This document shows, piece by piece, positions 1-32,768 of a stretch of DNA of 32,768 bases. Source of the stretch: Actinomycetota bacterium (GTDB lineage: Bacteria; Actinomycetota; JAICYB01). Location of the stretch: NCBI GenBank assembly GCA_035536535.1, contig DATLNZ010000058.1, positions 1 through 32,768 of the forward strand. The letters run 5' to 3'. A model generated the notes under the pieces. It saw nothing but the letters and a program-made list of their open reading frames with translations. It ran no database searches and was not told where the DNA came from. Within the stretch, counting starts at the first letter, position 1. Each line of letters starts with the position of its first letter. The position numbers and the translations under genes are program-made.

Positions 1-123
1 CGCTACCACTTCGCCCGCGCGAACCAGGACCGCGCCCACCGGCACATCGCCATGGCCGGGAGCCGTCAGCGCCTCCTGGAGTGCCAGCCGCATGAAGCCG
101 TCGTCCGAGCCTGGGCCCGTCAT
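1..123 (-). CDS. tadA: tRNA adenosine(34) deaminase TadA, N-terminal part
   Basis: The gene runs off the left edge; 41 residues are visible. TadA converts adenosine 34 to inosine in tRNA-Arg(ACG), in the cytoplasm. The visible part has the family's opening: a helix reading MRLALQEA, then GDVPVGAVLV and GEVVA, the first strand pair of the cytidine-deaminase fold. The zinc motif (HAE, PCxxC) would lie beyond the edge and cannot be checked. The start ATG at 121-123 is the only one upstream of the conserved helix. A DUF2277 gene lies just upstream on the same strand, separated by a hairpin. A tRNA-Arg(ACG) fragment, from the substrate's gene family, lies 1.4 kb away, but this is probably coincidence. 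The alternative, another nucleoside deaminase, is less likely given the GDVPVGAV signature. Confidence 0.88.
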   Translation of the reverse strand, partial: MTGPGSDDGFMRLALQEALTAPGHGDVPVGAVLVRAGEVVA

Positions 124-207
124 GGCGCGGCAGCAGGCGGGTGGCAGGTTTGGAAACCCGGGAGCCGGGGATGACTCCGATCAGGAGACTGCCGGTAAGG
201 TTTTGCG

Positions 208-232
208 AAGGCGCCGCTCAGAGCGGCGCCTT
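208..232. terminator. Hairpin terminator at the end of the DUF2277 gene
   Basis: Perfect 11-base-pair stem (208-218 with 222-232) and 3-base loop. It overlaps the stop codon of the DUF2277 gene. On the minus strand it is followed by CGCAAAACC, so there is no clean T-run; on the plus strand it is followed by CTGCTTTG. It probably separates DUF2277 from tadA. Confidence 0.65.
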
Positions 233-442
233 CTGCTTTGCGGAGGTTTTGGAGGCAAGCTCGTCGAGCAGTCGCGTCGTGGATCCCGCAATCTCGTCCA
301 CAGAGCGCTCGAACGCCTCCCGGTTCGCCTTCGACGGCTCGCGGTAGCCGCTCACCTTCCTGACGAACTGTCTCGCCGCGGCGCGCACCTCCTCGTCGGC
401 CACGGTCTCCTGCGTGCGCAGCGTCTTGATGCTCCGGCACAT
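218..442 (-). CDS. DUF2277 family protein
   Basis: A 74-residue protein matching the DUF2277 family from its first residues: MCRSIKTLR, then DEEVRAAARQFVRKVSGYR and the helix NREAFERSVDEIAGSTTRLL. The family is small, all-helical and common in actinobacteria; its function is unknown. Length is near the usual 70-90 residues, and the last residues (TSAKQKAPL) are a loose basic tail. The gene lies upstream of tadA on the same strand, with a hairpin between them. The longer overlapping frames on both strands lack recognisable content and are treated as shadows. Confidence 0.85.
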   Translation of the reverse strand: MCRSIKTLRTQETVADEEVRAAARQFVRKVSGYREPSKANREAFERSVDEIAGSTTRLLDELASKTSAKQKAPL

Positions 443-567
443 TCCAACCTCCCGAGGTCGAAGTCGAGCGACGGCAGCCTGTCGGGCCCCGGAGGAAAAT
501 CGTCCCTCCCGGCGAAATCATCCCTCAGCGGCGGCACGGCTGCCGCCTTCCCCCACCACGAGGACCC

Positions 568-1461
568 ATGGCCAGGACAGCGCGGCCCTCACCCGCCCGC
601 ACCGCAGGCGTCTTTCTGACCGGGTTGGCTCTGCTCATGACGGGCTGCCAGGCGGGAGCGACTGACACCGGCTCCACGACAAGTCCTTCCCCGGCTCCCC
701 GGATCACCAGCATTCCGGAGCCGACACCACGTCCCACCCCGTCACCGGAGTTCGAAACGGAGCAGGTGACGGTCCGCCGCGTGGTGGACGGTGACACGGT
801 GGAGGTGGAGATGGCAGACGGCCGGACCGAGAAGGTCCGCCTCATAGGAGTGGACACCCCCGAGAGCACCACGAGACACGAGCGGTACGGGTCGGAGGCG
901 TCGGCTTACACGTCCAAGGAGCTGTCGGATCGCGACGTGTGGCTGGAAACGGACGCGGGCGAGCGGGACCGCTACAGCCGCCTTCTGGCTTATGTCTGGC
1001 TGGTCCGTCCCTTGACGGGTTCGGACGGCGAGGTGCGCGAGAACATGTTCAACGCCCGGCTGTTGCTGGACGGGTTCGCACAGGTGATGACAGTGCCGCC
1101 GAACGTCAAGTACGCGGAGCTGTTCGTACTCCTGCAGTCGGAGGCGCGCGAAGCGCGAACCGGCCTGTGGGGGCTGGACCCCGAGGAGGCCCCGGCGCCG
1201 GCGCGCAGGACGGTGGGGGCCGCGACGACCCCTCGGCTCCGCGCCGCGACGACCCCTCGGTTGACGATCGCCCCCAGGCGGACGACGGCCCCACCTCGCC
1301 AGCAGGGGTCGGGATGTCACCCGTCGTACCCGGACTTCTGCATACCACCGCCCCCGCCCGACCTTGATTGCAAACACGTGTCAGGGAGCAACTTCACGGT
1401 CCAGGGGGAAGACCCGCACGGCTTCGATGGAGACGACGACGGCGTAGGTTGCGAAGGCTGA
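568..1461 (+). CDS. Secreted thermonuclease lipoprotein with C-terminal Excalibur motif
   Basis: Predicted 297-residue extracellular, membrane-anchored nuclease that cuts DNA and RNA with calcium. A signal peptide ends in the lipobox-like LMTGC (Cys27), followed by a Pro/Ser/Thr linker. The staphylococcal-nuclease domain covers about residues 65-205: VRRVVDGDTVEV, RLIGVDTPES (Arg, Asp and Glu of the active site) and DRYSRLLAYVWL (second Arg). A Pro/Arg/Thr linker with a 24-base internal repeat follows. The end, from about residue 250, has Cys pairs and DLDCKH...FDGDDDGVGCEG, the calcium-binding Excalibur-type motif. The start ATG has GAGGA 6 bases upstream. It appears to be the last normal chromosomal gene before the accessory region. 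Confidence 0.93.
   Translation: MARTARPSPARTAGVFLTGLALLMTGCQAGATDTGSTTSPSPAPRITSIPEPTPRPTPSPEFETEQVTVRRVVDGDTVEVEMADGRTEKVRLIGVDTPESTTRHERYGSEASAYTSKELSDRDVWLETDAGERDRYSRLLAYVWLVRPLTGSDGEVRENMFNARLLLDGFAQVMTVPPNVKYAELFVLLQSEAREARTGLWGLDPEEAPAPARRTVGAATTPRLRAATTPRLTIAPRRTTAPPRQQGSGCHPSYPDFCIPPPPPDLDCKHVSGSNFTVQGEDPHGFDGDDDGVGCEG
1219..1260 (+). repeat. 24-base tandem repeat inside the thermonuclease linker
   Basis: The 18 bases GCCGCGACGACCCCTCGG occur at 1219-1236 and 1243-1260, a 24-base (8-codon) period giving AATTPRLR/AATTPRLT. It lies in the Pro/Thr linker and keeps the frame, so it is a coding expansion of the spacer between nuclease and Excalibur parts. Confidence 0.85.
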
Positions 1462-1527
1462 GCGGGGCTCCGGCCGGCGCTACCACCCAGGAATAGCTAA
1501 ATCCTCGTGATCGGCTCCGTTAGCTTC

Positions 1528-1574
1528 TGGCGCGCCCGAAGGGACTCGAACCCCTAGCCTTCTGATCCGTAGTC
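1528..1574 (-). other. 3' half of a tRNA-Arg(ACG) gene, attachment-site scar
   Basis: On the minus strand this reads from the anticodon loop (CTACGGA, anticodon ACG) through the anticodon-stem 3' strand TCAGA, a T-arm (AGGGG, TTCGAGT, CCCTT), the acceptor 3' strand CGGGCGC, G73 and CCA. The bases upstream on that strand (GCGGGG) do not pair with the stem, and no D-arm or 5' acceptor strand follows within reach, so it is not a full gene. Tyrosine integrases that target tRNA genes commonly cross over in this anticodon-loop-to-3'-end block, leaving such a fragment at one end of the element. The intact gene should lie at the other end, outside this window. Confidence 0.75.
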
Positions 1575-1918
1575 CCCCGCTGCTCATTCGTGTAGGTGCG
1601 GCTTGTTCCATATTGGCCAGGTAGAGAAGCCGAAGTGGGCAGGGGTCATCCGGCTGAGTCGCCTTCGGGTGATCTATTCCCTCGCAGTTTAGTGACAAGA
1701 ACCGTGACAAGCTCGCGCCGCTGTCTGGCCGGATTGCAGGCCCCCACCGGACCCCACTGGGACCGTACCCAGTGGTGGGAGAACAAAGCGGGCCGAGCGG
1801 CACTACCGCACCGACACGCTGAGCCTCCTGTCACTCCTGCGCAAATTATGTGTCAGGTTTGAGGGTTCGCGCGTTGGTTTGGGTGGAAGCACTCACCGCC
1901 GCGCTTACTGGGGGACCC
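1575..1918. other. No clear gene; possible integrase tail remnant
   Basis: No frame here looks like a real gene. A minus-strand frame ending near 1646 contains ELVTVLVTK; similar short tails are seen at the ends of some integrases, but this match is too short to rely on. The direct pair GTGACAAGA/GTGACAAGC at about 1692-1711 is the only notable local sequence. Confidence 0.3.
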
Positions 1919-2038
1919 TTGAAGAAGAACTACCTGCGTCTGCTCGCGTTCGTCGTATCTACAGCAGTGGCTTCGACTGTTCCGGCCTGGAATCTCCGGT
2001 TTTGGGGGCATGTTAGCGCTGAAGGCACTCCCAACTAG
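1919..2038 (+). CDS. Possible 39-residue peptide with signal-peptide character
   Basis: From TTG at 1919, with GGGGGACC just upstream, the frame reads LKKNYLRLL followed by a hydrophobic run and AWNLRFWG, ending at TAG. This has the shape of a Sec signal peptide (KK, hydrophobic core, small residues before the cut) with almost no mature part. It may be the 5' remnant of a secreted protein gene. It is followed by a strong hairpin at 2059-2093. No family is recognised. Confidence 0.25.
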   Translation: MKKNYLRLLAFVVSTAVASTVPAWNLRFWGHVSAEGTPN

Positions 2039-2058
2039 AAGTAGATGGCCCGACTGGC

Positions 2059-2093
2059 GCCGATGAGGTCGCTACACTAGCGGCCTCGTCGGC
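2059..2093. terminator. 16-base-pair hairpin
   Basis: The outer stem (2059-2068 with 2084-2093, one T-G pair) continues through a T/G pair into CGCTA-CAC-TAGCG, giving about 16 stacked pairs and a 3-base loop. CTTTGG follows on the plus strand; there is no long T-run. It probably ends transcription from 1919-2038 or from the other strand. Confidence 0.5.
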
Positions 2094-2105
2094 TTTGGAC
2101 CAGAG

Positions 2106-2358
2106 ATGCCTCATCCTCCAGGCCCGATCCTGGCCTCACTCGACGCACGGACAGTCTGGGCCTTAGCAAGCCCACGGGACTGCCGCCTATCGAGTGGGAA
2201 GAGTTTCTACGTTTGGCAGCCCCGCCGAGGGAGACCTAAACGCAAAATTCAGTGAGACAGGTGCCTGGTTCACCATCGTCTCCTCGTTCGGACCAGCAAC
2301 TTTTACGTGGAGCCGACCCCATGGAAGACCACCGAGACAACGGCGGCTCGGCTCGTGA
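2106..2358 (+). pseudogene. Possible decayed reading frame
   Basis: Two short coding-like stretches lie in different plus-strand frames. From ATG 2106 there is ILASLDARTVWALASPRDC, ending at a stop near 2245. One frame over, from about 2175, there is STFGSPAEGDLNAKFSETG followed by AWFTIVSSFGPATFTW, ending at TGA 2358. Together they resemble a secreted beta-rich protein with one frameshift. The second stretch runs straight into the first copy of the GACCCCATGGAAGAC repeat. No family was recognised and the call rests only on amino-acid composition. Confidence 0.2.
2315..2329 (+). repeat. GACCCCATGGAAGAC repeat, copy a (single)
   Basis: Exact 15-base copy of the dispersed start-codon repeat, here alone instead of doubled. 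The ATG at 2321 opens a 73-residue frame beginning MEDHRDNGG. Confidence 0.85.
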
Positions 2359-2542
2359 CGCTGAGCTTGAGGACCCTGGGAGGAAGGCGCATGGATGCAA
2401 CGCCCGGGCGGTTTCAGTGCTACGCGTCGGGGGCGATGAAACATCTCGGCCATGGATCATGAACGCGTCGAGGTTCGGCGCCGCGCGGGACCGCAGGGAG
2501 AGGTGGGTGCGCGACCAGCTGGTGCGGGTGAGGCCTCGATGA
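2321..2542 (+). CDS. Small acidic/basic protein opened by the repeat, uncertain
   Basis: The ATG inside the repeat opens a 73-residue frame, MEDHRDNGGSARDAELEDP..., rich in charged residues, with an Arg-rich end. There is no recognised domain and no good ribosome site other than whatever the repeat supplies. It is listed because four other copies of the repeat open frames that also begin MED. It may be a decayed gene: the stretch after about residue 25 has the Arg/Gly-rich look of out-of-frame GC-rich DNA. Confidence 0.28.
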   Translation: MEDHRDNGGSARDAELEDPGRKAHGCNARAVSVLRVGGDETSRPWIMNASRFGAARDRRERWVRDQLVRVRPR

Positions 2543-2553
2543 GTGGTCTAGGC

Positions 2554-3051
2554 CTACTCCCCCGGCAGTATGAATGGCTCATAACGCTGGTCGAAGATCT
2601 CCTTGTCCTCGATGGCAAGCGTCATAGCAGCCCGATTCATCGTGACGGTGAACTGGTCAAAGAAACCCCGTTGGCCGAGCACTATCGCCCACGGCGGCTC
2701 CCACTGGTCAAAGAAGCCAACCGGAGCGTCCCACACGATTGACTCTGCAGGATCCTGGCCCCCGTGTCGGATCACCCGCAGTGTGACGTCAGCGAAGCGC
2801 ACTAGCCGAGGCTTGCCGCCGATCCCGATCTGCAACTCATAAGTCGGCTCGACGCCGATTGTTTGAGGAACCCACGGCCCCGCCAGCGTATGCTCAGACC
2901 CCGAGTCAACCAAGGCGTAGACGTACGGGGTCGAGCCGGCTGGTCCGGCTAGGCTCGTCCTGACTGAGGGCCGCCTGACTTCGGAAAACTGGTCCGGAGA
3001 CTCCTCCACGCCTATGTAGGGAAAGAGCCAAGGAGAGGTGGGCTCCGCCAC
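2554..3051 (-). CDS. Retropepsin-like aspartic protease-fold protein
   Basis: A 165-residue protein with the clan AA (retroviral-type) aspartic protease pattern. The catalytic triplet is DSGS (Asp49) in YALVDSGSEHTL, followed by beta-rich sequence. The family's second hallmark, usually a hydrophobic pair plus G, is AIVLGQRGFFDQFTVTM near residues 125-141, corresponding to the 'LLGxxFL...vtid' turn. Such proteins act as dimers; the substrate is unknown. The start is GTG at 3049-3051, one base after the stop of the DUF5678 gene, so the two are translationally coupled. There is no signal peptide, so it is probably cytoplasmic. Confidence 0.72.
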   Translation of the reverse strand: MAEPTSPWLFPYIGVEESPDQFSEVRRPSVRTSLAGPAGSTPYVYALVDSGSEHTLAGPWVPQTIGVEPTYELQIGIGGKPRLVRFADVTLRVIRHGGQDPAESIVWDAPVGFFDQWEPPWAIVLGQRGFFDQFTVTMNRAAMTLAIEDKEIFDQRYEPFILPGE

Positions 3052-3052
3052 G

Positions 3053-3274
3053 TCAGCCGAGTCCGACTAGAAGCGGCTCCCCTAGGCCAGGTGCTCGGAC
3101 GATCGTGATCCCCGAGGTGGGCTCGCGGGAATGGACATCAATGTCGTGCCGCGAGTGCAGGTCCATGATCAGGGCGTAAGGAGTGTCAGCCGCCATGATT
3201 ACCTGGCCGTCCTTAAGAGCGACCCATTTTCCTGGGTAGAGGCGTAGCTCTTCGCTCACGTCAATCGAACGCAA
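3053..3274 (-). CDS. DUF5678 domain protein, partner of the retropepsin-like gene
   Basis: The conserved part EELRLYPGKWVALKDGQVI...ADTPYALIMDL matches DUF5678 (small alpha/beta proteins, function unknown). The frame is open further upstream to 3430, but that extension is Arg-rich and unlike the family. TTG at 3274 has GGGAG 7 bases before it and gives a typical 73-residue length, so it is preferred. The next gene starts one base after this stop. Small DUF5678 proteins beside aspartic protease-like genes suggest a unit in which one regulates the other; this is inference. Confidence 0.62.
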   Translation of the reverse strand: MRSIDVSEELRLYPGKWVALKDGQVIMAADTPYALIMDLHSRHDIDVHSREPTSGITIVRAPGLGEPLLVGLG

Positions 3275-3379
3275 GCCAACTCTCCCTCGGCTCCTGGATC
3301 TTCGGATCAGAGTCCACCATCGTCTCACGTTCACAGGGGCCTCCGCTCTCCCGCGTCCACTGCGGTACGCTACGCCCCG

Positions 3380-3634
3380 TTGGTGACAAACGTAAAGGAA
3401 GTAAAGAAAGTTTGGATGCAGCCTCCCCACGGGCCAAGACCCATTTCCCCCAAAGGCCAGGTCAACCTGCCGGCAGAGGTGCTGAAAGCCTGTGGCCTGA
3501 CTGCCGGGGATCAGGTGTACCTATTGGCGCACGACGACCCTCCTGGCAGTGTTCTGATCGTGCCTATAGAGACGGCAGTCAGGTGGTTTGAGCAGGGGAA
3601 ACAAGCCTCCGGGACTTCTGAACCAAGGGCCTAG
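3380..3634 (+). CDS. SpoVT/AbrB-type DNA-binding protein (antitoxin-like)
   Basis: An 84-residue protein whose middle, PISPKGQVNLPAEVLKACGL then GDQVYLL, is the swapped-hairpin SpoVT/AbrB fold (MazE/VapB-type). Such proteins bind DNA as dimers, as transition-state regulators or toxin-antitoxin repressors. GTG 3380 is the first start; ATG at 3416, about 14 bases after AAGGAAG, is a possible alternative and would remove a Lys/Val-rich leader. No toxin follows directly: the next gene is Fic, 170 bases downstream, and the divergent DUF5678/retropepsin pair is 100 bases upstream, so it could regulate either. Confidence 0.78.
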   Translation: MVTNVKEVKKVWMQPPHGPRPISPKGQVNLPAEVLKACGLTAGDQVYLLAHDDPPGSVLIVPIETAVRWFEQGKQASGTSEPRA

Positions 3635-3652
3635 CTGCTTCTTCCCTAGGAG

Positions 3653-3672
3653 AGCAGCTTCTGGAAGCTGCT
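3653..3672. terminator. Small hairpin after the AbrB-type gene
   Basis: Stem AGCAGCTT/AAGCTGCT with loop CTGG (8 pairs), 18 bases after the AbrB-type gene stop. No T-run follows, so termination is only possible. Confidence 0.35.
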
Positions 3673-3725
3673 GCGGGTTCGTCCGAACCGGCCCCCTGTC
3701 CACTGAGCGACGCGATAAATGATGT

Positions 3726-3754
3726 TTGCCACCGTTCCGTGTGGGTAATAGTAT
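3726..3754 (+). promoter_or_regulatory. Sigma-70-type promoter for the Fic gene
   Basis: TTGCCA (3726-3731), a 17-base spacer, and TAGTAT (3749-3754). The spacing is ideal and both boxes are close to consensus. A tandem GAATCATA repeat (about 3774-3789) lies between the predicted start site and the ribosome site, a possible operator. Confidence 0.6.
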
Positions 3755-3804
3755 TATTCCGTCCAGAGGGAAGGAATCATAGAATCATAACCGGAGACGA
3801 ACAC

Positions 3805-4962
3805 GTGATCTACCAGATGCCCTCAGTGCGTGCAGAGGAGCAGGCAGCACTCGCACGGATCAATAAGGTCCACCGGCAACTTCGGTCGTATGTGTCGCAG
3901 CCGCGGCGGTGGCTAGGACTGGTCCGCCGCGTGCTGTCGGCTCGAGCCATTCAGGGGTCCAACAGCATCGAGGGGTACAACGTGTCGGTTGAGGATGCCG
4001 TGGCTGCCATCGAAGGGGATCAGCCTTCTGAGGCAGAGCGGGAGGACTGGGAGGCAGTCCTGGGTTACAGGCGCGCGATGACTTACGTGCTCCAGATGGA
4101 GTCGGACCCCCACTTCCGCCTGACGCCGGAACTGCTACGAAGCCTCCACTACATGATGACGGAGTACTCCCTCCCGGCAGGCCCCGGTCTGTGGAGGAAC
4201 CAGCACGTCTGGGTGCGGAACTCAGCAACTGGAGACGTGGTGTACGAGGCCCCAAACGCCAGCCAGGTACCCCGGCTGATTGACGATCTGATCGCGCAGC
4301 TGACGGACCCTACTGAGATCCCCGCGATTATCCGGGGTGCGATGGCCCACCTGAACCTGGTGATGATTCACCCCTTCCGTGACGGCAATGGCCGCATGGC
4401 CAGGTGCCTGCAGACGCTGGTGCTCGCTCGGGAGGGTCTGCTGGCGCAGGAGTTCTCGAGCATCGAGGAGTACCTCGGAAGGAACACAGAGGAGTACTAC
4501 AGGGTGCTCGGAGAGGTAGGACAGGGCCGTTGGAACCCTCAGAACGATGCTCGACTCTGGATCCGCTTCTGCCTCAAGGCTCACTTCGTCCAAGCCTCGA
4601 GCGTCCTGCGGAGAGTCCAGGAGTGGGAGGCCACGTGGCGCCGCGTCGAGGATCTGGTGGACAGTCACCGACTTCCCGAACGCGCCTTCGTGCCACTCTT
4701 CGACGCGGCCATGGGCTTGCGCGTCCGCAACTCCGGATACAGAGCCAGTCTCAAGATGATGGAAGGTGAAGAAATCTCCAATCAGGTGGCCTCCAACGAC
4801 CTGAGAGCCATGGTGACTTCTGGCCTTCTTGAGCGGCGCGGAAAGAAGCGGGGCACCTATTACGTCTCTGGGCCTCCGCTCGTTCATGTCAGAAACGAGG
4901 TTCGAGCCGGTCGAGCGGGGACGATAGACACCTCCGACCTGTTCAAGACCGAGGCAGCCTAG
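3805..4962 (+). CDS. Fic family protein (protein AMPylator) with built-in inhibitory helix
   Basis: A 385-residue protein from GTG 3805. Fic enzymes transfer AMP (or another nucleotide part) to target-protein hydroxyls. The active-site motif HPFRDGNGR is at residues 189-197, with the catalytic His first. An N-terminal SNSIEG (residues 52-57) fits the inhibitory S/TxxxE(G/N) motif of class II Fic proteins, whose Glu blocks ATP. The C-terminal third looks like a winged helix (ISNQVASNDLRAMVTSGLLERRG). The longer GTG at 3739 is rejected because it lies inside the promoter; GTG 3805 has GGAGA 7 bases upstream. All key residues are present, so the enzyme should be active when relieved. Confidence 0.93.
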   Translation: MIYQMPSVRAEEQAALARINKVHRQLRSYVSQPRRWLGLVRRVLSARAIQGSNSIEGYNVSVEDAVAAIEGDQPSEAEREDWEAVLGYRRAMTYVLQMESDPHFRLTPELLRSLHYMMTEYSLPAGPGLWRNQHVWVRNSATGDVVYEAPNASQVPRLIDDLIAQLTDPTEIPAIIRGAMAHLNLVMIHPFRDGNGRMARCLQTLVLAREGLLAQEFSSIEEYLGRNTEEYYRVLGEVGQGRWNPQNDARLWIRFCLKAHFVQASSVLRRVQEWEATWRRVEDLVDSHRLPERAFVPLFDAAMGLRVRNSGYRASLKMMEGEEISNQVASNDLRAMVTSGLLERRGKKRGTYYVSGPPLVHVRNEVRAGRAGTIDTSDLFKTEAA

Positions 4963-5015
4963 AAGCGGGGAGGGAGCGTCCGAAAGGGTTCACGGCAGCT
5001 TCGACCGGTAAGGAT

Positions 5016-5088
5016 GGCCGGGTAGCCGAGTGGCAAGGCAGTTGGATCCGCACTCCAACGTTCGTGGGTTCGAGTCCCACCCCGGCCT
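5016..5088 (+). tRNA. tRNA-Cys-like gene with an oversized anticodon arm
   Basis: 73 bases. Acceptor GGCCGGG/CCCGGCC pairs perfectly; the D-arm is GCCG-AGTGGCA-AGGC; A26; a 4-base variable loop; the T-arm is GTGGG-TTCGAGT-CCCAC; U73; no encoded CCA. The frame and U73 resemble bacterial tRNA-Cys. The anticodon arm (5041-5059) is 19 bases instead of 17. It folds as a 5-pair stem with a 9-base loop ATCCGCACT, or a 6-pair stem with 7-base loop TCCGCAC, which lacks the universal U33. GCA (Cys) and CGC (Ala) are both present but neither is in the normal register. It could be a decayed tRNA or a specialised one. Confidence 0.7.
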
Positions 5089-5153
5089 CACTCAGAAATC
5101 GGTAACGAATTGGGTCGTATTGACAAGTCGCGCGGTTCGGATGACAATTCCTC

Positions 5154-5169
5154 TGCGGATCCAACTGCC
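5154..5169 (+). promoter_or_regulatory. 16-base stretch antisense to the tRNA-like anticodon arm
   Basis: TGCGGATCCAACTGCC is the exact reverse complement of 5037-5052, which covers the 3' side of the D-stem, the 5' side of the anticodon stem and the loop up to GCA. It lies 66 bases after the tRNA-like gene and 33 bases before a strong terminator, so both would be on one transcript. Pairing would break the tRNA fold. A small hairpin CCGTGG/CCACGG (5168-5193) overlaps its end. Confidence 0.6.
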
Positions 5170-5201
5170 GTGGAGCCCATAGCGACCCCACGGAAGATGT
5201 C

Positions 5202-5230
5202 AAGAGGGGTGACTTTCAGTCACCCCTCTT
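5202..5230 (+). terminator. Strong terminator after the tRNA-like gene
   Basis: Perfect 13-base-pair stem (5202-5214 with 5218-5230), loop TTC, stem ending in CTCTT and followed by GCTTTG. It probably ends the tRNA-like transcript, giving about 215 bases in all. Confidence 0.82.
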
Positions 5231-5769
5231 GCTTTGACGGCACCCAGTTCGCCAGGGTCCTGTCACTTCCCCACCGGAGGCTCCTGTGCCCATGCCCTAC
5301 TCATCCGGACGCGGCCGGGATCCCCAGCGCGACCAGGAGGCCCTCTTCGTCTGCAGCTAGTGACGACCGGCCTGCCGCCGATGGGCGGATCATAGAGCTG
5401 GCAGCTCCAGGACCTTCGTGCGACTGGGGCGGGGAGTTCATGGGCTCGATCTAGGGTCACTTTCACCAACGCGGCCGAGGCCGGCTCGTGACCACGGATC
5501 CCCGCTTTCAGGACCCCCGCCGCTTCCCCTTGCGCGCTGAAGGTCCGCTCGGCCCCCTACGGCTGGGTGACGCTCCAGCTCCTGCGGATGCAGGTCGGAA
5601 ACATCGCCAGCTTCGAGTACGAGACGGAGCAGGTCTACCTGTGCCGGGCCCACAGAAAACCCCCAGACGAGAAGACACTTCCGGCGCCAGCACCTATCCC
5701 GGCGACCAGTCGTTTGTCCGTGGCCGAGAACACGGCAACCGCCAGCATGATCGCGGAGCTCGAGCTGAG
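5231..5769 (+). pseudogene. No clear gene; possible 3' remnant at 5492-5773
   Basis: From 5231 to 5491 nothing is supported. A plus-strand frame is open from 5492 to TAG 5773, with coding-like residues APYGWVTLQLLRMQVGNIAS and FEYETEQVYLCRAHRKPP, then a Pro/Ala/Ser-rich end. It has no good start, so it could be the 3' end of a lost secreted protein gene. It ends against the converging BsuPI-like gene. No family is recognised. Confidence 0.2.
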
Positions 5770-6546
5770 CTAGAGACCGAAGCCCTCTATGCGGAAGGAA
5801 GCATCCGCGGCTGCGTACGTCTTTCCGCCTGGCCTGGTCAACCTGATTTCGAACACGTAACTGCCAGGGTCTGAGTTCGTTCGGCCGGAGTCGCACCTCC
5901 GCTGGTCCCAGGATGCCGTCAGCTTCAGTTCCTCGCCCGATCGCCAGATTGATCCCGGCTCAGTATCCGCCGCAGTAACCCTGTCACACAGGGACTCTCC
6001 GGAGGAGTCCTTCCACGCCTCCCGGTGCCCGTCAGGCAACTCGCAGTCGCGCCCACTTCTATTCATGAATCGTGCTGTTACCGTGACCTCTTCGCCTTGC
6101 CTGAAAGAGTCCTTATCTGCGTGCGCCAGTGCTTCAATAGCCGAAGCGTCGCAAGGGGCGCCTGATGTCAAGGCTGGTGCGCTCGGGGAAACTGGCATGG
6201 CCGTCTCCTTTGCGGCCCGGCCGTCGGCGATCCTTGGAACAGCGGGCCCAGTGATCCCCTCGGTGGCCAGGCTGTCGGCAGCTGGCGCACTCGGTGGCTG
6301 CGACAGCGACCCAGGCTCTTTATCTGTCGCCGCTTCAGATCTGACATTCGACGAGGCGAGAGACTTGCTGATCGTGGCACGGTTGCGCTCCCCCCCGCTC
6401 GCCAGTGCCAACAGCCCGGACGCGAGGATGCCGATAGCCAGGCATCCCGCAACAAGTGCGGGGGTCCTCCGGCGTCGCCTGGGGGCACTTCCCTTGGCAG
6501 CGGTGACAGGGGCGCCATTGGCTTCCATCATCCTTGAATCACTCAT
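5770..6546 (-). CDS. Membrane-anchored BsuPI-like proteinase-inhibitor-fold protein
   Basis: 258 residues from ATG 6546, which has GGGAGGG about 8 bases upstream; TTG 6549 is less likely. An Arg-rich stretch precedes one membrane helix (about residues 28-50: ALVAGCLAIGILASGLLALA), then a long Ser/Ala/Pro linker with the chain outside. The C-terminal ~110 residues look like the BsuPI (intracellular proteinase inhibitor) Ig-like fold: FRQGEEVTVTARFMNRSG, later ELKLTASWDQ and PGSYVFEIRL. Two Cys pairs are likely. It follows the matrixin gene by 74 bases on the same strand, so an inhibitor, chaperone or surface dock for that protease is a reasonable inference. Confidence 0.7.
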   Translation of the reverse strand: MSDSRMMEANGAPVTAAKGSAPRRRRRTPALVAGCLAIGILASGLLALASGGERNRATISKSLASSNVRSEAATDKEPGSLSQPPSAPAADSLATEGITGPAVPRIADGRAAKETAMPVSPSAPALTSGAPCDASAIEALAHADKDSFRQGEEVTVTARFMNRSGRDCELPDGHREAWKDSSGESLCDRVTAADTEPGSIWRSGEELKLTASWDQRRCDSGRTNSDPGSYVFEIRLTRPGGKTYAAADASFRIEGFGL

Positions 6547-6620
6547 CAATGACCCTCCCTAAGCCGGAACAGGACCAACGCCCAAACGGAACCTATGTCC
6601 TCCGTGCCTCCCAAGCAAAG

Positions 6621-8909
6621 TCAGGATCCACTGTTCCGAGAAGTACTGACCTCCGGAAATCCGCACGATCGAAGCTCCGCCCCCACCGAGTAATTGACAG
6701 ACTCGCCGGCCAGGAACGGGAGGACGTCCGCCGAATCGAACCCGTGAGCCTGAAACGTACATTCGTCGGCGATCGGCCGTTTGGAGAATGTGTCGCCGGT
6801 CTGCTGAATCACGTACTTCTGGGTGCCGCTGACGACAAGACTGCCCTCGGCCCGGAATACTCCAGGGCCACGCGGGTATAGGCTCAACTCTGCCGCAGTC
6901 ACCTCGACGATGTTGTTCCAGTTGAACCCCCACGACTCGTATGCTTGCCCACTCATAATGGGCCGTGCTACTCCGCCGCTTATGAGGTAGACCATTGAAT
7001 CATCGCTGGTTTTGATCAGCTGGCCGTCGGGGCGCTGGCGTGAACTACACAGCGCGGCCGTGACCTGAAGCCCTTCAACATAGGCTGCTGATTCTATGTG
7101 CGGGTCTGACCTCACCCACGCATCCTTGAAGCCACAACTCGAATAGTCTGCAGGGCCGGGAATGTACCTGCGCACCCAGCTCGCGGTCGGCCATTCTCCG
7201 ACCTGATCCACGACGTAGATCTTGCCCGTCGATGGGCTCGAGATCAAAGAGCCCTCGCGATAGTGAATGACTTGACCCGCCGGAAGCGCATCATAGCCCG
7301 AGTTGTGAACCCTCTTGATTCGATCCCATCTCATCCCGGTGTTGGTGCCATCAATCCATCGGGAACTGTACGAATCAAGCACCTGCGGGCTAGCAATGGC
7401 GTTCTTCGTCCCGCCGTGCACCGCGAAGGCCGCACCCGCAGGGTCCGCGACCAGAAGCTGTCCATTGGTACTCTGCTTAGCGCAAGGGCCGAGGGTCCCA
7501 GATCCGATGACTGGATGCGGCCCGTCAGGAATATTGATCGCATAGACAGTAACTGTGTGGGGCCGGTAGTCGCTCCACAAGATGGGAACCTGCCAGACGT
7601 ACCCGTGGTCGCCAGGAACGCCTTCCGGTCCATTGACGTCGTTAATGTCGGGCCTCGCGATGCGAGCAGGACCAATATCATAGCCAACTCCGTCCACGTA
7701 GATGTGGACGGAAATTGAGTGAATCGGTTGGTCTGGATCGTATGTCCATCCCGCAATTGTGTTGCAATTCATTGAGTCTACAGAGCCGCGCGGGCTGTGG
7801 TTGGTATATAAGGCACGGACTCCGGCGACGTCACCATTCAATAGTGAACGCCGGAGTTGCCCAGCTGAGAGGCAGCCTTGCGTCATAACTGAGGCACTGC
7901 ACGACGTGGGTGGGTGGTGTAGCCCCAGCGCGTGCCCAGCTTCATGCAGCATGACCGATTCAAGATCAATCCTACCCTGCTGTCCGGTGGTGCTCCACGA
8001 GTATCCATCGTTGATCCATATATCGAACCCGCTAAAATGGCCCCCGCTACCGTGGGACTGGGCACAAGCGTAGTAATTGGTACTTACGCCGCACGTGGAC
8101 GAGGCAGCGAACCATACGGTGTTGAGCCCGTCGTTGAACGAGGTTTGCCCCGCAGCCGTTCCCCGGTAGTCGAAGTCCATGTATGACGCGGGATCGTTTT
8201 CCCAAGTCTGGAAAGCCGCCTGGATAGCTGACCTCACAGAATCGCCGGACAGCCCGTCGTTGTTGCCGTGGTCGATGTAGTAAGTAGCGGGCAGCGATGT
8301 GACCTGCCACTTCAGCCCCGTGAAGCAATAGTCGGTCGAGGGGCAGCCGGGCGAAACCGTGTCATAGCTCTCAGCGAGCTCCACTCCGTCCCCGGATCCT
8401 CCCGTGCCTTCGCCAGAGACCGAGGAGGGGTCGTCCTGCTTGCCCTCATCCAGTCCCCGGACGTAGAAGTCTTCGCGACCGATCCGTTCGAGAAAAAGGC
8501 GTGAGCGCTGGCCGCTCCTAAAAATGGGTGAGTGCTCCGTATGAGTCATCCGAACCTCCCCATTTTCATCTGGGGCAGTACCTTGATCTGTGTGAATGTT
8601 GATCGTCCCAGAAATCCCGCCGCGAATACTTTCCTCGACTACGAATCGAGTGACAGAGGTGACCTTGCCCTCCTGTCCAGACCATTCGGAACTGGTAGAG
8701 CCAGCCACCCCGGTGACAACGAAAGGCGCAGCAGCGATGTCAATGATCGGGCCGCGCGGTGGGTCAGGGTAGCGGGAGGGGGGAAGGTTCTGGACGCTGT
8801 GATCCGCCGGTTGCTGGAGCAGCGTCGCTGGCTGCGCCGAGACCGGCGGATGAGGGACTAACGTGGCAGTGATAAGTAGCAGCCCGACCGACAGCAGCGC
8901 CGTTTTCAC
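6621..8909 (-). CDS. Secreted matrixin-type zinc metalloprotease with C-terminal repeats
   Basis: 762 residues. GTG start with GGGGG about 6 bases upstream. A signal peptide (residues 1-25) is followed by a beta-rich propeptide-like part to about residue 190. The catalytic domain holds HEAGHALGLHH at 322-332 (zinc His322, His326, His332; catalytic Glu323), then the Met-turn VMTQG (Met342) and ALYT at the domain end. After residue 370 come a Gly/Trp-rich part (GWTYDPDQPIHSISVHIYVD) and several repeats of the type DGQLI...GGVARPI...ESWGFNW, likely beta-propeller or cell-wall/substrate-binding units. It is probably an active exported protease. It begins a two-gene unit with the BsuPI-like gene. 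Confidence 0.9.
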   Translation of the reverse strand: MKTALLSVGLLLITATLVPHPPVSAQPATLLQQPADHSVQNLPPSRYPDPPRGPIIDIAAAPFVVTGVAGSTSSEWSGQEGKVTSVTRFVVEESIRGGISGTINIHTDQGTAPDENGEVRMTHTEHSPIFRSGQRSRLFLERIGREDFYVRGLDEGKQDDPSSVSGEGTGGSGDGVELAESYDTVSPGCPSTDYCFTGLKWQVTSLPATYYIDHGNNDGLSGDSVRSAIQAAFQTWENDPASYMDFDYRGTAAGQTSFNDGLNTVWFAASSTCGVSTNYYACAQSHGSGGHFSGFDIWINDGYSWSTTGQQGRIDLESVMLHEAGHALGLHHPPTSCSASVMTQGCLSAGQLRRSLLNGDVAGVRALYTNHSPRGSVDSMNCNTIAGWTYDPDQPIHSISVHIYVDGVGYDIGPARIARPDINDVNGPEGVPGDHGYVWQVPILWSDYRPHTVTVYAINIPDGPHPVIGSGTLGPCAKQSTNGQLLVADPAGAAFAVHGGTKNAIASPQVLDSYSSRWIDGTNTGMRWDRIKRVHNSGYDALPAGQVIHYREGSLISSPSTGKIYVVDQVGEWPTASWVRRYIPGPADYSSCGFKDAWVRSDPHIESAAYVEGLQVTAALCSSRQRPDGQLIKTSDDSMVYLISGGVARPIMSGQAYESWGFNWNNIVEVTAAELSLYPRGPGVFRAEGSLVVSGTQKYVIQQTGDTFSKRPIADECTFQAHGFDSADVLPFLAGESVNYSVGAELRSCGFPEVSTSRNSGS

Positions 8910-9043
8910 CGATTCCCCCTGACCGATAATAGGGCCTATAAGCGCTCGACCGGCGGCGTACAGAAACCACGCTTCCCACCGGAGCCCTATTGGCCGGACC
9001 CACCTGGCTTTGGGTGCTCAGGTCTGGTCCCGGCCCCCGTGAT

Positions 9044-9737
9044 CTAGGACTTCGACGGTGGTTTCCCAAATCCTCCTAGATCTACCGGAGGAGTTCTCGG
9101 CAATGGCAGGCTCGTCTCTTGGACACTCGAGAGTGTTGCGATGGTTCGCTCAAGGAGTCCCTGCAAGGGCGACCACCCCTTGGATGAGGCGTGGCCCGGC
9201 GCGGCCTCGACGGTGGCCACACGCTGCTTCGGGTCGAAGGTCAGGGTGATCCCGAGTTCCGCGTACAGGTCCCTTTTCGCGGCTGCGGACCCGGTCCGCA
9301 GGGCCTTGCGAACGTCGATCGACCGCACCAGCTGCTCGAGCTCCTCCCGCGACAGCTTGCCGTGGCCGCCGGCCTGGGCCAGGAGCTCAGCCCCCAAACG
9401 CTCACCCTGAACCTCAGCGATCCAGCCGGCGACAAGGGCCGGGTCCGCATCGGCCTCCAGCGCAGAGCGGAGCTTTGCGATCCGGTGGTCGCAGTCGCGC
9501 AGCTCGGCGAGGATCAGGCTCTCCCCCACCGCAACCGACCGCGGGTGATCCAGCTCCGCCTTCATCGCGTATTCCGCCGGAAAGCGGCACCGGTACAGCT
9601 TCCGCTCCCGGTTCATCTGGGCCCCCATGCGCCGGCCGCACAGCCCGCAGTGGACGAGTCCGCTCCGGACGTATGTCTGCTTCGCGCGGCCGACTTTGGC
9701 CTGAAGCCGGCGCAGCGCTCGATCTCCTCGAGCCATC
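9044..9737 (-). pseudogene. Remnant of a large serine recombinase (C-terminal part)
   Basis: The frame holds the zinc-ribbon domain of large serine recombinases: RSGLVHCGLCGRRM, YRCRFPAEYA and DHPRSVAVGESLI, then coiled-coil sequence and the typical end LVRSIDVRKALRTGS...ELGITLTFDPKQRVATVEAAP. The catalytic resolvase domain (about 150 residues with the nucleophilic Ser) and the recombinase domain are missing. Homology stops abruptly near 9737, where a different plus-strand coding fragment begins, so the gene was cut by a rearrangement. It marks a former integrative element or phage. Confidence 0.8.
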
Positions 9738-9923
9738 CGGCCCGAACTCGAGAAGGCCCTGCGAGACGACGGCGAAGTCGCTGACTCGCTGTACCGGCTC
9801 AGCGTTGAGGCGTCGTGCTTTGTCCCGCTGTGGAACCAGCACCGGCTGGTTGAAGCTGCGGATCTGCTGCCGGAGCTCCAGGAGCTGGTCGACAAGGAAC
9901 GTCTCCTTAGTAACCCCATCTGA
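9738..9923 (+). pseudogene. Orphan 3' gene fragment abutting the recombinase remnant
   Basis: A plus-strand frame of 61 residues ending at TGA reads RPELEKALRDDGEVADSLYR, then SVEASCFVPLWNQHRLVEAA, then DLLPELQELVDKERLLSNPI. The helical, balanced composition is clearly more protein-like than the overlapping minus frames. There is no start, and upstream the DNA belongs to the recombinase remnant. It is probably the C-terminus of a gene truncated at this junction; the family is not recognised. Confidence 0.38.
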
Positions 9924-10068
9924 GGTGCGGGGCAAGAGTTGCCCGATGGCCTGCGCGGCTCGACCCCGAGTGGAATCCGACTCATCGCTGACCCACCCTC
10001 ACGCCACTCGCATGTGCCGCCGCCCTCGACGCCGCACCCGTCGCGCGAAACACGTCAGCCCCTCCTGA

Positions 10069-12192
10069 CTAGGGCCTTGACAGGTGGCTGATGTCAAGGC
10101 CCACTATGGGGCCTGCGTCTCCGGAGCCGAAATACTTGACGGGGCTGAAGTCGATCACGGGCGTCACCCGAAGAAGGTTCACGGTCTCGAAGGCGAGTTC
10201 AACCAGAGGCGGCCACGTCCGGTCGCCTTCCCACGCAACAAGGGCGTCGGCCGTCGCAGGCACAGCGCCGATTCCGCCCGTCTCCGAACGGTAGACATAG
10301 GTGAGCCGGTGGACATCCGCGTACATGTTGGGCCACAAGGCTCGAGGTCGGTCGCTGATGAAGCCGGCGATCGTCTCCCCGATCGAGTCGGTCGTCATCG
10401 ACTCTTCGGTAACTACGGCGCCGAAGACCTGGAACTGGAACTCCTGCGGGTCCACCGGGTTCCCATACGGCAGGGTGTAGTTCTCGCCGCCTGCCGAGCG
10501 ATCTAGCCTCTTGACCGACTCGAGGTTCTCAAGGGCCTGATGCAGGGTCGCGCGATCCCGGATGCTCGCCTTGACCTCGAATACAGCCGCTACGGACTCA
10601 GCGAGGAAGTGGTTCACGCCGCCAATGACTATGACGGGGTGATATGAGCGTCGATACACGACCACGTCCACTTGTCTACTGATCGACCCGGAGTGATCGA
10701 TCACAAAGCCGGTCGATATGGCGAAGTCATCCGGGATCAGGCGTCGCAGGAACGCAGTCAGGACTTGCTCACGCGCGCGACCACTTTCTCCGGGGTGTGC
10801 GATTGCTTTGGTGAGGGCTAGTTCGTTCAGAACCTCACGGTTCATCGCCTCGACGACCTGCGGGACGATTCCAGGCACCGAGTTGTCTCCACCTAGGCTC
10901 TTGGGTCGTGCGCGGCGAACCCGCGCCTCGCCTGAGCTACGGTAGCGCTCGCGGCCGACGTCGGCGCCGCAAGCGCAGGAACGGGTTAGGGGCCGCAGCC
11001 CCCCGGCTGCTAATCCACGCTGAGCCGCTGGGCAGGCGGTTGCCTCTAGCGCTCCAGGCGGCCGGATGTCTTCAGCATCGATCCAGACCGCCCCCTCTGG
11101 CACGGAACCCACTTCGAAAATGGCAACCAGGATCCAAGGCTCAACAGGTGTCGACTCCGCGCACAAGCCGCGATACGCATCCTCGAACTTGGCGATTGAA
11201 GCTTCCATCTGCGCCGGCAACGTTGGAGGTGCTGCCCTACAAACGCGCCACGTCACTTGGTCATGTATCCACCAATCGGACCCCCCCTGCGCGAACAATC
11301 GCTTGACCAGGGTCAATCGGGCCGGAGGCGCCTCCGGCCAGGCCTCCTCATCGAGCGCCAGCACGGCCTGACGATATTCCGGCCAAAGGTCACGGAGCCT
11401 GCGAAGCTCATCCTCGATCGCGTGCGTAGCGAGCAACGTAGTCGGCGTTCGGATCGTAGCCAGCAGCTGAAGAAAGGCATCGATACCCCAAAGCAGCGCG
11501 GATGGGCACAACGACAGCGCTGGTCCTGTACGGCGCACGCTCTGACCCTCTATCTGCCGGGCGAGGCCGATGATCCCCCCGCTTGTCCCATGGATGACGC
11601 TGGACGCGATCCGATAGAACTCGTATTCCTCTGACAGCCCATGCTTCGCCGCCAGGTTGCGTAGGTTGTCGCCCGCCCAACGCGACCGGAAGCCCGAACC
11701 CCACCTCGCCAGCGCGTCCTCCGCCTGAGCGGCGACGGTACGCTCCAGCTCCTCGAGACGGTCACGCTCGATGGCAGCCGTTGTCGGCGGTAGCGCGTCG
11801 AGTTCTCGGCAGAGACGCGACAAAGCGTGGCTAGTCATTGCCTGATGTTGTTCGTACCGCGAAGCGCTTTCGACAGAAGAGACCACCTCTCGCGCATTGA
11901 TGGCGTGCTCGATCAAGGCACGGGTGGAACGTAGAGCCGGCCTCCCTCTGCCCTGGCGACACTCCACGAAGAGGTCGACTAGATCATTTACGGCCTGCTG
12001 GACGATTCGCCCGACGGCCTGAGGACCCCCGTCGAATCCGTATTGGAGCGACATGAGCGACGGGAGCTGCTGACAAGTCGACCGCAGCAGGTCGTCGTAA
12101 CGCGGGACACGTGCACGTATCTCGGCGGAAAAGTAGTCCGCTGCATCGAGTAGCGTCAGGTCACGATCACTGCGTCCGCTGTCTGATTCCAT
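10069..12192 (-). CDS. DUF5677 - DUF6602 protein, predicted PD-(D/E)xK nuclease-like
   Basis: 707 residues from ATG 12192 (GGGAG 5 bases upstream; GTG 12204 less likely). Residues 1-245 look like DUF5677, an all-helical domain (RALIEHAINAREV, YRIASSVIHGTSGG). From about residue 445 the chain matches DUF6602: a helix REQVLTAFLRRLIP, TGFVID, then SRQVDVVVY (Asp509) and AAVFEVKAS (Glu539, Lys541), the D...ExK layout of the restriction-endonuclease fold. The linker at about 385-435 is Arg/Gly-rich and looks out of frame, so two once-separate genes may be fused, or a pair of indels may be present. It has no signal peptide. A defence role is possible but unproven. Confidence 0.72.
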   Translation of the reverse strand: MESDSGRSDRDLTLLDAADYFSAEIRARVPRYDDLLRSTCQQLPSLMSLQYGFDGGPQAVGRIVQQAVNDLVDLFVECRQGRGRPALRSTRALIEHAINAREVVSSVESASRYEQHQAMTSHALSRLCRELDALPPTTAAIERDRLEELERTVAAQAEDALARWGSGFRSRWAGDNLRNLAAKHGLSEEYEFYRIASSVIHGTSGGIIGLARQIEGQSVRRTGPALSLCPSALLWGIDAFLQLLATIRTPTTLLATHAIEDELRRLRDLWPEYRQAVLALDEEAWPEAPPARLTLVKRLFAQGGSDWWIHDQVTWRVCRAAPPTLPAQMEASIAKFEDAYRGLCAESTPVEPWILVAIFEVGSVPEGAVWIDAEDIRPPGALEATACPAAQRGLAAGGLRPLTRSCACGADVGRERYRSSGEARVRRARPKSLGGDNSVPGIVPQVVEAMNREVLNELALTKAIAHPGESGRAREQVLTAFLRRLIPDDFAISTGFVIDHSGSISRQVDVVVYRRSYHPVIVIGGVNHFLAESVAAVFEVKASIRDRATLHQALENLESVKRLDRSAGGENYTLPYGNPVDPQEFQFQVFGAVVTEESMTTDSIGETIAGFISDRPRALWPNMYADVHRLTYVYRSETGGIGAVPATADALVAWEGDRTWPPLVELAFETVNLLRVTPVIDFSPVKYFGSGDAGPIVGLDISHLSRP
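10072..10102 (-). terminator. Hairpin at the 3' end of the DUF5677/DUF6602 gene
   Basis: GGGCCTTGACA (10072-10082) and TGTCAAGGCCC (10092-10102) pair over 11 bases with a 9-base loop. It lies within the last ten codons and the stop codon follows at once. There is no T-run, so it may act in termination or RNA stability. Confidence 0.45.
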
Positions 12193-12795
12193 CCGGACTC
12201 CCACAAGGTCTGGCTAGCACGTGGGAGCTGAGCTGCCGCGGCGACATGCTCACGGTCGGCCTGCACAGCGTCACCCGGCCTGCCTAAAGAAGAGCTGGCT
12301 TGAGCAGCCGGATCTCCGAATCCACCGACAAGCCCGCAGGGCTGGTGGCCAACGCAATCCGCACCTCTTGGGCCTTACCCGGAGAGTCGGTCCGAGCTGG
12401 CCCGGCACCCTGCCTCATACCTTAGTTTCCCCGCCCGATGTGACACGCCCCCGCAGCCAGTCGGCGGCTACCGCCCGTAGAACTTCTCTGATTGGAGGGA
12501 CCCGCGTAACCACCGGCCCGTGAACCTAACCCGAGGCCTACTACTAAGCACGCGCACCGAGGATCGTCCGGAGCGCGCCGCGCACACCGGCTGCGGTGGT
12601 CGTATGGATCGCTCTCTTGCGGGCAGCCATCTCGGTGTCCGACGTGTTGCTGGCCCCAGGCGTCGAAGTGACCGTCTCTGGCTCCCCCAGGCTGGGAGGA
12701 TCAAGTTCTTCCGTGCCTGGACCAAGGCCGGCCCGCCTTCAGATGGCGTTTGGGCGCTGGAGGAACCTCGGCCCTGGTGGCGAACCCCTTCACCC
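12193..12795. other. Intergenic region, no supported gene
   Basis: The region lies between two divergent genes. Open frames here (for example the plus-strand extension of the propeller gene from 12520) are Arg/Gly-rich and lack family features. It presumably holds both promoters; no convincing boxes were seen. Confidence 0.5.
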
Positions 12796-14286
12796 ATGGG
12801 TCCGGTCCTAGCACCGACAAGACGCATCGTCGCTCTGTGCCTGAGCGTAGCGGCTGCCGCGGTCCCTTCTCGAGCAACGGCGGAGCCGGGGCCGCACGCG
12901 ACCACCACGCGCGCGTCGGCTCCCGACCCGGGGCAGCGGGCAGCGGCCATCGGGGACGACAGCTTCTCTCCGTCCATCTCGGCCGACGGCCAGCTGGTGG
13001 CCTTCGCGTCGTCCTCGGCTGACCTGGTGCCGGGGGACACGAACGGCGGCGTGGACATCTTCATCCACGACCGCCGAAGCGGCCTGACAGAACGTGTCTC
13101 TGTTGCGTCTTCCGGGGAACAGGCCGTCAACCGGTGGGGCTACTTCGTCCAGGCCCAGCCCTCCATCTCCAGTGACGGGCGCTTCGTTGCTTTCTCGTCG
13201 CAGGCGATGAACCTGGTCACCGGAGGGACCAGCGGCGAGAGCCAGATCTACGTCCGCGACCGGCTCCTGCGGACGACCGAGCTCGTGTCGCAGTCAAAGG
13301 TGGGCGGCGAACCCGACGACGGCAGCCACGGCCCATCGATCTCAGGTGATGGGAGGTTCGTGGCGTTCTCCTCTGACGCGACCGATCTCGTCGACGGAGA
13401 CGACGAAGGCGAGGGCGACGTGTTCATCCGCAACAGGCAGACGGCACAGACGAGTCGAATCTCTATAGACCGCGTGGGACGAGGCGGGGACAACGACTCG
13501 TGGGCGCCCGCGATGTCCGCGGACGGCGCGGCCGTCGCATTCACAACCCTGGCGACAAACCTCAGGGATACGCCGACCGCGAAGCGGTACTCCGAGGTCG
13601 TCGTGGTGCACGACTTCCTGCGAGCGACTAACTCGCAGGCCTCAGTGGATGATTGCGCAGCGTGGGGTCAGGGAATTCACGCGGGCAAGCCCGCTGTCTC
13701 CCATGACGGCCGGCACGTCTCATATTCGAAGAACTGCAGCGCGTCGGACTGGCCGACCAACGTCTACATCTACGACCGTGACACGCAGGCGACGGAGCTG
13801 GTGTCCGTAGATGCCGACGGGTCCAGGCCCACCGAGTCGAGCCTAGATTCTGCCGTCTCCGGGGACGGCCGTTATGTCGCTTTCTGGTCCAGCTCCTCAC
13901 GAATGGTTCGGCACGACAACAACGATCTGCAGGACGTGTTCGTCCGGGACAGGCACCTGGACACCACCTACCTTGCTTCGGTCTCGTCGACTGGAGACCA
14001 GGCACGAAGCCTTTGGGGAGGGGGAATCACCGGCGGAGAGGTGGCCATCTCCAGAGACGGGATGTCGGTCGCCTTCTCCACCTGGGCGGACGGCCTCACG
14101 ACCGACGACTTCAACAACGCGTTCGACATCTATGTGCACCAGCGTTTCGGGAGCCCCTGCGGCGACTCGCCGTCTCCCGAAGGTCTCGTGTCCCGACCTG
14201 CTGACAGACTCGCCGCCAGGGCCGGCGACTACGAAGCGGACCTGGACCGCGCGAACTGTTCGGTCGTCATCGGGAACGGACTGTAG
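12796..14286 (+). CDS. Secreted TolB/WD40-like beta-propeller protein
   Basis: About 496 residues from ATG 12796, chosen because it opens directly into a signal peptide (RRIVALCLSVAAAAVPSRATA). The frame is open back to 12520 but that part has no protein character. The mature part has about seven repeats of the form 'PSIS.DGR.VAFSS.A.dLV.gD.....DvF.RDR....T..vS', with SADG/SSDG/SGDG turns, typical of PD40/TolB-like propellers. Such proteins bind ligands or cell-surface partners; no enzyme motif is seen. The ribosome site is weak, so the start is not certain. It faces the DUF5677/DUF6602 gene and converges with the protease unit. Confidence 0.83.
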   Translation: MGPVLAPTRRIVALCLSVAAAAVPSRATAEPGPHATTTRASAPDPGQRAAAIGDDSFSPSISADGQLVAFASSSADLVPGDTNGGVDIFIHDRRSGLTERVSVASSGEQAVNRWGYFVQAQPSISSDGRFVAFSSQAMNLVTGGTSGESQIYVRDRLLRTTELVSQSKVGGEPDDGSHGPSISGDGRFVAFSSDATDLVDGDDEGEGDVFIRNRQTAQTSRISIDRVGRGGDNDSWAPAMSADGAAVAFTTLATNLRDTPTAKRYSEVVVVHDFLRATNSQASVDDCAAWGQGIHAGKPAVSHDGRHVSYSKNCSASDWPTNVYIYDRDTQATELVSVDADGSRPTESSLDSAVSGDGRYVAFWSSSSRMVRHDNNDLQDVFVRDRHLDTTYLASVSSTGDQARSLWGGGITGGEVAISRDGMSVAFSTWADGLTTDDFNNAFDIYVHQRFGSPCGDSPSPEGLVSRPADRLAARAGDYEADLDRANCSVVIGNGL

Positions 14287-14415
14287 GGTTCAGCGGGGGC
14301 TGAACGTGCGCGCCATCACCCGGGAGGAACCAGCCCCAAACGTCGCCCACACCCTGATCCCCGACTGCCACACTGCCGCTGCGGTCCAACGCGGAGCTCT
14401 CGCCGTTCGGGTCAG

Positions 14416-14949
14416 TTAGGGGAGGGTCGTTCCGTCGACCACCCTCGCCCCCGGCACCGCGCGTTCGAGTTGAACCTGGGTCCGAACCAGCTCCTGTTCC
14501 CAGCAACGAACGCGAACGGATGGGCGGTCGCCTTGGGTTATGACGACAATCACCAAGTCGCCGCGAACCTCGGTGGTTACACTGGCCAGCCGTTCCTGTC
14601 CGCAGTCCCCCTTGCCCTGCGTGAGCCATACCTCAACTGTGCGTCCGTCGGTCGACAGATACGCCTCCAAGTACGACGTCTTCTGCACCCGAACCAGCCC
14701 GCGCTCTGGCTTCACCAGCCGCGGGAGTCCTGGATGACCCTCTTGCCTTGTCTGTCTGGCCTCCGTGAATACGGGCTCTTCCGACCGCAAAAACCGCTGA
14801 CTACCCAGCCAAGCACCAGAGGCCAGAGCCGCTATGGCAGCGATCGCCACAATCCCACGCGTCTTCCGCAGCACCTGGCGGTGACGACGGCGGCTCGCAC
14901 CGTGGACCGCCTCCAGCGATCCAGTGGATCCCTCATGCGCCCGGTTCAA
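14416..14949 (-). CDS. Anchored small protein paired with the streptogrisin-like protease
   Basis: 177 residues, TTG start overlapping the protease stop (TTGA), so translationally coupled. One membrane helix (about 30-50: RGIVAIAAIAALASGAWLG), then an outside domain of about 110 residues: RTVEVWLTQGKGDC, VVITQGDRPSVRVRC and RAVPGARVVDGTT. This matches, motif by motif, the protein at 31717-32187 (VLFLGGFPGC, LTLFSGRSVTWSSESC, SQPVADYEFKDGS), which sits after a second protease of the same family. Two conserved Cys probably form a disulfide. No named family. An inhibitor, folding helper or anchor for the protease is inferred from the conserved pairing. Confidence 0.6.
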   Translation of the reverse strand: MNRAHEGSTGSLEAVHGASRRRHRQVLRKTRGIVAIAAIAALASGAWLGSQRFLRSEEPVFTEARQTRQEGHPGLPRLVKPERGLVRVQKTSYLEAYLSTDGRTVEVWLTQGKGDCGQERLASVTTEVRGDLVIVVITQGDRPSVRVRCWEQELVRTQVQLERAVPGARVVDGTTLP

Positions 14950-16262
14950 ATCAGGGTGACGTAATCCAGTGTTAGCTCCATCAGTTCTTGCACCGTCTGG
15001 ATATGAGTAAAGCAGGAGTAGCCGATCTTTTCATACTTGCCAGCCATGATTCCTTCTGCCCAAATCTCGTCCTCTACGGCGTTTGTGACGTCATACACGG
15101 GACCGCCGCTATCACCTTCTATTGAGACGGAGTCATTGCACCACGCATTCTCGAGGTAGCCGCCGCCTGTGAGCTTGATGTCGCCGCCGACGACTTTGAT
15201 CTGGCCACAGTTTGGTCCGGGATTCTTCCACCCTGACCAGCACGAGTCCGTGTTCCGGTCCAGATCGTCATAGGTGAACTGTCCGACGACTATTCTCAGC
15301 GTCTTTGGGCCCGTAACTACTTTCGGCTCGCCCTGTCCCAGGGGCCCGCTCGAGCCGGCTAGGGCAAATCTGCCCACGTCCCCCTTCACGACTCGATCCG
15401 CTGTCTCCTGAAACACCCAGCGATTCCGCCCCATCCACCCAACCTCGGTGGTCCCAATCGAGATCATCGTCTCGGGTCCAGAGCGGCCGCAATGACCGGC
15501 GGTGACACCCCAGTAACCCTTGTTAAACGAGTAGCCCGAAGTGCAGTTGCCGATCAGCGTGTCGTTCGCCGGGATGTTGTCCGCATCCAGATTCCTCCGA
15601 ACAGACGCTTGAAGGCCGCCGTAATACGGTGGGTATTTAGTCCTGCTGTAAGTGATTGGCAACTGGCCGGTTGGGTCCTGCGCCATTTGCATCCCTCCAG
15701 CCAGCCCAGGTTCCTGCCTATACGTGACCTGAGCCTGGTCCACTCCGGACGACCCCACGGCAGAAACCATCTCCGGCCTAAGTGTGTCAACACTCACCAC
15801 GACTCGATTGGTCTGAGAGTCTGGGGCGATGATGAAGTAAGCATCTGGGAATGAACTGTTGATGACGGACGTCACCGCCGCACGAGTAGCTCGGAGTTGG
15901 GCCCGTGAGTAAGTCACGCGAAAAGGCGCTGCGCGGGGGTCGCTAGACACTTCAGACCTAAACCTTGCCTCATCCGCGAGGTTCAGATCGACGATCCCGA
16001 CCCGATAGACTCCTGGGACTGTCGCGCGGTCAATCCAGTACCCCCCGAACCGAGACTCCCCAAAGGTCGCTTTCACGCGCCGCACTAGCTCAGCCGATGG
16101 CATGAACAGATGCATCTGGTCCTGGGGTTCTTGATAGGAGAGGTCCTCCGACGTGTCGATGGTCTCCTGAGCCGTAGCGCTCGTGCTTGCCCCACCCACG
16201 CAGACAGCTGATACGAGAAGTAGCCAAACGACTAGCGCAGCAAATCGTCGCTTCGAGATCAT
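14946..16262 (-). CDS. Secreted streptogrisin/alpha-lytic-type serine protease
   Basis: 438 residues from ATG 16262, which has GGGGGG just upstream; the longer frame to 16406 is rejected because the signal peptide begins here (RRFAALVVWLLLVSAVCVGG). A propeptide of about 200 residues follows, then an S1-family (chymotrypsin-fold) domain. The catalytic residues are all present: His257 in VTAGHCG, Asp295 in KGDVGRFAL and Ser385 in EGDSGGPVY. Cys in NCTSGYSF and AGHC form the usual disulfide. It should be an active extracellular endopeptidase, matured by autoprocessing. It starts a two-gene unit with the anchored partner. Confidence 0.92.
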   Translation of the reverse strand: MISKRRFAALVVWLLLVSAVCVGGASTSATAQETIDTSEDLSYQEPQDQMHLFMPSAELVRRVKATFGESRFGGYWIDRATVPGVYRVGIVDLNLADEARFRSEVSSDPRAAPFRVTYSRAQLRATRAAVTSVINSSFPDAYFIIAPDSQTNRVVVSVDTLRPEMVSAVGSSGVDQAQVTYRQEPGLAGGMQMAQDPTGQLPITYSRTKYPPYYGGLQASVRRNLDADNIPANDTLIGNCTSGYSFNKGYWGVTAGHCGRSGPETMISIGTTEVGWMGRNRWVFQETADRVVKGDVGRFALAGSSGPLGQGEPKVVTGPKTLRIVVGQFTYDDLDRNTDSCWSGWKNPGPNCGQIKVVGGDIKLTGGGYLENAWCNDSVSIEGDSGGPVYDVTNAVEDEIWAEGIMAGKYEKIGYSCFTHIQTVQELMELTLDYVTLI

Positions 16263-16651
16263 GTGCCCCCCGCGTCTTGACGCCCCAGTGCTTGAGGTCA
16301 TGGTAGTTGGCGCCGTCAACCTGAAAGAGGGAGGGGAGGAAGACGGCACCGAACCGTCGTCCGTCGACGTCGCGCGTGATGCAGAGAGGACGACCTCGTC
16401 TTGCAAGGGGACGACGGCCAGCTACGCCCCTGCTCATCGCCAGGGAGGGCTGTGGGAGCACCGGGAGCGCCGGGTATAGATCCGCCCACGCCCATACGCG
16501 TGACGGTCACCGGTCCGTCCTCACCGAGCGGGGGAAGTCCGGGCAACTCCTTCGGCAACCTCACGGCGCTGTGGGTGGGACTTCGGTCGACACGGGAGTA
16601 ACGGAGCGTCGTGACCCTCGAGCCTCAGGCTCTAGCCCAACCCGAGCGACG
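16263..16651. other. No supported gene
   Basis: GC-rich spacer between the protease and GNAT genes. A plus-strand frame with GAPGAPGIDPP (16401-16601) has a collagen-like look but no start context or family. The protease promoter should lie here. Confidence 0.5.
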
Positions 16652-17140
16652 TCACGCGGAGGGGTCAGCACTGAGTTGTGCGGCCTGCTCAAACTCGAGT
16701 TCATAGAACGGGTGCTCCTCCAAGTCAGACTTTGTATCCCCTGCCAGGCCGAGTCGACTGTAGAAGCCGACCGCAGATGCCGAAGCCTGCCACTGGAGCC
16801 ACCGTATTCCTTCCCGCCGGCACCAATCAGCAACTGCCTCGAATATCTCGCGTCCCACACCCCTCCGCCGGTGAGACGGGATAACCGCTAAGTCATGAAG
16901 TCGAGCCACGATGTCGCCGGAACGCAGGTGTGGACCGAAGCTTTGAACCCACGCGTATCCCACCAAGGCCTCTCCCTGAAGGGCGACAAGCACCAATGAC
17001 TCAGGGTCCGACACACGCTCCACGAAGCGACCCTCGATGCCGGCATCCGCGACTGATCCCACCTCACTGAGAAGCGGCCGAACCGTCGGCCAATCGGCCC
17101 GTGACGCCTGTCGAACGACTGTGTCTAGGTCTCGGCTCAT
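16652..17140 (-). CDS. GNAT family N-acetyltransferase
   Basis: 162 residues, normal length for a single GNAT domain. Acetyl-CoA-binding motif A is LAVIPSHRRRGVGREIFEAV (RRRGVG at 91-96), and motif B is WLQWQASASAVGFYSRLGL near residues 116-134. The N-terminal strand VRQASRADWPTVRPLL and the central strand LVGYAWVQSF fit the fold. It transfers an acetyl group to an amine; the substrate cannot be told. ATG 17140 is the only start before the first strand. It is likely cytoplasmic and shows no operon link to the neighbouring secreted proteins. Confidence 0.9.
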   Translation of the reverse strand: MSRDLDTVVRQASRADWPTVRPLLSEVGSVADAGIEGRFVERVSDPESLVLVALQGEALVGYAWVQSFGPHLRSGDIVARLHDLAVIPSHRRRGVGREIFEAVADWCRREGIRWLQWQASASAVGFYSRLGLAGDTKSDLEEHPFYELEFEQAAQLSADPSA

Positions 17141-17227
17141 TGGTCCGTCCAGCTCCGGTACAGAGGGACTGGCATAACCGCCGGTCCCGCTGGAGCGTAC
17201 GCTCGGTCGTCCAAGAAGAGAACACCC

Positions 17228-17353
17228 CGGTGCCCCAGCGTCCTTACCCTTGAGCCGAGGCGCCCTCTAGGAACATAAGTTGACACTCGGATGGGCCAGT
17301 GTGCTTACCCCAGAGCTGCAGCGGTGCTCTAGGAACATAAGTTGACACTGGGG
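17228..17353. repeat. 62-base direct repeat, two copies (possible IS21-type end)
   Basis: A 23-base identical core, beginning CTCTAGGAACATAAGTTGAC, is found at 17265-17287 and 17327-17349, 62 bases apart. The ~35 bases before each core are also alike (CCTTACCC/GCTTACCC, GAGCCG/GAGCTG). IS21-family elements carry repeated terminal sequences starting TGT; read on the minus strand these cores begin AGTGTCAACTTATG. No istA/istB gene is present, so at most one abandoned end remains. Confidence 0.75.
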
Positions 17354-17376
17354 TGGTCAGCCGAATTCGATGGGTC

Positions 17377-17419
17377 GTCTCCCATGGGGTCAGGATTTTC
17401 GGTGGCCTTCCATGGGGTC
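17377..17419 (-). repeat. GACCCCATGGAAGAC repeat, copy b (doubled, diverged)
   Basis: Two near copies, 17377-17391 (one change) and 17405-17419 (one change), 28 bases apart, with AGGATTTTCGGTG between. Plus-strand form GTCTTCCATGGGGTC. Confidence 0.8.
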
Positions 17420-17664
17420 CCCCAGGTCGCCCTCTACACCCTGATGCTGAAGCAGGTCCTGCAGAGCGAAAAACTCGCCCCCGCCCGGACGAGCTCGCGC
17501 CTCGGGGGCGTGTGACTGTTCGAGCACCCGGAACCTGAGTGGTTCGACATCTCGCGCGTGCGGGCACCGCTGGAGACGTTCCTGTCCCACCGGGAGCCGT
17601 AAGCAGCTGGTCGGCGACCCGGTCGTACAGCTGCGTGACGTGGCTGGCCAGCCACGTCTTCCAT
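17390..17664 (-). pseudogene. Decayed short gene between repeat copies b and c
   Basis: Starting at the ATG inside repeat copy c (17664), coding-like segments appear in successive frames on the minus strand: WLASHVTQLYDRVADQLL, then RDVEPLRFRVLEQSHAPEAR and GGEFFALQDLLQHQGVEGD, ending in GDPMEGHRKS at the next repeat copy (b). This needs at least two frameshifts. The body is bracketed by repeats in the same orientation, like a small cassette. No family is recognised. Confidence 0.28.
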
Positions 17665-17683
17665 GGGGTCGGGATTTTCAGGG
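17656..17683 (-). repeat. GACCCCATGGAAGAC repeat, copy c
   Basis: Exact 15-base copy at 17656-17670 followed by GGGATTTTCAGGG and a degraded second copy (GTCTTCGGTTTTCG). Confidence 0.8.
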
Positions 17684-17955
17684 GTCTTCGGTTTTCGAGC
17701 GCTTCCTTCTCCGAGTGACTATCGGCTCTAAGCCTCGTAAGCCCTTGAACAGGCCCCGTGGAAAGGAGGCGCGTCCCCTTCTGTTGCCCAGGGCCGAACC
17801 CTGGCCCAATTGGTCAAAGCATCCGAACGGGCGTAGTGTCGCGCCGTGACTCCTTCTGGGGGTCCCGGGGCCAGACGCTGGGGAGCAGGAAAGGGGGGCC
17901 GAACCGGGAATCTAGTGTCGTGCGCCCTGCCCACCGATGGTAACGGAGGTGCGGG

Positions 17956-18447
17956 TTGATTCGAAGAGCGGTCGTAGTCGTGGGGCTGTTTGTAGGCATC
18001 TTGATGGCAACGGGGGGAACTGCTTTCGCTGACCACGGGGGTCCCCTCTGCCACATCACAGAACCACCGCTGTGCGTACCACCTCTCCCCAGCTACCAGG
18101 GGGGAATCGGGGGGAATTACTTCAGGTACGAAACCGGACCTATCAACCCGGTCACCGTTCCTGGAGGGAACTTGAACCCGATCGTCTGCCCCGTCTCACC
18201 CGGGTCATGCTACGGGGTGAAGACTACCGGTGACTCGACCGTGGGCCTTCAGGACGATGGTGTGGCCATCACGGGTCAAGAGCCCTACGTCTACATCAAT
18301 GCCGACCTGAACGACCCCACTTCGTTGCCGAACTACTTTGAGGTCGGGCTAGGGGCAGTCCAGTACCACGGCGGCAATCCTCCGACGACTCGCTTCTCTC
18401 CCACCGACGTCAGGCCCTGCACGGGGCAGCCGGCGGGAAGCTGCTGA
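17956..18447 (+). CDS. Small secreted protein paired with the subtilase-fold gene
   Basis: 163 residues from TTG 17956, with GGAGG 7 bases upstream. A clear signal peptide (RRAVVVVGLFVGILMATGGTAFA) leads to a mature domain of about 135 residues with six Cys, rich in Gly, Pro and Tyr (YFRYETGPINPVTVPGGN, EPYVYINADLNDP, YFEVGLGAVQYHGG). The composition suggests a beta-sandwich outside the cell. The stop is followed after one base by the ATG of the subtilase-fold gene, so the two are one unit. No family was recognised. It is comparable in position, not in sequence, to the small partners of the other proteases here. Confidence 0.65.
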   Translation: MIRRAVVVVGLFVGILMATGGTAFADHGGPLCHITEPPLCVPPLPSYQGGIGGNYFRYETGPINPVTVPGGNLNPIVCPVSPGSCYGVKTTGDSTVGLQDDGVAITGQEPYVYINADLNDPTSLPNYFEVGLGAVQYHGGNPPTTRFSPTDVRPCTGQPAGSC

Positions 18448-18448
18448 G

Positions 18449-19486
18449 ATGTCCAAGCGGAGGCAGGCGCGGATCGCGGCTCTCGCTGCGCTGATCGTGA
18501 TGGGCGCGACAGTCGCGCCGTCCGCGTCCGCCTACGCACCCAACGATCCCAGGTGGCAGTACCAGAACAGCCTCAGGGTGGCGGGAGTTCCCGAGGCCTG
18601 GAACCGCTCGACCGGGTCCGGGATCGTTCTGGCGATGATCGCGCTGGCGGGGGTAGACCGTCAGCACGAGGACCTACGCAACCAGCTCGTGCCCGGATAT
18701 GACTTCCTGAATCCGGGGGCGGAGCCCCCCCCCGGCGGACACGACACGGCCGCCGCCGGAGTGGCCGTCGCCGAGCGCAACAACGGAGTCGGCATCGCTG
18801 GTGTGGCCCCAGGAGCAAGACTCATGCCGATCAGGATTGGGCCCGGCTGGCACGACTCCCTCCGGTTGGCAGTGGATCGCGGAGCCAAGGTCATCTTCTA
18901 TGAGGTGGAGGACATCCTCTGGCCCGACGACTTCGTCGGCCTTACTTCGCACCCCATCCCATACGAAAAGGCGATGGAAGAGGCACTTACCTACGCCTGG
19001 TCGCGGGGTGCGGTCGTCATCGGGGCTGCCGGAAACGAAGGGCGCCCCTACTGTTCCAACCCCTCTGCTTATGATCGGGTTCTTTGTGTCGGTGCCACCG
19101 ACGATGAGTTCCCAGACCAGCGGGCCCTCCGATCCAACTGGGGGTTTGGGCTGGACCTGGCCGCACATTCGCGGCACCAGGCCACCGACTGGAATTCCGG
19201 CGAACCCGACAACCACAGTGCCTATGGCCCGTTCAACGGGACCTCCGGCGCAGCAGCGTTCGCTGCCGGCGTTGCAGCCCTTTTGATGGGTGCTGGAGCT
19301 TCCAACGAAGAGGTGGTCCGGGTGCTTCAGTGCACAGCCGACGATCTGGGCCCCGAGGGTCCCGACCTCATCTACGGACACGGCCGTATCCACGCGGGTC
19401 GCGCGATGGCAGCCCTCGGCTCGGGCATTACGTGCCCCTCGCCACCAGCGACTGTTCTCGATCTCGTGAGGGGGAACCGGCCCTAG
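18449..19486 (+). CDS. Secreted subtilase-fold protein lacking catalytic Asp and His
   Basis: 345 residues. The signal peptide (to about residue 28) is followed by an S8-like domain without a long propeptide. Conserved landmarks are clear: GIVLAMIALAGVD for the first strand, GHDTAAAGVAVAERNNGVGI and GVAPGARLMPIR, AAGNEG (oxyanion Asn196) and NGTSGAAAFAAGVAALL (Ser266). The active-site DTG is replaced by ALAG (65-68), and the catalytic His of GxGTHVAG is Ala101. With Asp and His gone, normal proteolysis is very unlikely; Ser and Asn remain. The frame is intact and composition normal, which argues for a pseudoenzyme under selection, not decay. It is coupled to the upstream small secreted protein. 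Confidence 0.85.
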   Translation: MSKRRQARIAALAALIVMGATVAPSASAYAPNDPRWQYQNSLRVAGVPEAWNRSTGSGIVLAMIALAGVDRQHEDLRNQLVPGYDFLNPGAEPPPGGHDTAAAGVAVAERNNGVGIAGVAPGARLMPIRIGPGWHDSLRLAVDRGAKVIFYEVEDILWPDDFVGLTSHPIPYEKAMEEALTYAWSRGAVVIGAAGNEGRPYCSNPSAYDRVLCVGATDDEFPDQRALRSNWGFGLDLAAHSRHQATDWNSGEPDNHSAYGPFNGTSGAAAFAAGVAALLMGAGASNEEVVRVLQCTADDLGPEGPDLIYGHGRIHAGRAMAALGSGITCPSPPATVLDLVRGNRP

Positions 19487-19987
19487 TGGTGTGAGAAGAG
19501 GAGTGGTCGACGGCACTTGCCCCTCCTCCAGCCGCCCTCAAGTGCGTCGCCCAACGGGAGCGCTCCCAGATAAGTGCTCTCTTGGGTCCGCTCCGAGCTC
19601 AGTTCGCGAGCTGTGCAGCTTCCTGGAAGGTGAGGGCGGTTAATTCAAGATCGTCGGGGTGCCGACTGGCTACGCAGGTTCGGATGGCACCTGCGACGGG
19701 AATACCGATGGGCGGCAACCTGGACATGATTCGAACGGCGGTGGGATGGGCCTGCCCCAACTTCGCCGGGCGGCAGTTCTCCCCCTGCCGCTTCACTCCC
19801 GCGCCGGTGCCTTCGACATTGGTTCCACGGTCGCAGGGGCGTCACGATGTGCGAGAGATTCGGACGGCAGCGCGGGGTGCCAGCTACAGCGACAGAGGCC
19901 CCCGGCTCCCGCCTACTGCGGCTCCCGCTTGAGCTGAGTAGGGGTGGACGGGGTTGGGCATCATCCGGAGCCGCTCCTGCGCCCCCG
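19487..19987 (-). other. No firm gene; coding-like fragment at 19599-19796
   Basis: Within this region a minus-strand frame ends SRLPPIGIPVAGAIRTCVAS and HPDDLELTALTFQEAAQLAN before a stop at 19599. The last 45 residues look protein-like, while the part before is not, suggesting the end of a truncated gene. A hairpin-like GCAGGT/ACCTGC pair lies at about 19675-19695. The rest shows nothing supportable. Confidence 0.2.
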
Positions 19988-20908
19988 TCAGCAGATACGC
20001 GGCGGGTGGGATCGGCGGGTAAGTTGGCCAGCCCGGACGGACCAACTCTGATCCCACGCGTCCGTGAACAGCAGAACGGCCATGCTCGTAAGCTCCGCGA
20101 ACACCGGTTCCGCCGACAGCGGAAACGTGCCATTTTCGTCTTCGATTGTCTCCCCAGCACTCATCGTGCCGATCACGAGCTCGAAGCCAGTCCCCTGCCG
20201 ATCTTCTGCCTGGCCTTCCTGCCCCGGGTCGTCAATCAATAGGGACCACGTTGTGGATCGGGAACTCTGACCCGTTGTGGATTCGGTACTTCACCAACCA
20301 CAAGCCATCCGGCTGCTCGACCAGATCTGCTCGAGCCGAGGCTCTCCTTGCCATCTCCTCCCGCTTCGCAAGCTCGGCTGGTGGTGTCGGCAGTGGCCGC
20401 CCGTAATCGGCAAGATGCTGGACAGTTGCTACCGCCACCTCTTCAGGCCCCAGCACCCTCCCATCCAGATAGGCGGTGGTGGGATTGAGCTCGGGGACAT
20501 CTGAGTCGTCGAGCCTGACCGGCAGCACGTGGGGCGTAGCTGGATCCTCGACGATCTTGGCCATAGCGGAGCGTCGCTCGTGAGTCGGAAAAGCCTTCCG
20601 AACATAGTCGGATGAATGAAGATCAGCGTTCTGAAGGCCCGCCGCCCGTAGAGCTCGGCGAGTTGCTCCGCCAGGTCCGTGCCCCACATCCTCGGACGCT
20701 CATCCTGGTCATAGAACACGCTGACCCCGTGTCTTTGAAGGGCGCGAACGACTGCCTCAACGTAGTACCGGTCTTCTCCCGCGAAGGACACAGCCACGTC
20801 GTAGTCGTCGTGGGCCGCTTTCTGATTCAGACCTACCCCCCCGCTGGTTGGCTGAGGTGCAAACAGTCGATTGCCGACGTGACTTCGCCTCGACTCTTCC
20901 ACAAGCAC
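19988..20908 (-). pseudogene. TIR-domain protein gene with two frameshifts
   Basis: Three frames join into one protein of about 305 residues. The first holds the TIR domain start, YDVAVSFAGEDRYYVEAVVR and WGTDLAEQLAELYGRRA. Near 20612-20620 the frame shifts (ATTCA where ATTTCA is expected) into SSDYVRKAFPTHERRSAMAK, which holds the likely catalytic Glu, then HVLPVRLDDSDVPEL. Near 20235-20245 it returns to the first frame with LLIDDPGQEGQAEDRQGTGF and a beta-rich end (MSAGETIEDENGTFPLSAEP, FTDAWDQSW). TIR domains of this type cleave NAD in defence; the C-terminal domain may sense or bind. Inactive as read, unless the shifts are sequence errors. Confidence 0.75.
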
Positions 20909-21008
20909 GGCAGCGAGAGTGCCCTAGCCCGTGCGACCCTGCCTCTGCCCTTGCGGTGTGCCCGACTGCTGCTCTCGCGCGCTCGGCTCTCGCGTCGGTG
21001 CTCCCTCC

Positions 21009-21722
21009 TCACCCAGGCCGCAGCTGTTCGTCAAGCACCGCAGCTGCCCGGATCACCTGCTCCGCATCGGCACGAGCTCCAGCCGCAGTGACGGCCTTCC
21101 GCAGCCCACGCCGACCGACAAACCGCACGTGCCCCACCCGCGTCCTCCGCAGCAGATGCGCCCGGTGGAAACACAGGACCGGCGTGACTGGCACCGCCCC
21201 AAGCCCTGCGCGGAACAGAACCTCCTCCACCGCGCGCGACTGGCCGAGCACCTGGTCCACGATGCCGGTGCGGCGACGGCCGTTGACGAAAACCTCTCTC
21301 CGGCGCACGCGAACCTTGCCGCTGTAGGACTTGGTCTCCACCACGAACACCCCGCACGGACCGATGACCAGGTGGTCGATGTTGGACCGGCGGCCGGACA
21401 TCTTGCGGTCGTGCAGGACGGCGTAGCCGAGGCCAAGGCCTTCCAGAGCGCGAGCGGTGCGCCTTTCACCGGAGGCGCCGATACTCCAGGACTCGGTGGA
21501 GCGGACCTGGACTGTCGCGTCGCTCAGGAGCGTGAGGAACGCGAGGCCCGCGGCCCACTTGCCGACGCCGGGGAGGAAGGCATCTACGAGCGTCCACGCG
21601 AGCAGCGGGGCGAACACGAGGAGTACGAGCGTGAACGGCAGCCGCCTTCTACGCCGCTCCTTCAGGTTCGTCCGGCGGCGGTCGTACTCGCGTTGCGCTG
21701 ATGCGCCTGGACGGCCAGCCAT
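21009..21722 (-). CDS. Membrane-anchored NERD-domain (nuclease-related) protein
   Basis: 237 residues from ATG 21722, two bases after the stop of the upstream gene. A basic N-terminus (RRRTNLKERRRRR) is followed by two membrane helices (about 29-48 and 55-68). The NERD domain then runs to about residue 190: GASGERRTARAL, YAVLHDRKMSGRRSNIDHLV (Asp116) and GVFVVETKSYSG (Glu129, Lys131), the D...ExK arrangement of restriction-type nucleases. A helical tail follows. NERD proteins are thought to process nucleic acid; the in-cell target is unknown. The longer frame to 21848 overlaps the upstream gene and is rejected. Confidence 0.85.
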   Translation of the reverse strand: MAGRPGASAQREYDRRRTNLKERRRRRLPFTLVLLVFAPLLAWTLVDAFLPGVGKWAAGLAFLTLLSDATVQVRSTESWSIGASGERRTARALEGLGLGYAVLHDRKMSGRRSNIDHLVIGPCGVFVVETKSYSGKVRVRRREVFVNGRRRTGIVDQVLGQSRAVEEVLFRAGLGAVPVTPVLCFHRAHLLRRTRVGHVRFVGRRGLRKAVTAAGARADAEQVIRAAAVLDEQLRPG

Positions 21723-21724
21723 GA

Positions 21725-22435
21725 CTAGAACCAAGCGACGCGAACGGGGACCTGCTCGCTCGACGAGCTTCGAGGGCTGAAGTAGTTCGCCAGCCACAGT
21801 TCGGTGCGCGTATCGAGCTGTCCAGCCACTACCGCCCCACTGTGGCATTCGTAGGTCTGAGTCAATCCGCCTCTAGGAAGCCGAGTGCCACCGGGGCGCA
21901 CCGTGCACCGGTCCCCGTTCAGGAGAGTGATGGACCAAACGGACCCAGGGTCGCTAAACGCGTCCGCATACCCGTCATGCCTGTCGGACCCAGGCGGCTC
22001 AGAGGGGGCTTCTCTAACACTCAGAAGCACGCCGCCATCCCGGTTTGGCCACTCAGGACAGAGTGCAAGGTAGCTGCCACCGCCGAAGTACCGAAAACAG
22101 GGGTCGCCAATGGGGGTGCGGTCCCCGGAGCATCGGTAGGCGTCACTCCGCCTGGTTGTCACGGATTCAGACCGGCAGACTCCGGTGTCGCGCTCGGCGG
22201 GCTGAACCGATAGCTTGCCATCAGCGCCTCTTGGGTCGAAGAATCGCAACTGCGTGCGGTCAATTGTCACAAGCGTCGGTCGAGTGAGTCGCGGAGTCAC
22301 GATCCGCTCCCAACCCACCTCCACCACTTTTACGGTCAAGGCTCCAACGAGCGCCGCAACCATCAGCCAGTACAACCTTGCCTTGGGTCTCTCGCCTGCT
22401 GGTCCGCCGCCGCCAACTGGCCTTGGCTCGGTCAT
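21725..22435 (-). CDS. Single-pass membrane protein with Cys-rich outer domain
   Basis: 236 residues from ATG 22435, with GGAGG close upstream; the frame is open further but the extension is Arg-rich noise. One membrane helix (about residues 21-37: YWLMVAALVGALTVKVV) is followed by an outside domain with six Cys: GVCRSESVTTRRSDAYRCSG, DPCFRYF, ALCPEW, DRCTVRPGG and YECHSG. Similar 'Cys-DAWRC...DPCF...CP' proteins occur widely in actinobacteria without a known function. It ends two bases before the NERD gene start, so the pair is probably co-translated. No catalytic motif was seen. Confidence 0.62.
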   Translation of the reverse strand: MTEPRPVGGGGPAGERPKARLYWLMVAALVGALTVKVVEVGWERIVTPRLTRPTLVTIDRTQLRFFDPRGADGKLSVQPAERDTGVCRSESVTTRRSDAYRCSGDRTPIGDPCFRYFGGGSYLALCPEWPNRDGGVLLSVREAPSEPPGSDRHDGYADAFSDPGSVWSITLLNGDRCTVRPGGTRLPRGGLTQTYECHSGAVVAGQLDTRTELWLANYFSPRSSSSEQVPVRVAWF

Positions 22436-22807
22436 CCGCCTCCACCGCTTCCCGCGGGTTCGACTCACACGCCACCCCGTCGCCGACTCGGTCGAGGTCA
22501 TGCGGGTCCGACCGGGACCCTCCGTGCCGCTCCTAGAACTCCTGCGCCTCCTCCTGTGAGGCCAAGTAAGGATGAGCACCCTTACCCACCACCGGCGGCC
22601 GCTGCGCGCGAAGCTGGTCAAGCCGCGCTTGCTGGACCGCTCAGGGAACGTCCCGATGTAGTCGCTCACGATCTGGCAAGGATTCGGCGCAGAATCACGA
22701 TCACCTTCGCCCGGCCCACGCGCCTGCAGGTGCTGAGGTACGGGTGTCAGGGGTGACCGGCAGATGCCACCATGAACAGGCCGTGCGGTCGGGACCAGCC
22801 GGCCGCA

Positions 22808-22996
22808 TTAGGCCGCAACTATGGCTCGGATGACTTCGGCCTTGTGCTCATTGAGCGTGATCGTTCTCGTGCTGCTCCGTACTCGCTGCGACGTACGGTT
22901 CGTGAACCTCGTCTTGAGCCGGACGATCAGGCGATCAGTGTCGTCGCTGACGAAAGCAATCAGTGTGATGTGGTCGCTGCGCTCGGAGGAAGCCAA
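22808..22996 (-). CDS. Small hypothetical protein
   Basis: The C-terminal part of this frame is protein-like: SDHITLIAFVSDDTDRLIVR and RTSTRTITLNEHKAE-type sequence with alternating strand pattern, ending IRAIVAA. TTG 22996 preceded by AAGGA gives 62 residues. The same frame is open upstream to the ATG of repeat copy d (23185), giving a 125-residue alternative beginning MEDDLPSAPP, but the middle of that version is Arg/Ser-rich and competes with a better frame. No family is recognised. Confidence 0.35.
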   Translation of the reverse strand: MASSERSDHITLIAFVSDDTDRLIVRLKTRFTNRTSQRVRSSTRTITLNEHKAEVIRAIVAA

Positions 22997-23049
22997 TCCT
23001 TGATCCCGCGAGCGGGCCCGGCGACTGCTGCCAGCCAAGCGATGGCAGG

Positions 23050-23185
23050 CTAGAGGAGCCAGGTCGCGAGAGCGCCGACTGCCACGGCTGCGAGGAGAAT
23101 CAAGATGACCCACTCCGAGCGCCGTAACTCTCCGAAGGGCCTCAGAAGTGGCCGATGGTGGGGCCGACGGGAGGTCGTCTTCCAT
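23050..23185 (-). pseudogene. MED-start small membrane protein, frameshifted
   Basis: The ATG of repeat copy d opens MEDDLPSAPPSATSEA. One frame over, from about 23135, the sequence reads PFGELRRSEWVILILLAAVA and ends VGALATWLL with a stop at 23050, a convincing single membrane helix at a C-terminus. Joining the two with one shift gives a 45-residue tail-anchored peptide. Alternatively the helix belongs to a frame read through the repeat (PHGRPPKIPTPWKT...). Which is real cannot be decided here. Confidence 0.3.
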
Positions 23186-23275
23186 GGGGTCGGGATTTTT
23201 GGGGGTCTTCCATGGGGTCCGCTACGCCTCCGAGGGGTGTTTTGGGGCCAAATTCGGTCGTGACAAGACATTGCC
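23177..23275 (-). repeat. Dispersed repeat, copy d (doubled, with upstream flank)
   Basis: Exact copies of GTCTTCCATGGGGTC at 23177-23191 and 23205-23219 separated by 13 bases (GGGATTTTTGGGG). The following ~55 bases (CGCTACGCCTCCGAGGGG, then AATTCGGTCGTGACA) are shared with copy e, so the mobile unit is near 100 bases. On the minus strand GGAGG lies 13 bases before the first ATG. Confidence 0.85.
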
Positions 23276-23584
23276 CCCAGGGTCCTGCGAGAGCCAGCCG
23301 AACTTCCGAGAGGGGCACAGGTGACCAGGCCGATGCCCTGCTTCGGTCCCAGCCCGAGAAGTTACTCGAGCCGCCTTCGACCATAGAGTGATGCTGGAGC
23401 TGGCTGACCAAGCCAATACACCGACCGAGGCGGGGCCATCTCCACATGGGGATCCGCAGGACGGGGCCTGACGGGAGCGTCGGCCTAGATCGCTGAGCGC
23501 CCAGCGACTCACAGGGCTCTGTCGCCCCCGGCCTTCATGATTCAGAACCCCCACCTGGGGAGTCGGAGAAGAAGGGAGGTTCCG

Positions 23585-23812
23585 ATGTGGACGGTGCTTG
23601 ATGTTGTCTTTGATGGGCTGGCTCGGTTGGCGAGCGTGGCGCTGGTGGTGTCGATGGGGACACTCGTGGTGTTGACGGCTCTGCCCCATGTCATACCGGT
23701 GTTCTTGCAGCTCTGCTCGTTGATCAGTTCGGCTTTGGTTGTCGCCGCCGGATTCCTCTCGGACATCTCCACGCTCTATCTCAGCGAGGTGATCGCGAGG
23801 ATCGGCTCGTAA
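23585..23812 (+). CDS. Small hydrophobic membrane protein
   Basis: 75 residues from ATG 23585, which has a strong ribosome site (GGGAGG, 5 bases away); the frame is open further upstream but without one. Two hydrophobic helices: about 17-35 (SVALVVSMGTLVVLTALPHV) and 38-55 (VFLQLCSLISSALVVAAGFL). The charge pattern is weak. No family is recognised. It stands alone between repeat copy d and the converging DUF6338 gene. A small membrane effector such as a holin or toxin would fit the size, but nothing specific supports it. Confidence 0.6.
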   Translation: MWTVLDVVFDGLARLASVALVVSMGTLVVLTALPHVIPVFLQLCSLISSALVVAAGFLSDISTLYLSEVIARIGS

Positions 23813-23966
23813 GGATGCGCGCGCCGCGGCCCGCCGACCTACGCATCCCGCTCCGGGACACTGAGGGGCCGCTTCTCAGAGGAGGTCGAGCCCCCTGTCG
23901 CCGTGCTGCGCCCATCCGGCGGGCGACCCGACAGCGCCCTGCAGAGCGAGAGCGGCGAGCAAGCAC

Positions 23967-24770
23967 TCACCACGCTGGTCTGGGAGGGGTCAAGTGTGCG
24001 CCCTCCACGACGGAGGCACTCTGGCTCCCCAGGTCTCCGGCGAGTGGAGCAGGTCTGGGGTTGGCAGTCAGACCGGCAGACTCCTCCTGCGGTGCGTAGT
24101 AACGAACATCTAAGACCACTAACCGGCGAGCCGAGATCACTACGCGCTGTGCGTCTGACTCGACAACGGTCTCGTCACCGGCCGCTCTCCAGTAGATAGG
24201 CGGAGCCAAGACGAGCTCGCGGTCACCAGTTTCTCGAGGATCAGGGCTAGACGATGCTAGTACCCCGCTGATCCATGTGCCGTCTTCAAGCAAGCACCCG
24301 CAGTGTTTTTCGGTCTCGGCAATGGCTTCGGAGTTGAACACCACCTCCCATGCTGAATCGACGCTGATCGACCCTCCGAGGAAGCTGAGGAACTTCCGAT
24401 TCCCAAGGAAGCTGATGAGCCTCCACTTCCGGGGGTCCTGGTGGGCGAGGACAATCGCGGTCACACATGAGAGGACCAGGAAACCAAGGGACCACCATGC
24501 CAGCTCCAGATAGTGCCCTTCGGCATAGGGCCCAGGTTGGCGGATGAGCTGCCCGACATCAGGAGTTCGATTGGGAAACTTTGTGCGAGCCAAGCCGAAC
24601 AGAAGAAGCGCGAGGATGTTTCCTAGGAGCCCCGAGAGCAGAAACAGAGCGGTCTCCCGGAAAACAGATCTTTCAGGTGAAGGCCGTCTCTGTTCACGTA
24701 TTAGAACGAAGACGAAGCCGGGAGCCAGAAAAGCAACGAAGATGAGGAGTCCTAAGAAGGTGGTGGGCAC
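23967..24770 (-). CDS. DUF6338 family membrane protein
   Basis: 267 residues, GTG start immediately after the TAA of the preceding small gene. It matches DUF6338 in its start (FLGLLIFVAFLAPGFVFVLIRE), the ERSVFRETALFLLSG helix, and the later SAWEVVF and GCLLEDGTWISG strands. Three membrane helices (about 4-24, 40-60, 92-110) are followed by a beta-rich cytoplasmic domain of about 150 residues. Function unknown; members turn up in accessory regions. The last ~30 residues (Pro/Ala/Gly-rich) are not conserved. It forms a two-gene unit with the upstream Pro/Lys-rich peptide. Confidence 0.75.
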   Translation of the reverse strand: MPTTFLGLLIFVAFLAPGFVFVLIREQRRPSPERSVFRETALFLLSGLLGNILALLLFGLARTKFPNRTPDVGQLIRQPGPYAEGHYLELAWWSLGFLVLSCVTAIVLAHQDPRKWRLISFLGNRKFLSFLGGSISVDSAWEVVFNSEAIAETEKHCGCLLEDGTWISGVLASSSPDPRETGDRELVLAPPIYWRAAGDETVVESDAQRVVISARRLVVLDVRYYAPQEESAGLTANPRPAPLAGDLGSQSASVVEGAHLTPPRPAW

Positions 24771-24914
24771 TTACGCGCCCGTCTTCTTCTGTGGCGGTGG
24801 TTTGGGCTTCGGCCGGGTTGTTTGTGGTTGAGGCTGCTGGACGCCTGGCTGTGGTTTTTGACCCTTTCGAATCTCTTCTCTAGACGGTTTCTGTGGCTCA
24901 CGACTCTTGGGCAT
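24771..24914 (-). CDS. Pro/Lys/Gln-rich small protein upstream of DUF6338
   Basis: 47 residues from ATG 24914, with GGAGG 7 bases upstream. The sequence is low complexity and basic: MPKSREPQKPSREEIRKGQK followed by PQPGV and PKPKPPPQKK. It is too short and disordered for a fold. Direct abutment with the DUF6338 start shows coupling, so it is likely a linker-like partner or leader peptide for the membrane protein. The longer frame (to 25145) runs through a large hairpin and is rejected. Confidence 0.6.
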   Translation of the reverse strand: MPKSREPQKPSREEIRKGQKPQPGVQQPQPQTTRPKPKPPPQKKTGA

Positions 24915-24957
24915 GAACCCTCCTCCGCAGATGTCTAACGACTTGCCTGGCGACTCT

Positions 24958-24990
24958 GTCGAGGTGCCGAGACGGCCTCGGCACCTCGAC
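24958..24990. promoter_or_regulatory. Perfect 14-base-pair hairpin upstream of the DUF6338 unit
   Basis: Positions 24958-24971 and 24977-24990 pair perfectly, with loop ACGGC. It lies 44 bases before the first start codon of the minus-strand unit, without a T-run on either side. It could be a leader structure, an operator or a terminator for upstream transcription. Confidence 0.65.
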
Positions 24991-25357
24991 ACGATGACAT
25001 GCCCCGACCGGGCCCACTTCTCCCCCCCAAATCTGGGAGGGGTGGCAGCCAAGAGCCGTAGGCCCGCTCGTCGGCCACCTGCTCGTTCACGCTGGTGATG
25101 TAGCCGGCCAGGTTCCGTTAGAGGACCCATGGGATCCTCTGTCAATGCTCAGGGAGGCCCCCGGGATGCAGTCGTCGCTACTGAACTCCTAGGTCAGTGG
25201 TGTCCGAGCCTCCCTCGCCCCACCCTTCAGAAGACCACGCGACACAGCCTTCGACTTCAAACTGTTCAGCACGGCTGGCGGGGGCAAAGCTCTCCTACAC
25301 AAGCCTCGAGGGCCACAGAAGTGACCGATGGAGGGCTCGGGATGACCGTGTGACTAC
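24991..25357. other. No supported gene
   Basis: Spacer between the DUF6338 unit and the DUF4145 gene. It holds a near-palindrome around CCCATGGG (about 25121-25141, AGAGGA...TCCTCT). Open frames here have no coding look. Confidence 0.5.
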
Positions 25358-26008
25358 CTACTCAGTGCGAGGCGGCGCGTCTCGCCTCTGGATGGCGTCA
25401 CGAACGCCCTCGGGCATCGAGTCAAAGAGTTCGTCCACTCGCCTGGGCGCCGAGATCATCCCCTCGGCGATCAGGTTGATGAGCTGGAAGAGCGTGATCG
25501 CCGTGTCGCGATTGTCAGACATGTCGATCCGGCCTGGATGGACCGCCTCGTTACCAATGAACCGGACGTAGTCCGCCGCCCTTTGGATGGAAGGAGAAAG
25601 GCCCCGCCTCACCAAGGCACCAATTGCATTGCTCAAGTCTCGCTCGTCCGGCTCAAGCTCTCGACAGAGCTTCTGCAGTGCGAGACGCAGGAGCGCCGCA
25701 GCCGCCCGGGGGGAGGTGCTGACTACCTCCGCCGCCTCCCGGTACTCCCTTTCCACTTCCGGGGACAGATCCGGACTCGGCTGCGGTACGCCAGAGGTAG
25801 TGCGGGGGTCAAGCATCTCCCCGCCCCTCCAGACGCACCACTCCTGACAGTGAGCGCACAGCGAGAAGCGGACACCGGGGGGCCTTCCATTCGGAAGGTC
25901 TGCCACTGCGACGCCGTAGGCGTCGTACCAGTGTTGCCGCGCATACGCGTAACAGTGCGGGCAGTTGAAGGCCTGGAGACCGTCGTTAGGGGCGACAAAG
26001 GGAATCAA
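25358..26008 (-). CDS. DUF4145 domain protein with N-terminal zinc ribbon
   Basis: 216 residues from TTG 26008 with GGAGC nearby. The N-terminus has two Cys pairs, CPHC (16-19) and CAHC (51-54), a zinc ribbon. The helical DUF4145 domain covers about 85-190: YREAAEVVSTSPRAAAALLR, LALQKLCREL, YVRFIGNEAVHPG. DUF4145 is a HEPN-like domain often found in defence islands, sometimes fused to restriction subunits; here it stands alone, so it might bind or cleave RNA or act as an adaptor. It diverges from the HicA-like gene. All conserved positions appear intact. Confidence 0.85.
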   Translation of the reverse strand: MIPFVAPNDGLQAFNCPHCYAYARQHWYDAYGVAVADLPNGRPPGVRFSLCAHCQEWCVWRGGEMLDPRTTSGVPQPSPDLSPEVEREYREAAEVVSTSPRAAAALLRLALQKLCRELEPDERDLSNAIGALVRRGLSPSIQRAADYVRFIGNEAVHPGRIDMSDNRDTAITLFQLINLIAEGMISAPRRVDELFDSMPEGVRDAIQRRDAPPRTE

Positions 26009-26158
26009 GGAGCTCCTCTGGTGTCCCTTGTTGGAGGTGTAGCAGCGTGACCCGGCCAGCCTCCAAGGTCAAATGCTCCGGCACCTGCGGCCAGATGGTG
26101 TCCGGGAGCAGGACCCGCCAACGCATCGAAGCCGTACCGCTGGGCCAGAGGGGGCATC

Positions 26159-26446
26159 ATGAACAGCCGGGACGTCGTGAAGGAAGCCAAGAAGCAGGGC
26201 TGGACCGTGGACACCACACAGCACGGCCACCTGCGCTTCACGCCCCCGGACAAGTGGAAGCAGATCTGCGTGTTCTCCGGGACTCCCGGGGACCAGCGTT
26301 CGATCCGCAACCACCTAGCGGAGATGCGTCGCCAGGGGTTCGGTGGCCGCCGAGAGGCAAGGGGAGGTCGTGATGGGTCGGGAGTGGAGCGTCCTGCTCG
26401 AGTTCGCTTCGACGACCGCGGGGCGCCCGGCCGAGACGGTCGGTGA
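26159..26446 (+). CDS. HicA-like toxin family protein
   Basis: 95 residues as read. The first 62 match the HicA dsRBD-type fold: MNSRDVVKEAKKQGWTVDTT, HGHLRFTPP with the expected His, ICVFSGTPGD and RNHLAEMRRQGF. HicA toxins cut mRNA and are held by a HicB antitoxin. The ribosome site AGAGGGGG is 4 bases upstream. The tail after residue 62 is Arg/Gly-rich and overlaps the next gene by 74 bases, so the natural end may be earlier and the tail a late extension. The frame upstream (GTG 26047, with CSGTCGQMV) could be another small zinc-finger frame, uncertain. Confidence 0.6.
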   Translation: MNSRDVVKEAKKQGWTVDTTQHGHLRFTPPDKWKQICVFSGTPGDQRSIRNHLAEMRRQGFGGRREARGGRDGSGVERPARVRFDDRGAPGRDGR

Positions 26447-26987
26447 CGCGGTCGAGGGCGCACTGGACAAGCTGAAGGATCTGCACGCGGCCGCCAGCTA
26501 CGGCCCCAGCTCCTTCAGCTTCCGGATGACGGTGGCGGCGGACTCGCCTATCGCTGCCGCCGTTGCCGGCATCGGCCGACTGGCGGGCGTCGCCTCGACG
26601 GTGGGCCTGCCCGACTGGCCGCTGGAGTGCGTCGAGGCCATCCCGGACGAGGCCCTGGAGGCCGAGCTCCAGAAGCCGGCGAGCTCCGAGATCCTCGTGG
26701 GCGTCAGCGAGATCGCACTGATGCTCGGGGTCTCCAAGCAGCGCGCCAGCATGTTCACGCGACGGTCCGACTTCCCCTCGCCGGTGGCGCAGCTCGGCGC
26801 CGGCCCGGTCTGGTCGGGCCGGGAGGTTCGGAACTTCGTGAACCACTGGGCGCGCCGGCCCGGGCGGCCGGCCAGCGGAGCTTCGAAGGCTGTGCGCGTG
26901 AAGGAGCTCAAGAGCGGGTTCCTCTCCAGCCGCAAGACGGCCGGAAAGCCCATGGGCCAGTCGACAAAGAAGACCAAGAGTCGCTAG
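26373..26987 (+). CDS. HTH protein, probable antitoxin-like partner of the HicA-like gene
   Basis: 204 residues from ATG 26373, which has GGGGAGG 5 bases upstream. An N-terminal alpha/beta part (REWSVLLEFAS, then a helix AVEGALDKLKDLHAAAS) could be a HicB-like fold but is not clearly recognised. Residues about 112-158 form a helix-turn-helix (VSEIALMLGVSKQRASMFTR, then WSGREVRNFV). The tail is Lys/Arg-rich. Position directly after the HicA-like gene, and overlapping it, suggests an antitoxin and autoregulator. A frameshifted, truncated paralogue lies at 30600-30910. Confidence 0.7.
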   Translation: MGREWSVLLEFASTTAGRPAETVGDAVEGALDKLKDLHAAASYGPSSFSFRMTVAADSPIAAAVAGIGRLAGVASTVGLPDWPLECVEAIPDEALEAELQKPASSEILVGVSEIALMLGVSKQRASMFTRRSDFPSPVAQLGAGPVWSGREVRNFVNHWARRPGRPASGASKAVRVKELKSGFLSSRKTAGKPMGQSTKKTKSR

Positions 26988-27105
26988 ATCGGCCCGACCG
27001 GGCGTCACGTGACTCACCGGTTGTCACTCGGCCGGCCGCCGTTGCCAACGGGCTGATGGAACGGGGGGCCGGCCCCATTCGGTCGGAGTGTCGGGAGCCG
27101 GCCCT

Positions 27106-27379
27106 TTACACCCCGACGAGCGACGACAGCAGCTCATCGATCTCCGAGGCCTTCTGGGCGAAGTTGTTCCTGAGGTCCCACAGAAGCTCCTCGAGATCCC
27201 GTCGGCGCCTGTGCAGCAGCTGGATCGTGGCCACGGCCAAACGTCCGACCTCGAGCACTTGGCCGGGATCGATCCCCTCCGAGTCCTGCCCCGGCGCGCG
27301 CGTTCTCGGCCTCGCTGCAGAGGTCTCAGAGGACCTCGCAGCTGAACGATTGATCCGTTTCCGCGGGCTCGTCTTCCAT
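27106..27379 (-). pseudogene. MED-start small helical protein, decayed
   Basis: The ATG of repeat copy e opens MEDEPAETDQSFSCEVL, then a stop. Further on, another frame reads QDSEGIDPGQVLEVGRLAVA, TIQLLHRRRRDLEELLWDLR and NNFAQKASEIDELLSSLVGV with a stop at 27106, a convincing helical protein end of about 60 residues. One premature stop and one frameshift separate the two. The family is not recognised. The repeat supplies the apparent start, as in copies a, d and f. Confidence 0.4.
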
Positions 27380-27470
27380 GGGGTCGGGATTTTCGGGGGT
27401 CTTCCATGGGGTCCGCTACGCCTCCGAGGGGGTCTGAGGCCCAAGTTCGGTCGTGACAGGACCTCGCCTG
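27371..27470 (-). repeat. Dispersed repeat, copy e (doubled, with upstream flank)
   Basis: Exact copies of GTCTTCCATGGGGTC at 27371-27385 and 27399-27413, separated by GGGATTTTCGGGG, followed by the same ~55-base flank as copy d (CGCTACGCCTCCGAGGGG ... AGTTCGGTCGTGACAGGAC). Confidence 0.85.
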
Positions 27471-27484
27471 CGCAGGAGGGACGG

Positions 27485-28516
27485 CTAACTCGCTTCGACC
27501 AGCTTCTCTTCGATCACCTTTCCGAACGGTTCCGGCTTCTTCGTAAGGAACTCGACCGCCTTGACTGGGCAGTCGCCGCCGGGCAGCACGATGACGAGCG
27601 GCGTTTGTTCATCACCGCCTACTCGCAGCGCTTGAACATTGTCGGCGTCGCATCCAAGTGCCCTCCTGCCTGGGTCCTCGAGCTTCAGCGTCACGAGCTG
27701 AGCGGCCGTCGTCTCCGACTTGGGCCTAGGAGCCAGCGCCAGGCAGGCCACTCCAGCGGAGACCAGGAGTACAGCAACGACGCACCACCTCCGGGCCCTC
27801 TCGTATCGCTTGTTAATCTTGGCGCCGATCGCGATCCCGTACGCGCCGCGGCGAAGAGCCTCCAGCGATGTCAGTCGCTGCTCAGTCCGCACCAGGTCGT
27901 GCTTTCGGATTGCGGCCTCGGCGGCACTCACACCCGCCGCCGCACGCAGGGTCAGGGCGTACCTTCGCGCCACCGCCGCTTCCTTCACCCTGTCGGGGGG
28001 AACGGGGTTAAGACCCTTGATCAGTTCGTCCATTGCCTTTGAGGCCGCTTCGGCCTGAACGGCCTTCGCTTCGTCCGCCGCTGCGTAACTGGCAAGGTCC
28101 GACGCCAAGTCGCGCTTAATGCCGACCGCGTCACGAGTTTCCTCCAGAGCCTGCCTCAGGGCTTCGAAAGACGTGAATCTGCCCTCGGGGAGGAGCTCTA
28201 GGTTCCCTGCGGTTATCTCGGGATCAGTGACGGGCGCAGGACTGAGCACGCTGGCGAAGGTGAGGATCCCGGTAAGCGCCCCCAGTGCCGCAAGAAGGAC
28301 GCCGGCGATTAGGAGTCGCTCATCGAAGCCGGAATCCCCAGGGGCACGAACGATTGACCCGACTACGGCGAGGCTGGGGATCCCCGCGAATGCCGCTGCG
28401 ACCCACCGGGCTGTTGATCGCAGGCCGGTGGCTACGGCGCGCGAGTCGTCCGACGGTTCGACTCCCGCGGGCGGCTCGACCCCCACGGTCGGTTTCTTCT
28501 CTACGGCGTCACTCAT
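27485..28516 (-). CDS. Three-helix membrane protein with outer domain, unknown
   Basis: 343 residues from ATG 28516, overlapping the upstream stop as ATGA. A Pro/Val-rich start is followed by two membrane helices (about 40-60 and 68-92), then about 150 mostly helical cytoplasmic residues (DAVGIKRDLASDLASYAAAD, AAIRKHDLVRTEQRLTSLEA), a third helix (about 246-266: RRWCVVAVLLVSAGVACLAL) and an outside part with a Cys pair (GCDAD, GGDCPVKAVEF). It is not recognised. The layout, helices around a coiled region, resembles small effector or sensor membrane proteins, which is only a comparison of shape. The frame to 28597 overlaps the upstream gene and is rejected. Confidence 0.65.
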   Translation of the reverse strand: MSDAVEKKPTVGVEPPAGVEPSDDSRAVATGLRSTARWVAAAFAGIPSLAVVGSIVRAPGDSGFDERLLIAGVLLAALGALTGILTFASVLSPAPVTDPEITAGNLELLPEGRFTSFEALRQALEETRDAVGIKRDLASDLASYAAADEAKAVQAEAASKAMDELIKGLNPVPPDRVKEAAVARRYALTLRAAAGVSAAEAAIRKHDLVRTEQRLTSLEALRRGAYGIAIGAKINKRYERARRWCVVAVLLVSAGVACLALAPRPKSETTAAQLVTLKLEDPGRRALGCDADNVQALRVGGDEQTPLVIVLPGGDCPVKAVEFLTKKPEPFGKVIEEKLVEAS

Positions 28517-28830
28517 ACCTGGACCACATGCGGTCCAGCATCCGCTGGCAGCTTCAACAGGGCACGCAGCCGCGGCAGCCGCGACGACAGGATCCAAGCG
28601 GTGACTTCACTATCGCCCCCGACGATTAGGCCGCCAAGGAATTCCTTCAGCGAGTCCTCCGAGTAGAGGGCGGCCGGATCGATCTCGACAGAAGGGTGGG
28701 GAGTTTTCGGCGGTTCGATGTAAGAGAAGGCCTCGTGGCCTGATGGGCCCACTGACTGTTTCTCCGTCACGAGGAGGAGCGTCCGCATATCACCCCGCAC
28801 GAGCCTGAGCGACACCGCTGAATGAACCAC
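28513..28830 (-). CDS. Small soluble protein coupled to the membrane protein gene
   Basis: 105 residues from GTG 28830 (weak ribosome site). The first half is beta-like (SAVSLRLVRGDMRTLLLVTE), the second helical (LYSEDSLKEFLGGLIVGGDS, ILSSRLPRLRALLKLPA). It ends in an ATGA overlap with the membrane gene, so the two are one unit. No signal peptide and no family recognised. A regulator or cytoplasmic partner of the membrane protein is a fair guess. Confidence 0.55.
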   Translation of the reverse strand: MVHSAVSLRLVRGDMRTLLLVTEKQSVGPSGHEAFSYIEPPKTPHPSVEIDPAALYSEDSLKEFLGGLIVGGDSEVTAWILSSRLPRLRALLKLPADAGPHVVQV

Positions 28831-29056
28831 GGGGCGATCCTACTCGTCCTGAGCGAACGAGCCTGGTTGGCCGCCGCCGCTCACTCGGCCACGTCGTCGC
28901 GTTGAGCCTGTCCAGGTCCCCCCATCACGAGAATGGTGTCCTTTAGTGAGGTGGGGGCCGGGAGTGTGACATTCGGGTGGCGTCAGCTTCGTGAGGCTGT
29001 GAGTTCACGTCCCCCCACGGGTCTATGCCACCCGCGCGGCGGCCACGTCGACGGTC

Positions 29057-29102
29057 GACACCCCATGGAAGACCCGGCCAAGAGCGACACCCCATGGAAG
29101 AC
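29057..29102 (+). repeat. Dispersed repeat, copy f (doubled, opposite orientation)
   Basis: GACACCCCATGGAAGAC at 29057-29073 and 29086-29102, period 29 instead of 28, each with AC inserted relative to the other copies, and a different inner spacer (CCGGCCAAGAGC). Confidence 0.82.
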
Positions 29103-29306
29103 GGGTCCTTCGTCGACCGCCTGGCGGACCTCCTCGAGCCCTTCCTGGATGAACTGCATGCCGCAGCAGAACTGAACGGCCTGCACGAAGAGCTGTCCGA
29201 AAACGTTGTGGCTGTCGAGAGCCAGCGGCGGACTGGCCAGGCCCCCTGGGACGAGGCGTGGCCCCGCGGAGGTGAGTCGGCCTGTGCGTGCCGCTGTCAC
29301 TTTTGA
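29094..29306 (+). CDS. MED-start small helical protein
   Basis: 70 residues from the second ATG in repeat copy f. The first 45 are clearly protein-like and helical: MEDGSFVDRLADLLEPFLDE, LHAAAELNGLHEELSENVVA, VESQRR. The end (GESACACRCHF) is less convincing and overlaps a converging small frame, so the stop may be a later change. This is the best preserved of the frames opened by the repeat. No family recognised. Confidence 0.45.
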   Translation: MEDGSFVDRLADLLEPFLDELHAAAELNGLHEELSENVVAVESQRRTGQAPWDEAWPRGGESACACRCHF

Positions 29307-29458
29307 ACCGCACGTCGTCGGAGCGATGGGAGGTCGCTCGGAGTCACCAAGGCGGACCAGGGGCAGGGAGATGAGTCGGCTCGGTCTACGGCCGCCTGAC
29401 TCTCCTCCGGTGTCGGGGTCGGCCTGACGACTTCCGCCTTGACCTTCTTGGAAGCCAT
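29297..29458 (-). CDS. Possible 53-residue protein
   Basis: From ATG 29458: MASKKVKAEVVRPTPTPEES, QAAVDRADSS, then a less regular end. The start has the look of a real N-terminus (Lys-rich, then Pro/Thr/Glu), but the ribosome site is weak and the 3' part overlaps the converging MED frame. It may be a truncated gene. Confidence 0.3.
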   Translation of the reverse strand: MASKKVKAEVVRPTPTPEESQAAVDRADSSPCPWSALVTPSDLPSLRRRAVQK

Positions 29459-30126
29459 CGTGATGGCTGTGGCCAGTCGAGGAGGGCTCCCTCGAGCGAC
29501 GTCTGACGGACGGCGGGGGGGCGTTTACCTGTCGGGGTCGTCGGAGGGTCTTCGAGGTCACAACGGCGGGACAGCAGTTCGACGGCGAGCGCGACTGCCA
29601 ATGGATCGAGGCGTTGCTTGCTGAAGATCCCGTGCCCGGTAGCGCCTCGTTCGCCAGGTCGACCCGGCGTGAACGGTGGCCCGCTGCTCGTTTGCGGCGG
29701 GAACGGCGGCCGCCCCGAACACCGAGCTGGCAGGCCCATCAAAAAGCTGCCTCCGGCGGCGCCGTAGCTGACGCCGTGAATGACAGCCGGCCTCGAGGCG
29801 GCCCCTCTTCGCAGGTCCTGGAGCCGGGAGCGGCTGACTGGGACTCAGATGGCGAGGAGACGAGCGACTCCTCGCGTGCGCATCGCCGTCATCTCCAACG
29901 TGCAGCCTGCCGAAGGCCAACTCCACCCCATGCGCCACGCAGCTGGGCTGAGCCTGGCTCGGCACGAAATCGCCGTCAGGGATGCTCTCGGCGGTGGGTG
30001 TTACGCACAGCCACTCTTGGTGTCGCGGCGTAGGAGGTCGTGCGGCTGGTCAAGAAATCCCTCGCAGCGCGAGCGATCTAGCCGGGCTCGTGCGGCGATG
30101 TCGGTGGACCCGTTTACCCTGCTCCG
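29459..30126. other. No supported gene
   Basis: GC-rich, with several Arg-rich frames on both strands and no domain signal. A plus-strand frame from 29849 (MARRRATPRVRIAVISNVQP) has a slightly protein-like start but no ribosome site. It probably holds decayed sequence. Confidence 0.45.
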
Positions 30127-30390
30127 GTGAGAACTATAGGAGTGAAGTTTGCTCTTGAGCGGTACGCAGAGCTCCAGCGTGTACTCAACGACGTATCCTC
30201 CTTCGCGCTCTGCGGCTCATGCGGCGGAACCGACACGAAGAAGTTGATTCGGGAGCCCATAGTCATGCCTACCCTCGGAGCGATCAGCCTCATCGCTGTC
30301 GTCCGCTGTCACCGATGCTGCCGTCTTGAGTTGCACGATCCGTGCGCGCTTCTAGCCTTACCACTGGAGGCGTTGTTGCAGCCGGAATGA
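30127..30390 (+). CDS. Small zinc-ribbon protein
   Basis: 87 residues from GTG 30127. Four Cys in two pairs, CGSCGG and VRCHRCCR, separated by about 30 residues, form a zinc ribbon; the intervening strands (IVMPTLGAISLIAVVRC) fit. A helix ALERYAELQRVLNDVSSFA precedes it. There is no ribosome site, and TTTACCCT lies 6 bases upstream, so it may be a leaderless transcript, which is common in actinobacteria. No close family is recognised; a nucleic-acid-binding role is plausible. Confidence 0.58.
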   Translation: MRTIGVKFALERYAELQRVLNDVSSFALCGSCGGTDTKKLIREPIVMPTLGAISLIAVVRCHRCCRLELHDPCALLALPLEALLQPE

Positions 30391-30599
30391 ACGCATCCCC
30401 TCCTTATGGCGGCCTCCTTCGCGTACATGACTCGCCCGACTGGTGTCAGGCCCGGGCGTGTTTACACGATGGTGGCTCTGGTCTGATTGGAGGCCGTGAG
30501 CAGCGGGTCCTGGCCAGCTAACAGCCTACACGGAGGCTGCGGTGGCTTCGGGTAGGGCTGTCTGATCTCAGCTACGGCAGGACTACAAGGAAGTTCCGG

Positions 30600-30910
30600 A
30601 AACCTCGCGCTCGGCATCTGGAGCTCAGCCGCCAGGACGTCAGCGTCGACCGCCTCGAGGCGTGTCAGCGGCCAGTCCGGGAGCCCCGCGACCCCGGCCG
30701 CGTCCCGGACGAACGCAACGGCGTCTGTGACGGCCTGATCGGCCGCCGACGCAGGAGTGGTCAAGCGGAAGCCGTACGAGCGCTGCTCGCCCGACGCGGC
30801 TGCGTGATGGTCCTCGAGGCGGTCCAGGGCGGTGCAGACGGCGTCCGTCAGATCCTGCGCGGCCTCTCCGTTGGCGACTCAAACTCGACCAGCACGCTCC
30901 ACTCCCGCAT
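30600..30910 (-). pseudogene. Decayed paralogue of the HTH protein at 26373
   Basis: It begins MREWSVLVEFES (compare MGREWSVLLEFAS), with the same GGTCGTG before the ATG. A frameshift near 30860 moves to AQDLTDAVCTALDRLEDHHA, AASGEQRSYGFRLTTP, and on to GLPDWPLTRLEAVDADVLAA (compare GLPDWPLECVEAIPDEALEA). Similarity ends at about 30600, before the helix-turn-helix, so the DNA-binding part is lost. No HicA-like gene lies upstream; instead there is a 52-residue acidic protein. Confidence 0.72.
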
Positions 30911-30989
30911 CACGACCGTCCCTTCCGTGGCGGTGGCCACACGAATCCCCGTCGGCGCAGCTCCGATAGCGCGTTCTGCAGCGAGCGAT

Positions 30990-31148
30990 CTACTCGGAGG
31001 CGTACGGCACGTCCGGCCGGTCGGTGCCGTCCTCGTCGATGATGCGGACGTCCGACTCCAAGGTCTCGAGCGTGGCGAAGTATTCGGCCGCCTCCTGCGG
31101 AAGCCCCTTCTCGAGGTACTCCTGGGTCAGCCGCTCGCGCTCATCCAC
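30990..31148 (-). CDS. Small acidic protein upstream of the HTH pseudogene
   Basis: 52 residues from GTG 31148, which has AGGAGG 5 bases upstream. VDERERLTQEYLEKGLPQEA, AEYFATLETLESDVRIIDED, GTDRPDVPYASE: acidic and mostly helical, protein-like throughout. An upstream overlapping frame ends FRAIRAAIRQLLRRLKWMSA just inside this start, probably the tail of another small or broken gene. No family recognised. Confidence 0.45.
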   Translation of the reverse strand: MDERERLTQEYLEKGLPQEAAEYFATLETLESDVRIIDEDGTDRPDVPYASE

Positions 31149-31716
31149 TTGAGCCTCCTGAGCAGCTGGCGAATCGCCGCCCTGATCGCTCGGAAGTCCT
31201 TCTCGCCTCCGATACCGCCGCCCCCTTACTCCTGCTTCGGAGAGGGCTGCGCTGATGAGCATACCGGTCACTCGTCCTCCTGATCCCCGTCGGTCGGCGG
31301 CAGCGAACGTGGCGGACCAGCATCGCGCGCAGAAGTCTGGTCGGGCGAGCCGGGTTACGCGGGGGCCTGCTGGGAGCTGAGCTCGAGCTCGGATGTCGAC
31401 GATCGCCGTCGGTAGGGCCGCCCCCGGAGGCGACTCCCACCTGCTCTGGGGAGCCGTTATTCCGCTCTGGGCCATCGATGATCGCATTCAGGGCAGGTAC
31501 TACCCTCGGCCCGCCCGCTCCTTAGGACCGAAGGGCACAGCAAACCACTACGGCTGAGAGTCCATCATCGGTCTCACTAGCAACTCCCTTTGAAGACCAT
31601 GCCAAGGACGCATGTCCCGTGGGGCGTCGCAGGGGTAGAGGGGGGTGGACACGCTCTTGGCAGCCCCCTTGATGCGCCTAGGCGGTCCTGGAGCCAGCCT
31701 CAAAGGCGGGCCTCCT
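31149..31716. other. No firm gene
   Basis: A second AGGAGG lies just before a GTG at about 31270 (frame VTGMLISAALSEAG) and could open a longer version of the acidic protein, but the join is Arg-rich. The rest shows no coding signal; the end holds the 3' side of the lipoprotein-like gene's region and short inverted repeats around AAAGGCGGGCC. Confidence 0.45.
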
Positions 31717-32187
31717 TTAAGGGTTTGGCCTCTGGCTGCCATCCTTAAACTCGTAGTCGGCCACCGGCTGACTAGCCACGAGTACGGCCTTTGCCGGTGA
31801 GCCCGCGGCGGGGCACGACTCCGATGACCATGTGACTGATCTTCCAGAAAATAGCGTTAACCATGCGATCCGACGGCGGCGATCTAGCTCGAGTTTGTAA
31901 TCCGCCAGGGTGTTGCAACCAGGGAAGCCGCCAAGGAACAGCACCGTGAATTTCCGAGCATCCCCAGGTTCTTTTACGACACGACTCCATCGAGTGGGAT
32001 GTCGGCCCACTAGGGCCTCATCCGGCACGACCAACTGCGCCTGGTCGGGGTTGACGTAAGGTGGGGGCATCGTGGGATTAGGCGCAGGTGTAGCGCCCTG
32101 CCCTAGTCGCTGACCTCCAGCCGTAGCGCACGCTCCCGTAATCACTAACGCGGTCAACACGAGGCAGGCTGACCTGGCGACAACCAA
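31717..32187 (-). CDS. Secreted partner of the second protease, paralogue of 14416-14949
   Basis: 156 residues from TTG 32187, preferred because GGGAGGG lies 6 bases upstream (the ATG 32214 version is also possible). The signal peptide ends at VITGAC, a near-lipobox, so it may be a lipoprotein. The mature part has a Pro/Asn-rich linker and the conserved domain: RKFTVLFLGGFPGCNTLADY, LTLFSGRSVTWSSESC, SQPVADYEFKDGS. This aligns with the protein after the first streptogrisin-like protease. It begins 51 bases after that second protease's stop. Role inferred from pairing: inhibitor, chaperone or surface partner. Confidence 0.65.
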   Translation of the reverse strand: MVVARSACLVLTALVITGACATAGGQRLGQGATPAPNPTMPPPYVNPDQAQLVVPDEALVGRHPTRWSRVVKEPGDARKFTVLFLGGFPGCNTLADYKLELDRRRRIAWLTLFSGRSVTWSSESCPAAGSPAKAVLVASQPVADYEFKDGSQRPNP

Positions 32188-32238
32188 CTTGCACCCTCCC
32201 ACGGCCGTGGCCATTCACAAGTTCAGACGCTCATCCCA

Positions 32239-32768
32239 TCAAGGCAGCCAGACCTGCAGGTTCCACCGCGTCTCGGCATGCTCGATCGCCGAGAAACACG
32301 CGCCTATTCGTCTCCCGCCGCGCTCCACAAAGCTCGCAATGATTCCGGCCGCCTTTGCACCCTGTGAGGGGAGGACTTGATAGACGGGTCCACCACTGTC
32401 ACCTACGTCCGCCGGGTAGTTGATGCACCATTGACGATCGAGGCGACCAATCGGGCCGTCTCGAAAATCGATATTCCCACAATTATTGTTTTCGCTCGTG
32501 ACCCCTTGGAAGCACAGCCTTTCGTTCAGTAGAAGACCTAAGGCAGAGTATTTAGCCTCGACGCCTCTTACCCACGTGGTCCCCACAAGTACGTTGGGAG
32601 ATTGGTCTTGCCTAGGGATAAAGTAATACAAAAGATCGGAGTCAACGGGGCCGCTGGTGTCGAACCACGTCGAGGCCAGCACCGGTCCGAGACGAGCGGA
32701 CCCGACTATCGCTCGCTGGGTAGTCGCTCCGCAATGACCGGCCGTAACACCGTATTTGTCTTGATTCT
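32239..32768 (-). CDS. Streptogrisin-like serine protease, C-terminal part (runs off the right edge)
   Basis: 176 residues visible from the right edge to TGA at 32239. The catalytic residues are in order: His in YGVTAGHCG at the edge, Asp in VDSDLLYYF, and Ser in VGDSGGPVY. The sequence QWCINYPADVGDSG and the end AAGIIASFVERGGRRIGACF match the protease at 14946-16262, so the two are paralogues. The signal peptide and propeptide lie outside the window. An extracellular endopeptidase, likely active. The small secreted partner follows 51 bases downstream. Confidence 0.88.
   Translation of the reverse strand, partial: NQDKYGVTAGHCGATTQRAIVGSARLGPVLASTWFDTSGPVDSDLLYYFIPRQDQSPNVLVGTTWVRGVEAKYSALGLLLNERLCFQGVTSENNNCGNIDFRDGPIGRLDRQWCINYPADVGDSGGPVYQVLPSQGAKAAGIIASFVERGGRRIGACFSAIEHAETRWNLQVWLP

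Follow-up and report, generated by a model that had tools for sequence, protein, structure and literature searches.

The window analysed here, a stretch of 32,768 nucleotides from an Actinomycetota bacterium, carries a tRNA-Cys-like gene with an abnormal anticodon arm, followed on the same strand by a promoter-like site and by a sequence complementary to that arm. Upstream of the tRNA-like gene lie a small AbrB/MazE-like ORF (3380-3634, +) and a gene for a Fic-domain protein (3739-4962, +; Fic E 5e-16), which possibly form a toxin-antitoxin-like pair; within the phylum the nearest relative of the Fic protein shares 68% identity, and no tRNA adjoins it. Elsewhere the window contains clustered genes for secreted proteases (6621-8909, 14946-16406 and 18449-19486), namely a matrixin recognized by a Pfam match and trypsin-like and subtilisin-like proteins assigned by eye. 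A large ORF (10069-12204, -) joins DUF5677 in its N-terminal half to DUF6602 in its C-terminal half, either an unusual combination or a fused frame, and dispersed repeats of 35-70 nt (CGTCTTCCATGGGGTCGGGATTTTCGGGGGTCTTCCATGGGGTC), 73-97% alike, occur at 17368, 17655, 23168 and 27362. The features on which the analysis centres are the following.

1530-1574, - strand: displaced 3' part of the host tRNA-Arg(ACG), an attachment-site scar, identical at 45/45 positions to the tRNA-Arg of contig C93
5016-5089 (5016-5088/9), + strand: tRNA-Cys-like pseudo-tRNA, called by Rfam RF00005, ARAGORN and similarity to a relative's tRNA-Cys
5037-5052, + strand: predicted binding site for the small RNA (sRNA), GGCAGTTGGATCCGCA, the exact complement of 5154-5169
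5041-5059, + strand: replaced 19-nt anticodon arm GTTGGATCCGCACTCCAAC, a proposed target mimic judged by fold, pairing and absence from 397 phylum genomes
5046-5054: anticodon loop ATCCGCACT, complementary to the sRNA 5' end
5120-5148, + strand: sigma-70-type promoter-like site TTGACA-17-GACAAT, from a consensus scan
5155-5235, + strand: predicted sRNA of ~80 nt, its start and end estimated from promoter spacing, fold and pairing probabilities
5155-5171, + strand: guide GCGGATCCAACTGCCGT, predicted to pair with the pseudo-tRNA arm and the sdhC start codon region
5168-5195, + strand: internal hairpin of the sRNA, CCGTGG ... CCACGG, from its fold
5201-5231, + strand: perfect 14-bp hairpin, terminator-like, with only a short T run

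The Rfam tRNA model RF00005 scores the tRNA-like RNA at 55.8 bits (gathering score 29); the RNA retains U73, an intact T loop and intact acceptor, D and T arms, but no usable anticodon. ARAGORN labels the gene Ala(CGC) because its anticodon arm is odd. Compared with the tRNA-Cys(GCA) of the nearest relative, a distant one, the body is identical at 48/54 positions (89%) and the anticodon arm aligns at 10/19 only; on this similarity the body is that of a tRNA-Cys, and the differences are concentrated in the arm. The closest tRNAs among the 397 phylum genomes are likewise ordinary tRNA-Cys(GCA) genes, and 11/11 relatives possess an ordinary arm of 17 nt whose loop carries GCA. The arm of the pseudo-tRNA folds either as 5 bp with a 9-nt loop or as 6 bp with the 7-nt loop UCCGCAC, which places C at position 33, so that 5016-5089 lacks the combination of a 7-nt loop, U33 and GCA at positions 34-36 that defines a functional tRNA-Cys. 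The tRNA set of the host is complete and ordinary, including Ala(CGC) and Cys(GCA), and since an ordinary tRNA-Cys(GCA) is already present, 5016-5089 is an extra gene.

The inverted copy pairs 5037-5052, from the D/anticodon region, exactly with 5154-5169 over 16 nt, and when it is widened to 5034-5052 and 5154-5172, 18/19 positions pair. As a control, 178 distinct tRNAs were examined for reverse complements of their D-to-anticodon regions lying no more than 300 nt away; the longest measured 16 nt at the pseudo-tRNA versus 5-11 nt in all others. With a chance expectation of ~3e-5, the 16-nt complement is far beyond chance. These data uphold a first-pass annotation of the sequence, which had described a tRNA-Cys-like RNA with a 19-base anticodon arm and otherwise normal arms, had found this arm two bases too long, with a 9-base loop or a 7-base loop without U33, and had judged its 16-base exact reverse complement very unlikely to have arisen by chance.

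A scan of 281,052 positions of the genome gave no site scoring 10/12 or more other than the promoter-like site at 5120-5148, between the tRNA and the copy, which is a consensus match only; its -10 box GACAAT does not conform to TAnnnT, missing the T that -10 boxes of this genome typically have. The predicted start, G5155, is located six bases past the -10 box and is the first base of the complement's 15-nt core (the 16th base being 5154), a coincidence of promoter start and complement start with a chance of ~2e-5. In the predicted RNA 5155-5235, bases 1-10 are mostly unpaired according to the fold and the pairing probabilities, and 15 bases of the guide pair with the pseudo-tRNA arm, or 16 counting 5154. 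The terminator-like hairpin has only TTT nearby and was not called by the consensus scan. Base-pairing small RNAs are typically built in this way, from a free 5' guide, a hairpin and a terminator hairpin. The search against Rfam sRNA families gave no match, with only RF00005 hit at the tRNA and all others far below threshold.

Because the promoter-like site separates the tRNA from the copy, the complement is likelier to reside on a separate transcript, most likely as the free 5' end of an sRNA of ~80 nt, and a trans antisense RNA likely replaces a cis stem within one long RNA as the picture of this locus. The first-pass annotation had placed arm and copy on the same transcript, a claim against which the strong promoter-like site between them argues, and had counted 13 pairs in the terminator, whose stem comprises 14 bp. 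Its suggestion of a regulated tRNA-like RNA survives in that a non-decoding arm meant to pair downstream fits the data; masking and processing in a long transcript are not favoured, since the promoter-like site would start transcription at the complement and the partner is likelier a trans sRNA with a match to sdhC.

This match emerged from a search of the whole genome (2.6 Mb) with the 15-base target at up to 2 mismatches, which returned two self sites, one single-mismatch site and eight two-mismatch sites. The single-mismatch site, the only other one in the genome with at most 1 mismatch, is contig C6 3202-3216, AAGGAGGCTTGTAG-ATG-GCA-GTT-GGA-TCT-GCC, the start of sdhC; it spans the AUG to codon 6 and is preceded by AAGGAGG. 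None of the looser genome matches examined is located at a start codon. The mismatch, C to U opposite G, yields a G.U pair, and pairing runs on over the AUG, giving 17 consecutive pairs between guide and sdhC (15 Watson-Crick and 2 G.U); across the 15-base core the binding sites in the arm and in sdhC differ at a single base. Calculated duplex energies are -33.4 kcal/mol for the tRNA arm, and -32.4 for sdhC; in 139 kb the best of the other, unrelated sites reaches -28.3. SdhC was identified by TIGR02970 above its cut-off and by Pfam Sdh_cyt, and its gene heads an sdhCDAB-like operon, in which the three following ORFs, assigned by reading and not by profile, correspond to the membrane anchor, flavoprotein and iron-sulphur subunits. 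Neither of the two class genomes yielded an sdhC relative at E <= 0.001. A composition model puts the probability of finding such a site at any translation start between ~0.1% (one G.U) and 0.7% (any one mismatch), and as this is not negligible for a match found after the fact, we regard the sdhC match as good but not conclusive sequence evidence.

The pair appears to be located on an integrated island. In addition to the tRNA-Arg scar at 1530-1574, contig C93 (L132 3364-5029) carries an intact tRNA-Arg(ACG) with a tyrosine integrase gene within ~80 bp of the tRNA 3' end, followed by genes for an HTH protein and an AAA_25 ATPase. Integrative elements typically show this layout, a tRNA scar together with an integrase beside the intact tRNA. 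We infer that the window above 1574 is the element side and that the two contigs join; they probably represent opposite ends of a single element, at least 40 kb long. The GC content of the window is 0.64, compared with ~0.68 in other loci. That the contig has 45 bp exactly in common with the tRNA-Arg of the host speaks against mis-binning, though bin contamination amounts to 2.6%. Defence-like island cargo comprises TIR-domain and NERD nuclease-related genes in the window (20429-21848, -) and, near the integrase end on contig C93, a gene for a CAP12/Pycsar-effector-type TIR protein (L132 8232-8807, -). The tRNA/sRNA pair most likely sits on this island, ~3.4 kb from its end, a location that would explain its absence from two other class genomes.

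No homologue of the block was found in the 397 phylum genomes, in the two class relatives or in pattern scans of viral and species genomes. The pattern used for the 397 genomes demanded GNCGAG and would pass over D arms with GCCAAG instead; these are covered by BLAST, which over the phylum genomes retrieved ordinary tRNA-Cys genes only. The sRNA module alone was likewise absent from the 397 phylum genomes. In the species genomes paired arms were not found, and a looser tRNA pattern returned one ordinary tRNA-Asp. Phages and plasmids gave short matches only, mostly to the T-arm region; viral contigs with a 28-nt spacing like that of the arm proved to be seven ordinary tRNAs, and viral exact matches to the 16-mer lie in unrelated sequence without a partner. 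As no homologue turned up in the searched collections, conservation and covariation give function no support. Two further candidates were rejected: an integron attC site, for which GTTGGAT/ATCCAAC fit the core letters in a GTT..AAC order that is the wrong way round on both strands, and a conserved linkage to the Fic gene, as 13 Fic relatives have no such tRNA alongside.

On the basis of these results, we tentatively propose, as the best explanation, that a small RNA represses sdhC and that the tRNA-like RNA is its target-mimic decoy. The DNA itself shows the arm and its complement, a promoter-like site and where it falls, the match in sdhC and the setting on an integrated island; from these features we infer that both RNAs are transcribed, that sdhC is repressed and that the sRNA is sequestered. 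According to this model, 5155-5235 would encode a trans-acting sRNA whose unpaired 5' end pairs with the translation start of the sdhC mRNA and blocks translation, resulting in repression of succinate dehydrogenase. The tRNA-Cys-like RNA would no longer decode, its arm offering instead a perfect version of the sdhC target: the first bases of the sRNA, GCGGAU, would anneal to AUCCGC in the exposed anticodon loop before invading the stem, and sRNA captured by this pseudo-tRNA sponge would be kept from sdhC. The arm is perfect where sdhC needs G.U pairing, as would be expected of a decoy. The weakest point of the decoy side is the missing promoter-like site before the pseudo-tRNA: none was detected at the usual place, whereas many host tRNAs carry TAnnnT ~10 nt upstream, and its transcription may rely on read-through out of the Fic gene, which ends at 4962.

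A somewhat unlikely alternative is a closed antisense pair, in which the main target of the sRNA would be the pseudo-tRNA itself (for example an island-borne RNA and its antisense inhibitor) and the sdhC match would be coincidental. Antisense RNA pairs are common on integrated elements, both genes are adjacent on one, and the tRNA arm pairs exactly across 16 nt, versus two G.U at the sdhC site. Yet the latter falls exactly on the start codon, as the sole such site in the genome, and the pseudo-tRNA displays no apparent activity that needs silencing.

We also consider it unlikely that the arrangement is a neutral relic, produced when a template switch in replication or a local inverted copy duplicated 16 nt, with the tRNA a decaying island pseudogene. 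This explanation would agree with the lack of conservation in the collections searched and with a tRNA that has no obvious promoter. The copy moreover includes GGCA, conserved in every tRNA-Cys examined and expected if it was copied from a tRNA, but this clue cuts both ways, as the sdhC start also opens with AUGGCA. The perfect 5-6 bp arm stem and the intact body are unlike scattered decay, and copying explains neither a promoter placed to start at the copy nor the match to sdhC.

A single transcript of ~215 nt, in which the downstream copy masks the arm until processing frees it, seems improbable. The 217-nt RNA does fold with a 16-bp stem and is stabler than shuffled sequences (z -3.9), but the promoter-like site between the arms makes a separate short RNA likelier, and no promoter is evident before the tRNA. 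That the gene is a working tRNA, regulated by the complement and reading a 4- or 5-base codon or CGC through its unusual loop, is hardly credible. In its favour, U precedes and A follows CCGC in the 9-nt loop, and body and T loop are intact, but the 6-bp/7-nt form has C at position 33 and the host set already includes Ala(CGC) and Cys(GCA).

Returning to the preferred reading of an sRNA and its decoy, it is also possible, although we would not count on it, that a mature tRNA fold has been remodelled into a decoy dedicated to an sRNA, the arm being a better-than-native copy of the sdhC start-codon target; located beside the sRNA gene on an integrative element, it would constitute a self-contained mobile module tuning host succinate dehydrogenase. 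If so, a site for binding a regulator would have taken the place of an anticodon arm, surplus tRNA genes carried by mobile elements could turn into RNA decoys, and a mobile element would be tied directly to the control of central metabolism. This suggests a generic screen for tRNAs with displaced anticodons in which the reverse complement of the arm recurs near a promoter.

The sdh operon is a target of known trans-acting sRNAs. RyhB (PMC6497325), which represses an sdhC-lacZ fusion (PMC6497325), and NrrF (PMC5586341) both repress sdhCDAB. The candidate described here would resemble them in targeting the sdh operon through small-RNA base-pairing, with a promoter of its own (a consensus match only) and a seed predicted to be accessible for an mRNA translation start; it would differ in being carried on an integrated island, in a poorly sampled class, and it matches no Rfam sRNA family. 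The nearest functional parallel is 3'ETS-leuZ. According to passages of PMC6191717 and PMC8383071, RyhB in E. coli represses sdhCDAB and is itself controlled by this sponge derived from a tRNA transcript, which acts on RyhB and RybB (Lalaouna et al. 2015, as cited in both). In these accounts, as predicted here, RNA from a tRNA transcript pairs with an sRNA targeting sdhCDAB and buffers it; the predicted pairing of tRNA-gene sequence with the sRNA seed is exact over 16 nt at our locus. The site in 3'ETS-leuZ, as portrayed there, is a trailer removed from the transcript of a working tRNA, whereas here it would lie inside a non-decoding anticodon arm and the sRNA complement starts ~65 bp downstream.

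As far as the passages of Rogers et al. 2012 (PMC3399842) describe it, the Bacillus cereus pseudo-tRNA tRNA-Other is the nearest structural parallel: it is tRNA-like, linked to an island, thought to be non-translational and proposed to be part of a regulatory RNA. Our pseudo-tRNA likewise combines a tRNA-like fold, an abnormal anticodon loop and a normal isoacceptor in the host with association with a genomic island, the last by way of the presumed contig join. In those passages tRNA-Other differs in keeping a Trp anticodon and in being embedded in a ~1-kb RNA, and they describe no adjacent complementary sRNA. A decoy for an sRNA carried by a mobile element is exemplified in passages of PMC8383071 by AgvB, a bacteriophage-encoded sponge of GcvB; as presented there, AgvB acts on a host sRNA, whereas at our locus one element carries the predicted sRNA and its proposed decoy side by side. 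Our literature search, covering open-licence papers only, found no described case of such an sRNA/decoy arrangement. Our locus is set apart from the known systems by a predicted binding site located within an anticodon arm, together with the adjacency of sRNA and decoy.

Follow-up and report, generated by a model that had tools for sequence, protein, structure and literature searches.

The window analysed here is a stretch of 32,768 nucleotides from an Actinomycetota genome. Its forward strand carries a gene for a protein of the subtilase (S8) fold, P0001, directly preceded by a short orphan open reading frame, P0002, and the features of both are collected in Table 1. The P0001 frame runs uninterrupted over its 345 codons, as the first-pass annotation had stated. 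The product matches the Pfam family Peptidase_S8 (PF00082) with an E-value of 2.4e-25 and a protease family of PHROGs with a value of 1.1e-28, and its best two sequence matches in solved structures are the Ak.1 protease (1dbi; 6.3e-34) and thermitase (1thm; 1.6e-30). Profile and subtilase fold both place the protein in the S8 fold family. The mycosin model TIGR03921 scores 147 bits, under its curated cut-off of 278.75, so that P0001 falls outside the mycosins. The GC contents at codon positions 1, 2 and 3 (0.69, 0.54 and 0.76) are of the coding type; base composition is nonetheless weak evidence of coding at this locus, because it is much the same in the antisense frame 18674-19516. Promoter and terminator scans of positions 17600-19800 gave no signal exceeding that of shuffled sequences. 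P0001 is a genuine, in-frame S8 (subtilase) homologue.

Table 1. Features of P0001, of the upstream frame P0002 and of the second degenerate subtilase P0004, with their positions.
Feature	Position	Strand	Evidence
P0002, orphan ORF of 163 aa with apparent signal peptide and TTG start; possible co-translated partner	17956..18447	+	sequence, searches
P0001, S8-fold protein of 345 aa, catalytic Asp absent	18449..19486	+	ORF, Pfam, AlphaFold, fold match
Probable signal peptide, residues 1-28, SASA/YAPNDP	18449..18532	+	sequence; fold alignment
A65-L66-A67-G68 replacing D-T-G; catalytic acid gone, one residue longer	18641..18652	+	alignments
H98-D-T-A-A-A-G104; catalytic His present, next Gly changed to Asp99	18740..18760	+	alignments; PMC11593635
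Residues 127-141, shortened S2-S4 loop of 15 residues	18827..18871	+	comparison with 44 relatives
F150-Y-E-V-E154 replacing N-L-S-L-G (substrate strand and Ser125-type residue)	18896..18910	+	alignments
A193-A-G-N196, oxyanion Asn retained	19025..19036	+	alignments
A239-H-S241 replacing A-P-G	19163..19171	+	alignment
G264-T-S266, nucleophile Ser retained	19238..19246	+	alignments
P0004 (locus L013), degenerate subtilase, open to contig edge	contig C124, 1-1119	-	motif search

The N-terminus of P0001 has an apparent signal peptide, in agreement with the first-pass annotation; its end, read by eye from the sequence, lies at SASA/YAPNDP, and the protein is probably secreted. An AlphaFold model built on a 27-row alignment reached a pLDDT of 82.8 and a pTM of 0.85; that alignment consists of other subtilases, and the model informs on the fold, not on the state of the active site. 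Among solved structures thermitase (1thm) fits the model best, with a Z-score of 39.1 and a root mean square deviation of 2.1 over 268 residues. Residues 29 to 322 of the model align on residues 1 to 279 of 1thm, and residue 29 coincides with residue 1 of mature thermitase. P0001 is therefore predicted to have no propeptide. The triad-intact relatives L006, L003 and L047 likewise appear to have no propeptide, and its absence is thus not in itself a sign of inactivity.

The upstream frame ends one base before the P0001 start and is itself preceded by a GGAGG sequence. The first-pass annotation had described its product as a conserved-looking secreted partner. This did not hold: P0002 has no relative at another locus of its genome, none among 72,556 plasmid records, and none at E<=1e-4 in the 396 genomes sampled from the phylum. 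It has no Pfam match and no PHROGs family, and a comparison with PDB sequences returned only matches with E-values of 1.2 and 1.5. Among 60 relatives there was one other match (E 0.008), within a 778-aa frame that contains a stop, which we judge to be due to chance. Predicted alone, P0002 reached a pLDDT of 36.9. Its adjacency to P0001 suggests that it may be a partner of the subtilase-like protein.

Several other genes were noted in the window. A TIR-domain gene (PF13676; 20232-20908, minus strand) is split by a frameshift, its N-terminal half lying in one frame and its C-terminal half in another, which points either to a sequencing error or to a gene that is broken. A protein of 486 aa encoded at 14946-16406 (minus strand) has an N-terminal hydrophobic stretch and the motifs TAGHCG and GDSGG, which we take to resemble those of S1 proteases of the alpha-lytic type; it has no Pfam match at an E-value of 1. 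The gene at 6621-8909 (minus strand) encodes a protein of 762 aa that carries a matrixin (Peptidase_M10) domain, and protease-type genes therefore recur within 13 kb. The window further encodes a NERD-domain protein (21009-21848, minus strand), a Fic protein (3739-4962, plus strand), a staphylococcal-nuclease-like protein (568-1461, plus strand) and a DUF6602/DUF5677 protein (10069-12204, minus strand).

The active site of P0001 was compared with two sets of sequences, one of 44 relatives and one of 102 rows. Members were recruited through their resemblance to P0001 or to a profile made from its relatives, and strongly degenerate subtilases such as L013 are missing from both sets. Before the 44 relatives were selected, rows with a coverage below 200 columns were removed. 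The 102-row set contains the window gene twice, and some of its rows overlap one gene or are partly unaligned. According to PMC11593635, the catalytic pentad of subtilisin consists of Asp32 as the acid, His64 as the base, Ser221 as the nucleophile, Asn155 in the oxyanion hole and Ser125 as a further contact, the base being the His of the His64-Gly65 dipeptide. In P0001 the acid (BPN' numbering, position 32) is absent, and its motif reads ALAG in place of DTG, as had been noted earlier, with one residue more. The base (BPN' 64) is retained as His98, within GGHDTAAAG, and is invariant in alignments A1 and A2. The first-pass annotation had taken Ala101 to mark the loss of this His; that was a misassignment, as the base is the first His of HGTxxAG. 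Ala101 occupies the second, non-catalytic His position of the motif, which varies in relatives (HGTF in L006, HGTY in L017, HGTA in L049 and HGTL in L022). The nucleophile (BPN' 221) and the oxyanion Asn (BPN' 155) are present as Ser266 and Asn196, and here alignment upholds the earlier assignment from the GTS and AAGN motifs. The Ser125-type residue is replaced by Glu152.

Three members of the pentad (His, Ser and Asn) are thus present in P0001 and two (Asp and the Ser125-type residue) are gone. Such losses are foreign to the other S8 rows. All four catalytic columns are aligned in 93 of these 100 rows, and every one of the 93 reads D-H-N-S; in each of the remaining seven at least one catalytic column is unaligned, and no deviating residue occurs. 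The Ser125 column holds Ser in 99 of the 100 rows and is unaligned in one. The retention of His, Ser and Asn in P0001 is not informative by itself: by our own arithmetic, with 13 of the 22 strongly conserved cleft columns left, all three would be retained by chance in about 19% of cases.

The changes extend over the substrate cleft, a point that the first-pass annotation had overlooked. They comprise the exchange of Gly99 for Asp, the replacement of N-L-S-L-G by F150-Y-E-V-E, the substitutions P240H, G241S and P270A, and an altered S2-S4 loop. Compared with the 44 relatives, further conserved residues are changed at Asn150, Leu151, Leu153, Gly154 and Val272. Residues 127-141 are, by subtilisin anatomy, presumably the loop that forms the S2-S4 wall; the loop counts at least 22 residues in the 44 relatives (median 23) and 15 in P0001, eight of its residues being altered. 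In the terms of PMC11593635, the acid/base zone is gone with the exception of His98, and the pieces of the nucleophile/oxyanion zone, Thr265-Ser266 and Ala193-Asn196, are whole.

The losses are concentrated in the cleft. Of the 29 cleft columns with a conservation of at least 70%, P0001 has changed 14; a fraction as large is found in none of 43 relatives (maximum 0.25, median 0.07), one of the 44 having been dropped for too few columns. Outside the cleft 13 of the 67 columns conserved to this degree are changed, and 12 of the 43 relatives show an equal or larger fraction. The difference between cleft and elsewhere gave Fisher p-values of 0.005, 0.018 and 0.049 at conservation thresholds of 70%, 80% and 90%, respectively; these are uncorrected, and the cleft blocks were picked from known S8 motifs after the alignment had been inspected. 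Overall, P0001 retains 69 of 96 conserved columns (0.719), the lowest value among 45 rows, the next being 0.726. It has four cysteines in common with L006, a triad-intact paralogue. We read these data as a dismantled cleft on a scaffold that is constrained in the ordinary way, which fits a pseudo-subtilase rather than ordinary decay.

Two simpler accounts of these data can be weighed at this point. That P0001 is an ordinary active subtilase, odd only by its sequence, would agree with the strong S8 match and the thermitase-like predicted fold; we consider it very unlikely, as all other S8 rows have Asp wherever this column is aligned, and the substrate strands are changed as well. An assembly or sequencing error is scarcely credible. 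The assembly is a draft of 205 contigs with 2.62% contamination, and the nearby TIR gene has a frameshift, but the alterations in P0001 consist of many separate codon replacements and of whole-codon insertions and deletions at several sites, with no frameshift. A frameshift origin of the changed motifs was also considered and was rejected: neither frame 2 nor frame 3 matches the S8 profile, and the motifs D[TSN]G, N[LMI]S[LFW] and HGT are absent from both.

P0001 stands alone among its relatives. No orthologue was found in the three genomes of the class (its own and two others) or in 396 sampled genomes of the phylum, where the best non-self match is a triad-intact protein with 188.6 bits and 41% identity. 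The nearest homologues are about 40% identical and retain the triad. A scan of genome contigs with P0001 returned one distant protein and a scan of viral contigs no match; a scan of plasmids returned 148 records, all below 60% identity, with 34% in the eight listed. The terminal branch of P0001 is 1.45 long against a median of 0.59, and the protein is nested in a group of 18 rows supported at 99/93, of which the other rows show no catalytic loss. P0001 is a singleton in the genomes examined. A further divergent sequence, L017 (genome G002, contig C104), is triad-intact, has 320 aa with the motifs HGTYTAS and GTSASAPF, equals P0001 in branch length and pairs with L006.

These results bear on the possibility that the gene is in decay, that is, a lineage-specific S8 paralogue freed from selection, its frame still open and the changes in the cleft its first visible losses. 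The missing orthologues (in the two other class genomes and in the phylum sample), the lowest overall retention with the long branch, and the frameshifted TIR gene 1 kb downstream are all in line with decay. It is nevertheless an unlikely, though serious, alternative. The loss rate outside the cleft, 0.19, lies within the range of the 43 relatives, every insertion or deletion is in frame across the 345 codons, the cysteines and the G/A/D scaffold positions are retained, and a decaying gene should not lose its cleft selectively.

P0001 is not the only degenerate subtilase of its genome (G000), which has 13 S8 loci in 2.6 Mb. Two of these are adjacent on contig C38, and two adjacent loci also occur in a relative (G001, contig C171). 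A pattern search found the D, H, N and S motifs in 11 of the 12 other loci, the Asn pattern of L010 being less clear. P0004, like P0001, is S8-derived, has an apparent signal peptide and has lost the catalytic Asp (ISSG); it also lacks the His (GLGT), the oxyanion Asn (PAGD) and a GTS motif. Relatives of P0004 were found in G001 (one, 57% identical) and in G039 (three matches), so that the family occurs in 3 of the 396 genomes, its own included. All five members (L013 and L125-L128), which come from its own genome, one genome of the same family and, as three copies, one genome of another family, have no Asp, no His, an Asp for the oxyanion Asn, and no GTS. The losses are shared within a family, unlike those of the singleton P0001. 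The P0004 group is a small, conserved family of putative pseudo-subtilases, and P0004 is a better conserved case than P0001.

The reading that we favour, with a probability of about 0.55, is that P0001 is a secreted pseudo-subtilase with a thermitase-like S8 scaffold that has no propeptide and a cleft that has been reused for binding. The first-pass annotation had likewise proposed a selected pseudoprotease; this remains the best reading, but on other grounds, as the His is retained and the partner is not conserved. Selection on P0001 is suggested by a scaffold that, away from the cleft, is under ordinary constraint, and not by a conserved loss, and judged from its residues the protein probably lacks peptidase activity. 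The scaffold would fold normally, but without the acid/base half of its active site and without the substrate-holding strands. Asp99, Glu152, Glu154 and Asp155, which motif position places near the surviving His98, would line the remodelled cleft around it. P0001 would then act as an extracellular binder that keeps a ligand or a protein partner uncut in this cleft. The first candidate ligand would be the upstream protein P0002, putatively made from one message with P0001, and we infer that the two may bind each other.

Altered chemistry is another proposal. His98 and Ser266 could form a dyad that, with Asn196 in the oxyanion hole and an acid supplied by Glu152 or Asp99 or by a bound anion, acts on esters or on one special peptide. 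Besides the retention of His, Ser and Asn, the precedents reported for engineered subtilisins speak for it: azide occupies the place of Asp32 in a D32A subtilisin structure, and nitrite activates D32G variants (PMC7935941). Pseudoenzymes with migrated residues are also described (PMC10211241). We regard such chemistry as improbable, as peptide binding, which the engineered enzymes kept, would be abolished by the extra residue at the acid site, the exchange of Asn-Leu-Ser for Phe-Tyr-Glu and the missing part of the S2-S4 loop. A related variant is a secreted Ser-His hydrolase that receives its acid from Glu152 or Asp99, a small anion or P0002, and stays off until a partner or ligand arrives. 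Such a hydrolase, which would be nature's parallel to the engineered acid-less subtilisins, is very unlikely. In principle an enzyme could work without the acid, but we give this a low probability because the substrate strands are replaced in P0001 and intact in the engineered subtilisins.

The pseudo-subtilase reading can be set against known systems. Thermitase and the Bacillus Ak.1 protease (S8A) are like P0001 in predicted fold, sequence and mature start; P0001 differs from them by lacking the acid, the Ser125-type residue, the sequence of the substrate strand and the S2-S4 loop. In the engineered, anion-dependent D32A and D32G subtilisins, as in P0001, the acid is removed and the His and Ser are retained (PMC7935941); their cleft is intact, whereas that of P0001 is remodelled, and activity is known for the engineered enzymes only. 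A literature search by titles and the starts of abstracts found no description of a natural acid-less subtilase. CspC and CspA of Clostridioides difficile are, like P0001, bacterial proteins of the subtilase fold that have lost catalytic residues, and the Csp proteins work by binding; CspC, which by kind comes closest to P0001 among bacterial pseudo-subtilases, acts in a heterodimer with CspA (PMC12880746). P0001 does not belong to the CspA/CspC type, and the Csp prodomain and jelly roll are absent from its 345 residues, in which the domain follows the signal peptide directly. MamO is described as a metal-binding, repurposed serine protease (PMC4794232).

Few bacterial pseudo-subtilases have a known role, and the literature search gave CspA and CspC. 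CspC retains Asp105 and has Thr170 in place of the His and Gly485 in place of the Ser (PMC6636752). The pattern of P0001 is the reverse, the acid and the substrate strand being gone and the base, the nucleophile and the oxyanion residue being retained. If binding were shown, P0001 would offer an example, open to testing, of how the scaffold of a secreted protease is put to use as a binder.
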